From positions 9,660 through 71,750 of the forward strand of contig PBDS01000030.1 of NCBI GenBank assembly GCA_002718155.1: DNA of 62,091 bases, given 5' to 3'. The position numbers and the translations under genes were made by a program. Within the stretch, counting starts at the first letter, position 1. Each line of letters starts with the position of its first letter. Source of the stretch: Pseudomonadota bacterium. Lineage in GTDB: Bacteria > Pseudomonadota > Gammaproteobacteria > Arenicellales > UBA868. This document shows positions 1 through 62,091 of the stretch, in pieces. The notes under the pieces were generated by a model that was not told the origin of the DNA, did no database searches, and was given only the letters and a program-made list of their open reading frames with translations.

Positions 1-564
1 CTCGACTGATTCAGCGACGGTGCGCACGATAAATCCGCCGACCACTGGGTTCAGCCGCATCGCATCGTTCAGGACCTGCCGAAGCCTGTCACGCTCCTCG
101 GGGTTCTGTATACGCTGAGAGACACCCAGATGATCAGAGCCCGGCAACAACACAAGATGGCGCGAGGGCAGTGAAAGCTGGGTCGTTAGCCGGGCACCCT
201 TGCTGCCTATAGGGTCTTTGACCACCTGCACCACCAGCTCCTGACCCTCGTGTGTCAACCGGACAATGTCGGGGGGGGCGGACGACACGTTCTGACGGGT
301 ATCGCCTTTTTCTGCAGGAAGGTTTTTCTCGCCGCGCTGTGCGACCATGTCTGAGGTATGCAGGAACGCGGTCCGCTGCAGCCCGATATCGACGAAAACA
401 GCCTGCATCCCGGGCAACACCCTGACAACCCGGCCCTTGTAAATGTTCCCGACAAACCCGCGATGGCTGGTGCGCTCTACATGCACCTCCTGCAGGCTCC
501 CATTCTCTAGGACGGCGACACGCGTCTCCTGCGGCGTCACATTGACCAGCAACTCTTCACTCAT
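1..564 (-). CDS. rng: Ribonuclease G (RNase E/G family), N-terminal part, truncated by window edge
   Basis: Reverse-strand translation from ATG at 564: MSEELLVNVTPQETRVAVLENGSLQEVHVERTSHRGFVGNIYKGRVVRVLPGMQAVFVDIGLQRTAFLH...; S1-like RNase E/G N-terminus; followed by maf as in many gammaproteobacteria. Confidence 0.92.
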   Translation of the reverse strand, partial: MSEELLVNVTPQETRVAVLENGSLQEVHVERTSHRGFVGNIYKGRVVRVLPGMQAVFVDIGLQRTAFLHTSDMVAQRGEKNLPAEKGDTRQNVSSAPPDIVRLTHEGQELVVQVVKDPIGSKGARLTTQLSLPSRHLVLLPGSDHLGVSQRIQNPEERDRLRQVLNDAMRLNPVVGGFIVRTVAESVE

Positions 565-1171
565 CTTGACCTTCCTGTGACCAGACCGAGCAAATCAGGC
601 CGGACCGGCGCAGCAAGCTGCAGGTCTCATACAGCGGCAGCCCGACAATCCCAGAATAACTACCCGAGATATACCGGACGAAAGAAGCACCGATCCCCTG
701 TATGGCGTAGGCCCCCGCCTTACCGAAGGGCTCACCGGTGTCACAATAGGCCTCGATTTGATGGCTGGCCAGCGTGGCAAATGTTACCGTACTGACGACG
801 GCTTCAGCCTGGGTCCCCCGATCAGTCAGCAGAGCGATCCCGGTGACGACCTGGTGGCTACAGCCCGACAACCGGGTCAGCATCGAGATCGCCTCTGACC
901 GGGAACGTGGTTTACCCAGAATCTTCTGGCCGGCGACAACGATGGTATCGGCCGCCAACACCGGTGCTACTTCTGACGCATTCTCCCTTATCTCGTTGCG
1001 GGCGGTGTGCGCTTTCGCCAGTGCAAGGCGTTTCACCAATGGTAATGGCGCCTCGCCTGGCTGGACCGATTCATCCAGATCCACAGCCTGAACCCAGAAA
1101 GGTACACCGATCTGTCGTAACAACGCCTTGCGTCTGGGGGACGCCGATGCGAGGCAGATACAGCCTGTCAT
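557..1171 (-). CDS. maf: Maf-like nucleoside triphosphate pyrophosphatase
   Basis: ICLASASPRRKALLRQIGVPF and AADTIV motifs; adjacent to rng. Confidence 0.93.
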   Translation of the reverse strand: MTGCICLASASPRRKALLRQIGVPFWVQAVDLDESVQPGEAPLPLVKRLALAKAHTARNEIRENASEVAPVLAADTIVVAGQKILGKPRSRSEAISMLTRLSGCSHQVVTGIALLTDRGTQAEAVVSTVTFATLASHQIEAYCDTGEPFGKAGAYAIQGIGASFVRYISGSYSGIVGLPLYETCSLLRRSGLICSVWSQEGQDE

Positions 1172-1665
1172 GGTGCTTCCTTCTTGCCGGGCCGGTTCCC
1201 TCGGTGGTAAGGCAGCCCGGTCAGAATACTGACCATTCTATAGACCTGCTCGGCAACGACCACCCTTACCAGCGGGTGAGCCAAGGTCAATGCGGACAGT
1301 GACCAGCACTCATCGGCCTGCGACAGGGCCTGTTCAGAGAGCCCATCCGGCCCGCCAACCAGCAGTGACACGTCCTGGGATTCGTCGATCCAACGACCCA
1401 GCTTTAAGGACAAGGTCTCGCTGTCAAACTGTCGACCACGGGGGTCGAGTGCAATCACTCGACTGCCGGAGGGCACGCAAGCAAGCAGTTTGTTGCCTTC
1501 TTCGCGAATCAGTTGCCCGATATCCGCGTTTCGAGTACGCCGACCGGCATCAACTTCGACAAGTTCGAGTTTCAGGGATCCACGGAGCCGCCGAGCATAC
1601 TCGTTGTAACCGTCGTTTACCCATCCCGGCATGCGGCGGCCGACAGCAATCAGCAGCAGCCGCAT
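1168..1665 (-). CDS. rlmH: 23S rRNA (pseudouridine1915-N3)-methyltransferase RlmH
   Basis: MRLLLIAVGRRMPGWVNDGYNEYARRL...LVGGPDG...LTLAHPLVRVVVAEQVYRM. Confidence 0.95.
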   Translation of the reverse strand: MRLLLIAVGRRMPGWVNDGYNEYARRLRGSLKLELVEVDAGRRTRNADIGQLIREEGNKLLACVPSGSRVIALDPRGRQFDSETLSLKLGRWIDESQDVSLLVGGPDGLSEQALSQADECWSLSALTLAHPLVRVVVAEQVYRMVSILTGLPYHRGNRPGKKEAP

Positions 1666-1669
1666 AGGG

Positions 1670-2065
1670 TTAGCTGTCGGACTGGCCTTCGCGTTTCAAC
1701 TGGACCATCCGGCCGAGACGATCATCCCATAGGCTTTCCAGATCATAAAAGCCTCGAGCATCAGGCAACATCAGGTGAACCACAACGTCACCATAATCCA
1801 GCAGGACCCAGTCACCCGTCAATTCGCCTTCGCTACTGATCGGTGCGATTTGGTGGCGTTTGACCTGGGATCGAACACCCTCGGCCAGCGCCAGCACGTG
1901 CCGACTCGAGGTCCCGCTGGCCAGCACCATCCAGTCGGTGATATCCGTCAGGGCGCGGACATCCAGCTCGCGAATATCTCTGGCCTTGGCATCTTCAAGC
2001 GCAGTTACAACCGCTTGTTTTAGCTGAGTGACACTCAATGGGGAACCTTCAGCCGCCGTAGCCAT
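1670..2065 (-). CDS. rsfS: Ribosomal silencing factor RsfS
   Basis: ALEDAKARDIRELDVRALTDITDWMVLASGTSSRHV; start chosen at MATAAEG (ORF extends to 2116). Confidence 0.93.
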   Translation of the reverse strand: MATAAEGSPLSVTQLKQAVVTALEDAKARDIRELDVRALTDITDWMVLASGTSSRHVLALAEGVRSQVKRHQIAPISSEGELTGDWVLLDYGDVVVHLMLPDARGFYDLESLWDDRLGRMVQLKREGQSDS

Positions 2066-2678
2066 ATAGTCTATTGTCCTCGATGTATTGCTGAACACCT
2101 GCCGGCAGGTCTTCACCTACAGGAAGCCCGGTGCGCAACCTGTCACGAAGCACGGTGGATGAAATGTCGACATCCGGCACTTCGACGGGCAGGATACGGC
2201 CGGCCGGTCGGCAGATCAGCTGTTTGGGGTGATCACTGAGCGCACGGGTCCACCAGTCTGGGAGCGGCTCACCCGGCATCTGCCAGCCGGGTCTTTGCAT
2301 CAGTGCCATGTGGGCAAGTTCAAGCAGCTCCGACCAGCGGTGCCACTGCGGCAGTGTCAGGAAAGCGTCCAACCCCAGGATCAGACACAGCGGCACGCGA
2401 GGGTATTCCGAACGCAGCTCTTCCAGGGTCAGCACAGTATAGGACGGTCCGGAGCGGATGATTTCTCGCTCATCAAGTTCGAAACCGGGGAAGCTTTGGA
2501 CGGCGATTCGCACCATCTCCAGCCGTTGCTGGGGCGCTGCCACTGGCTTGTCGCGAAGCAGGGGCATGAATGTTGGTATAAACAGCACTTTATCCATTGG
2601 CAGACGATTCCTGACCGCAGCAACGGTGCGCAAGTGCCCCTGGTGTACCGGGTCAAATGTCCCTCCGAAGACACCCAC
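2049..2678 (-). CDS. nadD: Nicotinate-nucleotide adenylyltransferase
   Basis: MGVFGGTFDPVHQGHLR nucleotidyltransferase motif; ISSTVLRDRL. Confidence 0.95.
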   Translation of the reverse strand: MGVFGGTFDPVHQGHLRTVAAVRNRLPMDKVLFIPTFMPLLRDKPVAAPQQRLEMVRIAVQSFPGFELDEREIIRSGPSYTVLTLEELRSEYPRVPLCLILGLDAFLTLPQWHRWSELLELAHMALMQRPGWQMPGEPLPDWWTRALSDHPKQLICRPAGRILPVEVPDVDISSTVLRDRLRTGLPVGEDLPAGVQQYIEDNRLYGYGG

Positions 2679-2724
2679 GATTGAGCTCGCACCTTCTGTG
2701 GCGATGGTAGCACTCCGAAACAGA

Positions 2725-4005
2725 TCAGGGTCGCACGCTGCCGGTACCGAACACGATAAACTTGCGCGTGGTCAGCCCCTCCAGGCCCACTGGACCGCGC
2801 ACATGGAGTTTGTCCGTGCTGATACCGATTTCTGCGCCAAGACCATATTCGAATCCGTCGGCAAACTGTGTGGAGGCATTGACCATAACCGAACTGGAAT
2901 CGACCTCCCGCAGGAATCGGCGACTGGTTTCAAGATCTTCGGTCACTACGGCATCAGTGTGACTGGACCCGTAGCGCTCGATGTGCGCGATGGCCTCGTC
3001 CACGCCCTTGACGGTTCTCACAGCCAGTATCGGCGCCAAGAACTCCGTACTCCAATCTGCTTCCCTGGCTGGAATTGCCTGGGGTAGCAGTTCACGTGTG
3101 CGTTCGCAGGCGCGGATTTCCACCCCCGCCTCGCTGTACATCGATCCAAGCCGCTCAAGCACAGTCTCCGCAATGCCTTCGGCGAGCAACAGCGTTTCCA
3201 TCGCCCCACAGACACCATAACGCCGGCACTTGGCGTTGAACGCGATAGCGATCGCCTTGTCGATATCCGCAGCGCCATCGATATACACGTGGCAGTTACC
3301 GTCAAGGTGTTTGATGACGGGAATCATCGACTCCCGGCTGACGCGTTCGATCAGACTGCGACCACCGCGCGGAACAATCACATCTACGTACTCCGACAAT
3401 TTCAGAAGTTCCCCCACGACCGACCGGTCTGTATTGTCAAAGACCTGGATACAGCCTTCCGGCAGTCCTGCATGAGACAGGCCCTGCTGAAGAATACCGG
3501 CGATCGCTAGATTGGAATGAATGGCTTCCGACCCACCGCGAAGTATTGCGGCATTACCGGACTTCAGGCACAAGCCCCCTGCGTCAGCCGTAACATTGGG
3601 TCGGGACTCATAAATGATACCGATAACCCCCAGCGGCACGCGCATTCGGCCCACTTCGATCCCGGAAGGTCGTTGAGTCAGTCCGCTGACCTCACCGACC
3701 GGATCAGGCAACGCGGCAACCTGGCATAACCCTTCAGCCATGGCGGCGATACGGGCAGGTGTCAACTCCAGCCGGTCCAGCAACGCGTCGCTAAGACCAC
3801 TGCTTTCCCCCGCCACCATGTCCGACCGGTTCGCTGCAAGGATCTGAGCCTTGCCATCGGCTGTGCCCTTGGCCATCGCCTGCAGCGCTTCGTTCTTCTG
3901 CCGGGTCGGCGCAGTCGCCAGTATTCTGGCAGCGTCGCGAGCCACAACGCCAAAATCGTGCACATAAGTTGAAATATCACTCGTAATTTTGACCACTTCT
4001 GTCAT
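2725..4005 (-). CDS. proA: Gamma-glutamyl phosphate reductase
   Basis: [33 protein letters not shown]; full-length 426 aa. Confidence 0.95.
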
Positions 4006-4017
4006 TTTTTCAATATC

Positions 4018-5055
4018 TTATGAGATGATCCTCGAAAGTGTAGTTATACCACAAACAGACAACACAACCCGCTCCAACTCGACCCAGGCATCCCCGGCGG
4101 ATGTGCCTCGTCCTTTCAGAACCCGATCCACACCCGACAAACAGCCTAGCAGGCTCGACCAGTAGGATCCGGGGTGGTGCTTCAGTGCCAAATTGACACA
4201 GGCCTCCCGGCTGCGCCAGACCTGATGGCTGCGAAACACGGCTGATCGTGATTCACCAGATTGAAGCGCTTTGGCGATGGCGGCCATGCTGCGCGCCTCC
4301 CGGGCCAGAGCCCAGACCACCAGTACCGCTTCGGTTCCCTCGCGCCTGAGGGCGGTCAGAATCCGCAACGCTCTCCCGGCATCTGTGCCCAGGGCAGCAT
4401 CGACCAGATTGTATACACTGAATCGGGCCTGATCTTCGGTCAGGGCTTCAAGGCGCTCCTCGTCCAGTTCAGCACTCTCATCAAGCAGCACGGCCAGTTT
4501 TCGGATCTCCTGCGCCGCCGCCATCAGATTACCTTCGGCGTAATAGGCCAACTGGTCCACAGCTCCACGGGTTACGCTGATTCCAAGACCCCGAAAGCGT
4601 TGCTGAATCCATTCGGGCAGCTGGTCAGCCGAAAGGGATCGTGCCTCTACGACGACACCTTTTTTCTCTATACCCTTGAACCACTTTGTGGCCTGCGCCC
4701 GTTTGTCGATCCGCCCGGTGAGCAAAACAAGGGTGGTGTCTGTTCCACAGTGCTGTAAAAAATCAAGCAACGCCTTTGAACCCATCTCACCCGGCTTGCC
4801 GGTAGGCAGGCGGACTTCGATCAGCTGGTGGTTCGCAAAAAGTGACTGGGAGCGAGCACTCGCAATCAACTCGGACCAGTCAAGATCGACCCCTGCGGTG
4901 AACCGAAGCACTTCAGCCACCCCGTGGCTGCGCACTTGCTGGCGGATTTGATCAGCTGCTTCTTCAAGCAACAGTGGCTCACTCCCGAACAGAAGATAGC
5001 TACTCGCTAAACCTTTGCCCAGATGCGCAGCAAGTGCTGGTGGGGCAACCCGCAA
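4018..5055 (-). CDS. holA: DNA polymerase III subunit delta
   Basis: YLLFGSEPLLLEEAADQIR; gene order leuS-lptE-holA. Confidence 0.9.
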   Translation of the reverse strand: MRVAPPALAAHLGKGLASSYLLFGSEPLLLEEAADQIRQQVRSHGVAEVLRFTAGVDLDWSELIASARSQSLFANHQLIEVRLPTGKPGEMGSKALLDFLQHCGTDTTLVLLTGRIDKRAQATKWFKGIEKKGVVVEARSLSADQLPEWIQQRFRGLGISVTRGAVDQLAYYAEGNLMAAAQEIRKLAVLLDESAELDEERLEALTEDQARFSVYNLVDAALGTDAGRALRILTALRREGTEAVLVVWALAREARSMAAIAKALQSGESRSAVFRSHQVWRSREACVNLALKHHPGSYWSSLLGCLSGVDRVLKGRGTSAGDAWVELERVVLSVCGITTLSRIIS

Positions 5056-5058
5056 AAC

Positions 5059-5652
5059 TCAGCTACCGGCAACCTGCAGCTGCGGGCTGACCAACGCGAA
5101 TCGTCTCGCCCGGATCGGGGAATATGAAACGCTGCCCAGGCGGCGCACCATCTGTCGCACGATGTCGTCGATCATGGTCTTTGTCAGTGCACTTTCTTCA
5201 GCTTCTTTCTGCAGTACCTGGGTGCTCTGGTAGGTAAGATTACGCTTCAAACCGACCTGTGCGTTCTCTACCAGTACCTTACCCGAGCGGTTCACGACTC
5301 GGTAAGAAACTTTGTAAGTCAGCAGATAACCCGTCGCTACCCCCCGGCTGTCGATAGAGATGACCTTGCGGTCAAATTCGACTGCAATCAGATCTATGAT
5401 GGCAGTTGCTTTCGAGGGGTCTTTGGTCGGCACCAGGCCGCTTTGCTGCAACCCGGCATTCAGAGCATTCACGAACTGACTGTCTTTCCCGTTCACGTAG
5501 GGCACTGCCAGAAGCGGGGAAAATTCGATCTGCCCACGCAGGTGAAATCCGCAACCGCTCAAAAGCATTGTCAACAACAAAGACAAAAGCAGTCGATGCG
5601 TCAATGTCTTACCTCGACCACAGAGTGAGACGGGGAAATCTGTAGGTACCAT
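5059..5652 (-). CDS. lptE: LPS-assembly lipoprotein LptE
   Basis: Signal peptide with lipobox LLLTMLLSGCGFHLRG; position between leuS and holA; start chosen at MVPTDFP (ORF to 5718). Confidence 0.88.
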   Translation of the reverse strand: MVPTDFPVSLCGRGKTLTHRLLLSLLLTMLLSGCGFHLRGQIEFSPLLAVPYVNGKDSQFVNALNAGLQQSGLVPTKDPSKATAIIDLIAVEFDRKVISIDSRGVATGYLLTYKVSYRVVNRSGKVLVENAQVGLKRNLTYQSTQVLQKEAEESALTKTMIDDIVRQMVRRLGSVSYSPIRARRFALVSPQLQVAGS

Positions 5653-5680
5653 TATACTGTCTGGATGCTGGTCCAAGCCG

Positions 5681-8275
5681 TTAGACGACGATGTTGACCA
5701 GCTTGCCCGGCACCACAATAAAGCGTCGGATCGTTGACTCTGCTAGGTGACGGCTAATCTTTCCATCGGCTAACACCAGTGCACGAATCAGCAACTCATC
5801 CGCCTGCACAGGCACCTCAATCTGGCCACGCAGTTTACCGTTGACCTGAACCGCCAGCGTCTGATGAGCCGCTGCCAGAGCGTCATTGTCAACTTCGGGC
5901 CAGGGTGCATCGAGTAACGCCTCTCGCCTACCAATGCTCTGCCACAAGTAGTGACTAAGGTGGGGTACGATCGGAGCCAGTACCCTGATCAGAATGTCCA
6001 GTGCTTCATACAGAGCACTACGGCGGCTAGTGCTGTCGCGGGGATCGAAACGGTCCAGGGTGTTGAACAGCTCCATACAAGCAGCCACCACGGTGTTGAA
6101 CTGATAGCGCGCCATGTCACGGTTGACCCTGGCTAGCACGGTGTAAAGCTGTCGACGAAACTGCTGGGTTTCATCATCACGTTCGTCATCCGATCTTTCC
6201 TCTGGCACTGACAACAGCGCTTCTCGATGACGATGGACCAGCGCCCAGAGGCGTCGCAGAAATCGCAGCGAACCTGCCACGGCATCGTCCTTCCACTCAA
6301 GCGCCTGCTCGGGCGGTGAAGCAAACATCGCAAAAAGGCGAACGGTGTCAGCACCGTAACGATCTATCATCTGCTGGGGGTCGACCCCGTTGTTCTTTGA
6401 CTTGGACATGGTGGTCCAGCCAGTAGGGGTAACCTCACTGCCGTCGTGCTGCCAAGTCGCCCTAATGATCTTGCCTTTATCGTCGCGCTCGACTGACACG
6501 TCGTCTGGTCTCACCCAGGTCCTGCCCGATTCTTCGCTGTCATGGTAATAGGCCTCGGCAAGAACCATTCCCTGGCACAACAACCTCGTGGCGGGTTCAT
6601 CACTGTTGACGATACCCGCGTCACGCATCAGCTTGTGCCAGAACCGGAAGTACAACAGGTGCATGACGGCGTGCTCAATGCCACCGATATAGTGATCAAC
6701 CGGCAACCAGTAGTCTGCTCGTTCATCGAGCATGCTCTGTGCACCAGGCGTACAGTACCTGGCGTAGTACCAACTGGATTCCACGAATGTGTCGAAGGTG
6801 TCTGTCTCGCGTTCGGCCGCACGACCACACTCCGGACAGCCCGTACGTCGCCACTCGGGATCCGCTTTGATCGGCGACTGTACTCCCATGAAGGTCACAT
6901 CCTCTGGCAACAGAACGGGCAGCGCCTCGTCCGGGACCGGCACTACACCACAGTGATCACAGTGCACCACAGGAATCGGGCACCCCCAGTAGCGCTGCCT
7001 CGAGACTCCCCAGTCCCTGATCCGGTAATTGACCTGACGTCGACCAATGTCAAGGCTTTCAACGTAGTCGGCAATACGCTCAAACGCCGAGTCGTAGTCA
7101 AGACCTGTAAATTCGCCGGAATTGACAGTGACGGTTTCGTCCTTCTCAACCCAGGCCACAGCCCTGACGTCAACTGCAGCACCGCCGGCAGGCGCTATGA
7201 CCTGCCGGATCGGCAGACCGTAACGGGTGGCAAACATGTGATCTCTTTGGTCGTGCGCAGGTACAGCCATGATGGCGCCGGTGCCATAACCGATGAGCAC
7301 GAAGTTCGCTACCCAGATTGGAATTCGCTCGCCACTCAATGGGTTGACTGCGTCGATGCCGAGCGGCTCGCCCTTTTTCTCCATGGTCTCCAGGTCAGCC
7401 TCACTGACACCACCGGCCCGGCAGGCCTCGATAAACCGCGCAACAGTGGAATCATCAGCCGCCGCAACCCTGGCAAGGGGATGATCTGCCGACACCGCCA
7501 TGAACGTCGCGCCAAAGATAGTGTCTGGCCGGGTGGTGAATATTTTCAGCGGTTCACCGCCGTCAGCGAGCGCAAAATCGACTTCCAGACCGATCGAGCG
7601 GCCGATCCAGTTCCGCTGCATGGTCTTGACCGACTCCGGCCAACCGTCAAGCTGATCCAGTTCTGACAGCAATTCATCAGCGTAGGCAGTGATGCGGATG
7701 AACCACTGTGGGATTTCCCGCTTTTCAACCACTGCACCGGAACGCCAACCCTTACCGTCAACAACCTGTTCGTTGGCAAGTACCGTCTGGTCTATAGGGT
7801 CCCAATTGACAACGGCGTTCTTTCTGTATGCCAGACCCTTTTCAAGCAAGCGGTTGAAGAACCACTGCTCCCAGCGGTAATACTCGGGCCGGCAGGTCGT
7901 GAGCTCCCGGGTCCAATCGTAGGCAAATCCCATACGTTTGAACTGCCCACGCATGTGCTCGATGTTCTGATACGTCCATTCGGCAGGTGGCACAGCCCGT
8001 TGAATGGCCGCGTTTTCGGCAGGCAAACCGAAGGCGTCCCAGCCCATCGGCTGCAACACATTGCAGCCCAGCATCCGCTGATAGCGGCTCATGACATCGC
8101 CGATGGTGTAGTTACGCACATGTCCCATGTGCAAGTGCCCCGACGGATAGGGCAACATTGAAAGACAGTAGAACTTTCTGCGGCTCGGGTCTTCTGTGAC
8201 CTCAAAGCTGTGGTTGCGCTGCCAGAACGCCTGGGCCTCCTGCTCGACCCGTTGCGGGTCGTACCGTTCCTCCAT
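5681..8275 (-). CDS. leuS: Leucyl-tRNA synthetase
   Basis: MLPYPSGHLHMGHVRNYTIGDV and MSKSKNNGVDP motifs; start chosen at MEERYDPQRVE. Confidence 0.96.
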   Translation of the reverse strand: MEERYDPQRVEQEAQAFWQRNHSFEVTEDPSRRKFYCLSMLPYPSGHLHMGHVRNYTIGDVMSRYQRMLGCNVLQPMGWDAFGLPAENAAIQRAVPPAEWTYQNIEHMRGQFKRMGFAYDWTRELTTCRPEYYRWEQWFFNRLLEKGLAYRKNAVVNWDPIDQTVLANEQVVDGKGWRSGAVVEKREIPQWFIRITAYADELLSELDQLDGWPESVKTMQRNWIGRSIGLEVDFALADGGEPLKIFTTRPDTIFGATFMAVSADHPLARVAAADDSTVARFIEACRAGGVSEADLETMEKKGEPLGIDAVNPLSGERIPIWVANFVLIGYGTGAIMAVPAHDQRDHMFATRYGLPIRQVIAPAGGAAVDVRAVAWVEKDETVTVNSGEFTGLDYDSAFERIADYVESLDIGRRQVNYRIRDWGVSRQRYWGCPIPVVHCDHCGVVPVPDEALPVLLPEDVTFMGVQSPIKADPEWRRTGCPECGRAAERETDTFDTFVESSWYYARYCTPGAQSMLDERADYWLPVDHYIGGIEHAVMHLLYFRFWHKLMRDAGIVNSDEPATRLLCQGMVLAEAYYHDSEESGRTWVRPDDVSVERDDKGKIIRATWQHDGSEVTPTGWTTMSKSKNNGVDPQQMIDRYGADTVRLFAMFASPPEQALEWKDDAVAGSLRFLRRLWALVHRHREALLSVPEERSDDERDDETQQFRRQLYTVLARVNRDMARYQFNTVVAACMELFNTLDRFDPRDSTSRRSALYEALDILIRVLAPIVPHLSHYLWQSIGRREALLDAPWPEVDNDALAAAHQTLAVQVNGKLRGQIEVPVQADELLIRALVLADGKISRHLAESTIRRFIVVPGKLVNIVV

Positions 8276-8321
8276 CGGTCGAATCATTCCTTGGGCAGAA
8301 AGCGCAGTGCCGAAATACTGC

Positions 8322-8630
8322 TCAAAATTCTTCTTCCGAGGGTATCTGTTCACCCGGGCAAGGCCAGTCGCAGAAAGGGAATGGGCGTTGATCCGTGTTC
8401 CAGGTCAGGTACTGAAGAGCGCTGAAGCAAAACCGGTTGAGATCTGCAGTGAAGCGTTTAAGCCGAGGGTTGACCGTTCCCCGAAAAACCACCATGACAA
8501 ACTGAAACACCAGGCTGACGCCGATCAGGATCTTGACAAGATAGAACACCAGGCCGAAGTAAACGAGCATCAACAACAGACGCAACCAGGTTTCACCGGT
8601 TCGAAATATCACCTGCCCCTGATCACTCAT
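8322..8630 (-). CDS. DUF4389-like small membrane protein
   Basis: MSDQGQVIFRTGETWLRLLLMLVYFGLVFYLVKILIGVSLVFQF...NTDQRPFPFCDWP; hydrophobic segment and PFPFxDWP C-terminal motif. Confidence 0.7.
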   Translation of the reverse strand: MSDQGQVIFRTGETWLRLLLMLVYFGLVFYLVKILIGVSLVFQFVMVVFRGTVNPRLKRFTADLNRFCFSALQYLTWNTDQRPFPFCDWPCPGEQIPSEEEF

Positions 8631-8747
8631 GTTTTAGATCACCCGATCGCTGGTTTGCAATATTCAAGGAACATTCAAGCCGATTTTACTATATTGGCCG
8701 GAAACGACACCGCTAAAGTGCCAACCCCAACCAGTCGACTGAACGTA

Positions 8748-11150
8748 TCAGGGCCGATTGTCCTTAATCTTTTCAGGATTGTGAGTTGAAGACTGATCAA
8801 CACCAAGCCAGATGGCCCGCCACCACTCGACAATACCGTTATCCGAGGCGTCGCGCGTGGGAAACACAGCGCGGCTGCATGGCGCAGCAGAAACCGGCTC
8901 CGAACCTGCGATAAAAGGCAGCTGGAGTGTGTCCGGACAATGCTCATCCGCCAGCATCAGAGATGTCCGGTCCAGCTTAACCTCCAGAACATCCTGGGGT
9001 CGATAGAGCCTCACCGGAGTCAATGTCAGCTGTTTCATGAGAGCAGCCCACACGGTGAGCGCACCGGAAGCCCCGCTTAAGCCAATGGGCCGATTGTCGT
9101 CTCTACCGATCCAGACTACAGCCAGGTAATTGCCCGCGTATCCGGCAAACCAGCTGTCCCTGTAACCCCCCGTGGTCCCCGTCTTGCCGGCGAGCTCAAG
9201 CCTGGGTGGGAAATCTCTGTTCAGCCTGGACGCCGTACCACTGAGGATCACTTCTCGCAGCGCCCGGTTGAGCAGGTAAGCGCTTTGAGGTGTTACCGTG
9301 ACTCTTGCCTTTAAGGGGTAGCGGGCCAGCTGTCTGCCATCATGATCACCGATCCAGTTGACCGTTCTCAACCGTACTTGGTGACCGCCAGCTGCGAGTG
9401 TCTGGTACATCTGGGCTATCTCAACCGGGGTCAGGGCGACCGCTCCAAGCGTGATTGACGGATAGGGCTTGAGGTCGCGAATCAGTCCCAAGGCATGGAG
9501 TGTATCGATGACGTTATCGATCCCGAGCTTCAGCCCCAGCCGGGCCGTGGCCACGTTATAAGAATCCGCCAGTGCAGTAATCAATGGAGGACGATCATGA
9601 TCTTCGCGATCATGGTTTCGAGGATGCCAGTTCGGTCCTCCAGCCTGTTGCAGTTCAAATTCCGAATCATCCAGAAGGGTGATAAGCGTGTAGCGATCGG
9701 GCCGATTGAGCGCTGTCAGATACACCGCGGGTTTGAGCAGCGAGCCGGCGGGCCGGGCTGCATCCAGTGCCCGATTGAAGCCGGCATAACGGGGATCACG
9801 ACCACCCACCAGCGCATGAACTTCACCGGTTTCCACCCGCACGACCAGGACTGCACCTTGCAGACTGCCAGATTCCAGGGCATGGTCCTGCTCCAGTTGT
9901 ACCAGGCGGTGCGCCAGTACCCGCTCGGCGTGCTCCTGCACCTGTAGGTTTATGGTGGTATAGAGCCGTAGACCTTCAGCCCGTAACAGATCCGGATCAA
10001 AATCCCGAGCGACCTGACGGCGCACAAAATCCAGAAATGAATGCGCCTTTCCGGCCACCCGAGACCTCTGGCTGGCAACATTGAGGGGGGCTTTCCGGAA
10101 ACTAGCGAGACTCTGGGCGTCAAGATGACCGGCCTTAGTCAACTCTTTCAATACCAGGTTACGCCGGGCCAGAGCCCGCTCAGGGAAACGTATCGGGTTG
10201 TAGCGACTGGGCGCTTTGACCATACCGACCAGTAGGGCAAGGTCCGCAATAGACACTTCTGCCAGCGGCCGACCAAAGAAATGTTCACTTGCGAGCGCAA
10301 ATCCATGAATGGCTCGATTACCCGACTGACCGAGAAAGACCTCGTTGACGTAGGCTTGGAGAATCTCGTTTTTCCCGTAGTGAAACTCCAGTAGCAGGGC
10401 CATGGCCGCCTCGGTGAGCTTTCTGCGCAGAGAACGTTCAGGGTTGAGGTACAGGTTTTTCACCAATTGTTGCGTCAGTGTACTGCCACCGGCAACGACC
10501 CGACCGGCACGCAGGTTCTGCAACATCGCTCGGATTATGCCGCGTGGATCAATACCATGGTGTACCAGAAAACGTTTATCCTCCATCACCAGAAGCGCCT
10601 TTAGTAGGGGCTCTGGAACATCGTGCAACCGGACCGGTGCTCGATCTTCGTGTCGCAAAGGCAGGATGCTACCGATCAGTTGTGGCTCTAGTTCAAGCAT
10701 CGACAAAGATCTTCCGTCGTAGTCGTCGAGCGATGCGATGCGGTCATCGACGACTATCAAACGGACCCGCTCTGGGCTCTGGTAGCCACTGACCTTGTAA
10801 AAGCCTCGTACGTGAACCGTCAATTTGCCGTTTGATCGGGCCCAGGTCCCAGGCCTGTCGGCGACTGCCACACTACGATATCCCAGGCGTCGCAACCGGG
10901 ACTCGATGTCCTGAACCGTCGCACGTAATCCGGGATAAAGCGCTGATGATCTACTGTAAACATGGGCGGGAACCGACCAGCGTCGCCCTTCGAAACTGCT
11001 CCGCAGGTTGGTATCGAGGCGGTAAAGAACGTACCCACCGACGCCGAGTACTACAGCAATCAGGCCCAGCCCTGTGTTGCGCAAAGCTGCTCGCCATGGA
11101 CTGCGGCGCTTGCCTCGCCGACGCCTACCCGTCGGCATCAGTGGCGGCAC
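8748..11150 (-). CDS. mrcB: Penicillin-binding protein 1B (bifunctional transglycosylase/transpeptidase)
   Basis: Transglycosylase motif EDKRFLVHHGIDPRGIIRA; GGSTLTQQLVKNLYL; transpeptidase PAGSLLKPAVYLTAL, GKTGTTGGYRDSWFAGY. Confidence 0.92.
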   Translation of the reverse strand: MPPLMPTGRRRRGKRRSPWRAALRNTGLGLIAVVLGVGGYVLYRLDTNLRSSFEGRRWSVPAHVYSRSSALYPGLRATVQDIESRLRRLGYRSVAVADRPGTWARSNGKLTVHVRGFYKVSGYQSPERVRLIVVDDRIASLDDYDGRSLSMLELEPQLIGSILPLRHEDRAPVRLHDVPEPLLKALLVMEDKRFLVHHGIDPRGIIRAMLQNLRAGRVVAGGSTLTQQLVKNLYLNPERSLRRKLTEAAMALLLEFHYGKNEILQAYVNEVFLGQSGNRAIHGFALASEHFFGRPLAEVSIADLALLVGMVKAPSRYNPIRFPERALARRNLVLKELTKAGHLDAQSLASFRKAPLNVASQRSRVAGKAHSFLDFVRRQVARDFDPDLLRAEGLRLYTTINLQVQEHAERVLAHRLVQLEQDHALESGSLQGAVLVVRVETGEVHALVGGRDPRYAGFNRALDAARPAGSLLKPAVYLTALNRPDRYTLITLLDDSEFELQQAGGPNWHPRNHDREDHDRPPLITALADSYNVATARLGLKLGIDNVIDTLHALGLIRDLKPYPSITLGAVALTPVEIAQMYQTLAAGGHQVRLRTVNWIGDHDGRQLARYPLKARVTVTPQSAYLLNRALREVILSGTASRLNRDFPPRLELAGKTGTTGGYRDSWFAGYAGNYLAVVWIGRDDNRPIGLSGASGALTVWAALMKQLTLTPVRLYRPQDVLEVKLDRTSLMLADEHCPDTLQLPFIAGSEPVSAAPCSRAVFPTRDASDNGIVEWWRAIWLGVDQSSTHNPEKIKDNRP

Positions 11151-11165
11151 GCATGGCGGTGCACG

Positions 11166-11477
11166 TCAGCCTGAAGCCGGCAGCGGCTTGTGACAACACC
11201 AACAGACCTCGAAGCTCCCTGGACTGTACTCAGCACAACAATGACACTGCAGTTCTTCACCCGGGCCCGACTCATAACGGTCGATCACCGTAAGGGCTGG
11301 GCTCAGCTGATGATTCTGTGTTACCCAGACCTGCGGCCACGTTTCAGTAGCCGGCAATTCACCCAGAGCAGCATGTGCGTTTTCGTTGAAAAAACGTACC
11401 TCAATCCCGGCAGAATCTAGGAGTTGGCGAACGAGGTGAGCCTCGGCCAGTGGAGACGCGGTGTACACCCGGCGCAC
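11166..11477 (-). CDS. DUF2007-type putative signal-transducing protein with C-terminal Cys-rich zinc ribbon
   Basis: MRRVYTASPLAEAHLVRQLLDSAGIEVRFFNENAHAALGELP...; C-terminal CHCCAEY...CWCCHK. Confidence 0.75.
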   Translation of the reverse strand: MRRVYTASPLAEAHLVRQLLDSAGIEVRFFNENAHAALGELPATETWPQVWVTQNHQLSPALTVIDRYESGPGEELQCHCCAEYSPGSFEVCWCCHKPLPASG

Positions 11478-11495
11478 GCTACAAAGACAGGTCGG

Positions 11496-12761
11496 TCAGG
11501 AACGGTACTGGTGTAGCCGCGACCACGGAATAAGGTTGTTCTGTTCGCGAACGAACAGCACCTGGAACAACTGCAGGGAACCGGCCAGAAATGCAGCGAC
11601 GGATCCGGCCAGATACAACCGCCAGGCTCGGCTGAAATCCTGATCAAACATCTCGATCACCTCGTCCTGGGCCTCGTCATAGCGCGCCAGCCAATGCTCC
11701 AGCGTCCGTGCATAGTGCAGCCTGAGGTTCTCCACATCGAGCACCGAAAAATAGTAGGGTTCCAGTATATCCATCATCTCGTTCAAGGTAGGCGGATATG
11801 CGCCCGGAAAGATCCGTTTCTCGATCCAGGCGTTCATGAGCTTCGGCTGGTTTCGGCCAATGGTGTGTATCAGGGCGCGACCTGCCGGTGCGAGGCAACG
11901 GTCCACCACACGGCCAAGTTCTAAGTAGTTCTGCCTGCCCACGTGTTCGAGCATCCCGACCGAGACGAACACATCGTATTCTCCGCTTATGGTCCGGTAA
12001 TCGTCTTCGACATAACGCACCTGCTTGTCAAACCCCTCGACCCTGGCGCGCTCCTTGGCAAATTCGATCTGCTCATGAGAGATGTTCCATGCCGTTACCT
12101 GGGCGCCATAATTGATCGCCATGTGACGGGCGAGAGAACCCCAGCCACAGCCGGCCTCGGCCACCCGATCACCGGCTTTGAGCTGGAGTTTTCGGCAGAC
12201 GTGGTCCAGTTTGGCCTGCTGGGCCGCCTCCAGTGTCATGCCGCGTTCCGGGAAATAAGCACAGGTGTACTGCATCTCCTGGTCCAGCCAGAGGCGGTAG
12301 AAATCATTTCCGATATCGTAGTGGTGGTGGATGTGATCGCGAGACCCTTCGAGCGTATTACGCTGTGGCCCGCGTTTGTGAAGGAACTCGCCAATCGATT
12401 TGAGGCTGGATTCGCTACGATTTCTCGCGACATAGAGTTCGAGCAGAACATCGGCCAGCTTACCTTCGACATCAATTCCCCCGACAGAGAACTGGTCGCC
12501 GAAGCCCACGTCGCCCTTCAACAACAACTGATTAAGTGCATGGCGGTTGCGAATATGCACTGTCCCCAGAGATTCTCCCTGGTCGGGCCTAACACAATAC
12601 CCGTCCCACAAGCTGATGGTGATCTTAGGCTTACCCAGGAACTGGGTAAGTTTGCGGGTACTCCATCTTTCGTACCCGCGCGTGGCGCCATCTGTAGCCG
12701 TGCCGGACCTGGTGAAATTCTGACCCGCGGCCGTATCGCCGCTAAGTATCGAATGCCTCAT
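11496..12761 (-). CDS. cfa: Cyclopropane-fatty-acyl-phospholipid synthase
   Basis: HYDIGNDFYRLWLDQEMQYTCAYFP; VAEAGCGWGSLARHMA SAM-binding motif. Confidence 0.92.
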   Translation of the reverse strand: MRHSILSGDTAAGQNFTRSGTATDGATRGYERWSTRKLTQFLGKPKITISLWDGYCVRPDQGESLGTVHIRNRHALNQLLLKGDVGFGDQFSVGGIDVEGKLADVLLELYVARNRSESSLKSIGEFLHKRGPQRNTLEGSRDHIHHHYDIGNDFYRLWLDQEMQYTCAYFPERGMTLEAAQQAKLDHVCRKLQLKAGDRVAEAGCGWGSLARHMAINYGAQVTAWNISHEQIEFAKERARVEGFDKQVRYVEDDYRTISGEYDVFVSVGMLEHVGRQNYLELGRVVDRCLAPAGRALIHTIGRNQPKLMNAWIEKRIFPGAYPPTLNEMMDILEPYYFSVLDVENLRLHYARTLEHWLARYDEAQDEVIEMFDQDFSRAWRLYLAGSVAAFLAGSLQLFQVLFVREQNNLIPWSRLHQYRS

Positions 12762-12806
12762 GTTCGCCTTTGTAAACAGCCCGTTACCAATACCTTACTA
12801 CGTCCG

Positions 12807-12834
12807 ATAATACCCCGTTGCAAAACTGGGTCAA
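12807..12834 (-). promoter_or_regulatory. Candidate sigma70 promoter for cfa
   Basis: Minus strand TTGACC-N16-TATTAT upstream of the cfa start. Confidence 0.55.
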
Positions 12835-12913
12835 GTGAGAATGTGGATCACCTCATGGCAAAGCCAGCCACTCGATGACCGCCCGAAAACCTGATACCAC
12901 GGCCCGAGATCGT

Positions 12914-13975
12914 TCAGCCTATGGTTTGATCTGCCAGCTTGTTGCTGGGCCAAGCGTTGACAACCGCCTGCACAAGATTGGCCAATGGAATAGCGAAAAA
13001 CACACCGAGCACACCCCAGAATCCGCCAAAGACCAGAACCGCAACGATGATTGCGACCGGGTGCAAGTTGTTTACCTCAGAGAACAACAGTGGCACGAGT
13101 ACATTGGCATCTAGCCCCATGATGATGATGTAGGCAATGATCACATAGCCAAATTCCCAACCCCAGCCCCACTGAAACAAGGCAACGAGCACTACCGGAA
13201 CGGTGACAACAGCGACTCCTACGAAAGGTACCAATACCGATAATCCGAGGCACACCGAAAGCACCATCGGATACTGCAGGCCAAGAACCAGAAAAGTCAG
13301 GTAACTCACCCCCCAGACAATAATGATTTCCCAGAACTTGCCGCGCACGTAATTACCAATCTGCCGGTCCACATCACCCCAGACCTGCGCCACAAGTTGA
13401 CTTTCTTCGGGAATAAATTCTCTAAACCAGTGGATTATTAGCTCTTTATCTTTAAGAAAAAAGAACAACAAGAGCGGTAAGAGAATAAGGTAGACCAGAA
13501 CTGTAGTGGCTCCGACTACCGATGATGGCGATAGGGCTGCTTGTCCCCAGTCGGTCAATTCGGAACGAATCCCGACAATGATCTCGTCTATCTGTTCGAC
13601 CGATATGACCTCCGGATAAAGCGCCGGCAACTTGTGTAGAGTCGCCTGTCCTTTGCCTAAGATTGCTGGAATCTCCTGCACCAGTTGGGTCGCTTGTGTC
13701 GAGATCAACGGCAACAAACCAAACAACACGACGGCGACAAAAAATAGAAAGCCAAGAAACACCAACCATACTGCCACAAGTCGTGGCAGTCCCCTGGCAA
13801 CCAGAACGCGTACTAGCCCTTCCAGCAGATATGCGATGACGATCGCGGCCAGGACCGGTGCAAGCATCCCGCCCAGCAACATCAAGACAGCAAACAGGCC
13901 AAACAGAAACAACCCGAGAATAACGACCTGCGGATTGGAGAAATTACGCCTGAACCACTCTGTAATCAACTGCAT
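12914..13975 (-). CDS. AI-2E family transporter / PerM-like permease
   Basis: Multiple TM segments; LLGGMLAPVLAAIVIAYLLEGLV and FGGFWGVLGVFFAIPLANLVQAVVNAW family signatures. Confidence 0.88.
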   Translation of the reverse strand: MQLITEWFRRNFSNPQVVILGLFLFGLFAVLMLLGGMLAPVLAAIVIAYLLEGLVRVLVARGLPRLVAVWLVFLGFLFFVAVVLFGLLPLISTQATQLVQEIPAILGKGQATLHKLPALYPEVISVEQIDEIIVGIRSELTDWGQAALSPSSVVGATTVLVYLILLPLLLFFFLKDKELIIHWFREFIPEESQLVAQVWGDVDRQIGNYVRGKFWEIIIVWGVSYLTFLVLGLQYPMVLSVCLGLSVLVPFVGVAVVTVPVVLVALFQWGWGWEFGYVIIAYIIIMGLDANVLVPLLFSEVNNLHPVAIIVAVLVFGGFWGVLGVFFAIPLANLVQAVVNAWPSNKLADQTIG

Positions 13976-14022
13976 GATCGAGAATCCCCAAGCCCAGCAA
14001 CTGAATTTGGACAAGTCATAGT

Positions 14023-14439
14023 CTAATCTGGGACTATTTCGAAATCGTGGGTAATTTGTGCAACCGCGCCCAGCATTTGCGATGCTGAACAGTACTTGTC
14101 CGCTGACAGGTCGATCGCCCTTGCCACTTTCTTCGGATCCAGGCCATCCCCCGAGACCACAAAATGAGCGTGAATCCGGGTGAAGACCTTAGGAATATTA
14201 TCGGCCCGGGCAGCTTCAAGCTCTACCCGTAAACCCGAGAACTTTTGTCGAGATTTGCGTAGGATCAGCATCACATCGATCAGTGTGCAGCCACCCATGC
14301 CCAGCAGCAGCATTTCCATCGGCCGGGGGCCCTGATTACGTCCACCCACATCCGGTGACATGTCCATGGCGACACTGTGGCCGCTGTCCGTGGACCCGGA
14401 CAGGGAATCGTCTGCCATCAACGTTACGGTTGTTCGCAT
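14023..14439 (-). CDS. OsmC family protein
   Basis: GPRPMEMLLLGMGGCTLIDVMLILRKSRQ...CSASQMLGAVAQITHDFEI. Confidence 0.85.
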   Translation of the reverse strand: MRTTVTLMADDSLSGSTDSGHSVAMDMSPDVGGRNQGPRPMEMLLLGMGGCTLIDVMLILRKSRQKFSGLRVELEAARADNIPKVFTRIHAHFVVSGDGLDPKKVARAIDLSADKYCSASQMLGAVAQITHDFEIVPD

Positions 14440-14440
14440 A

Positions 14441-15247
14441 TCAGGGCAACGTGGTGAATAGTTCAGCCAGCTTCTCACCGGGCTCTGTCGCTCGCATGAA
14501 TGCTTCCCCGACCAGGAAGGCGTTGACGCCCGCGCGACGCATCTGTTGCACGTCTGACCGGGTCCGAATCCCGCTTTCGGTCACCACCAGCACATCGGAT
14601 GGTATGCGGTCGAGAAGATCCAGCGTCGTCGCCAGAGTCGTCTCAAACGTATGCAGATCACGGTTATTGACACCGACCAGGCGGGGCCCGATTTCAAGCG
14701 CCTGTTCCAGTTCATCCTCATCGTGTATCTCGACCAGTATATCCAAACCGTAATCAGCCGCCGTGGATGCAAGTTCGGTCATTTGCATAGCATCCAGCCC
14801 AGCCACGATCAGCAGGATACAGTCGGCACCGATCGCGCGCGATTCCACCACCTGCCAGGGGTCGATCAGAAAATCCTTGCGCAGCACGGGTAAGCCACTG
14901 GCTTCCCGGGCAGACGTCAAGTCATCGTTGCTGCCCTGGAAGAAATCGACATCGGTCAGCACGGATAGACAGGTGGCACCATGTTGGGCATAACCAGTCG
15001 CGATCGTGCTGGGATCAAAGTCAGGTCGGATGACCCCCTTGCTGGGAGAGGCTTTCTTGATTTCAGCAATGACCGCGGCCTCACCCTGGTCCAGACAGTC
15101 TTGCAGCGCATCGGCAAACCCCCGTGGTGAAGACTGGCCAGATGTCGTGGTTTCGAGCGAAGACAGGGTCCGGGAGGCCTTAAGCTCCGCGACCTCGGCG
15201 CGTTTGCGGGCGAGGATTCGTTGCAGGATGTCCGGCCGAGAAGTCAC
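14441..15247 (-). CDS. trpC: Indole-3-glycerol phosphate synthase
   Basis: [56 protein letters not shown]. Confidence 0.95.
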
Positions 15248-15252
15248 CTGGA

Positions 15253-15834
15253 TTATGCCCCATCAAGGAAGTTCTGTAGCTGCTTGTGCCCGTACTGGGT
15301 AAGGATGGACTCGGGATGAAACTGAACACCCTGAATCGGGTTTTCGAGGTGCCTGATCGCCATAATTTCTCCATCATCCGCCCGTGCCGTCACTTCGAAA
15401 CACTCTGGTAGAGCATCTTCTTTTACGATCAGTGAATGATACCGGGTTGCCTGAAAAGGGCTGGGTACATCTTTGAAAAGACCTTTGCCCAGGTGTTCAA
15501 TCATGGAGGTCTTACCGTGCATAAGGCGCCTCGCTCGAACGATAACACCACCGAAAGCCTGAGCAATGCTCTGATGACCTAGACAGACTCCGAGGATGGG
15601 TAGCGTGTCTGCAAATGCTTGCACAAGCGCGACGGAGATGCCCGCTTCGTTAGGTGTACAAGGACCAGGCGATATCACGACATGGGTCGGTGCCAGTTGT
15701 TCCACATCATCCAGGGTGATCTGGTCATTTCGATAGACTACGACCTCCTGACCCAGCTCCCCGAGGTACTGCACCAGGTTGTAGGTGAATGAATCATAGT
15801 TGTCGATCATCAACAGCACGAGATCAGCCCTCAA
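15253..15834 (-). CDS. trpG: Anthranilate/aminodeoxychorismate synthase glutamine amidotransferase component
   Basis: [58 protein letters not shown]. Confidence 0.93.
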
Positions 15835-15861
15835 GACCGGGTGCTCTGGAATCAGCCAGAT

Positions 15862-17355
15862 TCATTCTTCCAGCACACTGAGATCCAGCCCCTGGGCGGC
15901 CAACGAAGCGGCCCGGAAGACAGCGCGTCCCTTGTTCATTGTTTCTTTCCATTCGTTCGCCGGAATCGAATCCGCCACGATACCGGCGCCGGCCTGTATA
16001 TAGAGCTGACCGTTGGCGAGAATCGCCGTACGGATTGCGATTGCCGTATCCATGTTTCCATTCCAGCCGATATAGCCCACAGCACCTGAGTAGATACCTC
16101 GCCTGTCGGGTTCCAGTTCCTCGATGATCTCCATCGCCCGCACCTTGGGTGCACCTGAGACTGTGCCGGCCGGAAAGGTCGCGCGCAACACATCGATCGC
16201 ATCCAGATCCTCGCGCAACGTTCCGACCACGTTGGAGGCGATATGCATGACGTGTGAATAACGTTCAATTTCCATCTTCGAGGTCAGGTCCACCGAGCCG
16301 ATCTCGGCGATCCGCCCCACGTCGTTACGGCCCAGGTCAACCAACATCAGGTGCTCAGCGAGTTCCTTGGGATCGGAGATCAGTTCTTTTTCCAGAGCGA
16401 GATCTTCTTCTTCGCTCTGGCCCCGGCGCCGGGTACCGGCGATTGGACGAACCGTGACCTCACGGTCCTCCAGGCGGGCGAGAATCTCTGGGGACGAACC
16501 CACGATATGGAAGTCCTCCAGATCCAGGAAATACATGTACGGCGAGGGGTTGACCGTTCGTAAGGCCCGGTACAGGGTAAGCGGTTCGGTGCGAAACGGA
16601 ATCGAGAGCCGCTGAGACAACACAACCTGGAACACATCCCCGCTGCGGATGTAGGTCTTCGAGGCCTCAACCGCACTCTCGAATTGCTCCCGTTCAAACG
16701 AAGGTGTGAAGTCATCCTCCCCGACCTGGCCCAGGTAGGGGACTTCACCAGAAGTGGCTTGTTGCTCGATCTGGGCAACCAGATCATCCAGCCGGTCGTT
16801 GCCGTTTTCAAAGGCCTTCTCGGCCTCCGGATCGGTGTGCACAATAACCTGCAGTCGGCCGCTCAGGTTATCGAAGACCACGACCTCATCTGACACCATG
16901 AGCAGGATATCCGGCGCAGCGACCGGGTCAGGCCTCACAGAGGCTCCCAGATGGGTCTCAACATAGTTGACCGTGTCATAGCCGAAGTACCCCACCAACC
17001 CCCCGGTAAAGCGTGGCATGGCGTCGATCTGAGGGACATGAAACTGCTGTTGAATGCTCTGGATAGCACTGAGCGGATCCGGTGTGGTCTGGCTGTGGAT
17101 GACTTCACCATCTTCCTCGATCACCAGCTGGTCGCCGTCGACCCGGATGACCGTAGTGCATGGCAGACCGATCATCGAGTAGCGGCCCCACTTTTCACCA
17201 CCCTGTACCGACTCCAGCAGGTAACTGTAAGGCCCACGCGCCAGTTTGATATAAGTACTGACCGGAGTCTCAAGATCCGCCAGAATCTCCCGAACCAGGG
17301 GAATGCGGTTATAGCCTGCGGCACGGTAGCGGGCGTAATCAGCGCGACTGATCAT
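15862..17355 (-). CDS. trpE: Anthranilate synthase component I
   Basis: GSSPEILARLEDREVTVRPIAGTRRRG; DLGRNDVGRIAEIGSV; start chosen at MISRADYARYRAAGYNRIPL. Confidence 0.94.
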   Translation of the reverse strand: MISRADYARYRAAGYNRIPLVREILADLETPVSTYIKLARGPYSYLLESVQGGEKWGRYSMIGLPCTTVIRVDGDQLVIEEDGEVIHSQTTPDPLSAIQSIQQQFHVPQIDAMPRFTGGLVGYFGYDTVNYVETHLGASVRPDPVAAPDILLMVSDEVVVFDNLSGRLQVIVHTDPEAEKAFENGNDRLDDLVAQIEQQATSGEVPYLGQVGEDDFTPSFEREQFESAVEASKTYIRSGDVFQVVLSQRLSIPFRTEPLTLYRALRTVNPSPYMYFLDLEDFHIVGSSPEILARLEDREVTVRPIAGTRRRGQSEEEDLALEKELISDPKELAEHLMLVDLGRNDVGRIAEIGSVDLTSKMEIERYSHVMHIASNVVGTLREDLDAIDVLRATFPAGTVSGAPKVRAMEIIEELEPDRRGIYSGAVGYIGWNGNMDTAIAIRTAILANGQLYIQAGAGIVADSIPANEWKETMNKGRAVFRAASLAAQGLDLSVLEE

Positions 17356-17501
17356 GACGTTGACCCTGCCCTCAACAGCCACCAACCGGTCAAGTGTGTG
17401 ACAGGTTTGACAGCGCTCATTGACATGGGGAAGTTTTCTTACGGACAGCAACTCAAGCTTCGACGAGCTTAATGAATTAGCTGGGCAAACCCGCCTGGCT
17501 T

Positions 17502-18221
17502 TCAGCCGCCGATCGTAACCAGTCCGTTCAGTTCGGCTATTGAATCTAACACAGCATCTGGATTAAGTTGGGCTGGGACCTGCGACTCACCATAACCATA
17601 ACCCGCCCAGAATACCGGCATACCAGCGGCTCGTGCGGCACGGATATCATTGACCGAATCCCCGACCAGCGCACAGTTTGTCGCAGGCACAGCCAGGCGA
17701 CGTGCTGCGTCGAGCAGCGGTTCCGGTGCAGGTTTTCGGACGGGCAGGTCGTCGCCGCACACGACTACCCCGAAAAAACGACTGAGTCCAAGCTGCTCTA
17801 AGAGCGGGGTAGTGAACGCACGGGGCTTATTGGTGACACAAGCCATTGCCAGTCCGTTCTGCTGGAAACTGCGGAGTACTCCAGTGACACCAGGATAGAG
17901 TACGCTGTCGACACAGACCGAGCGCGCGTAATAGTCCCCGAACAACCGGTAGGCCGCATCGACTTCGGTCGTTTCACTGCTCATTATTCGATCCACCGCG
18001 AGCGCACGCGCCACCAGTCGCCGGGCACCGTCACCAACCCAGGCCTGGATCTGGTCGGCCGTCACCGGTGCACGATCCAACGCACAAAGCATCTGGTTGG
18101 TTGCCGTGGTCAGATCCGGTACGGTGTCGGCCAGTGTCCCATCCAGGTCGAACAGCAGGCCGTTTATCCTGAGCGGCCACTGCCGGGGCAACACCGTCCG
18201 ATCAGTGGCAGTAGAGGTCAT
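17502..18221 (-). CDS. gph: Phosphoglycolate phosphatase (HAD family)
   Basis: GLLFDLDGTLADTVPDL; VTNKPRAF; VGDSVNDIRAARAAGMP. Confidence 0.9.
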   Translation of the reverse strand: MTSTATDRTVLPRQWPLRINGLLFDLDGTLADTVPDLTTATNQMLCALDRAPVTADQIQAWVGDGARRLVARALAVDRIMSSETTEVDAAYRLFGDYYARSVCVDSVLYPGVTGVLRSFQQNGLAMACVTNKPRAFTTPLLEQLGLSRFFGVVVCGDDLPVRKPAPEPLLDAARRLAVPATNCALVGDSVNDIRAARAAGMPVFWAGYGYGESQVPAQLNPDAVLDSIAELNGLVTIGG

Positions 18222-18224
18222 CTC

Positions 18225-18920
18225 TCAGGCCGTGTCGTCGATTTCAGCCCGCATGGCCCGGATGACGCTGTCGTAACGGTTCGGATCCGACTCATCGGCA
18301 GCGGAGAATATGGCTGACCCCGCAACAAAAGTATCGGCTCCGGCCAAAGAGATCGAACGGATATTGTCCAGCTTGACACCGCCATCGACTTCCAGCCGGA
18401 TGTCCAGACCCGAGTCGTCGATCAGCTGTCTGGCTTGTGCCAGTTTTTCGAGGGTGCGGGGAATAAACTGCTGTCCGCTAAATCCCGGATTAACAGACAT
18501 CAGCAGAATCATGTCCACTTTGTCCACGACGTGACGAAGATGATCCAGCGGTGTGGCGGGATTGAAGACCAGACCCGTTCGGCATCCCACATCCTGGATC
18601 AGCTGCAAGGTCCGATCGACGTGATCACTCGCTTCAGGATGAAAAGTGATGTAGGTCGCTCCGGCTGCCGCAAAATCGGGAATGATGCGATCAACCGGTC
18701 TGATCATCAAATGCACATCGATCGGTGCCTCGATACCATAGCTTCGCAGCGCCGAACACACCAGCGGTCCGACGCTCAAGTTCGGTACATAATGATTGTC
18801 CATCACATCAAAATGAACGATGTCAGCTCCAGAGGCGAGGACCTGCTCGACCTCGGAACCGAGCCTGGCAAAATCGGCCGAGAGGATCGAAGGCGCGATA
18901 AGTTTGTTCTTCATTGGCAA
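18225..18920 (-). CDS. rpe: Ribulose-phosphate 3-epimerase
   Basis: [49 protein letters not shown]. Confidence 0.95.
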
Positions 18921-18983
18921 TTTGCGTGTGGGTTTGTCAGATGATCTGGATCGTCTGGCCAGGCGAAGCTTGTTCGTGATCCG

Positions 18984-20363
18984 TCAGGGGATCACCAGGT
19001 AAAAGGCGGAATCGCCGCGCCGTAAATTGAGCAGCAAACCACGGGCACTGTGCTTAACCGCCTGGGCGAGATCGTCCAGGCTGAAGACCAGCTGCCGGTT
19101 GACCGACAGAATCAGGTCGCTGGGCCGCAGTCCAGCCTGCCAGGCGGGACTGCCTTCGGTAACCTCCACCGCACGTACTCCTGGCTGGCCTTCGCGGCCG
19201 GTGAACTCATCGACATCTTCGAACAGGGCCCCCGCAAGTTTATCGCTGATCTGTACCCCCTGTCCCGTTCCTGCCTGTACCGCCCGTATCCGGATCCTCT
19301 GCCTGATCTCCTGGCGATCCCGAATATAGGTGACCTCGATCTCATCATCAGCCCGGGCCAGACCAATCAGGTTTCGCAGCTCGGCAGCTCCTGAAACGGC
19401 TCGCCCGTCTACCAAGGTGATGACGTCCCCTTCGCGAAGCCCGGCATCGGCCGCGGCGGAGTCGGGCATGACCCTGGATATCAGAGCACCGGCGCGGGTC
19501 TCGATACCGAATGCTTCCGCGAGACCCGGGGTCAGGTCCTGCACGATCACGCCCAGGCGGCCGCGGCGAACCTCCCCGTACTCAATGATCTGGGAGGTCA
19601 GGCGCAAGGCCATGTTGGCCGGAATCGCAAAGCCAATGCCCACATTACCTCCACCACGGGCCAGGATCGCGGTGTTGACACCGACCAGTTGGCCACGAAG
19701 GTTAACCAACGCACCACCGGAATTCCCCTGATTAATGGAAGCATCGGTCTGGATAAAATCCTCATAGCCTTCGATCCCGAGCCCGGTACGGCCCAGCGCA
19801 CTTACGATCCCGGAGGTTGCGGTCTGACTGAGGCCGAAGGGATTGCCGATGGCCACCACAAAATCGCCGACCCGAAGTTCATCGGAATTGCCGATCTCGA
19901 TTGCTTTGAGGTTGTCTGGGGGTATCCGGATCACGGCCACGTCCGCTTCAGGGTCGGCCCCCACTACTTTAGCGTCAAATGAGCGGCCGTCATCCAGGCG
20001 TACGCGGATCTCGTCAGCATTTTCGATCACGTGATGATTGGTGACGACGTAGCCCAACTGTGAATTAATAATGACTCCGGAACCCAGGCTCCGGGTCCGG
20101 CGTTGTCGGGGTTGGCTGTCCGGAAGGGTATTGAAGAAGCGCTCAAAGAACGGATCGGACTGAAATGGGCTTCCCCGTACCGTGACTTTTCCTTCTGTCG
20201 AGATGTTCACGACGGAAGGCAGCACGCCTTCCAACATCGGGGCCAGACTGGGCAGGGCCTGCCCATCCATTGCCAGCGGCAGGTTGGCAACAACGTTGTG
20301 CGACGCAGCCACGAGGAATCCTGCCAAAAGGCAAGTCATCAACCAGCGATTGAGAGAAATCAT
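18984..20363 (-). CDS. DegQ/DegP-type periplasmic serine endoprotease with two PDZ domains
   Basis: Signal peptide; GYVVTNHHVIENADEI; DASINQGNSGGALVN; two C-terminal PDZ regions. Confidence 0.92.
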   Translation of the reverse strand: MISLNRWLMTCLLAGFLVAASHNVVANLPLAMDGQALPSLAPMLEGVLPSVVNISTEGKVTVRGSPFQSDPFFERFFNTLPDSQPRQRRTRSLGSGVIINSQLGYVVTNHHVIENADEIRVRLDDGRSFDAKVVGADPEADVAVIRIPPDNLKAIEIGNSDELRVGDFVVAIGNPFGLSQTATSGIVSALGRTGLGIEGYEDFIQTDASINQGNSGGALVNLRGQLVGVNTAILARGGGNVGIGFAIPANMALRLTSQIIEYGEVRRGRLGVIVQDLTPGLAEAFGIETRAGALISRVMPDSAAADAGLREGDVITLVDGRAVSGAAELRNLIGLARADDEIEVTYIRDRQEIRQRIRIRAVQAGTGQGVQISDKLAGALFEDVDEFTGREGQPGVRAVEVTEGSPAWQAGLRPSDLILSVNRQLVFSLDDLAQAVKHSARGLLLNLRRGDSAFYLVIP

Positions 20364-20454
20364 GATTTGATCGGGATACAGAGATTGAACACGCCGGGCC
20401 CGCAACAGTAAGCCCGGTGGGCGAATTATATCAATCTGAAGCGAGCGAGGTCTG

Positions 20455-21357
20455 TTAGGTGTTGTTGGTCACCCCGTGGGGGACATGACCTGTTGGAACA
20501 TACTGGCGTGCGGAGTCACAATGTGCCTGCTGATCGTCGAAATAAATATCGGCTCCGAAAGTGTCCAGGAACGCACCCTTGTCCAAGCCACCGAGAAACA
20601 CGGCTTCATCGATCCGTATATCCCACGCCCGAAGGGTTCGGATCACCCGCTCGTGGGCCGGTGCGCTGCGAGCTGTAAATAGTGCCGTCCTGATTGGCGA
20701 TTGGTCTTGCGGCCAATCGGACTGCAACTGATGAACGACAGCCAGAAAGTGCCGGAACGGCCCCCCTATCATAGGAGTGGACGCATTATTGCGCTCTGAC
20801 TCGGCAAAAGCGGCCAGGCCCTGGTCCTGGAAAACCCGTTCGGAATCGTCCGCAAAAAGAACCGCATCACCGTCAAAAGCGATCCGCAACTGGTCTCCGA
20901 TATTTTTGTCTATTTTAGAAGGCATGATAGTGGCGGCCGCAATGCCAGCATCAAGTGCACTTCGCACGTCGTGAGGGTCAGCGGACAAAAACAGATCCGC
21001 GTTGAATGGGGCGACATAGGAGAACGGGCTTGCGCCACCTGAGAAAGCGGCTCGAGTAATTTTCAGGCCGTAATGACTGATCGAATTAAAGATCCGAAGC
21101 CCGGTATCCGCGCTGTTGCGGGATATCAGCACCACCTCCACTTGGTGACGGCTTCGGTCAGAGTGATTCAGTGCGAGCAGCTTGCGAACGAGCCCGAACG
21201 CCACACCGGGCTCCAGAATCTCGTTCTCGTGACTCATCTGGTAGTGGCAGTACGCATCAACACCCTGCTCGGTAAACACTCGATGACCATCCTCGAGATC
21301 GAACAATGCCCGGGACGAGATGGCCACGACCAGTTTGTCATCAAGCCGGAATTCCAT
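20455..21357 (-). CDS. 5'-nucleotidase (cytosolic 5'-nucleotidase IA-like family)
   Basis: LVVAISSRALFDLEDGHRVFTEQGVDAYCHYQ...AFDGDAVLFADDSERVFQDQGL; overall pattern of the PF06189-type family. Confidence 0.8.
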   Translation of the reverse strand: MEFRLDDKLVVAISSRALFDLEDGHRVFTEQGVDAYCHYQMSHENEILEPGVAFGLVRKLLALNHSDRSRHQVEVVLISRNSADTGLRIFNSISHYGLKITRAAFSGGASPFSYVAPFNADLFLSADPHDVRSALDAGIAAATIMPSKIDKNIGDQLRIAFDGDAVLFADDSERVFQDQGLAAFAESERNNASTPMIGGPFRHFLAVVHQLQSDWPQDQSPIRTALFTARSAPAHERVIRTLRAWDIRIDEAVFLGGLDKGAFLDTFGADIYFDDQQAHCDSARQYVPTGHVPHGVTNNT

Positions 21358-21421
21358 GGCAGCAGTTTAGCACTGACCAACGTTCGTCTGAGCGACCGGA
21401 CCGAATACTGATAACGGCAGA

Positions 21422-22921
21422 TCAGCGCAACCGGCGAACCCAGGGGAAGCTTCCCAGGACAACGACTAGCAGTGCAAACCCCAGGACGGGTAGGCTCCCA
21501 TAACGGACAAACGGGGTCTCCCCCGTCATTGGGACGATGACACCGTGCAGTATGCGCTGTCGAAATTGCGGTGCGCTCTTCAACACCTGGCCATCGGCCG
21601 ATATGAGTGCTGACAGACCATTGTTGCTGGCACGAACCAACGGGCGACCACTCTCAAGAGCCCGCATCCGGGCCATCTGCAGACGTTGATGGGGCGCCAG
21701 CGAGTCGCCAAACCATGCGTCTTCGCTAAGATTCACCAGCACCGTGGCCGCCGGCAGTGATTGGCGTACAACAGCAGGGAAAGCGTCCTCGTAACAAATG
21801 GACACAGCCACCTTTTGACCGGCGAGCGCCATGGGCAACTGTTTGTCAGGCCAGGCCGTAAAGTCCGACATCGGAATCTGCAGGTAATTCAGAACCCAGC
21901 CGAATAACCCACGCAAGGGCAGGTACTCGCCGAACGGCACAAGCTGCTGCTTACGGTACAGCGCATCACTCTCGCCCAGACCAAGCGCACTGTTATACAG
22001 AATTATTTTATCTCCGATACGCCGGCGCTCCAGAACACCGAGCAGAAAATCGGCTGGCCAGTGCCTAAGCTGCATTAGGTAACCGTCATGGATCTCATCG
22101 AGATAAAGCGGCAACGCCGCTTCCGGCCAGATCAACAGGTCAGCGGCGGGCGAATTACGGCTCGCGGCCAGATACCCCCCGGCGATCGATCCAATAGCAT
22201 CGGGGGACCATTTCTGATCCAGTGGTACGTTGTTCTGAATGACCGTGACCCGAATCGGCTGCCCGATTGGGGTCACCCATCCGGGCCGGCCCAAGGCCAG
22301 GATCAGTAGAACGCCCGCACAAACAGCCCCTAGTGCAGCCAGACGGTCAGTACCCGGGCCTGTTACCAGCAAAACCAGAGCCGCACCACCTATCGCAGCC
22401 AGCCAGCTACCAGCGAGCACCCCGCCAAATGGTGCGAGCAGGGCGAGCGGTGTATCAATCATGCCGTACCCCAGATAAAGCCAGGGGAAACCGCTGAACG
22501 CAAAGCCGCGTAACCATTCACACAGAATCCAGCAGGCGGGCATCAGCAGGAGCATCCGCCGTGCTGCAGGACGATGTCGACCCACAGCCTGGAGTAGTCC
22601 CACAGCAGCAGGGTAGACCGACATGATCAGCACGAACCCGAACACCAGAAGAGCGGCCAGCAGCGGCGGCATACCGCCAAATTGGTGCAGGCTGACATAG
22701 ACCCAGGACACACCGACGCTGAACAAACCGACCCCAAAACAAAATCCCAGCAGCGCGGCCCGCAGATACCCGGCAGACAACCACAACACGAAGAGCAAGC
22801 CCAGGGCGAGCGGTGCGACCAGCACATACTCAAAGGGGGCGAAGCCCAGCGGAAAGAGCGCCCCGGCTGCCAGGGCCAGTGTCGGCGGACCGATCCGGTG
22901 CACTAGGCACCGATGTTTCAT
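21422..22921 (-). CDS. lnt: Apolipoprotein N-acyltransferase
   Basis: Multi-TM N-terminus then nitrilase-like domain: LLIWPEAALPLYL, QLVPFGEYLPLRGL, VSICYEDAFP, NLSEDAWFGDSLAPHQRLQMARMRALE; start chosen at MKHRCLVHR. Confidence 0.92.
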   Translation of the reverse strand: MKHRCLVHRIGPPTLALAAGALFPLGFAPFEYVLVAPLALGLLFVLWLSAGYLRAALLGFCFGVGLFSVGVSWVYVSLHQFGGMPPLLAALLVFGFVLIMSVYPAAVGLLQAVGRHRPAARRMLLLMPACWILCEWLRGFAFSGFPWLYLGYGMIDTPLALLAPFGGVLAGSWLAAIGGAALVLLVTGPGTDRLAALGAVCAGVLLILALGRPGWVTPIGQPIRVTVIQNNVPLDQKWSPDAIGSIAGGYLAASRNSPAADLLIWPEAALPLYLDEIHDGYLMQLRHWPADFLLGVLERRRIGDKIILYNSALGLGESDALYRKQQLVPFGEYLPLRGLFGWVLNYLQIPMSDFTAWPDKQLPMALAGQKVAVSICYEDAFPAVVRQSLPAATVLVNLSEDAWFGDSLAPHQRLQMARMRALESGRPLVRASNNGLSALISADGQVLKSAPQFRQRILHGVIVPMTGETPFVRYGSLPVLGFALLVVVLGSFPWVRRLR

Positions 22922-22952
22922 CTTTCGATCAGGACCATGGCCTGCAGGCGAC

Positions 22953-23816
22953 TCAAGCGACCTGGACCCTCGTGATCCGCAACAACCGGGGCCGCCGGAT
23001 GTCAGCGCTGAGCACTTCGATCTTGAGCCCTGGGAATTCCACCGTTTCACCCCGAATGGGCAGGTGACCCAACCTGGCGGTCACCAGCCCACCGAGAGTA
23101 TCAAATTCCAGTTGGTCGAGCGCGACCTCAAACAGCTGGTTGAAACTGCTGATCGGCATTTTCGCCTTGACCACACAATGATCGGTACCCCGCCGAAGCA
23201 CCATACTGGCACCTTCGTCGACATCATGTTCGTCTTCTATCTCGCCGACAATCTGTTCAAGCACATCCTCGATGGTGACCAGGCCGATAACTCCTCCGTA
23301 CTCATCCACCACAACCGCCATATGGTTACGACTGGCGCGAAACTCCTGCAACAGGACGTTGAGGCGCTTGCTCTCGGGAATGAATTCAGCGGGACGCAGC
23401 AATCGCTCCCAAGGCAGGTTCGGACTTCCGTCCTCGCGCAAGTGCCGCAGCAGATCCTTAGCCAGGAGGATTCCCAGCACGGTGTCCCGATCACCACCGG
23501 TCACCGGAAACCTGGAATGCGCGGATTCGATGATAACCGGCAGTATCTGGTCCAATGTGTGGCTGGAATCGACGGTGACCATCTGTGCCCTGGCGACCAT
23601 GACCTGATCGACTTGAAGATCACTCACCACGGTAACCCGCTCCATCATCTGCAGGGTATCGTCGTCCAGCAATTCCCGGTGCCTCGCACCGCGCAGGATC
23701 TTGAACAACTGTTCGCGGGTAAACGGCGTTCCCCGCAGAACGTAACGCAGTCTGCTGATCAGGTCGTGCTGCCCCAGCAGCTTTTCTTCACTGCCCGCCA
23801 TGCCCGTGCTCAACAA
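22953..23816 (-). CDS. corC: CorC/HlyC family CBS-domain transporter-associated protein
   Basis: MVARAQMVTVD, SRFPVTGGDRDTVLGILLAKDLL, VVDEYGGVIGLVTIEDVLEQIVGEIEDEHD. Confidence 0.92.
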   Translation of the reverse strand: MLSTGMAGSEEKLLGQHDLISRLRYVLRGTPFTREQLFKILRGARHRELLDDDTLQMMERVTVVSDLQVDQVMVARAQMVTVDSSHTLDQILPVIIESAHSRFPVTGGDRDTVLGILLAKDLLRHLREDGSPNLPWERLLRPAEFIPESKRLNVLLQEFRASRNHMAVVVDEYGGVIGLVTIEDVLEQIVGEIEDEHDVDEGASMVLRRGTDHCVVKAKMPISSFNQLFEVALDQLEFDTLGGLVTARLGHLPIRGETVEFPGLKIEVLSADIRRPRLLRITRVQVA

Positions 23817-24262
23817 ATGTTGTATGGATCGCCAAAACCGAGTTTATCGAGGACCTGTACCTCCAGTGCTTCCATAATCGCAGCTTCAACATCGTTGATA
23901 TGATCATAGCCACACAGGTGCAACACAGCGTGGATCATCATGTGTGCCCAGTGCGCATCCAGGGTCTTGTTCTGTTCAACGGCTTCAGACCTAACCACCG
24001 CAGCGCAAACCGCAATGTCACCGGAAATGCCGGTCTCGATGTTCGGTGTCTCTTCGCTGGGAAAGGAAAGCACATTGGTCGGGGCTTTTTGTCCCCTGAA
24101 GCGAGAATTGAGGTTCAGCATTTCACCCTTGCTGATCACGCGCACCGTGATTTCTGTCAAGTGATGAGGAGTAGCCAGCAAGGTGGTGTTAACCCATGAC
24201 ACGATCGTCGGTATCTCCGGCACGGCGCTGTCCTGAACGGCCAGCTGGACCTGGACATTCAC
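23810..24262 (-). CDS. ybeY: Endoribonuclease YbeY (16S rRNA maturation)
   Basis: NSRFRGQKAPTNVLSFP; HMMIHAVLHLCGYDH metal-binding motif. Confidence 0.95.
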   Translation of the reverse strand: MNVQVQLAVQDSAVPEIPTIVSWVNTTLLATPHHLTEITVRVISKGEMLNLNSRFRGQKAPTNVLSFPSEETPNIETGISGDIAVCAAVVRSEAVEQNKTLDAHWAHMMIHAVLHLCGYDHINDVEAAIMEALEVQVLDKLGFGDPYNIC

Positions 24263-25239
24263 GACCCTTTCGGCCGCTTGGCTTCTACCGCCTCGTAAGC
24301 TTCCACAATCCTCTGGACCAACGGATGACGAACGACGTCCCGCGAATTGAACTCGGTCAGACTGACGCCTTCGATGGGTGACAGCACGGATCCGGCATGT
24401 CTGAGTCCGGACTGCGTACCCTTGGGCAGGTCGACTTGGGTCACATCACCGTTGATGACCACTTTTGAACCGAAACCGATACGGGTTAGAAACATTTTCA
24501 TCTGCCCGATCGTCGTATTCTGCGCTTCATCGAGAATGACGAATGCTTCATTCAAGGTTCGCCCTCGCATATAGGCCAGCGGGGCAAGCTCGATGACACC
24601 GCGTTCAATCAGTTTGCCAACACGCTCAAACCCCAGCATCTCGTAGAGTGCGTCGTACAGTGGCCGCAAGTAGGGGTCGACTTTCTGGCCGATATCGCCG
24701 GGTAAAAACCCGAGTCGCTCCCCTGCCTCGACAGCGGGTCGAGCCAGCACGATGCGCTCGACCTCCTTGTCTGCCAGTGCCTGTACGGCACAGGCCACAG
24801 CCAAATATGTCTTCCCCGTCCCGGCGGGACCGATGCCGAAGCTCAGATCATGGGTCAGAATGTTCCGCAGATAGGAGCGCTGATGGGCATTCTTGCCACT
24901 GATCGTGGTCCTGCGCAACCGGACAACTATTTCGTCCGGGCCAGACTCGGCGCTGTTCTGATCATTCGGGATTTGAGACATTGCGAGATGAACCTGGTCC
25001 GGTGTCAGCACCTGCCGGTCCTCGGTATCCCGGTAGAGGGCTCGCAGCACAGTTTCTGCCTGATCGACATCGCTGGATTGACCATCAATGCAGAACAAGT
25101 GGCCACGGTGAGAGATCTTGACCCCGAAACGCGCCTCCATCTGCTTGAGATTCGTGTCGTATTCGCCGCACAGACCTGCCAGACGCTGGTTGTCTTCCGG
25201 AATAAGGTCGAAAGTCGAGGGCGTTGTGATGTTTTTCAA
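24259..25239 (-). CDS. ybeZ: PhoH family ATPase (YbeZ)
   Basis: [40 protein letters not shown]. Confidence 0.94.
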
Positions 25240-26621
25240 GCCGTCCCATGTGCCGCTGTTGAATCGCCACCCATCATATCAGAGTTCAGGTTTTCATCTA
25301 TAACAAGGCCCCCGCGCAGCGAATGGGGCAAAGCCTCGGTGATTCTCACGTTGACGAACCGGTTTCGGGACTCAGCGACACCGGAGAAGTTGACCACGCG
25401 GTTATTGTCTGTCCGGCCGCTCATCTGTGTGGGTTGGCGCCGGGACGGCCCATCAACCAGAACCCGCTGGACGGTACCAATCATCTTCGCGCCGATGTCT
25501 GCAGACATCGAGTTGATGCGCGCCTGAAGTCGTGACAGGCGCGCCTGCTTGACTTCACTGGGGGTCTCATCGGGCAACGGCGCTGCCGGCGTTCCAGGCC
25601 TTGGGCTGTAGATAAAGCTGAAAGACTGGTCGAAACCGATCCGCTCGATCAACGCCATGGTCTGTTCAAAATCATCATCAGTCTCGCCCGGAAAACCGAT
25701 GATGAAATCCGAGGACAGTACAAGGTCGGTACGCCGTTGCCGCACACGCTGAACAATGTCCTCGTACTCGGCCACGCTGTAACCTCTTTTCATTAGCGAC
25801 AGAATTCGGTCCGAGCCGCTCTGTACCGGAAGATGCAGGTGACTGACCAGTTCCGGAACCTCCGCGTAGGCATCGATCAGATTCTGGTCGAAGTCGATTG
25901 GGTGCGAGGTTGTGTAACGCAACCGGTCGATACCCTCGATGGCCGCGGCATAACGAACGAGTTCCGCAAAGGTGATGACACCGCCGTCATGACGAGCTCC
26001 CGAGTAGGCATTGACATTCTGTCCGAGCAGGGTAACTTCACGTACCCCTTGTTCTGCCAGTTCGTAGACCTCGGTAATCACATCGTCGAAAGGGCGACTG
26101 AACTCCTCGCCTCGTGTGTAGGGAACAACACAGAAGCTACAGTACTTGCTACAGCCTTCCATTACCGATACCAAGGCCCTAGCACCATCTGCCCGGGGCG
26201 CAGGCAGACTGTCGAACTTTTCAATTTCTGGAAAACTGACGTCGACAACGCCGCACCTGGACGACAACAACTGATCGACCATCGCTGGCAAACGGTGATA
26301 AGTCTGCGGGCCAAACACCAGGTCAACATACGGCGCCCGCTTGAGGATAGCCTCTCCCTCCTGGCTCGCAACGCAACCCCCGACTCCGATCATCAATTCG
26401 GGTCGAGTTTCTTTCCACTCGCGCCAGCGACCGAGCTGGGAGAAGACTTTTTCCTGGGCTTTCTCACGAACCGAGCAGGTGTTGAGCAACAGCATATCCG
26501 CGTCATTAGCGTTGCCGGTCGTCACCATGCCGTGCGACTCACCAAGCAGATGAGCAATACGCCTGGAGTCGTAATCATTCATCTGGCAGCCGAACGTTTT
26601 GATGTATAGTTTTACAGGCAT
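25236..26621 (-). CDS. miaB: tRNA-2-methylthio-N6-dimethylallyladenosine synthase
   Basis: [37 protein letters not shown] radical SAM cluster. Confidence 0.96.
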
Positions 26622-26835
26622 CGGTCTGTTTTGGGGTCTGGCCGTCTGATCAGCGCCTTCTCATGCGTTGTTTGCTGGGGGGTCGCGGATTATCCCCAAT
26701 TCCGGACCGACTTTAAATGGGATAATACGCAGAATCCGGGACCTGCCCGGGTCGGCGGGTCGCCACACGACCGGACTGACCGAGCCGGGGCGGTGATTTC
26801 CTCCAGTAACCGGTATCTTTGCGGGGTATGGTGAC

Positions 26836-27396
26836 ATGGCTAGCCCGGTCGGGCATCTGCTACTGGCTCTGTCTTGCACAGGCTTTCGAGAACGGTCTGC
26901 CAAACCCTGGCCAGCCCTCGTCTGGGTCGTAATTGTCACCGCCTGCTGGGCACCTGACTTTGACTTCCTCCCTGGAATTCTCATCGGCGAGCCCAACCGG
27001 TACCACCATGGAGTCTCACATTCTCTGGCTGGCGCACTGTTGTTCTCAAGCGCCATCGCCCTCAGTTTTAGAAAACTCACAGACAACAGAGTTTCCCTGG
27101 GCCGTATTGCATTTCTGGCCTATACCAGTCATCTGCTCGGTGACTGGCTGACCATTGATACCCGCGCCCCTATCGGTATACCTATATTCTGGCCGCTCAA
27201 CGATAGTTATTTCATCTCACCACTGTTGATTTTTCAGGACATTCGTCACGGCACCGACGGCGCAGGCCTTGCTGGGTTCCTGATTGAGGTCTTCTCTATC
27301 GCGAACCTTTCGGCCATCGGCCGGGAACTGGTGATCACTCTGGCGGTTCTAGTGGCAGTCGAAACTGCGCGACGCCGCATTGGGCGTGGCCACTGA
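26836..27396 (+). CDS. YdjM-family inner membrane metal-dependent hydrolase (DUF457-like)
   Basis: MASPVGHLLLAL...APDFDFLPG...NRYHHGVSHSLAGALL; TM segments. Confidence 0.8.
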   Translation: MASPVGHLLLALSCTGFRERSAKPWPALVWVVIVTACWAPDFDFLPGILIGEPNRYHHGVSHSLAGALLFSSAIALSFRKLTDNRVSLGRIAFLAYTSHLLGDWLTIDTRAPIGIPIFWPLNDSYFISPLLIFQDIRHGTDGAGLAGFLIEVFSIANLSAIGRELVITLAVLVAVETARRRIGRGH

Positions 27397-27472
27397 ATCC
27401 GTCAGAATTCTTCGACGACGATAGAAACTTTTCTCGGGGTCGAACTTCAGGCTAGCCACCTGGCCGGTACCA

Positions 27473-27793
27473 CTAATCCCAGCGGTCATCCCGAACCCGG
27501 ATCAGACCTTCTCTGATGTCGACGGGGAAGACATGGAGTGGTTCATAAGCCGGTGGTGCCAGCACCTCCCCAGTGCGAATGCTGAACCGCGCAGCGTGGC
27601 GCGGGCACTCAATCACATCACCCAGAATACAGCCAGAAGCGATTTCGGCGCCATCATGGGTACAGACATCCTCAAGCGCATAGTACTCACCATCCAAGTT
27701 GAACAGGGCGACATCTGTACCCTCCACCTCAACGACCTTGGTTTCACCAGGTTTGAGATCAACTGTAGTTCCGACGTTGACCCAGTTACTCAT
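27473..27793 (-). CDS. Rieske-type [2Fe-2S] ferredoxin, SUF-associated
   Basis: EDVCTHDGAEIASGCILGDVIECPRHAARFSIRTGEV Rieske CxH/CxxH pattern. Confidence 0.88.
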   Translation of the reverse strand: MSNWVNVGTTVDLKPGETKVVEVEGTDVALFNLDGEYYALEDVCTHDGAEIASGCILGDVIECPRHAARFSIRTGEVLAPPAYEPLHVFPVDIREGLIRVRDDRWD

Positions 27794-27799
27794 GAGCGG

Positions 27800-28405
27800 C
27801 TACAGCAAGCCGAGTTCCAGGCGACCGGCTTCACCCATTCGATCCATGTCCCAGGGCGGATCCCAAACGAGTTCAAGCTGAACATCAGTGATCCCCTCCA
27901 CGGCCCGGGCAGCACTCTCAACTTCACCTGGCAGACTTTCTGCCACCGGACAGTGCGGTGAAGTCAGCGTCATATCGATCATCACACCATTGTCCGAATC
28001 AATCTCGACCCGGTAGATCAACCCGAGGTCGTAGATGTTGAGCGGAATCTCCGGGTCATAGACCTCTTTGATCGCCGCGATCACCAGGCCGCGCAGTTCA
28101 GGGTCACCACCGCCGCTGACTTTCGGCCCTGAGTCCGCCGGATCTGTCTCAGAGCCCACTGAATCTTCTGCCAGTGCCGGCGGGGCGTTGGGCCCTGATA
28201 CTGGGTCGACTGGCGTAGATCCGATGTTTTTGACCGCCGCCGCCTGTCCGGGTGGGCTGACTCCAGTCTGCGGCGCGACATGCCCTTCAGGCGGAGCGTT
28301 AAGCATGTCGGCTTTTGAATGTTGATCTGCCACGTTGTCGTCTACTGGAGCGTCACCGGCCAGGAACTTGTTGACAAAGCTGTCGTAATGCTTCCTGATA
28401 TCCAT
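27800..28405 (-). CDS. sufT: SufT / MIP18 (DUF59) Fe-S maturation factor with long N-terminal extension
   Basis: C-terminal IKEVYDPEIPLNIYDLGLIYRVEIDSDNGVMIDMTLTSPHCPVAESLPGEV; position in suf operon. Confidence 0.88.
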   Translation of the reverse strand: MDIRKHYDSFVNKFLAGDAPVDDNVADQHSKADMLNAPPEGHVAPQTGVSPPGQAAAVKNIGSTPVDPVSGPNAPPALAEDSVGSETDPADSGPKVSGGGDPELRGLVIAAIKEVYDPEIPLNIYDLGLIYRVEIDSDNGVMIDMTLTSPHCPVAESLPGEVESAARAVEGITDVQLELVWDPPWDMDRMGEAGRLELGLL

Positions 28406-28424
28406 CTGGTTTACCGGCGTCGGG

Positions 28425-28874
28425 TTATTCGGTCGTGGCCGTGTCGCCGGTGTCGTGCAGTGCCGAACGCACGGTATGCCAGGCTAGGGTCGCGCATTTG
28501 ACCCGGCTGGGATATTCCCGAACCCCCGAGAGCGCCTCCAGCTTGGCCAGTTCAAGATCATCTCCGGGATCTTCGCCTAATGCCAGGCGGTGAAACGCGT
28601 CGAAATATTGATCTGCTTGTTTGACCGTCAAACCCTTCACGGTCTCGGTCATGATCGAGGCCGAGGCAGTCGATATTGCACAACCCCGGCCCTCGAAACG
28701 CACGTCTTCAACCACGCCGTCGTCACTCATCTGCAGTAAAACTACGACGTGGTCACCGCACAACGGGTTGAATCCTTCAGCCCGGCGATTTGCCGATGCC
28801 AACTCACCGTAGTTGCGCGGGCTGCGGTTGTGGTCAAAGATGACCGCCTGATATAGGTCACGCAGATCACTCAC
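28425..28874 (-). CDS. sufU: SufU-type Fe-S assembly scaffold/transfer protein
   Basis: LYQAVIFDHNRSPRNYGEL; NPLCGDHVVVLLQ; FEGRGCAISTASASIMTE; RVKCATLAWHT. Confidence 0.92.
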   Translation of the reverse strand: MSDLRDLYQAVIFDHNRSPRNYGELASANRRAEGFNPLCGDHVVVLLQMSDDGVVEDVRFEGRGCAISTASASIMTETVKGLTVKQADQYFDAFHRLALGEDPGDDLELAKLEALSGVREYPSRVKCATLAWHTVRSALHDTGDTATTE

Positions 28875-30130
28875 GTGTGGAATATTTCCCTGGCTTTGTC
28901 GATGGCGGCAAACAGTGAATCGATTTCAGCCCTGGTGTTGTACAGCGCAAAGGTCGCCCGGGCCGTGGCCGGCACAGCGTAATGTTCCATGACCGGCATT
29001 GCACAGTGATGACCGGTGCGGATTGCCACGCCCTCGTGATCAAGGATCGTACCGAGGTCATGGGCATGTATGCCCTGCAGCTCAAACGACAGGATGCCGG
29101 CTTTCCCGGGTGCATTGCCAAAGACCCGCATCCCGGATACACGCTCGGTCTGGGCGGTTGCGTAGTCCAGCAGTTTGTGTACATGTGCCGCGATGCGATC
29201 CATACCCAACTTTGAGACATAATCGACAGCTTCTCCCAATCCGATGGCGCCCGCAATGTGAGGCGTTCCAGCCTCGAACTTGTAGGGCAGGTCGTTGTAG
29301 GTCGAGCCCGAAAATCGGACACTCTTAATCATATCGCCGCCGCCCTGCCAGGGTGGCATCGCATCCAGCAACGCTTCTCTTCCATATAGCACCCCAATGC
29401 CGGTCGGACCATAGAGTTTGTGTCCGGAAAATGCATAGAAATCGCAATCCAGTGCCATAAGATCGATCGCGCTGTGGGGCACAGCCTGGGCACCGTCAAT
29501 CAGAACCACCGCTCCGGCCTCGTGCGCCATCCGGATGATTTGGTGTACCGGATTGACGGTCCCCAAGGTATTGGAGACATGGGTCAAGGCGACAATACGC
29601 GTCTGGCTGGACAGCAACTCTTTGAACCGGGCCATGATCAGTTCGCCATTGTCATCAAACGGCACAACCTTCAGTGTGGCGCCGGTCTGGCCACACAGCA
29701 GTTGCCAGGGAACAATGTTGGCATGATGTTCCATCTCGGTCACTAAAACTTCGTCTGATGACGCCAGCCGCGATCGCCCATAGCTCTGGGCCACGAGATT
29801 GATGGCCTCGGTTGTTCCACGGGTGAAGACAATTTCCCGAACCGACCTGGCATTGACAAAACTGCGGACTTTCTCTCGTGCACCCTCGAAAGCGTCGGTT
29901 GCCCTTTGACTCAGCGTGTGGACACCACGGTGCACGTTGGCGTGATCACGACGCTCGTATGCCTGGACCGCATCGATGACCTGTTCTGGTTTCTGTGAAC
30001 TGGCACCACTGTCGAGATAAACCAGCGGTCGACCATTGACCTTTTGATGCAGTGCCGGAAAATCTTTTCGAACCGACTCGACATCCAGCGGGCACAGGGT
30101 TGCGTCGGGAGTGGCCTGTGCTTGGTTCAT
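28871..30130 (-). CDS. sufS: Cysteine desulfurase SufS
   Basis: PLVYLDSGASSQKPEQVIDA; FYAFSGHKLYGPTGIGVLYG; RTGHHCAMPVMEHY; start chosen at MNQAQATP. Confidence 0.94.
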   Translation of the reverse strand: MNQAQATPDATLCPLDVESVRKDFPALHQKVNGRPLVYLDSGASSQKPEQVIDAVQAYERRDHANVHRGVHTLSQRATDAFEGAREKVRSFVNARSVREIVFTRGTTEAINLVAQSYGRSRLASSDEVLVTEMEHHANIVPWQLLCGQTGATLKVVPFDDNGELIMARFKELLSSQTRIVALTHVSNTLGTVNPVHQIIRMAHEAGAVVLIDGAQAVPHSAIDLMALDCDFYAFSGHKLYGPTGIGVLYGREALLDAMPPWQGGGDMIKSVRFSGSTYNDLPYKFEAGTPHIAGAIGLGEAVDYVSKLGMDRIAAHVHKLLDYATAQTERVSGMRVFGNAPGKAGILSFELQGIHAHDLGTILDHEGVAIRTGHHCAMPVMEHYAVPATARATFALYNTRAEIDSLFAAIDKAREIFHT

Positions 30131-31458
30131 GAGACGACCCGCTCCACGCTCGAAAGCCGGTGGCTCACGCAATGATCGAGATGCAGTCGAAGGTTGTCCA
30201 GCTCGATCCGCTCCAGGATCTCACCTGCAAAGGCGTGGGTGAGTATTCCGCGGGCTTGGCTCTCGCCAATTCCCCGGGAGCGCAGGTAGAGAACCGCCAT
30301 CTCGTCCAGCTGACCGACCGTCGCACCGTGGCTGCACTTGACATCATCAGCGTAGATCTCCAGTTGTGGCTTGGTGTCTACCTCGGCCTCCCGGGACAGC
30401 AGGAGGTTCTGGTTGTTCTGTTCGGAGTCGGTCTGCTGCGCACCAGCCTGGACCGTGATCCGGCCATGAAAGACCGCCCGTGATCGGTCATTGAGAATGC
30501 CCTTGTACAACTCACGACTCCGGGCGCTGGGACTGTTGTGGACCACGTGGGTGTGGTTGTCGATGTGGCAACGCCCACGAGCAAGATAAAGACCAGCCAG
30601 ATCGACTGTGGCACCCGAAGCATCCAGATTGACCAGTACGTCGTTCCGCACCAGCGAGCCACCCAACGTTATCGAGCAGGCATCGAGCCGGCTGTCACCA
30701 CCCAGCCTGGCAAACAGACCACCGACGTGGAAACTACGCGAACTCTCATCGGTGATTCGCTGATGTGTCAGCTGAGCATCTTCTTCGAGGATCACCTCGC
30801 TGACCGCGTTAGTCAATGAGCGAGCCTCGACTACAGACAGGTAGCGCTCGATCACGCTGGCGTGGCTGCCTGGTCGACCGACAATGAGATTACGTGGCAT
30901 ACCCAATCGATCCTCACCAGCACAGGCACAGATGAAAACCAGCTCCACCGGCTTGTCCAACACGATTCCGGGACCGATATCCAGATACGCCCCGTCGGCG
31001 ATAAACGACGAATTCATTGCCGTAAACCCGTGCGGTGAAGTCGGCAGGGCCGAGCCCAAAAGATTTTCAAGCTTCGCGCTGTCGGCACGAAGGATCTCTG
31101 CCACACTGGCGATGGTCACCCCCGCCGGCAACCCGTCACAGCTCGACAGTTCCCGAACCAGGATGCCGTCAGCAAAGACCAGCCGGTAACTGTTCAGCCC
31201 AGGCAGTTGTATGCTTTCAAGGAAATCCTGATCATTCCAGCCAGACGACCCCGAGACAGGGTCAAACGTTGACCGGGTTATGGGCCGGATGTTGGTGTAT
31301 TTCCAATCTTCCTGGCGGGGGGTTGGCAGACCGACTCCTTCGAGTAACGATCTGGCTTGATTACGGCGAATGTCCAGCCACGCGGTACCTACAGCCGGAA
31401 GGTTGGCCAACCGCTGGGCGGCAAGATAGTCCTCGGCAGTTGAAACAGCCTGGCTCAT
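30127..31458 (-). CDS. sufD: Fe-S cluster assembly protein SufD
   Basis: DVKCSHGATVGQLDEMAVLYLRSRGIGESQARGILTHAFAGEIL; start chosen at MSQAVSTAEDY. Confidence 0.94.
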   Translation of the reverse strand: MSQAVSTAEDYLAAQRLANLPAVGTAWLDIRRNQARSLLEGVGLPTPRQEDWKYTNIRPITRSTFDPVSGSSGWNDQDFLESIQLPGLNSYRLVFADGILVRELSSCDGLPAGVTIASVAEILRADSAKLENLLGSALPTSPHGFTAMNSSFIADGAYLDIGPGIVLDKPVELVFICACAGEDRLGMPRNLIVGRPGSHASVIERYLSVVEARSLTNAVSEVILEEDAQLTHQRITDESSRSFHVGGLFARLGGDSRLDACSITLGGSLVRNDVLVNLDASGATVDLAGLYLARGRCHIDNHTHVVHNSPSARSRELYKGILNDRSRAVFHGRITVQAGAQQTDSEQNNQNLLLSREAEVDTKPQLEIYADDVKCSHGATVGQLDEMAVLYLRSRGIGESQARGILTHAFAGEILERIELDNLRLHLDHCVSHRLSSVERVVS

Positions 31459-31462
31459 TCTG

Positions 31463-32233
31463 TCACAGCGCCGTTTCAGCACTCGGCGAAACCGACTGCT
31501 CGACCCAGCCGTATCCGCGTTCTTCCAACTCCAGCGCAAGCTCCTTGCCGCCGGATTTGAGTACCCTGCCACCTGCAAGCACGTGGACGTGATCGGGAAC
31601 GATGAAATCCAGCAACCGCTGGTAGTGGGTGACCAGTACGATCGCCCGGTCCTTGCCGCGCAGCCCGTTCACACCTGATGCGACTACTTTTAAAGCATCT
31701 ATGTCCAGACCAGAATCGGTCTCATCCAGCATTGCCAGGCGCGGTTCGAGTAGCGCCATCTGGAGAATTTCGTTGCGTTTTTTCTCACCGCCTGAAAATC
31801 CTACATTGACCGGCCGGTGTAGAAACTCCTCCTTCATCTCCACCAGTTTGAGCTTTTCCCGAACCAACTTCAGAAAGTCTATGGCATCGAGTTCCTCATC
31901 ACCGCGGTGCTTACGGATCGCATTAACCGCGGCCTTGAGCATATAGACGTTGTTCACACCGGGAATTTCCACCGGGTATTGAAAAGCAAGAAAAATGCCC
32001 TGTCGCGCCCGATCTTCCGGCGCCAGTTCCAACAGATTCTGACCCTCGAAAACAACAGAACCCGAGGTGATTTCGTAACCCTCGCGACCCGCGATGACGT
32101 TTGCCAGAGTGCTTTTACCGGAACCGTTAGGTCCCATGATCGCGTGGACCTCGCCAGCGTTGACCTGAAGACTGAGCCCTTTCAGGATTGGCTCGTCAGC
32201 GACCGCAACATTAAGATTTTCAACATTCAGCAC
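31463..32233 (-). CDS. sufC: Fe-S cluster assembly ATPase SufC
   Basis: HAIMGPNGSGKSTLANVIAG Walker A; VGFSGGEKKRNEILQMALLEPRLAMLDETDSGLDIDAL. Confidence 0.96.
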   Translation of the reverse strand: MLNVENLNVAVADEPILKGLSLQVNAGEVHAIMGPNGSGKSTLANVIAGREGYEITSGSVVFEGQNLLELAPEDRARQGIFLAFQYPVEIPGVNNVYMLKAAVNAIRKHRGDEELDAIDFLKLVREKLKLVEMKEEFLHRPVNVGFSGGEKKRNEILQMALLEPRLAMLDETDSGLDIDALKVVASGVNGLRGKDRAIVLVTHYQRLLDFIVPDHVHVLAGGRVLKSGGKELALELEERGYGWVEQSVSPSAETAL

Positions 32234-32280
32234 TTGGTTTTCTCCTACCGTCGATTGGTGATTTCACTGCATCTTCACAA

Positions 32281-33729
32281 TCAACCGACCGCACCCTCCA
32301 GGCTGATACCTAGCAATGCCTGTGCCTCTACCGCAAACTCCATCGGCAACTCCTTGAATACTTCCTTGCAGAATCCGTTGACAATCATCGAGACCGCGTC
32401 TTCTTCCGACAGCCCTCGCTGACGGCAGTAAAATAACTGGTCTTCTCCGATCTTTGATGTGCTTGCCTCGTGCTCGACGATCGCCGTCGGGTTTCTGACC
32501 TCCAGATAAGGAAACGTATGTGCCCCGCACCGATTGCCCATCAAAAGAGAATCACACTGAGAGTAGTTCCGTGCATTTTCGGCGCCCTTTAGTACCTTGA
32601 CCAGACCGCGATAGGCGTTCTGGCCACGACCTGCCGAAATGCCCTTGGAGATAATGGTGCTGCTGGTCTCCCGGCCGATGTGAACCATCTTGGTTCCAGT
32701 ATCGGCCTGCTGACAGTTGTTGGTCAGCGCCACAGAGTAGAACTCTCCGCTCGATCGATCACCTTCCAACAACACGCTCGGGTATTTCCAGGTGATCGCC
32801 GACCCGGTCTCTACCTGGGTCCACGAAATCTTGGCATCGTCACCCCGACAGGCACCACGCTTGGTGACAAAATTGTAAATGCCCCCGCGGCCCTCCTCAT
32901 CACCGGGATACCAGTTCTGCACAGTCGAGTACTTGATCTGAGCTCCCTTCATAGCGACCAGCTCGACCACTGCGGCGTGTAACTGGTTCTCATCGCGCAT
33001 CGGCGCTGTGCATCCCTCAAGATAGCTGACATAACTGTCTTCGTCGGCAATGATCAGGGTCCGTTCAAACTGGCCTGTGTTCAACGCATTAATCCTGAAG
33101 TACGTCGACAGTTCCATCGGGCAGCGCACCCCTTTGGGGATGTAAACGAATGAGCCGTCGCTGAAAACAGCCGAATTAAGGGCGGCGTAGAAATTATCAC
33201 CGGTGGGTACGACCGTTCCCAGATACCGACTCACCAGTTCCGGGTGCTCCTGCACAGCCTCAGAAAATGGACAAAAGATTACCCCCGCTTCGGCAAGCTT
33301 ACTTTTGAACGTAGTCGCCACTGATACACTGTCGAATACTGCATCTACTGCGACACCAGCCAAGAATTTCTGTTCTTCCAACGGTATGCCAAGCTTGTTG
33401 TAAGTCTCCAGAAGTTTCGGGTCCACCTCATCGAGACTCTGCGGACCATCTGCCTGGCTGCGCGGGGCCGAGTAGTAGCTGATTCCCTGAAAGTCGATCG
33501 GTGCGTAATCGACATGGGCCCAGGCCGGTTCGTTCATACCCTGCCAACGGCGAAACGCGTCCAGCCGCCAGTCGAGCATGAACTCCGGCTCGTTCTTCTT
33601 GGCCGAGAGTTTGCGGATCACCCCCTCATCAAGGCCGGGCGGCAGAGTATCCGCCTCGATCTCGGTGACGAAACCTTCCTTGTATTCCCGTCCGATCAGG
33701 TCACTGATTTTTGTCGCTGAAGAACTCAT
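32281..33729 (-). CDS. sufB: Fe-S cluster assembly protein SufB
   Basis: [41 protein letters not shown]; start chosen at [11 protein letters not shown]. Confidence 0.95.
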
Positions 33730-33804
33730 TTCCCTGGGCCTTTCCAAAGGTTCGCCTTCAGACCTGCAAAGCGAGGCGTGATACCTCGACCACGAGAACC
33801 CCAA

Positions 33805-34317
33805 TCAGCATCGGATCGTGCCGGTCAACCGATCGGAATCGACAACGATCGACTGCAAAGAACCGCCCTGTAGTCCTTGTCGATTCGATTCCTGGCGCTC
33901 TGCCACAGCCTGGACCTCCGGCCGACGGACCAGGTTTTTCAACGTGATACCGTCCAGAAACCGATAAATCTCCTGGCTGAGTTCGGCCCAAAGCTCATGG
34001 GTCAGGCACTTTTCGCCATCCTGACAGTTGGCCTCACCAGCGCACCGAGTCATGTCAGCTTTTTCGTCCACCGCCCCAATGATTGCAGCGATCGAGATCT
34101 CGCCCGCGTCCTTGGCCAGCCGGTAGCCCCCGCCCGGGCCCCGGGTCCCTCTGACCAGGGCATCGCGACGCAATTTGGCGAACAGTTGCTCAAGATAAGA
34201 CAGCGAGATCTCCTGATTGACGGCAATGTCCTGCAGCGTCACCGGTCGCTTGCCCTGATTAAGTGCAAGATCCAGCATGGCAGTTACGGCATAACGACCC
34301 TTGGTAGTCAAACGCAT
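33805..34317 (-). CDS. Rrf2 family Fe-S-responsive transcriptional regulator (IscR/SUF regulator type)
   Basis: MRLTTKGRYAVTAMLDLAL; three-Cys cluster CAGEANCQDGEKCLTHELW; first gene of suf operon. Confidence 0.9.
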   Translation of the reverse strand: MRLTTKGRYAVTAMLDLALNQGKRPVTLQDIAVNQEISLSYLEQLFAKLRRDALVRGTRGPGGGYRLAKDAGEISIAAIIGAVDEKADMTRCAGEANCQDGEKCLTHELWAELSQEIYRFLDGITLKNLVRRPEVQAVAERQESNRQGLQGGSLQSIVVDSDRLTGTIRC

Positions 34318-34444
34318 GATTTCCCCTTTGCCGGTTAACGGCGTGTCGCGAGCGAGGCAGAAGCTGACAACTGTCAGGCCCCTGGCATCGCTATCAGATT
34401 GAATCGAGTACAAAAACCCATTGAACGCTCAAATCCTGAGGAAA

Positions 34445-34473
34445 ATTATAAGGATTATCTTGCAAATAACCAA
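34445..34473 (-). promoter_or_regulatory. Candidate sigma70 promoter for the rrf2-suf operon
   Basis: Minus strand TTGGTT-N17-TATAAT between ubiB and the Rrf2 start. Confidence 0.55.
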
Positions 34474-34501
34474 GTGTTTCTGTCAACTTTTTGTTAGATG
34501 C

Positions 34502-36208
34502 TCAGATACGCGGCCGAGTCGAGCCGTTCTTTGGTCCAGTAAAGGTCGGGTTCTGCCGCTGCCCGGCAAACCAACCGAACACGACCAAGAGAACACCACC
34601 GGCACCGACCAGGCCACTGACCAAGTTCAACTCGACCGGGCGGGCAGGCTCTGCGAGCACGGCCAGGATCGCTGCGACCAACAGCAAAATACAGCCCACC
34701 AGAATACTCGCGAAGCGACGCTGGCTGGACCTGAATTCTTGCCGCAAACTGTCGATCTCGTCGGAATATGCCCCGGGTGCCTGGTTTTCTTCGTGCATAC
34801 GACGTAACACACCGTGCGCCAGGGCAGGCAGCTCGGGCAACAACGGGACAATCTGCGGCCACTGCTGGCGCAGGTCGCGCAACAGCGCCCGTGGACCGAT
34901 CTGTTCTCGCATCCAGCGTTCCAAGAAGGGCTTGGCTGTTTCCCACAGGTCCAGTTGAGGGTACAGCTGTCGGCCCAGTCCTTCGATGTTCAGCAGCGTC
35001 TTCTGCAACAGGATCAGTTGTGGCTGGACAGGCATATTGAATCGTCGCGCCACTTGGAAAAGCCTTATCACCAGGCGGCCGAATGAAATCTCGCTGATCG
35101 GCTTGGCAAAGATCGGCTCACAGACGGTTCGGACTGCCGATTCGAACTCTTCTGCGGGGGTGTTCGAAGGCACCCAACCGGCCCGGATGTGTGCTTGTGC
35201 AACCGCCCGGTAATCACGGTTGAAAAATGCCAGAAAGTTCTCGGCAAGATAACGCTTGTCCGACTCGTTCAGGGTGCCCATGATGCCAAAATCAACGGCC
35301 CGGTATTGTCCGTCAGGACCAACGAATATGTTTCCCGGGTGCATGTCCGCATGAAAGAAGCCGTCGCGAAATGCCTGGGTGAAAAAGATCTCGACCCCAT
35401 TGTGTGCCAGCTGTTTCATATCGACACCGGCATTGCGGATGGCATCGACATCGCGGATAGGAATGCCGCCAACCCGTTCCATCACCATGACATCGCGCCG
35501 TGTATGCTCCCAATAGACCTGCGGGACATAGATGATGTCGGAGTCGGGGAAATTGTGTCGCAGCTGAGTCGCATTGGCAGCTTCGCGCATCAGGTCCATC
35601 TCGTCATAAATGGTCTTGTGGTATTGGTCGACGATCTCAACCGGACGCAGGCGCCTGCCTTCTGACCAGTGCTTGTCCGCCAGATGGGCCAGAGCATAGA
35701 GTAGGTCGAGGTCCTGATCGATCACGTTCTTGATCCCGGGCCGCAACACTTTGACGACCACGTCAGTCCCGTCACACAGCTTCGCTGAGTGCACTTGCGC
35801 AACCGAAGCCGATGCTATCGGCTGGCCGTCGAAATCAGACAGGTGTTCCTCCAACGCAACGCCGTAGGACAACTCGATCACCGCACGTGCCTGGTCACCC
35901 GGGAAAGGCTCCACGTCATCCTGGAGCCGAATCAGTTCGACGGCGATGTCATCGGGAATCAGATCCGGGCGGGTTGACAACAGTTGACCGAACTTCACGA
36001 AGATCGGGCCGAGTTCTTCAAGAGCCTCACGCAGTCTCTGCCCGCGCGATTTGTCCAGTTTGCGTGACCAGTAGCCTGGCAGCAGGTAGAGCAGATAGCG
36101 ATACGCTCTGAACAGATGCAGTGTCGTGACAAACTCGTCCAGCCCGTGCCGCACCAAGATCCGCACGATTCGAAACAACCGCCCTGTCTGTCGCCAGCCT
36201 ACGACCAA
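34502..36208 (-). CDS. ubiB: UbiB kinase-like ubiquinone biosynthesis protein
   Basis: LGPIFVKFGQLLSTRPDLIP; PIASASVAQVHSAKL; FFHADMHPGNIFV; C-terminal TM pair. Confidence 0.94.
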   Translation of the reverse strand: MVVGWRQTGRLFRIVRILVRHGLDEFVTTLHLFRAYRYLLYLLPGYWSRKLDKSRGQRLREALEELGPIFVKFGQLLSTRPDLIPDDIAVELIRLQDDVEPFPGDQARAVIELSYGVALEEHLSDFDGQPIASASVAQVHSAKLCDGTDVVVKVLRPGIKNVIDQDLDLLYALAHLADKHWSEGRRLRPVEIVDQYHKTIYDEMDLMREAANATQLRHNFPDSDIIYVPQVYWEHTRRDVMVMERVGGIPIRDVDAIRNAGVDMKQLAHNGVEIFFTQAFRDGFFHADMHPGNIFVGPDGQYRAVDFGIMGTLNESDKRYLAENFLAFFNRDYRAVAQAHIRAGWVPSNTPAEEFESAVRTVCEPIFAKPISEISFGRLVIRLFQVARRFNMPVQPQLILLQKTLLNIEGLGRQLYPQLDLWETAKPFLERWMREQIGPRALLRDLRQQWPQIVPLLPELPALAHGVLRRMHEENQAPGAYSDEIDSLRQEFRSSQRRFASILVGCILLLVAAILAVLAEPARPVELNLVSGLVGAGGVLLVVFGWFAGQRQNPTFTGPKNGSTRPRI

Positions 36209-36211
36209 TCG

Positions 36212-36808
36212 TCAATCTCCGGGTGTTTGGCGTTCAAGCCCATGGACTCGCTGTTCCAGGCGGTCTGTACTCTCCCGAAGGCGGGCCACCTCGTTCAAGA
36301 ATCGCTCAAGCCGTGGGCCAGTCACCAACAGGCGTTTCTCTTCTTTCAGAGTTTCCCCGAAGGTCGCTGCAATCGATTCACCAGCCTGGTTCAGCCAGCC
36401 GGCGACGTCTCGAAAACCTGTAGCAATTTTTCTTGCCGGTGTGTCCCCGACGACCTGAGACAGTGCTTCCTCCAGGTCCAGTGAGCCGAGAACAACTCTG
36501 AGTTGTTCTGCAGTTTCTGGATCTCCGCTGACCTGCAGCGTTGCATCTTGCTGGAATGAACTTCGGATACTCGCAGCTGTACCTTGTAAGTAGTCCCCAA
36601 AGTGGCCACTGATAGTGACGTCCGCGGGTTGCTCTGATTCGCACCTCACTTGCACTCCATCTTTCCCAGGCAACACGTGGACTATTCGATTCAGATCGCT
36701 GATCTGCAGCGTAATCACTTTACCGATCAGCGGTTGCATCTTTTCCAGTGACACAGCATTCAGGGCGAGAACCCCGTTTATCGAGCGCTCCATTATCTGT
36801 TCTATCAT
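36212..36808 (-). CDS. ubiJ: UbiJ-like SCP2-domain ubiquinone biosynthesis accessory protein
   Basis: Position between ubiE and ubiB; SCP2-like N-terminus (NGVLALNAVSLEKMQPLIGKVITLQISDLNRIVHVLPGKDGV) and coiled-coil C-terminus. Confidence 0.85.
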   Translation of the reverse strand: MIEQIMERSINGVLALNAVSLEKMQPLIGKVITLQISDLNRIVHVLPGKDGVQVRCESEQPADVTISGHFGDYLQGTAASIRSSFQQDATLQVSGDPETAEQLRVVLGSLDLEEALSQVVGDTPARKIATGFRDVAGWLNQAGESIAATFGETLKEEKRLLVTGPRLERFLNEVARLRESTDRLEQRVHGLERQTPGD

Positions 36809-36840
36809 TACCCCAGGGCCTTGCTCGGCTCAGACAACGA

Positions 36841-37638
36841 TCAGTATCTGAATCCACAGTGCAATACCACGATCCCACCGCTGAGATTGTGGTAGCCCAC
36901 GTCGTCCAGACCAGAGGCCTGCATCATGTCTTTCAGGGTCTGCGGGTCTGGGTGGCGACGGATAGATTCAACCAGATACCGATAGCTCGCCTCATCGCCC
37001 GCAACAATTTTTCCAAGACGGGGAATGACGTTGAATGAGTAGAAATCGTAACACCGGGCCAGAAAATCGGCCTGCGGTCGCGAGAACTCTAGCACCAGTA
37101 AGCGACCGCCGGGACGAAGCATACTGGCCATCGACTCAAGGGCGGACGTGATCCGCGTGACATTGCGCAAACCAAACGCGATGCAGACGCAGTCGAACTG
37201 GCGATCTCTGAGCGGTAGATTCTCGGCATCACCGATCAGATAATCCACGTTACCAACGACACCCCCATCCACCAGTCGGGTTCGCCCTAGACCCAGCATC
37301 TCGGGGTTGATGTCAATTGCGACTACGCGGCCCCGTTCCCCGACCTCGTCAGCAAACCGGCGCGTCAGATCGCCTGTACCGGCAGCAACGTCGAGTACCT
37401 GTTGACCCGGCCGAACAGCACTGCGACTGATGAGAAAATCTTTCCACAGACGATGTCCACCCATCGACATCAGATCATTCATCAGATCGTAACGACGCGC
37501 GACCGATCGGAAAACATCGGCTACAAGCGGTGCTTTTTCATCTTGCGCCACTCTGGCAAAACCGAAGTCAGCCGTCGCGGGTCTGGTATCTTGTGTTTCC
37601 ACGATTACGGGCCATCTCCTGCGCCAGCGTGAGGACAC
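36841..37638 (-). CDS. ubiE: Ubiquinone/menaquinone C-methyltransferase
   Basis: YDLMNDLMSMGGHRLWKD; VLDVAAGTGDLTRRFA; CIAFGLRNVT. Confidence 0.95.
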   Translation of the reverse strand: MSSRWRRRWPVIVETQDTRPATADFGFARVAQDEKAPLVADVFRSVARRYDLMNDLMSMGGHRLWKDFLISRSAVRPGQQVLDVAAGTGDLTRRFADEVGERGRVVAIDINPEMLGLGRTRLVDGGVVGNVDYLIGDAENLPLRDRQFDCVCIAFGLRNVTRITSALESMASMLRPGGRLLVLEFSRPQADFLARCYDFYSFNVIPRLGKIVAGDEASYRYLVESIRRHPDPQTLKDMMQASGLDDVGYHNLSGGIVVLHCGFRY

Positions 37639-37664
37639 CTCGGGCGAACTTGAACAGACCCTTT

Positions 37665-38672
<1,008 letters not shown>

Positions 38673-39746
38673 TCAGCGTCGCCCGGGTTTTGTTGCTGAT
38701 GCTTTTTTCCGAGCACCCTTTTTAGCAGCAGCTTTCTTCACCACCTTCTTTACGGCCTTTGCCGCCAGCGGCTTTTTCTTAAGCGGTGCTTTTGCCGATG
38801 CCTTTTTCTGGGCACCCTTCTTGGCAGCGGCTTTCTTCGCCACCTTCTTTACGACCTTTGCTGCCACGGGCTTTTTCTTAAGCTTCTTGACTACTGGTTT
38901 CTTGGCAGTTCTGCTGCTCGACCCTTTTCCCGCAACTGCGTTTTTCTGTTTTCTGCCCTGATCGGAATCGATCGAGCGGTCTTCGTCACTCACTTCCTGA
39001 CGCACCACAGTACCGCCGCTGATCACCGTCACCATGGTGTCATTTGGGTCACGTCGCTTTTCAGCGACGGTAACCTTTTTCTCTAACGGACGAATCTCGG
39101 TATCAACAATCTCACAGATGCGCTCAAAGATCTTCACTGGATCCCCGCTGCCTTCGACCGTGCGCAACTTGTGTTGGGCCCTGAAATAGGTGATCAATGG
39201 TGCAGTGTCCCGGTCATACGCCTCCAGGCGAGCCCTTACTGATCGCTGATTGTCGTCCGATCTCTGGACAAAGTTTCGAGAACCACACTGGTCGCAGATA
39301 CCCCGTTTTGCCGGGGGTGAAAAGTACCGGTTGTAGGTTGCGCCACATTCACCACACTCAGTTCTACCGGTCGTCCGCTTTACCACCACGGCGGGATCCA
39401 GCGAAAAATGCAGCGCCAGCTGCAATGGTCGATTCATCCATCCAAGCCGGGTATCCAGTTGTTGGGCCTGAGGAATCGTCCGTGGGAATCCATCAAGGAT
39501 AAACCCACGTTTGCATTCGGAGCTGCGAAGCTGGTCGGTGACCGCATCGATGACGAGGTTGTCCGAGACCAGGTCACCACTTTTCATGATCGATTCGACC
39601 TTCCGGCCAAGTTCGGTTTTCTCCGCCACTGCCCGGCGCAGGATCTCGCCACTCGAGACCTGTGGTACGCGGTACTTCTCGGCCATGAGCCTGGCTTGGG
39701 TCCCTTTCCCGGAACCGGGTGCTCCCAACAACACAATTCGCATCAT
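38673..39746 (-). CDS. adk: Adenylate kinase with zinc-type lid and Lys/Ala-rich C-terminal extension
   Basis: IVLLGAPGSGKGTQARLMAEKY; FILDGFPRT; lid ECGECGATYN..CDQCGSRN; C-terminal AKKAAAKKGAQKKASAKAPLKKKPLAAKAVKKVVKKAAAKKGARKKASATKPGRR. Confidence 0.93.
   Translation of the reverse strand: MMRIVLLGAPGSGKGTQARLMAEKYRVPQVSSGEILRRAVAEKTELGRKVESIMKSGDLVSDNLVIDAVTDQLRSSECKRGFILDGFPRTIPQAQQLDTRLGWMNRPLQLALHFSLDPAVVVKRTTGRTECGECGATYNRYFSPPAKRGICDQCGSRNFVQRSDDNQRSVRARLEAYDRDTAPLITYFRAQHKLRTVEGSGDPVKIFERICEIVDTEIRPLEKKVTVAEKRRDPNDTMVTVISGGTVVRQEVSDEDRSIDSDQGRKQKNAVAGKGSSSRTAKKPVVKKLKKKPVAAKVVKKVAKKAAAKKGAQKKASAKAPLKKKPLAAKAVKKVVKKAAAKKGARKKASATKPGRR
38700..38897 (-). repeat. Two-copy imperfect ~99-bp tandem repeat encoding the basic tail of Adk (33-aa period; boundaries approximate)
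   Basis: Protein repeats KKKPVAAKVVKKVAKKAAAKKGAQKKASAKAPL / KKKPLAAKAVKKVVKKAAAKKGARKKASATKPGRR; DNA copies ...ctttcttcaccaccttctttacggcctttgccgccagcggctttttcttaag / ...ctttcttcgccaccttctttacgacctttgctgccacgggctttttcttaag. Confidence 0.85.
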
Positions 39747-39842
39747 TCAACCCTAATTTCAGTTATTTTGTAGATCCCAAGACCCACCGACTCCCTAATG
39801 CTGGATCCTTAATCTCCGGTCCCCGGAAAAATCGGGGCGTCT

Positions 39843-39870
39843 ACTATAGTTTTGTTTAGCGGTCTGTCAA
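39843..39870 (-). promoter_or_regulatory. Strong candidate sigma70 promoter for adk
   Basis: Minus strand TTGACA-N16-TATAGT about 100 bp upstream of adk. Confidence 0.7.
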
Positions 39871-39949
39871 TGTATCTCGGCCATTAATACTACTGATTTA
39901 TCTCTCGGACAGCTCTGATAACCAGATGATTCGGCTTCAGGCTAAAATC

Positions 39950-40020
39950 CCGGGTATTCAGCCCGGCATGACTACAATGGCCAGAAGTGGCCATAGACCG
40001 AATACCCGGCTCTTTTTTCT
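39950..40020 (+). terminator. Intrinsic-terminator-like structure (branched hairpin plus T-run) in the adk-pfp intergenic region
   Basis: Perfect arms CCGGGTATTC (39950-39959) / GAATACCCGG (40000-40009), inner TGGCCA-GAAG-TGGCCA, followed by ctcTTTTTTct. Confidence 0.6.
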
Positions 40021-40285
40021 GGCAAGTTCACCGTGCAAGCTTTATGGTGCGCGAGCACCGCTCAGGACAACTTTCGCTATCAGTACTCCTTTAAAGACCG
40101 GGAGAGCTTCCTGGAACTGGTCTTATCGAGTACGGTGACCATGCGTAATGCGTCAGTGGACTCGGGAGGTTCGAATCTGATCATAACCGGTAGAGACAAG
40201 GTGTCGTGTTCGGTGTGATAGGCGCCGATCTGAACTAGAGCTTCGGGTCATCAGATTGGCATCAACACGGGATCAGGAGCACAGA

Positions 40286-41551
40286 ATGAGCAAACCGAGA
40301 AACGCATTTTACGCCCAGTCTGGGGGAGTCACCGCAGTAATCAACGCGACGGCCTGCGGTGTGATCGAGACTGCGCGAGCTAACCGGCGACGGATCGGCA
40401 AGGTCTATGCCGGCCGCAACGGCATTATCGGCGCCTTGACCGAAGATCTGATCGACACCAGTTACGAAACCAAGGGCGCTATTGCAGCCCTTCGGTCCAC
40501 CCCGGCCGGCGCTTTTGGCTCCTGCCGCTACAAACTAAAAAGCTTAGAAGAGAACCAGGACGAATATCAGAGGCTCATAGCAGTCTTCAAAGCCCATGAC
40601 ATCGGCTATTTCCTCTATAACGGCGGTGGCGATTCAGCCGACACCTGCCTTAAGGTATCGCAGCTGTCACAAAGCACTGGCTACCCGATTCAGGCAATCC
40701 ACATTCCTAAAACGGTGGACAACGACCTGCCAATTACCGACAACTGTCCCGGTTTTGGTTCGGTCGCCAAATACATCGCCGTATCAACCCGTGAGGCCAG
40801 CTTCGACGTGGCATCGATGGCCAAGACCTCCACCAAGGTTTTCATCATAGAGGTAATGGGTCGACATGCTGGCTGGATCGCGGCAGCCGGTGGTATGGCT
40901 TCTGATTCGGCAACAGAAATTCCCATCGTCATCCTGTTTCCAGAAGTCGCCTTTGACCGCAGTCGATTCATATCAACGGTCAACCGAAAAGTGAAGAAAT
41001 TTGGCTACTGCACGGTAGTGGTCTCTGAAGGTGCCCGCGACGCGCAAGGTCATTTTCTCGCCGACCAGGGCCTTCGGGATGCTTTCGGCCATACCCAGCT
41101 CGGTGGTGTTGCTCCAATTGTGGCTGCCATGATCAGGGATGACCTCGGCCTAAAATACCACTGGGCGGTAGCTGATTACCTGCAACGCTCCGCGCGCCAC
41201 ATTGCGTCCAGAACCGATGTGGAACAGGCCTACGCCACTGGCAAAGCGGCTGTTGCATTCGCACTGAAGGGGAAAAATGCGGTTATGCCCACCATCGTGC
41301 GAACTTCAAACAGCCCCTACCGCTGGAAGATCGGAGAAGCCGATCTCAACCGCGTCGCCAACCGGGAAAAGACAATGCCCCGCGGTTTTATCAGTCGTGA
41401 CGGGATGGGGATCACAGCCAGATGCCGTCAATACCTGGCGCCGTTGATGGCCGGAGAGGACTACCCACCCTACAGAAACGGGCTTCCGCGGTATATCAGG
41501 TTGAAGAACATCGCGGTAAAAAAGAAACTGGCCAGACAGTTCACGGTCTGA
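40286..41551 (+). CDS. Pyrophosphate-dependent 6-phosphofructokinase (PPi-PFK)
   Basis: NAFYAQSGGVTAVINATACGVIE; FLYNGGGDSADTC; IHIPKTVDNDLPITDNCPGFGS; EVMGRHAGWIAAA; start chosen at MSKPRN. Confidence 0.9.
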   Translation: MSKPRNAFYAQSGGVTAVINATACGVIETARANRRRIGKVYAGRNGIIGALTEDLIDTSYETKGAIAALRSTPAGAFGSCRYKLKSLEENQDEYQRLIAVFKAHDIGYFLYNGGGDSADTCLKVSQLSQSTGYPIQAIHIPKTVDNDLPITDNCPGFGSVAKYIAVSTREASFDVASMAKTSTKVFIIEVMGRHAGWIAAAGGMASDSATEIPIVILFPEVAFDRSRFISTVNRKVKKFGYCTVVVSEGARDAQGHFLADQGLRDAFGHTQLGGVAPIVAAMIRDDLGLKYHWAVADYLQRSARHIASRTDVEQAYATGKAAVAFALKGKNAVMPTIVRTSNSPYRWKIGEADLNRVANREKTMPRGFISRDGMGITARCRQYLAPLMAGEDYPPYRNGLPRYIRLKNIAVKKKLARQFTV

Positions 41552-41698
41552 TAAACACACCAAACCGACATGACCATCGAAAAAGCCCAGCAGCTCCTCA
41601 GCGCACTTGTTCACACTGTCCGCTAGACTCGGTGCAGATTCGTCCGGTCTTCAACCACAATCAATTTTGGGGAACCCCGTCCAAGCGACAGCATCATC

Positions 41699-42505
41699 AT
41701 GGATCAGCCAGCTGAAGAGACCCACCTCATTGAGCAGGAACCCTTCTACGCGACCCAAGGCAAGGAAGTCGAAATCTTTGAAGCCGCTTACCGGAACTGT
41801 ATTCCGGTTCTACTCAAAGGCCCTACCGGTTGCGGTAAAACGCGCTTCATGGAACACATGGCATGGCGCCTTGAGCGACCACTGGTCACTGTATCCTGCC
41901 ACGATGACCTGACCGCTTCCGATCTGGTCGGTCGTTACCTGATCATCGGGGGTGAAACACGTTGGATCGACGGGCCACTGGCACAGGCGGTCAGAATTGG
42001 GGCTTTATGCTACTTGGATGAGATCGTCGAGGCCCGCAAGGACACCACCGTCGTCATTCATCCCTTAGCTGATGACCGCCGAGCACTGCCAGTGGAGAAG
42101 ACCGGCGAAGTGATCACCGCACCAACGACGTTCTGCTTGGCCATTTCCTACAACCCTGGTTACCAGAGCGTTCTTAAAGATCTTAAACAGAGTACGCGGC
42201 AGCGTTTCGTCGCGATCGACTTCGACTATCCCGACCCGAAACAGGAGGCCAGCATCATTTGCCATGAATCCGGGTTGGACACTGGGACCGCGGATCTACT
42301 GGTCCGTTTCGCCGGTATGACCCGCAACCTCAAGGGCAACGGCCTGGAAGAAGGAGCCAGTACCCGATTGCTGGTCCACGCCGCCAAGCTGATGCAAAGC
42401 GGAGTGGATCCCAGAACCGCCTGCCGTGGTGCAATCGCCGAGGCGCTGACCGATGAGCCGGACATGCTGGCTGCGGTCAACGAACTGGGGGCAACCTTGT
42501 TCTAG
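41699..42505 (+). CDS. CbbQ/NirQ/NorQ family MoxR-type AAA ATPase
   Basis: PVLLKGPTGCGKTRFMEHMAWRLERPLVTVSCHDDLTASDLVGRYLI; CYLDEIVEARKDTTVVIHPLADDRRALPVEKTGE. Confidence 0.9.
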   Translation: MDQPAEETHLIEQEPFYATQGKEVEIFEAAYRNCIPVLLKGPTGCGKTRFMEHMAWRLERPLVTVSCHDDLTASDLVGRYLIIGGETRWIDGPLAQAVRIGALCYLDEIVEARKDTTVVIHPLADDRRALPVEKTGEVITAPTTFCLAISYNPGYQSVLKDLKQSTRQRFVAIDFDYPDPKQEASIICHESGLDTGTADLLVRFAGMTRNLKGNGLEEGASTRLLVHAAKLMQSGVDPRTACRGAIAEALTDEPDMLAAVNELGATLF

Positions 42506-42592
42506 TCTGATGCGGCTTTGCTGCAACGCGAATCCTGGCAACGCAACGATTTCTTTATTGTTCTTCAAACACCTACCACGAGACCAAAGGCA

Positions 42593-43477
42593 ATGACCGA
42601 TATTCACACCGACCCGGTACTGGGCGTTATCGGCGGAAGCGGCCTTTATGACATCGATGGGCTGGAAAACATCCAGTGGCGAGAATTCCAGAGCCCCTGG
42701 GGAGAACCTTCCGACGCCCTGCTGTGCGGACAACTCGGCGAACTATCCTTGGTCTTTTTGCCCAGGCACGGGCGCGGCCATCGGCTCAGCCCCACAACCA
42801 TCAATTACCGGGCTAACATCGATGTCTTCAAGCGCGCTGGTGTGACCGACATCATATCGCTCTCAGCAGTTGGCTCGTTTCGCGAAGAACTGTCTCCTGG
42901 AACATTCGTGATCGTTGACCAGTTCATCGATCGTACTTTCGCACGGGAGAAAAGCTTTTTTGGCAGGGGTCTGGTGGCCCACGTCTCAATGGCCCGGCCG
43001 GTCAACCCGCGCCTGGCAGACTGGTGCGAGACGGCCTGCCGCAGCGAGGGCATCCCGGCCCACCTGGGCGGTACTTACCTGGCGATGGAGGGGCCGCAAT
43101 TCTCTACCTTTGCCGAATCTCAGATGTACCGCCAGTGGGGTTGTGATGTCATCGGCATGACTAACATGCCAGAAGCCAAGCTCGCCCGGGAAGCCGAAAT
43201 TCCTTATTGCACGGTCGCCATGGTCACCGACTATGACTGCTGGCACCCGGATCACGATAATGTCGATGTCAAGACTATCATTGCGGTGCTGCAGGACAAC
43301 GCAGATCGAGCCCGTGCCCTGATCAAGCAGGTTGCTCCAAGAATGTGCGAGCGACCTGCGATTTGCCCCTCCGGCGACGACCGAGCACTGGAGTCGGCAC
43401 TGATCACTGCCCCCGACGCGCGAGACCCTGAGATGGTCAAGATGCTGGACGCTGTTGCCGGCCGGCTACTACTCTAA
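42593..43477 (+). CDS. S-methyl-5'-thioadenosine phosphorylase family (MTAP/MTIP)
   Basis: [60 protein letters not shown]; start chosen at MTDIHTD. Confidence 0.9.
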
Positions 43478-43491
43478 GAAGTAGATCGACA

Positions 43492-44019
43492 ATGAATATC
43501 GAAGAACTGGTCCGCTCGATACCTGATTATCCCAAGGCCGGAGTAATCTTCCGGGACATCACGACATTGCTCCAGAATCCCGCTGGCTTTCGACGAACCG
43601 TCGATGAACTGGTCCAACCGTTCGCCGGTAGCCACATCAGTTCTGTGGCAGGCATTGAAGCACGTGGGTTCATCTTAGGTGGAGCCGTCGCGCACCAACT
43701 TTCCGTGGGATTCGTTGCTGTTCGCAAAAAGGGTAAGCTGCCCTGGCAGACCATCGGTCAAACATACCAACTTGAGTACGGAACCGATGAGGTCGAGATA
43801 CACATCGACAGCGTCGCAACCGGTGACCGGGTTCTGATTGTTGATGACCTGATTGCAACCGGTGGTACAGCTTGTGCCGCAGCTACCCTGATTCGGGAAA
43901 CCGGTGCAGAGGTGATCGGGGCGAGTTTTGTTATCGATCTGCCGAATCTAGGCGGCAGAAAGAAACTGGAAGACATCGGTGTTCCAGTGCGCACACTGAT
44001 CGAGTTTGAGGGTGACTAA
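43492..44019 (+). CDS. apt: Adenine phosphoribosyltransferase
   Basis: [56 protein letters not shown]. Confidence 0.96.
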
Positions 44020-44450
44020 GGCTCCGGCAGGTTCAATGGTTTGCTACCGGCCTTATGCCGAATCCTGTCGATCGTCCGCCGAATCGCGGGTCGCAGTACG
44101 ATGTACAGTTCCAGCCGGCGTTTGCCTGGGAAATCCAGCAGGCTGATGCCGATCAATATCGTCAGCACCCCTTGCCCGGGCAGAATGAGCATCGCTGCCC
44201 CTAGCAGTAGCAATACATACCCAATCGTGTTCTTGATTATGCGGGCCAGCAGCCAAAGAAACGGGCGTCGTTTTCGCCCGGTAGGTATCGAGCGTCCGTC
44301 ATGAGCGAAATAGTCCGGGTTCATTCTGGCGATTGCCACAAAGATCACCACGGCATAAACACCCGCCAGAAGCACTGACCCGATTAACACCTGGGTGAGT
44401 AGGGCAGGGTTTGACTGCAGCCACTCGAGAACAATATTCAGCTTTTCCAT
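44016..44450 (-). CDS. PGPGW-type small transmembrane protein
   Basis: TM segments; [38 protein letters not shown]. Confidence 0.75.
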
Positions 44451-44547
44451 CCAGACCTCGGCCAGTTGACTGTAATCATGGTGCCTAACATCAGCGCCTC
44501 AGACAAACACACTGGGACCCCTCTAAGGACAGGGCTCCTCGTTATAC

Positions 44548-46716
44548 TTGGCCGGAATCTGGATTGACGATTTACCCATCCTCGCCGTGAGCCAGAACAG
44601 AAAACCTCTATCTTTTGAATCACTTGAAGAACGTTTCGACGAACTGCTCGATGCCGTCCTGTCTTCCAGACGCACGGCAAAAGAACCGGCCCTAGCGCTG
44701 TCGAGCTGTAGTCGTGCCCAGCAGGATTTCGCGCTGCACTGGCTTGAGGTCATTATACGCACCAATTCTGAAATGGGGTTTCAGTTCGTCAAGCACGCTT
44801 CACGAGCATTGGAACTGATGGATCTGGCGCATGTTGAGGAGTGGGTCATCCACGCCATGGACATGTATGACCGGCAGGGACTTTATCCGGGGAGTAAAGC
44901 GTTTGCGGCGGTCGACGACTTCGCGCGTGATACCGGCCTACGTCCGGTCACGGTCCACCTCGATGAAGCTGCTGGGGTGCTCAATCACTACATTCACGGT
45001 CTCGCCGGACGGGCGTTGCGAATCGAAAATGGTGACGATGTATTTACCGACACCGAAGTGCTTTTTCTTCCGCCCATGCTCAATCGATACTCCGACAAGC
45101 AAGATAACTTCAGCCTTTACAAATTAACGGCCACTTACCTCTGGGCTCAGACCCGCTTCGGAACCTTTCGTCGGCGCAAAGCCACTGACGAACCACTGTC
45201 GGTCCGGCTGCATCACTTCGCTGATCAGGCGCGCGCCTTGGCGCTTTTCTTTGCGCTCGAAGACATACGGCTTGAAGCCTGTATCAAACGTGAACTGCCC
45301 GGTCTGGGGCGACAGATCGATGTGTTCAGTGCGGGCCTTGGCGATGTTAAACGCGATGCTACCTGGGCCAGGCTGGTAGAGGTACTCGGACAAGAAGACG
45401 CCAGTGTTGATACGACGCTTGAACAACTCGAAGTGCTCTACGCTAGTGAGATCGTGATTCCAGAACCACGACCCTGGCAAGGCAGCCTGCGCCTCGAACT
45501 CGCCGAACAGGTACTGGCTGCTCGACTACAGCAAGAGCGCCAGGAATTGAAGGTCCGCCTTGCCGAGATCCTGAACGAAGATGAAAACAGCCTCGATGCT
45601 GACATGCGCAAGATCGAACTGCAGACCCTGGACAACAGCGAAGGTACAACAGAACTCATGCTGGAAATCGACGGCAATCCCGTTACCCCGCCACCTGATG
45701 TCAGGCGTATCCTTGAGTCACTGCTGCTGGATCTGGAGGAGATACCTCCCGATTTTCTGGTGGCGGCGGGGGCAGGAGACTACGACCCCCGTGCGCAGGA
45801 GGACAGGAGTGCCCACGACGTCTGGAAGGGGGCTTATCAGGAAGAGGGTACTCTCTACTATGACGAATGGGATTTCCGCCGCCGACACTACCGCAAGGGC
45901 TGGTGCGTGTTACGGGAAATCGACATGCGGTCTCTGGACAAACCATTCGTTGAACAGACGCTGGAAAAGTACCACGGTCTGGTGAGCGAACTACGGCGCA
46001 GTTTCGAAGCGCTACGTGGTGTTGAATGTCGACTGAAACGCCAGACCCACGGCGATGACATTGACCTCGACGCTGCAATCGAGGCGAGGATCCAAGCACT
46101 TTCTGGTCGTGAGATGCCGGACAACCTGTTTTCCCGCCCACACCGGTTAGAGCGTGACATTGCGGTGATCTTTATGGTCGATGTCAGTGGCTCTACAAAG
46201 GGTTGGATTAACGAGGCGGAGCGTGAAAGTCTGGTCTTGTTGTGCGAGGCCCTTGAGGTCCTTGGGGATCGTTACGCCATATACGGCTTTTCCGGTATGA
46301 CCCGTAAGCGCTGCGAACTCTACCGCATCAAGCGTATCGATGAGCCCTACAGCCACGATGTCAAGTCACGTATCGCTGGAATCCAGCCACAGGATTACAC
46401 ACGCATGGGCGTTACCATTCGGCATCTCACGCGTTTATTTCGAGACATCGACGCGCGCACACGGTTGTTGATCACACTGTCGGACGGTAAGCCCGATGAC
46501 TATGATGGTTACCGCGGAGAATATGGTATCGAGGACACGCGCCAGGCTCTCCTTGAGGCCAAACGTGCCGGGATATACCCGTTCTGTATAACCATTGATC
46601 ACGAAGCCAGGGATTACTTGCCACACATGTACGGAGAGGTAAACTATACGCTGGTGGATGATGTACGCCATTTGCCGGTCAAGGTCTCCGAAATCTACCG
46701 CCGCCTGACCACCTGA
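44548..46716 (+). CDS. CbbO/NorD-like von Willebrand factor A domain protein
   Basis: MIDAS-type VFMVDVSGSTKGWINEAERES; RYAIYGFSGMTRKRCELYRIKRIDEPY; LLITLSDGKPDDYDGYRGEYGIEDTRQALLEAKRAGIYPFCITID; alternative GTG start near 44588. Confidence 0.85.
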   Translation: MAGIWIDDLPILAVSQNRKPLSFESLEERFDELLDAVLSSRRTAKEPALALSSCSRAQQDFALHWLEVIIRTNSEMGFQFVKHASRALELMDLAHVEEWVIHAMDMYDRQGLYPGSKAFAAVDDFARDTGLRPVTVHLDEAAGVLNHYIHGLAGRALRIENGDDVFTDTEVLFLPPMLNRYSDKQDNFSLYKLTATYLWAQTRFGTFRRRKATDEPLSVRLHHFADQARALALFFALEDIRLEACIKRELPGLGRQIDVFSAGLGDVKRDATWARLVEVLGQEDASVDTTLEQLEVLYASEIVIPEPRPWQGSLRLELAEQVLAARLQQERQELKVRLAEILNEDENSLDADMRKIELQTLDNSEGTTELMLEIDGNPVTPPPDVRRILESLLLDLEEIPPDFLVAAGAGDYDPRAQEDRSAHDVWKGAYQEEGTLYYDEWDFRRRHYRKGWCVLREIDMRSLDKPFVEQTLEKYHGLVSELRRSFEALRGVECRLKRQTHGDDIDLDAAIEARIQALSGREMPDNLFSRPHRLERDIAVIFMVDVSGSTKGWINEAERESLVLLCEALEVLGDRYAIYGFSGMTRKRCELYRIKRIDEPYSHDVKSRIAGIQPQDYTRMGVTIRHLTRLFRDIDARTRLLITLSDGKPDDYDGYRGEYGIEDTRQALLEAKRAGIYPFCITIDHEARDYLPHMYGEVNYTLVDDVRHLPVKVSEIYRRLTT

Positions 46717-46769
46717 AACCCAAGTTGACGCCGTTTTCCACGTCATTTTCTGGGCACATACAAAACTTG

Positions 46770-46825
46770 TTGACCGACCCAACATGTTGGGCGTATTCTT
46801 TACCCCACGCCACAACATATAGTGT
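46770..46825 (+). promoter_or_regulatory. nrdJ promoter with two tandem NrdR-like boxes
   Basis: TTGACC (46770-46775)-N18-TATTCT (46794-46799); palindrome CCCAACATGTTGGG at 46778-46791 and CCACAACATATAGTGT at 46810-46825, centres 33 bp apart; compared with NrdR consensus acaCwAtATaTwGtgt. Confidence 0.6.
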
Positions 46826-46964
46826 TACTGCAAAGGCCTGCCAAAACAATGTGGCGTATCCGGAATCGCTGTACTGTAACCCCTTGAACAGAGCGATCGG
46901 CTCGCCCAGGCAAAGGGGTTTGAGCCTTCCGAGGGCGTTTGTCTCGCGGGAAATGAGAACGTAA

Positions 46965-49088
46965 ATGAGCACACTTAATCTGGAACAGTTTGCCTCCGCT
47001 TCATCGGAAGTCGAGTTCCAACCCACGTCCATTGATATCTGGGACAAAAAATACCGGCTCAAAACCAAAGACGGTGAACCGATCGACCAAACCATCGACG
47101 ACACCCTGAATCGGGTCGCCCGAGCCCTGGCCGATGTCGAGCAAACCCAAGAGAAGCGTGACCACTGGTACGGAGAATTTCTCTGGGCTCTTCGAAACGG
47201 CGCCATACCCGCTGGCAGAATTACCTCCAACGCCGGTGCCAGAGAACATAAACCAGCGACCAGCACAATCAACTGCACTGTGTCCGGCACCATTCCTGAC
47301 TCGATGAAGGGAATCCTGACTGAGGTGCATGACGCCGGGCTTACCTTGAAGGCGGGTTGTGGTATTGGGTATGAGTTTTCGACCCTGCGGCCCAAAGGCG
47401 CTTTCGTCAGCGGCGCTGGTGCTTATACGTCGGGTCCGCTGTCGTTCATGGACATCTTCGATGCCATGTGTTTCACCGTGTCATCTGCTGGCGGACGCCG
47501 GGGTGCCCAGATGGGGACCTTCGACATGGCCCACCCCGACATTGTCGAGTTCATTCAGTCCAAGCGGGAAGACGGCCGTCTCAGGCAGTTCAACCTGTCC
47601 TGCCTTATCTCGGACGAGTTCATGCAGGCCGTCAAGGACGATGGCGACTGGGAGCTGGTTTTTCCAGCGATTTCGACGGAAATAGACGACAAAAACACTG
47701 AAATTAGGTGGCGAAACTGGCCAACTCAGGAGGGATACACCCTCAACGACCACGGTGAGGTGGCGTGCAAGGTCTTCCGCACCCTTCCTGCCCGGCGACT
47801 GTGGAACCTGATCATGTCCTCGACCTATGACTACGCAGAACCTGGTTTTATCCTGGTCGATCGTATCAACGAGATGAACAACAACTGGTTCTGTGAAGAG
47901 ATCCGGGCAACCAACCCCTGTGGCGAACAACCACTGCCACCCTATGGCAGCTGCCTGCTGGGCTCGATCAACCTGACACGCTTCGTGGAACATCCCTTCT
48001 CACAGCGGTCCAGTTTTGACTGGGACAGATTCCGCCGCGTGGTCAGTATCTTTTCGCGAATGCTGGACAATGTCGTCGATATCCACGGTTTGCCGCTGAG
48101 CAAACAGCAACACGAAATTGAATACAAGCGTCGGCATGGCATGGGTTTTCTTGGCCTGGGTTCAACGCTGGCCATGCTGCAGATGAAGTACGGTGCCGAA
48201 GATTCACTGGCGTTTACCGAACGGGTGGCGCGGGAAATGGCTGAAGTCGGCTGGGAGACCGGCATCGAACTCGCTGAAGAAAAAGGGCCAGCACCGATCA
48301 TGTTGGATAAGTTCACCGTCACTGCCCAGATGTTAACCAGACGTCCGGAGATGGTTAACGACGGTTACCGGGTCGGCGATCAAGTGCGTGGTTCGATTCT
48401 TATCGCCCGATACAGTCGCTACATGCAGCAGTTTCCCGATAGTCTGACGGACCGCATCGCCGATAAAGGCGCTCGCTACAGCCATCACACATCCATTGCA
48501 CCGACCGGAACCATCAGCCTGTCGCTAGCGAATAATGCCAGCAACGGCATAGAGCCGTCTTTCGCGCACCTCTATAGCCGCAACGTGATCCGGGAGGGGC
48601 GCAAGACCAAGGAAAGAGTGGATGTCCTGTCCTTCGAATTGCTTGAGTATCGCAAACTTATCAACCCAAGCGCTGAACCCGATGGAGACGCAGACAACTC
48701 GCTGCCAGATTATTTTCTCAGTGCTGACGATATAACACCAAAACAACACGTGGATGTGCAGGCTGCGGCACAGAAGTGGGTAGACTCGTCTATTTCCAAG
48801 ACAGCAAATGTACCTACCGATTTTTCGTTTGAGGATTTCAAGGACATCTACATGTACGCCTACGACAAGGGTCTCAAGGGCTGTACCACCTTCAGGTTCA
48901 ACCCCGAAGCTTTTCAGGGCGTCCTGGTCAAAGAGGAGGACCTGGAGAACACCACTTACCGTTTTACGCTGGACAACGGTGAGATCATCGAAGTTAAAGG
49001 CAACGAAGAGGTTGAGTATGACGGTGAAACGCATACTGCCGCCAATCTGTTCGACGCGCTCAAGGAAGGGTATTACGGGAAGTTATAA
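46965..49088 (+). CDS. nrdJ: Class II (adenosylcobalamin-dependent) ribonucleoside reductase, NrdJa-type large component
   Basis: IPAGRITSNAGAREHKPATSTINCTVSGTI; RATNPCGEQPLPPYGSCLLGSINLTRFV; SIAPTGTISLSLANNASNGIEPSFA. Confidence 0.9.
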   Translation: MSTLNLEQFASASSEVEFQPTSIDIWDKKYRLKTKDGEPIDQTIDDTLNRVARALADVEQTQEKRDHWYGEFLWALRNGAIPAGRITSNAGAREHKPATSTINCTVSGTIPDSMKGILTEVHDAGLTLKAGCGIGYEFSTLRPKGAFVSGAGAYTSGPLSFMDIFDAMCFTVSSAGGRRGAQMGTFDMAHPDIVEFIQSKREDGRLRQFNLSCLISDEFMQAVKDDGDWELVFPAISTEIDDKNTEIRWRNWPTQEGYTLNDHGEVACKVFRTLPARRLWNLIMSSTYDYAEPGFILVDRINEMNNNWFCEEIRATNPCGEQPLPPYGSCLLGSINLTRFVEHPFSQRSSFDWDRFRRVVSIFSRMLDNVVDIHGLPLSKQQHEIEYKRRHGMGFLGLGSTLAMLQMKYGAEDSLAFTERVAREMAEVGWETGIELAEEKGPAPIMLDKFTVTAQMLTRRPEMVNDGYRVGDQVRGSILIARYSRYMQQFPDSLTDRIADKGARYSHHTSIAPTGTISLSLANNASNGIEPSFAHLYSRNVIREGRKTKERVDVLSFELLEYRKLINPSAEPDGDADNSLPDYFLSADDITPKQHVDVQAAAQKWVDSSISKTANVPTDFSFEDFKDIYMYAYDKGLKGCTTFRFNPEAFQGVLVKEEDLENTTYRFTLDNGEIIEVKGNEEVEYDGETHTAANLFDALKEGYYGKL

Positions 49089-49097
49089 GGTTTTGAA

Positions 49098-49826
49098 ATG
49101 ACAATAAAAATAGACAAAACAATCACCGAATTTGAGGTGCTTGGCGGCGCCGGGAAAACCGCAGAACCGCTTTCATCAGCCTCACAAACCGGCACTATCG
49201 CCGGCGCCGAAAACTCTACCTCTAATGTCATTCAGATGCACGAAAAGGTCGAGCGTCCAGAGATGTTGGTGGGTAGCACCTATAAGATCAAAACACCTCT
49301 TTCCGAACACGCCCTGTATGTCACCATCAATGACATCGTGCTAAACCCTGAAACCCCTTACGAGAAGCGGCGACCATTTGAGATTTTCATCAACTCCAAA
49401 AACATGGATCACTTCCAGTGGATAGTCGCGCTGACCCGAATCATCTCGGCAGTCTTCCGCAAGGGTGGGGATGCAACCTTTCTGGTCGAAGAACTGCGCA
49501 GCGTTTTCGACCCCCAGGGTGGTTATTTCAAACGCGGTGGCAAGTACACACCATCGCTGGTGGCCGAGATCGGTGATGCCATAGAAGCACACATGAAGAT
49601 GATCGGTATGATCAAAGAAGACCCCCTGGAGGAACACCAGCAGAAACTGGTGGATGAAAAACGCCAGGCCTACGAATACAACGCAGATACAAAAGCGCCG
49701 GCAGAAGACGCTGGTACCGGGTTTCCTGCTGAAGCGAGATTGTGCGCTAAATGCCGTACAAAGGCAGTGGTGCTCCTGGACGGTTGTATGACCTGCCTGA
49801 ACTGCGGCGATTCAAAATGCGGTTGA
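49098..49826 (+). CDS. NrdJb-type C-terminal component of split class II ribonucleotide reductase
   Basis: FEIFINSKNMDHFQWIVALTRIISAVFRKGGDATFLVEELRSVFDPQGG; C-terminal Cys-rich LCAKCRTKAVVLLDGCMTCLNCGDSKCG. Confidence 0.85.
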   Translation: MTIKIDKTITEFEVLGGAGKTAEPLSSASQTGTIAGAENSTSNVIQMHEKVERPEMLVGSTYKIKTPLSEHALYVTINDIVLNPETPYEKRRPFEIFINSKNMDHFQWIVALTRIISAVFRKGGDATFLVEELRSVFDPQGGYFKRGGKYTPSLVAEIGDAIEAHMKMIGMIKEDPLEEHQQKLVDEKRQAYEYNADTKAPAEDAGTGFPAEARLCAKCRTKAVVLLDGCMTCLNCGDSKCG

Positions 49827-49885
49827 TCCGCCGCTATCTGGACTAGATCTCGATACTGACGACCCAGCCTGTGTATTGTGCCATT

Positions 49886-49953
49886 GGTGCTTTCAACTTA
49901 ATACCATTAAGCTTTGCTAGCACCGGCTAAAGGCAACCCCTTCAGCTCTTGCC
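49886..49953 (+). promoter_or_regulatory. Structured 5' leader upstream of metY (candidate riboswitch-like element)
   Basis: Stem GGTGCT (49886-49891)/AGCACC (49919-49924) enclosing hairpin CTTAAT-ACC-ATTAAG (49897-49911), followed by GGCTAAAGGCAACCCC and an alternative stem GGCAA/TTGCC; metY starts at 49991. Confidence 0.45.
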
Positions 49954-49990
49954 AATGTTTTGTTTGTCTGGGCCGACCCCGGAGAAAAAA

Positions 49991-51286
49991 ATGAGTACAG
50001 TCAAAACTTTCGGGTTTGATACCCTGACCCTGCACGCCGGACAGCAACCCGACCCGGTAACGGGAGCCCGGGCAACGCCGATCTACCAGACCGCATCGTA
50101 TGTCTTCAAGAGCCCCGACCATGCGGCATCGCTGTTCAATGTCGAACGTGCCGGTCATGTTTACTCACGCATCACAAACCCCACCAACGCCGTCCTGGAA
50201 GAACGAATCACGGCCCTTGAAGGCGGTGTCGGAGCAATCGCCACAGCCAGTGGTCAGGCTGCCTGTCACCTGGCGATCGCCACACTGTTGGGATCCGGTT
50301 CGCACATCGTGTCGTCACGTTCGATCTATGGCGGGACACACAACCTGCTTGACTACACGCTGCGCCGATTCGGGATAGAAACCACGTTCGTCGACCCCCG
50401 AGATCCGGACGCTTTCGCTAAAGCGGTACAACCCGAAACCCGTCTGTTATTCGGTGAAACGCTCGGAAATCCTGGCTTGGAGGTACTGAATATCCCAGTA
50501 TTAGCTGAGGTTGCCCATCGTCATGGCCTGCCACTGATGATCGATTCGACCTTCACCACACCTTATCTCTGTCGGCCCTTCGAACTCGGTGCCGACATCA
50601 TCTTCCACTCTGCTACCAAGTTCCTGAGCGGACATGGCGTAATCATTGGGGGGCTGCTGGTGGACGGTGGCGGATTCGACTGGGAGGCGTCCGGGAAATT
50701 TCCCACCATGACCGAGCCTTATGCAGGCTTTCACAATATGAATTTCGCCCAGGAATTCGGCCCCGCAGCTTTCATTACCAGGGCTCGGAAAGAAGGTGCT
50801 AGAGACTTTGGTGCCTGCATGAGCCCGACGACCGCGTTCCAGGTTCTGCAGGGTATGGAGACACTGCCACTGCGTATGCAACGACACGTTGAGAACACCC
50901 GAAAAGTCGTCGACTTTCTTTGTGGACAAGCTGCGGTCGAATGGGTGAGCTACCCGGAACTGCCTGACCATCCCGACCATGAACTGGCACAGAAGATCCT
51001 GCCTCGGGGTTGCGGTGCGGTTTTCAGCTTCAGTGTCAAAGGGGGCCGTGCGGCTGGTCAGCGATTTATCGAGAAGGTTGAACTGCTATCACATTTAGCC
51101 AATGTCGGTGATGCCAAGTCGCTGGTCATCCATCCCGCCAGTACCACACACCATCGAATGGATGCGGATGCGCTTGAAGCCGCTGGCATCTCCGAAGGTC
51201 TGATTCGACTGTCGGTCGGGTTGGAAGATCCCGATGACCTTATCCAGGATCTTGATGGGGCACTGAGATCCTCTCAGAAAACCTGA
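49991..51286 (+). CDS. metY: O-acetylhomoserine (thiol)-lyase
   Basis: FDTLTLHAGQQPDPVTGARATPIYQTASYVF; YSRITNPTNAVLEERI; HSATKFLSGHGVIIGG. Confidence 0.93.
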   Translation: MSTVKTFGFDTLTLHAGQQPDPVTGARATPIYQTASYVFKSPDHAASLFNVERAGHVYSRITNPTNAVLEERITALEGGVGAIATASGQAACHLAIATLLGSGSHIVSSRSIYGGTHNLLDYTLRRFGIETTFVDPRDPDAFAKAVQPETRLLFGETLGNPGLEVLNIPVLAEVAHRHGLPLMIDSTFTTPYLCRPFELGADIIFHSATKFLSGHGVIIGGLLVDGGGFDWEASGKFPTMTEPYAGFHNMNFAQEFGPAAFITRARKEGARDFGACMSPTTAFQVLQGMETLPLRMQRHVENTRKVVDFLCGQAAVEWVSYPELPDHPDHELAQKILPRGCGAVFSFSVKGGRAAGQRFIEKVELLSHLANVGDAKSLVIHPASTTHHRMDADALEAAGISEGLIRLSVGLEDPDDLIQDLDGALRSSQKT

Positions 51287-51306
51287 TAACCGGCCGCCTT
51301 TTTACT

Positions 51307-52095
51307 GTGTACCTGCAGACCAAAAAAAAGCAGACCTATGCTTACACCGGCGCCCGGCCGCATCAGAAAGGCCTTGAGTCGGTGGTCTTCGTACACGGCA
51401 CCGGTATGGATCACACGGTCTGGGTCCTGCCAGCACGTTACTTCGCCCGGCACCGGTTCAATGTCCTGGCAACCGACTTGCCTGGCCACGGTCGATCTGA
51501 GGGTCCGCCGGCCAAAACTATTGAAGACATGTCGGATGCCGTGCTTGCCGCCATGGATGCAGCAAAAATCAGAACTGCCGCACTGGTCGGCCACAGCATG
51601 GGTTCGCTGGTGACGCTGGCGCTGGCCGCACGATATCCTGAAAGAGCCCGCTCGTTGGCGCTGATCGGTACAGCGGTACCTATGGCGGTCCACAAGTCAC
51701 TGCTGAGCAGTGCTGCCAAGAACGACCATGGCGCCATCGATATGCTGACTTATTGGGGCTACAGCAAGGCCGCACAACTCGGTGGCAACGAAAACCCGGG
51801 CATGTGGATGGTCGGCGGCACACTGAGATTGCTCGAGCAATCCAAGGATCATGTGATTCACACAGGCCTTGAGGCCTGCAGTCGCTATGATAGCGGTATC
51901 AGCCACGCGGATGCCGTCCGCTGCCCGACGCTATTTATCCTCGGACGCCGCGATATCATGACGCCTGCCAGGACAGGTCAGGAACTGGCAAAGACTATTT
52001 CCGGATCCAAGGTCACGGTTCTCGAGGGTAGCGGCCATTCCCTTATGATGGAACGACCAAACGATGTGCTCGATGCATTGATCGATATCGTCTGA
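51307..52095 (+). CDS. Alpha/beta hydrolase
   Basis: VVFVHGTGMDHTVW; ATDLPGHGRSEG; ALVGHSMGSLVTL nucleophile elbow; LEGSGHSLMMERP. Confidence 0.88.
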   Translation: MYLQTKKKQTYAYTGARPHQKGLESVVFVHGTGMDHTVWVLPARYFARHRFNVLATDLPGHGRSEGPPAKTIEDMSDAVLAAMDAAKIRTAALVGHSMGSLVTLALAARYPERARSLALIGTAVPMAVHKSLLSSAAKNDHGAIDMLTYWGYSKAAQLGGNENPGMWMVGGTLRLLEQSKDHVIHTGLEACSRYDSGISHADAVRCPTLFILGRRDIMTPARTGQELAKTISGSKVTVLEGSGHSLMMERPNDVLDALIDIV

Positions 52096-52153
52096 TATCT
52101 ATACCGATAGACACTGGTGGCAAGCCGGTGGCTGCCGGCGCGGACCACAAAAA

Positions 52154-52187
52154 AACCCGCTAATTTATCTGTTAAACCGTTCGGGTC
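52154..52187 (-). terminator. Weak intrinsic-terminator-like hairpin downstream of the PA14 gene
   Basis: Minus strand ACCCG...CGGGT stem followed by TTTTTT; long imperfect loop with inner TTTA/TAAA pairing. Confidence 0.4.
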
Positions 52188-52191
52188 ATCA

Positions 52192-52827
52192 CTACTGACC
52201 GATTTGCTTATCAAGATGGGCCAGTGCATCCGGCGGAACGTGCACCCTGGATTGAGACCCGGGTAACTTCCACATCAACTGCAGCGCCGAGGTCCCCTTT
52301 TTCTGGTAGTAGTTGATCCACAGTTCGTACCATCCCGTCTGGACCACATCGAAAGGAATCGGCGGTGACCAGCGATTGGCGTGAATCTCCGGGTCGTACC
52401 AGACCCGCTTACCTCCGATACGCACCTTGACGCCGTCATTGGATTCCACCCGGAACGTGTAGGTCCCGGTCTGGTTGAAGCGGATCAGACCCCTGATGTG
52501 CGCGGCCACCAACAGCGGCCGATCAGAAGTGAGTACGTTTCCATCGACAGTCCGATGTGCGATCTTGGCCAGCGGTCGGCCGATGACAGGAACATCCAGC
52601 GTTTCGATGTCATCGACGTGAACCTGGCGACCGTACGCGTAAGTAACCGCGAGCCCCGGATTCAGGCTTGCTTTCTCCGGCTGCGGATCCCAGGGCTGCG
52701 CCCCGGTGACCGGTTCCACAGCGGCTGCAGCGAGCCCGGTTAACGCCAACACAAGTCCCACCCACCAGACTCCCAAGGAGCGGGAAGCTGTTGCCTGGAA
52801 ATGCGTATCAGCTGCGTTCCTCATCAT
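52192..52827 (-). CDS. Exported PA14-domain protein
   Basis: N-terminal hydrophobic signal (LGVWWVGLVLALTGLAAAA); PA14-like IRGLIRFNQTGTYTFRVESNDGVKVRIGGKRVWYDP...GWYELWINYYQKKGTSALQLMWKLPGS. Confidence 0.78.
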   Translation of the reverse strand: MMRNAADTHFQATASRSLGVWWVGLVLALTGLAAAAVEPVTGAQPWDPQPEKASLNPGLAVTYAYGRQVHVDDIETLDVPVIGRPLAKIAHRTVDGNVLTSDRPLLVAAHIRGLIRFNQTGTYTFRVESNDGVKVRIGGKRVWYDPEIHANRWSPPIPFDVVQTGWYELWINYYQKKGTSALQLMWKLPGSQSRVHVPPDALAHLDKQIGQ

Positions 52828-53024
52828 AACTCCTCCCGGCCGTGGTGTTGGTGTTCGGTCACCCATCCCCTCCTATTTCAATCCAGTCATCCTGTTTCAC
52901 AAATATCGCGCACAATTTGATCCGCCTTCAGATTGAACCGGTGATCGTTCATTTTACATGGACTGTATGGCCTGGATATCCCTTTGGCCGCTGATAGCGC
53001 CCTTCACTAGGAACAGAGCCAATA

Positions 53025-53050
53025 GAAAGCCCCGCACACGCGGGGCTTTC
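53025..53050 (-). terminator. Intrinsic terminator of groESL
   Basis: Perfect 11-bp stem GAAAGCCCCGC-ACAC-GCGGGGCTTTC just after the groEL stop on the minus strand. Confidence 0.75.
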
Positions 53051-53077
53051 GGTGAACAACAGCGGTTCTGTGCGACG

Positions 53078-54748
<1,671 letters not shown>

Positions 54749-54792
54749 TTAATCTGAAGTTTAGTGTTCAACCGGATGAGCGTTCAGGTCGC

Positions 54793-55083
54793 TCAACCTT
54801 CTATGACACCCATAATGTCGTCTTCACGCATGACCAGGACGTCATCACCCTCTACTTTGACCTCGGTGCCGGAATATTTGCCAAAAAGCACTTTATCGCC
54901 GACCTTGACGTCCAAGGGACGCTGGTCACCGTTTTCCTGCACCTTGCCGTTACCGACGGCCAGGACTTCTCCAGTCATGGGCTTTTCTGCAGCACTGTCA
55001 GGAATTACGATCCCGCCAGCGCTGGTCCGCTCTTCCTCGAGACGTCGCACGACAACACGATCATGCAGCGGTCGAATGTTCAT
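54793..55083 (-). CDS. groES: Co-chaperonin GroES
   Basis: [36 protein letters not shown]. Confidence 0.99.
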
Positions 55084-55144
55084 TACCTAGTTCTCCTAAA
55101 CGATTGATGGTTAGCAATTTAAAGTACCAAGTAGCAGAACGCTA

Positions 55145-55171
55145 TTAGCACTCACTTAAAGTGAGTGCTAA
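55145..55171 (-). promoter_or_regulatory. CIRCE element (HrcA operator) upstream of groES
   Basis: TTAGCACTC-N9-GAGTGCTAA, exact consensus arms. Confidence 0.96.
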
Positions 55172-55198
55172 TGATATCGCCTTTTATTTGCCTGTCAA
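55171..55198 (-). promoter_or_regulatory. sigma70 promoter of groESL
   Basis: Minus strand TTGACA-N16-TATCAT immediately upstream of CIRCE. Confidence 0.75.
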
Positions 55199-55213
55199 GG
55201 GATCCTCACGATC

Positions 55214-55645
55214 TTAGTCGTCTAGGCGCTGGTACTCGGCGTCGATGGTTTTCTCGGGGTGTGCCTGATCACGTGAGGCGACACTGGCCGGCATGATCCG
55301 ACCCCATTTCAGCAGATTGTGGATCATGAGGGCTCGAACTGGGGGTGTCAGGCAGGCAAATCCCACAAGATCGGTAAAAAAACCCGGCGTCAACAGCAAA
55401 GCGCCAGCGACGAGCAGAAATAGGCCTTCCACCAGCTGCAAGGCCGGTAACTCGCCACGTGACGCAACGTCTCGAAACCGCTTAAGGGCTGACAGTCCTT
55501 GTATTCGAACCAGCCAAGCGCCGACAACCGCTGTCAGAACCACCAGGAATAGGGTCCATCCCACACCGATAAACCCACCGATCCCAACGAAAAGATAGAT
55601 CTCGATCAACGGAACCACTAGAAAAATCAGGAAAATCGAAGGCAA
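55214..55645 (-). CDS. fxsA: FxsA family membrane protein
   Basis: FLVVPLIEIYLFVGIGGFIGVGWTLFLVVLTAVVGAWLVRIQGLSAL...GALLLTPGFFTDLVGFACLTPPVR. Confidence 0.92.
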   Translation of the reverse strand: MPSIFLIFLVVPLIEIYLFVGIGGFIGVGWTLFLVVLTAVVGAWLVRIQGLSALKRFRDVASRGELPALQLVEGLFLLVAGALLLTPGFFTDLVGFACLTPPVRALMIHNLLKWGRIMPASVASRDQAHPEKTIDAEYQRLDD

Positions 55646-55853
55646 ATCGAGAACCAGATCAGTTTCAGCACGGGACCCTAAAGCGACCCCGAACCAGGAA
55701 AGTTTCGCCCCATATTAATTGATTTGATCAGCAGCAGTGTGAATCGACGGCTAAAATAACATCTACACTGGACCGAGCGGGAACGCCAGCATCACGTCCA
55801 GCAGCAGGAGAAGATTCCCTTAAGGCCGCGGCAATGCCCTATTACCCCCAGCC

Positions 55854-58109
55854 ATGAAATACCTCGTCACCTGCGTGATGTCGCTGCTCCTGCACTCGGC
55901 AGGAGCACTGGCGCAACAGGACGAGTTGCTCACACCTGAGCAGGCATTCGCCTTCTCAGCCAACATCGTGACACCCGAAGCCATAGAAGCCGTCTGGACG
56001 ATTGCCGATGGCTACTACATGTACCGGAACAAGTTTGGCTTTATGACCGGCCCAGAAGGACCCAGAGTCGGGGCTCCGGCCTATCCACCGGGAACGATTA
56101 AACAGGATATCCTGTTCGGCGAAGTCGAGACCTACGAGCGGACCGTCCGGATCATTCTACCGTTTCAGAGCCCGACCAACGACCCCGGCCAGATTTCCCT
56201 AACGGCCAAAGGCCAAGGCTGCAACGAAACCGTAGGTGTGTGTTATCCACCAGTGACACGGACTGTCACCTTGAATCTCGCCGCGACGACAATGACTGCG
56301 GGGAACACCGACTCCCGGGTCCTTACCCTGAACAACACCGGCGGATTAGACAAGGCAGGTAACAGCACGTCGGTCAGTGAACTACAGAAACTGCTTGGCA
56401 TTGGTACCGAACCGCCTGAGTTCCTGGACCCGGAAGACGCCTTCCAGGTGGATATTCTGATTACAGGTGAAAGTTCCCTGGTGGCCCGATTTCAGATCGC
56501 GGAGGGTTATTACCTGTACCGTGACAAGCTGGAATTCCACCGGGTCGATGGAACGGCCCGAATCGGGCCTTATGGATTACCACCGGGAAGAATCAAGCAG
56601 GATGCGTACTTTGGCGAAGTCGCGGTCTACAACGAGGATTTCGATGTCCTCCTGCCACTTGAGCGGTCCAGCACGGCTGGCGGGGGCTTCTCGCTTAAAA
56701 CCACTTACCAGGGTTGTGCGGAAAAAGGGATTTGTTATCCACCGATCAGCAAGTCCTACCGCCTGGCACTGCCCGCGCTGATCGAGGTGGCCAACGCAAC
56801 AGACACCAATAGCCCGGAACAGTCAGGCAGGACTCTGATCGGCTACCTGGCCGCTGCCTTTGCTGCTGGTTTTCTGTTGACATTTACGCCGTGCGTTCTG
56901 CCGCTGATCCCGATTGTGTCCAGCCTTGTCGTCGGTCAGGGAAGCCAGGGGTCACGACTGCGTGGCGGTGCGATCTCCATGACCTACGTCCTTGGCACTG
57001 CAGTGACGTATGCTGCGATCGGAGCCGTCGCCGGTGCAACCGGGGAACAACTGCAGGCTTATTTCCAGAATATCTGGGCAATCGGATTGATCAGCCTCAT
57101 TCTCGCGCTGATGGCACTCTCGATGTTCGGCCTCTACGAGATACAGATGCCGGCAACCGTTCAGTCTCGATTATCCGAACGCACAGCCGGTTTGAGCCGG
57201 GGCTCTTTCGGTATGATCTTTGTGCTCGGCGCGATTTCTGCTGTGGTAGTGGGTGCTTGTGTCTCACCGCTCCTGATTTCTGTTCTCAGTGTCGCTATCC
57301 TTAAAGGTGACGCTTACCTCGGTGCAGCGCTGATGTTTTCCATGGCGATTGGTATGGGGATCATCCTGGTGGCCATTGGCTTCGGTGCCGGCGCTGTCCT
57401 GCCGCGCACAGGCCCCTGGATGGAACGCGTTAAACATGTCTTCGGCGTGATGCTACTCGGTGTCGCCATCTATCTGCTGGGGGTAGTTCCTGAAGTCCCA
57501 GTGCTCTTTCTGTGGGCCACGCTATTGATCGTTATCGGCGTTTACCTCGGCGCAACGCAGCCAGTTCCAGACCAGGCCAGTGGCTGGCGGTACCTCTGGA
57601 AGGGATTGGGCACTATCTGTCTGGTTTGGGGCGTGATCGCCATGCTCGGCGGATTCAGCGGGCGTCGTGACATTTTCAGACCCATAGAACTGGATCTGTT
57701 CGGTGGGTCAGAACCTGTACCTGCGATAGCGACCGCCGAATCTACCGGTTACATTTTCCAGCGCGTTGCTACCAACGACGAGCTTGACACGCGGCTAGCC
57801 GTTGCCCGGGCGGGCGGGCGGCCTGTCATCCTGGACTTTTACGCAGACTGGTGCACCGATTGTATCCGTATGGAGAACACGACCTTCAGCGACCGGGCGG
57901 TGTTGGATCAACTTTCCCGCTTTGAACTGTTACAGGTTGACGTCACTGATCCCACGGACCCCGGCAGCAGGGCAATCAAACAGCGCTTCGGTGTTTTCGG
58001 ACCGCCTGCACTGTTGTTTTTTGGTCCGGATGGAAAAGAACACTCAGAACGACGGCTGTATGGCTACCACAACCCCCCACAGTTTCTGGCCTTTCTGAGC
58101 ACACTGTAA
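55854..58109 (+). CDS. dsbD: Thiol:disulfide interchange protein DsbD with two tandem N-terminal alpha domains
   Basis: Signal peptide; two GxxCxxxxxxCYPP alpha-type motifs (GCNETVGVCYPP, GCAEKGICYPP); TM beta domain with FLLTFTPCVLPLIPI; C-terminal thioredoxin-like DFYADWCTDCIRME. Confidence 0.93.
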   Translation: MKYLVTCVMSLLLHSAGALAQQDELLTPEQAFAFSANIVTPEAIEAVWTIADGYYMYRNKFGFMTGPEGPRVGAPAYPPGTIKQDILFGEVETYERTVRIILPFQSPTNDPGQISLTAKGQGCNETVGVCYPPVTRTVTLNLAATTMTAGNTDSRVLTLNNTGGLDKAGNSTSVSELQKLLGIGTEPPEFLDPEDAFQVDILITGESSLVARFQIAEGYYLYRDKLEFHRVDGTARIGPYGLPPGRIKQDAYFGEVAVYNEDFDVLLPLERSSTAGGGFSLKTTYQGCAEKGICYPPISKSYRLALPALIEVANATDTNSPEQSGRTLIGYLAAAFAAGFLLTFTPCVLPLIPIVSSLVVGQGSQGSRLRGGAISMTYVLGTAVTYAAIGAVAGATGEQLQAYFQNIWAIGLISLILALMALSMFGLYEIQMPATVQSRLSERTAGLSRGSFGMIFVLGAISAVVVGACVSPLLISVLSVAILKGDAYLGAALMFSMAIGMGIILVAIGFGAGAVLPRTGPWMERVKHVFGVMLLGVAIYLLGVVPEVPVLFLWATLLIVIGVYLGATQPVPDQASGWRYLWKGLGTICLVWGVIAMLGGFSGRRDIFRPIELDLFGGSEPVPAIATAESTGYIFQRVATNDELDTRLAVARAGGRPVILDFYADWCTDCIRMENTTFSDRAVLDQLSRFELLQVDVTDPTDPGSRAIKQRFGVFGPPALLFFGPDGKEHSERRLYGYHNPPQFLAFLSTL

Positions 58110-58126
58110 TCCGCTGCCGGACACAT

Positions 58127-58660
58127 ATGCGCCGGTCAAGAATGCGTCTGGCCTACATCGCTTTGGTGATACTGGCAATACTTGGCGGCTATCTTGGGTC
58201 AGACTTTCTGCGTTCATCTGATTCACCCCGTCCAGAGACAGAGCAAAAACTGGTGTACTTCCAGCTACCTACCAGTCGGGGGGGGCAGTGGTCTTCGAGC
58301 CCGGTTCCGGCCAAAGTCGTGTTGGTTAATTTCTGGGCTACCTGGTGCCTACCCTGCCGTTCTGAAATCCCGCTGTTGATCGCCGCGCAGGCGTATCACA
58401 ACCTGGGACTACAGGTTGTCGGGATCGCAATCGACGATGAAGAGCCGGTTCGACGTTTCGAGGACGAGGTCGGAATGAACTACATCTCGCTGGTGAGCCG
58501 GATCGGTGGTACAGAACTGATGCGCCGGTACGGTAATCCAGGCCATCTGCCCTTCACGCTGGTTTTCAGCCCTGAAGGCATACTTCTTCATCGAAAAACT
58601 GGTGAGATCAGCGCTTCTGACCTGGATCACTGGCTCCGTAGACATTTTCTGAAACAATAA
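58127..58660 (+). CDS. TlpA/ResA-like thioredoxin-family protein
   Basis: N-terminal TM anchor; VVLVNFWATWCLPCRSEIPLL. Confidence 0.88.
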   Translation: MRRSRMRLAYIALVILAILGGYLGSDFLRSSDSPRPETEQKLVYFQLPTSRGGQWSSSPVPAKVVLVNFWATWCLPCRSEIPLLIAAQAYHNLGLQVVGIAIDDEEPVRRFEDEVGMNYISLVSRIGGTELMRRYGNPGHLPFTLVFSPEGILLHRKTGEISASDLDHWLRRHFLKQ

Positions 58661-58812
58661 CATGCTGACAAGATCTCTCAGAGAAATTTCTTCTAAAATC
58701 GTCTAATTTGCTGATAAATTAATTGAAAATGGCGCTAACTCCCAAAACTGGACGAAGCAGACCGAGTTATGCAGAATACAATACCGGGGGGGATCACATC
58801 GAGGGGGATTTC

Positions 58813-59277
58813 GTGAATCACATATTGCTACTACACGGCCCAAACCTGAATCTACTGGGCAACCGCGAACCTGTGCACTATGGTCACCAGACCCTAGCGG
58901 CGATTGATCAACATCTGGCCGAACTCGCGGAAACGAAGGGCTATAGTGTCAACAGCTTGCAATCCAATGCCGAACACATCCTGATCGACAGGATACACAG
59001 CGCGAGTACAGATGGCACCGGGTTCATCATCATCAACCCAGCGGCACTCACCCATACCAGTATAGCAATCAGGGACGCTCTAACAGCGGTCGCCATACCG
59101 TTCATTGAGGTCCATCTATCGAATATCCACGCTCGAGAACCCTTTCGCCGACACTCCTACTTCTCCGACCGGGCAATGGGCGTCATCGCCGGCTTCGGAG
59201 GGCAGAGCTATGAACTGGCCCTTGAGGCCGCCATGGATTATCTGGCCGCCCGAAAACAGGATCAGTCAGAGAGTTGA
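58813..59277 (+). CDS. aroQ: 3-dehydroquinate dehydratase type II
   Basis: [41 protein letters not shown] start with RBS gaggggga (ORF extends to 58723). Confidence 0.94.
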
Positions 59278-59732
59278 TGGATATCCGCAAGGTCAAGAAA
59301 CTCATCGAGCTACTGGAGGAGTCCGGGCTCACGGAACTTGAAATCAGTGAAGGGGAAGAGTCGATTCGCCTCAGCCGGAGCGGAACGGCAACGGCCGTAC
59401 AATCCCATCCTCTTGTGGATTTGCAAGCACCTGAATTACCGGTTGGTCTAACCCAAGATAACCAAGAACAGCAACCGGCCCTGGATACGGTAGCCGTGAT
59501 CTCACCCATGGTTGGAACCTATTACGCTGCGGCCAATGCTGATTCGGAACCCTATGTCGCGCTTGGCAGCGAAGTCAACGTCGGAGATACCCTCTGTGTC
59601 ATTGAAGCGATGAAGATATTCAACCAGGTCGAAACCGAGATATCGGGATTTGTCCGCAAGATTCTTAAGCGCAGTGGGGACCCGGTCGAATATGGAGAAA
59701 CACTCTTCTTAATCGAATCAAACAACCCCTGA
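59274..59732 (+). CDS. accB: Biotin carboxyl carrier protein of acetyl-CoA carboxylase
   Basis: [34 protein letters not shown]; biotinylation motif [13 protein letters not shown]. Confidence 0.97.
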
Positions 59733-59742
59733 CTGGCCACAT

Positions 59743-61083
59743 ATGATTGACAAACTGGTAATTGCCAATCGTGGCGAGATCGCGCTGCGTATTCTTCGTA
59801 CCTGTCGAGAATTGGGCATTCGTACGGTTGCTCTACACTCCGATGCCGACCGTGACACGAAATATGTCCGCCTGGCCGATGAATCGGTCTGCATTGGCCC
59901 GCCTCAGGCAGCCGAAAGCTATCTCAACATTCCAGCTGTGATCGCAGCGGCCGAGGTTACCGATGCGGTCGCGATCCACCCAGGCTACGGTTTTCTAGCT
60001 GAAAATGCCGACTTTGCGGAACGCGTTGAACAGAGCGGCTTCATCTTTATCGGCCCGTCTGCCGAAACCATCCGCCTGATGGGTGACAAGGTTTCGGCAA
60101 TCAGTCACATGCGCCAAGCCGGCGTGCCCTGTGTGCCAGGCTCAAATGGCGTGCTACCCAATGACAATCAGGCAGTCATCGAAACCGCCACCCGGATCGG
60201 TTATCCGGTCATTATCAAAGCTACCGCTGGTGGCGGCGGCAAAGGCATGCGTGCGGTCCACACCGAAGCGGCCCTGCTCAACGCCTGGCGTGTGACTCGT
60301 AACGAGTCACTGGCCGCTTTTGGTGACGACTCGGTCTACATGGAGCGCTACCTCGAGCAACCCCGGCATGTCGAGTTTCAGATTCTCGCCGACCAGCACG
60401 GCAATGTGATACATCTGGGTGACCGTGACTGCTCCATGCAGCGTGGCCACCAGAAGATCCTCGAAGAAGCCCCGGCACCTGGCATTGATCCCGATACGCG
60501 CTCACGGATGGGGGCATGTTGTATTGAGGCCTGCCGCTCGATGGGCTACCGCGGTGCCGGTACATTCGAATTCCTCTACGAGAACGGCGAGTTTTTCTTT
60601 ATCGAGATGAATACCAGAATTCAGGTCGAACACCCGGTCACTGAACTCATCACGGGAATCGATATCGTGCGCGAACAAATACAGATCGCTGCCGGTGAGG
60701 TCCTGCAGCACACCCAGGAAGATATCCAGTTCATCGGTCACGCTATCGAATGCCGGATAAATGCTGAAGACCCCGACACTTTTCTGCCCTCCCCGGGAAC
60801 CATCACCCAATACCACCAACCCGGCGGACCCGGCGTTCGAGTGGACTCCCACATTTTCAACAACTACACCGTACCCCCTTTTTACGACTCGATGATTGCC
60901 AAAGTGATCACACACGGTGAATCTAGAGAACGGGCTTTGACCCGAATGCACGGTGCGCTTCAGGAAATGGTGGTCGATGGTATCAAGACCAATATCCCAC
61001 TGCACAGACGCTTGGTGACCGATTCAGCATTCCGTCGTCGGCCGGTGGATATTCACTACCTCGAGCGTATCCGCCGCACCTGA
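59743..61083 (+). CDS. accC: Biotin carboxylase subunit of acetyl-CoA carboxylase
   Basis: [56 protein letters not shown]. Confidence 0.98.
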
Positions 61084-61121
61084 GCGGCGCCGGCAACTAC
61101 CGCTGTACTGATCCTCAACCT

Positions 61122-62000
61122 GTGTCAGGCTGGCTGCAGATCAGTGTTGTTGTGGCACAACCCGCGGTCAAACGGGCGGTAGAGGTCATGGACGGGCTAG
61201 GAGCAATCGCAGTGTCCCGGGAAAGCACTGCCGTCAAGGAATTTTTTGACGAAGCCCGGTCTAAAGACCATGAATGGGACGAGGAGAAGATCACCGGTCT
61301 TTTTGCCGCCGATACCGATCTCAGCGTAGTCTGTGGCCACTTGAAAACCGTTCTAGGACACCAGACGACCCCTTGTGTTCAGGCCTTGCCGGACCGCGAC
61401 TGGGAACTTGCAGGCCAGGAACAGTTTAAGCCGATCCACATCAGGGACAACCTCTGGGTCTGCCCAAGCTGGTGCCAGCCTGAATATCCGGATGCCATCA
61501 ACCTGATGATAGACCCTGGACTCGCCTTTGGGAGCGGCACCCACCCCACCACCTGTCTGTGCCTGGAACACCTGACGAGACTGAATCTTAACGGATCAAC
61601 CGTCTTGGACTGGGGTTGTGGCTCTGGCATACAGGCGCTGGCCGCGTTGCGGCTTGGGGCCAGCAAGGCAATCGGGGTGGACATTGACCCCATCGCGTTA
61701 GATACAAGCCGGAACAATGCCGAACGAAACGGTGTCGGCAGCCGGCTGCGGCTCATGTTTCCCGAACAGGTGCCCTCAGACCTGCTGTGCGACGTGCTGA
61801 TCGCCAACATATTTGCGCATACACTTATTGACCTGGCCCCTACGCTGGAGCAACATCTGTCCAGACGCGGGACCCTGATGCTCTCCGGTCTCCTCAAAGG
61901 TCAGGCCGAACGCGTGCTTTCAGCATTTGGCTCCAGATATACTTTTAAAGCAGAACAACGTGATGAATGGGTGTTGCTCATCGCGGTTTCGGGAGTGTGA
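61122..62000 (+). CDS. prmA: Ribosomal protein L11 methyltransferase
   Basis: DPGLAFGSGTHPTTCLCLEHL; VLDWGCGSGIQALAALRLGA; ANIFAHTLIDLAP. Confidence 0.95.
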   Translation: MSGWLQISVVVAQPAVKRAVEVMDGLGAIAVSRESTAVKEFFDEARSKDHEWDEEKITGLFAADTDLSVVCGHLKTVLGHQTTPCVQALPDRDWELAGQEQFKPIHIRDNLWVCPSWCQPEYPDAINLMIDPGLAFGSGTHPTTCLCLEHLTRLNLNGSTVLDWGCGSGIQALAALRLGASKAIGVDIDPIALDTSRNNAERNGVGSRLRLMFPEQVPSDLLCDVLIANIFAHTLIDLAPTLEQHLSRRGTLMLSGLLKGQAERVLSAFGSRYTFKAEQRDEWVLLIAVSGV

Positions 62001-62013
62001 ACAAATCGCCTCG

Positions 62014-62091
62014 ATGAGAAATTCAGAGTCTGCCAGGCTTCTGACGCGATGTGTCGCTTGCGAGACGATCTCGCCGGTCACTATCGAGGCG
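62014..62091 (+). CDS. Zinc-ribbon (DUF3426-like) protein, N-terminal fragment truncated by window end
   Basis: MRNSESARLLTRCVACETISPVTIEA; CxxC zinc ribbon start directly after prmA. Confidence 0.6.
   Translation, partial: MRNSESARLLTRCVACETISPVTIEA

What the first reader, a model, noticed from the sequence alone, without database searches (positions are those of the whole stretch)
38673..39746. Adenylate kinase fused to a histone-H1-like basic tail
Typical Adk ends near residue ~215; this ORF is 357 aa. The extra C-terminal region begins with a Glu/Asp/Lys-mixed linker (KKVTVAEKRRDPNDTMVTVISGGTVVRQEVSDEDRSIDSDQGRKQKNAVAGKG) and ends with AKK/KKA repeats resembling H1/HU-like or AlgP-type DNA- or polyanion-binding tails. 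The reading frame is uninterrupted and the tail stops just before hemB. This suggests an ATP/ADP/AMP-balancing enzyme tethered to nucleic acid, ribosomes or polyphosphate, a combination I do not recognise as described.
Basis: partly seen in the sequence, partly recalled or inferred. Interest (0 to 1): 0.78.

Follow-up and report, generated by a model that had tools for sequence, protein, structure and literature searches.

The report
Adenylate kinases with long positively charged tails
Many Gammaproteobacteria make an otherwise normal adenylate kinase with a long, lysine-rich, selectively maintained tail that probably holds the enzyme on RNA or DNA; I found no paper describing it, although one database model (from Bradyrhizobium-type bacteria) already contains the architecture.

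Summary
Window 38673-39746 (minus strand) is one uninterrupted 357-aa frame: an intact zinc-lid adenylate kinase (1-216), a linker, and a ~96-aa K/A/V-rich tail ending against hemB. It is not an artefact. The tail occurs in nearly all completely read relatives and in about 87 of 370 species sampled across the class (open frame of at least 290 aa; 93 tails read directly, median 33% Lys, net +57). It sits in one gammaproteobacterial Adk clade, with a separate origin in Bradyrhizobium-like genomes (NCBI model NF010381). Tail dN/dS is below 1 in all 14 computable close pairs. In this order the linker carries a conserved element, T(I/V)IxGGx(I/V)xR. The tailed adk usually lies within 1 kb of a PPi-dependent phosphofructokinase gene. 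Best reading: an electrostatic tether to RNA or DNA that keeps AMP recycling near AMP+PPi-producing reactions. Binding itself is inferred, not shown. Seven searches of the held papers found nothing on tailed Adk.

The parts
38673..39746 (-). adk, tailed adenylate kinase, 357 aa, whole CDS
39099..39746 (-). Adk catalytic core with zinc-type lid (residues 1-216)
   Evidence: NF001380, Pfam ADK and ADK_lid; checked substrate and catalytic positions match E. coli Adk or are conservative; C131, C134, C151, C154 invariant; AF2 pLDDT mostly above 90
38964..39098 (-). linker, residues 217-261, mixed charge
   Evidence: low AF2 confidence except around the hairpin
39000..39029 (-). conserved linker element TVISGGTVVR (residues 240-249), predicted beta-hairpin with GG turn
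   Evidence: hairpin 238-251 in the AF2 model at pLDDT about 73, below 50 in a second family member; related pattern once per genome in 18 of 20 f10 genomes, always in adk
38676..38963 (-). polycationic K/A/V-rich tail (residues 262-357)
   Evidence: tail dN/dS below 1 in all 14 computable close pairs of relatives
38693..38883 (-). 99-bp tandem duplication inside the tail (1.9 copies)
37665..38672 (-). hemB (porphobilinogen synthase), starts directly after the adk stop
   Evidence: NF006762; also downstream of tailed adk in most relatives with enough flank
40256..41551 (+). PPi-dependent 6-phosphofructokinase, divergent neighbour
   Evidence: NF010675 640 bits, cut-off 273; within 1 kb of tailed adk in 56 of 68 class genomes with listed positions
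42575..44019 (+). MTA phosphorylase (42575-43477) and adenine phosphoribosyltransferase (43492-44019), which release adenine and then make AMP + PPi
   Evidence: NF006492, NF002634; MTA phosphorylase conserved beside adk-PFK in family members

Best explanation
This is a catalytically competent adenylate kinase that has gained a disordered polycationic tail. The tail most likely acts as an electrostatic tether to nucleic acid (RNA such as tRNA or ribosomes, or nucleoid DNA), so that AMP is turned over near the reactions that release AMP + PPi. The neighbouring PPi-phosphofructokinase would consume the other product, PPi. Shown by computation: the architecture, its breadth, purifying selection on the tail, catalytic residues kept, the conserved linker element in this order, and the gene neighbourhood. 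Inferred: nucleic-acid binding, local AMP recycling, and any metabolic coupling with PPi-phosphofructokinase. The linker element may be a small docking hairpin; its partner is unknown.
For: Tail present in relatives from many assemblies and in about 87 of 370 class genomes by open-frame length, with 93 tails read (median 33% Lys, median net +57). Tail dN/dS 0.11-0.79 against core 0.00-0.20, so the protein sequence is maintained. Catalytic residues kept in most tailed proteins. Separate origin in Bradyrhizobium-like genomes (tree; sequences), which suggests the same benefit found twice. A tailed Adk goes with having more than one adk: 46/87 against 23/283, as expected if the tailed copy has a special location. 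Adjacency to PPi-PFK and, in the window, to MTAP-apt, whose last step makes AMP + PPi, fits an AMP/PPi-recycling theme. Precedents for Lys-rich disordered segments binding nucleic acid: AlgP and PhaF KPAA tails (PMC9239181) and the human LysRS appended domain, which orders on tRNA (PMC6213541, abstract). Own and family genomes lack polyP kinases, which leaves nucleic acid as the main polyanion.
Against: No binding, localisation or expression data. K/A-rich tails bind any polyanion, so the target is not identified. PPi-PFK adjacency also occurs beside some untailed adk genes (G076, G124, G448), so neighbourhood and tail are not strictly linked. PPi-PFK is only modestly more frequent in tailed genomes (76/87 against 204/283), and species relatedness was not corrected for. 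In a few lineages the tailed core has lost catalytic residues while keeping the tail, so AMP turnover cannot be the tail's whole purpose there.
Confidence: 0.5

Rival explanations
1. Polyphosphate-granule tether: the tail places Adk on polyP so that AMP/ADP made with polyP kinases can be converted to ATP locally.
For: AlgP, with a KPAA tail, associates with polyP granules and needs its tail to space them (PMC9239181).
Against: No PPK2 or PPK1 in the own genome, which is 86% complete; PPK1 in 1 of 33 family genomes; no class-wide association (PPK1 54/87 against 171/283, PPK2 47/87 against 166/283); 26 tailed genomes have neither.
Confidence: 0.08
2. Nucleoid or RNA-binding protein that happens to use an Adk fold: in some lineages the tailed copy is a moonlighting or pseudo-kinase nucleic-acid binder and catalysis is left to a second, untailed Adk.
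For: Tailed cores with lost Asp158/Asp159-type residues (L079, L083, L084, L086, L087, L092), three of them in genomes with a second Adk (G086, G087, G089), while linker element and tail stay.
Against: The window protein and most tailed proteins keep the catalytic residues, and the window's genome has a single adk.
Confidence: 0.15
3. The tail is a membrane, phospholipid or protein-partner anchor (for example binding acidic proteins, or self-association through the hairpin) rather than a nucleic-acid tether.
For: Conserved linker elements differ between clades (TxIxGGxIxR in this order, T(L/V)EDLEKKVMEK in six other families), which looks like docking to protein partners.
Against: The only feature shared by all tailed Adks is the Lys-rich tail itself; no hydrophobic anchor was seen in the tails read.
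Confidence: 0.15
4. Near-neutral tandem-repeat expansion: a tolerated low-complexity extension with no specific role.
For: Tail length varies widely (68-326 aa) with tandem duplications.
Against: Tail dN/dS below 1 in all 14 computable pairs; charge is kept across many families; at least two origins and few losses.
Confidence: 0.12

Closest known systems
NCBIfam NF010381 / PRK13808, adenylate kinase of Bradyrhizobium-like alphaproteobacteria
   Same: Adk core followed by a K/A-rich tail (L157, L158: 284-285 aa)
   Different: Shorter alphaproteobacterial core in a different clade, no TxIxGG element; the window protein scores 159 against a cut-off of 426 bits
AlgP and PhaF of Pseudomonas (KPAA histone-H1-like tails)
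   Same: Long disordered Lys/Ala tail at the C-terminus, built of repeats
   Different: The N-terminal parts are not enzymes; repeats are KPAA rather than the KKxAAKK type (PMC9239181)
Valine--tRNA ligase model NF011492 with a K/A-rich end
   Same: Enzyme with an appended K/A tail; weak match to residues 261-349 (23.6 bits)
   Different: Composition-driven match only, cut-off 1783 bits; unrelated enzyme
Adenylate kinases of known structure (5g3y, 1zin and others)
   Same: Core of the same family over residues 2-214
   Different: Chains end near residue 217; no tail

Membership tests
Adenylate kinase (NF001380 / TIGR01351) | Score over the curated cut-off across the whole core | tested here: met
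   252.5 against 251 bits and 222.7 against 168 bits
Adenylate kinase (NF001380 / TIGR01351) | P-loop and catalytic Arg/Asp residues | tested here: met
   GGGKSERDGRRRRDDR at the 16 checked E. coli positions (E. coli GGGKTDRDGRRRRDDR)
Zinc-lid Adk | Four Cys in the lid | tested here: met
   C131, C134, C151, C154 invariant
NF010381 / PRK13808 tailed Adk | Score over the curated cut-off of 426 bits | tested here: not met
   159.4 bits, core only
Histone H1 / AlgP-type proteins | Disordered Lys/Ala-rich C-terminal tail | tested here: met
   composition; AF2 pLDDT about 44-53 along the tail
Histone H1 / AlgP-type proteins | Globular linker-histone or AlgP N-terminal domain | tested here: not met
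   Only Adk and P-loop AAA families in Pfam
Histone H1 / AlgP-type proteins | DNA or polyP binding by the tail | not testable with these tools
   needs biochemistry
PPi-dependent phosphofructokinase (neighbour) | NF010675 over cut-off | tested here: met
   640 against 273 bits

The most novel reading that the evidence does not exclude
A large part of the Gammaproteobacteria runs a spatially tethered AMP/PPi-recycling arrangement: a polycationic-tailed adenylate kinase held on RNA or DNA, with a linked PPi-phosphofructokinase using the PPi, and clade-specific docking elements in the linker. This would be an undescribed kind of metabolic enzyme localisation in bacteria.
Probability: 0.25. Interest if true: 0.8.

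Novelty: new variant of a known kind. Interest (0 to 1): 0.58.

Why it matters
Adenylate kinase is an essential, textbook enzyme that sets AMP/ADP/ATP balance and is usually treated as freely diffusing in bacteria. If about a quarter of sampled gammaproteobacterial species keep a strongly charged tail on it, where the enzyme sits in the cell becomes a testable question. Lineages in which the tailed copy lost catalytic residues separate the tail's role from catalysis.

Tried and rejected
Assembly or frameshift artefact: rejected, since the frame is open in many independent genomes. Polyphosphate granule: tested through PPK1/PPK2 presence, disfavoured. General habit of K-tails in this genome: a codon pattern found only adk, and the tail used as query found only itself; other tail compositions were not excluded. 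Shared short motif with other proteins: a strict motif pattern hits only adk in f10 genomes. Defence-related: no PADLOC match. RNA element around adk and PFK: no Rfam match. Papers: nothing on tailed Adk or an adk-PPi-PFK pair in the held library. The second AF2 model gave the hairpin only at low confidence, so the hairpin is tentative.

Full report
Observation. The finding's coordinates hold a 357-aa frame on the minus strand, from ATG at 39746 to the stop at 38673-38675, with hemB beginning at the next base. Residues 2-216 are an adenylate kinase over the curated cut-off of NF001380 and TIGR01351, with Pfam ADK and ADK_lid. The positions equivalent to E. coli G7, G10, G12, K13, R36, D84, G85, R88, R119, R123, R156, D158, D159 and R167 are kept, with conservative Ser and Glu at 31 and 33. 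The lid has four cysteines. The remaining residues are a linker and a tail with 36 Lys and 23 Ala of 142. A 99-bp tandem duplication makes up most of the tail.

It is not an artefact. Twelve related loci from named public genomes (MAGs labelled Acidiferrobacteraceae, SUP05-clade MED-G25, TMED61, UBA5680 and others) encode the same Adk, and those not cut by a contig end or N-run have a K-rich tail. In the family, 27 of 33 genomes have the gene. Order-wide, tailed forms occur in families f1, f3, f4, f7, f9, f10, f11 and f12, while f2 and f6 have short untailed Adks. In a draw of 370 genomes across the class, about 87 have an Adk frame of at least 290 aa. I read 49 of these class loci; nearly all with long frames had K/A-rich tails. 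One long frame (L152) was in fact untailed and is not counted, so the figure is approximate, and matches weaker than about 5e-69 were not listed. Over all loci, 93 tails were read: complete ones are 68-326 aa long counted from residue 217, median 33% Lys, median net charge +57.

Selection and history. In 14 close pairs with computable values, tail dN/dS is 0.11-0.79, always below 1, against 0.00-0.20 in the core. The tail is therefore translated and constrained, though more loosely than the core; alignment of repeats makes the exact values rough. In a tree of core sequences, 90 tailed rows lie in one supported gammaproteobacterial clade that holds a few untailed rows, some of which are only contig ends, N-runs or weak tails. 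The Bradyrhizobium-like tailed Adks (L157, L158) nest among untailed alphaproteobacterial ones. So the architecture arose at least twice and was lost several times. Genomes with a tailed Adk have more than one adk far more often (46/87 against 23/283; relatedness not corrected).

Linker element. In this order the linker is not random. A T(I/V)IxGGx(I/V)xR element lies about 20 residues past the core in families f1, f3, f7, f10 and f11, with a variant in f9. Within f1, members of genus g6 lack it. A strict DNA pattern for IAGG(E/Q/K)I(N/S)R hits 18 of 20 f10 genomes exactly once, each time just after the adk core, with varied codons and no control hit. AlphaFold2 puts a beta-hairpin with the GG turn there at pLDDT about 73 in the window protein. 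In a second member the same hairpin appears only at low confidence. Six other families carry a different element, T(L/V)EDLEKKVMEK.

Neighbourhood. The divergent neighbour at 40256-41551 is a PPi-dependent phosphofructokinase (NF010675, 640 bits). Among tailed class genomes whose PPi-PFK position was listed, 56 of 68 have it within 1 kb of the tailed adk on the same contig (gaps 211-981 bp); several of the rest lie at contig ends. hemB follows the tailed adk in most loci with enough flank. A few untailed adk genes also sit beside PPi-PFK (G076; G124 and G448), so the neighbourhood is older than, or independent of, the tail. In the window the PPi-PFK is followed by an AAA ATPase, MTA phosphorylase and adenine phosphoribosyltransferase; the last makes AMP and PPi, substrates of Adk and of PPi-PFK (established biochemistry).

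Mechanism. A disordered tail of this charge will bind polyanions. PolyP is unlikely here: the own genome, 86% complete, shows neither PPK1 nor PPK2; PPK1 is in 1 of 33 family genomes; and across the class neither kinase goes with the tail. Nucleic acid is the leading target. I propose that the tail holds Adk near RNA or DNA, where AMP-forming reactions such as tRNA charging release AMP + PPi, and that Adk and PPi-PFK recycle the two products. The binding, the target and the coupling are inference. In a few lineages the tailed core has lost residues equivalent to Asp158/Asp159 (L079, L083, L084, L086, L087, L092) while the linker element or tail remains. Three of those genomes (G086, G087, G089) show a second Adk. 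There the tail must serve something other than AMP turnover by the same molecule, or the genes are decaying.

Known or not. The architecture exists in NCBI model NF010381 (PRK13808); the window protein falls far below its cut-off (159 against 426 bits). AlgP and PhaF share the tail style on unrelated proteins (PMC9239181). Seven searches of the held papers aimed at it found nothing on tailed adenylate kinase or on an adk-PPi-PFK pair; subscription journals are largely missing from that library, so absence there is weak evidence. I rate it a new variant of a known kind.

Noticed in passing
L088 frame at about 2920-4420 (+), L089 frame at about 2911-4410 (+): A single frame of 499-501 aa with two adenylate kinase domains in tandem (Adk-Adk fusion), in genomes G102 and G099 that also carry a tailed Adk.
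   Followed up: partly
L133, L145, L148, L153, L154, L156: A different conserved linker element, T(L/V)EDLEKKVMEKxLxA, between Adk core and K-rich tail in six other families.
   Followed up: partly
L079, L083, L084, L086, L087, L092: Tailed Adks whose cores lost residues equivalent to E. coli Asp158/Asp159 and others while keeping linker element or tail.
   Followed up: partly
genomes G015, G019, G020, G028, G029, G031: Six genus-g6 genomes, three of them at least 90% complete, show no adk at all; the tail repeat often breaks contigs or appears as N-runs (L046, L053), so assembly loss is likely but unproven.
   Followed up: no
window 41699-42505: MoxR/GvpN-like AAA ATPase between PPi-phosphofructokinase and MTA phosphorylase, conserved at 77-84% identity in family members; role unknown.
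   Followed up: no
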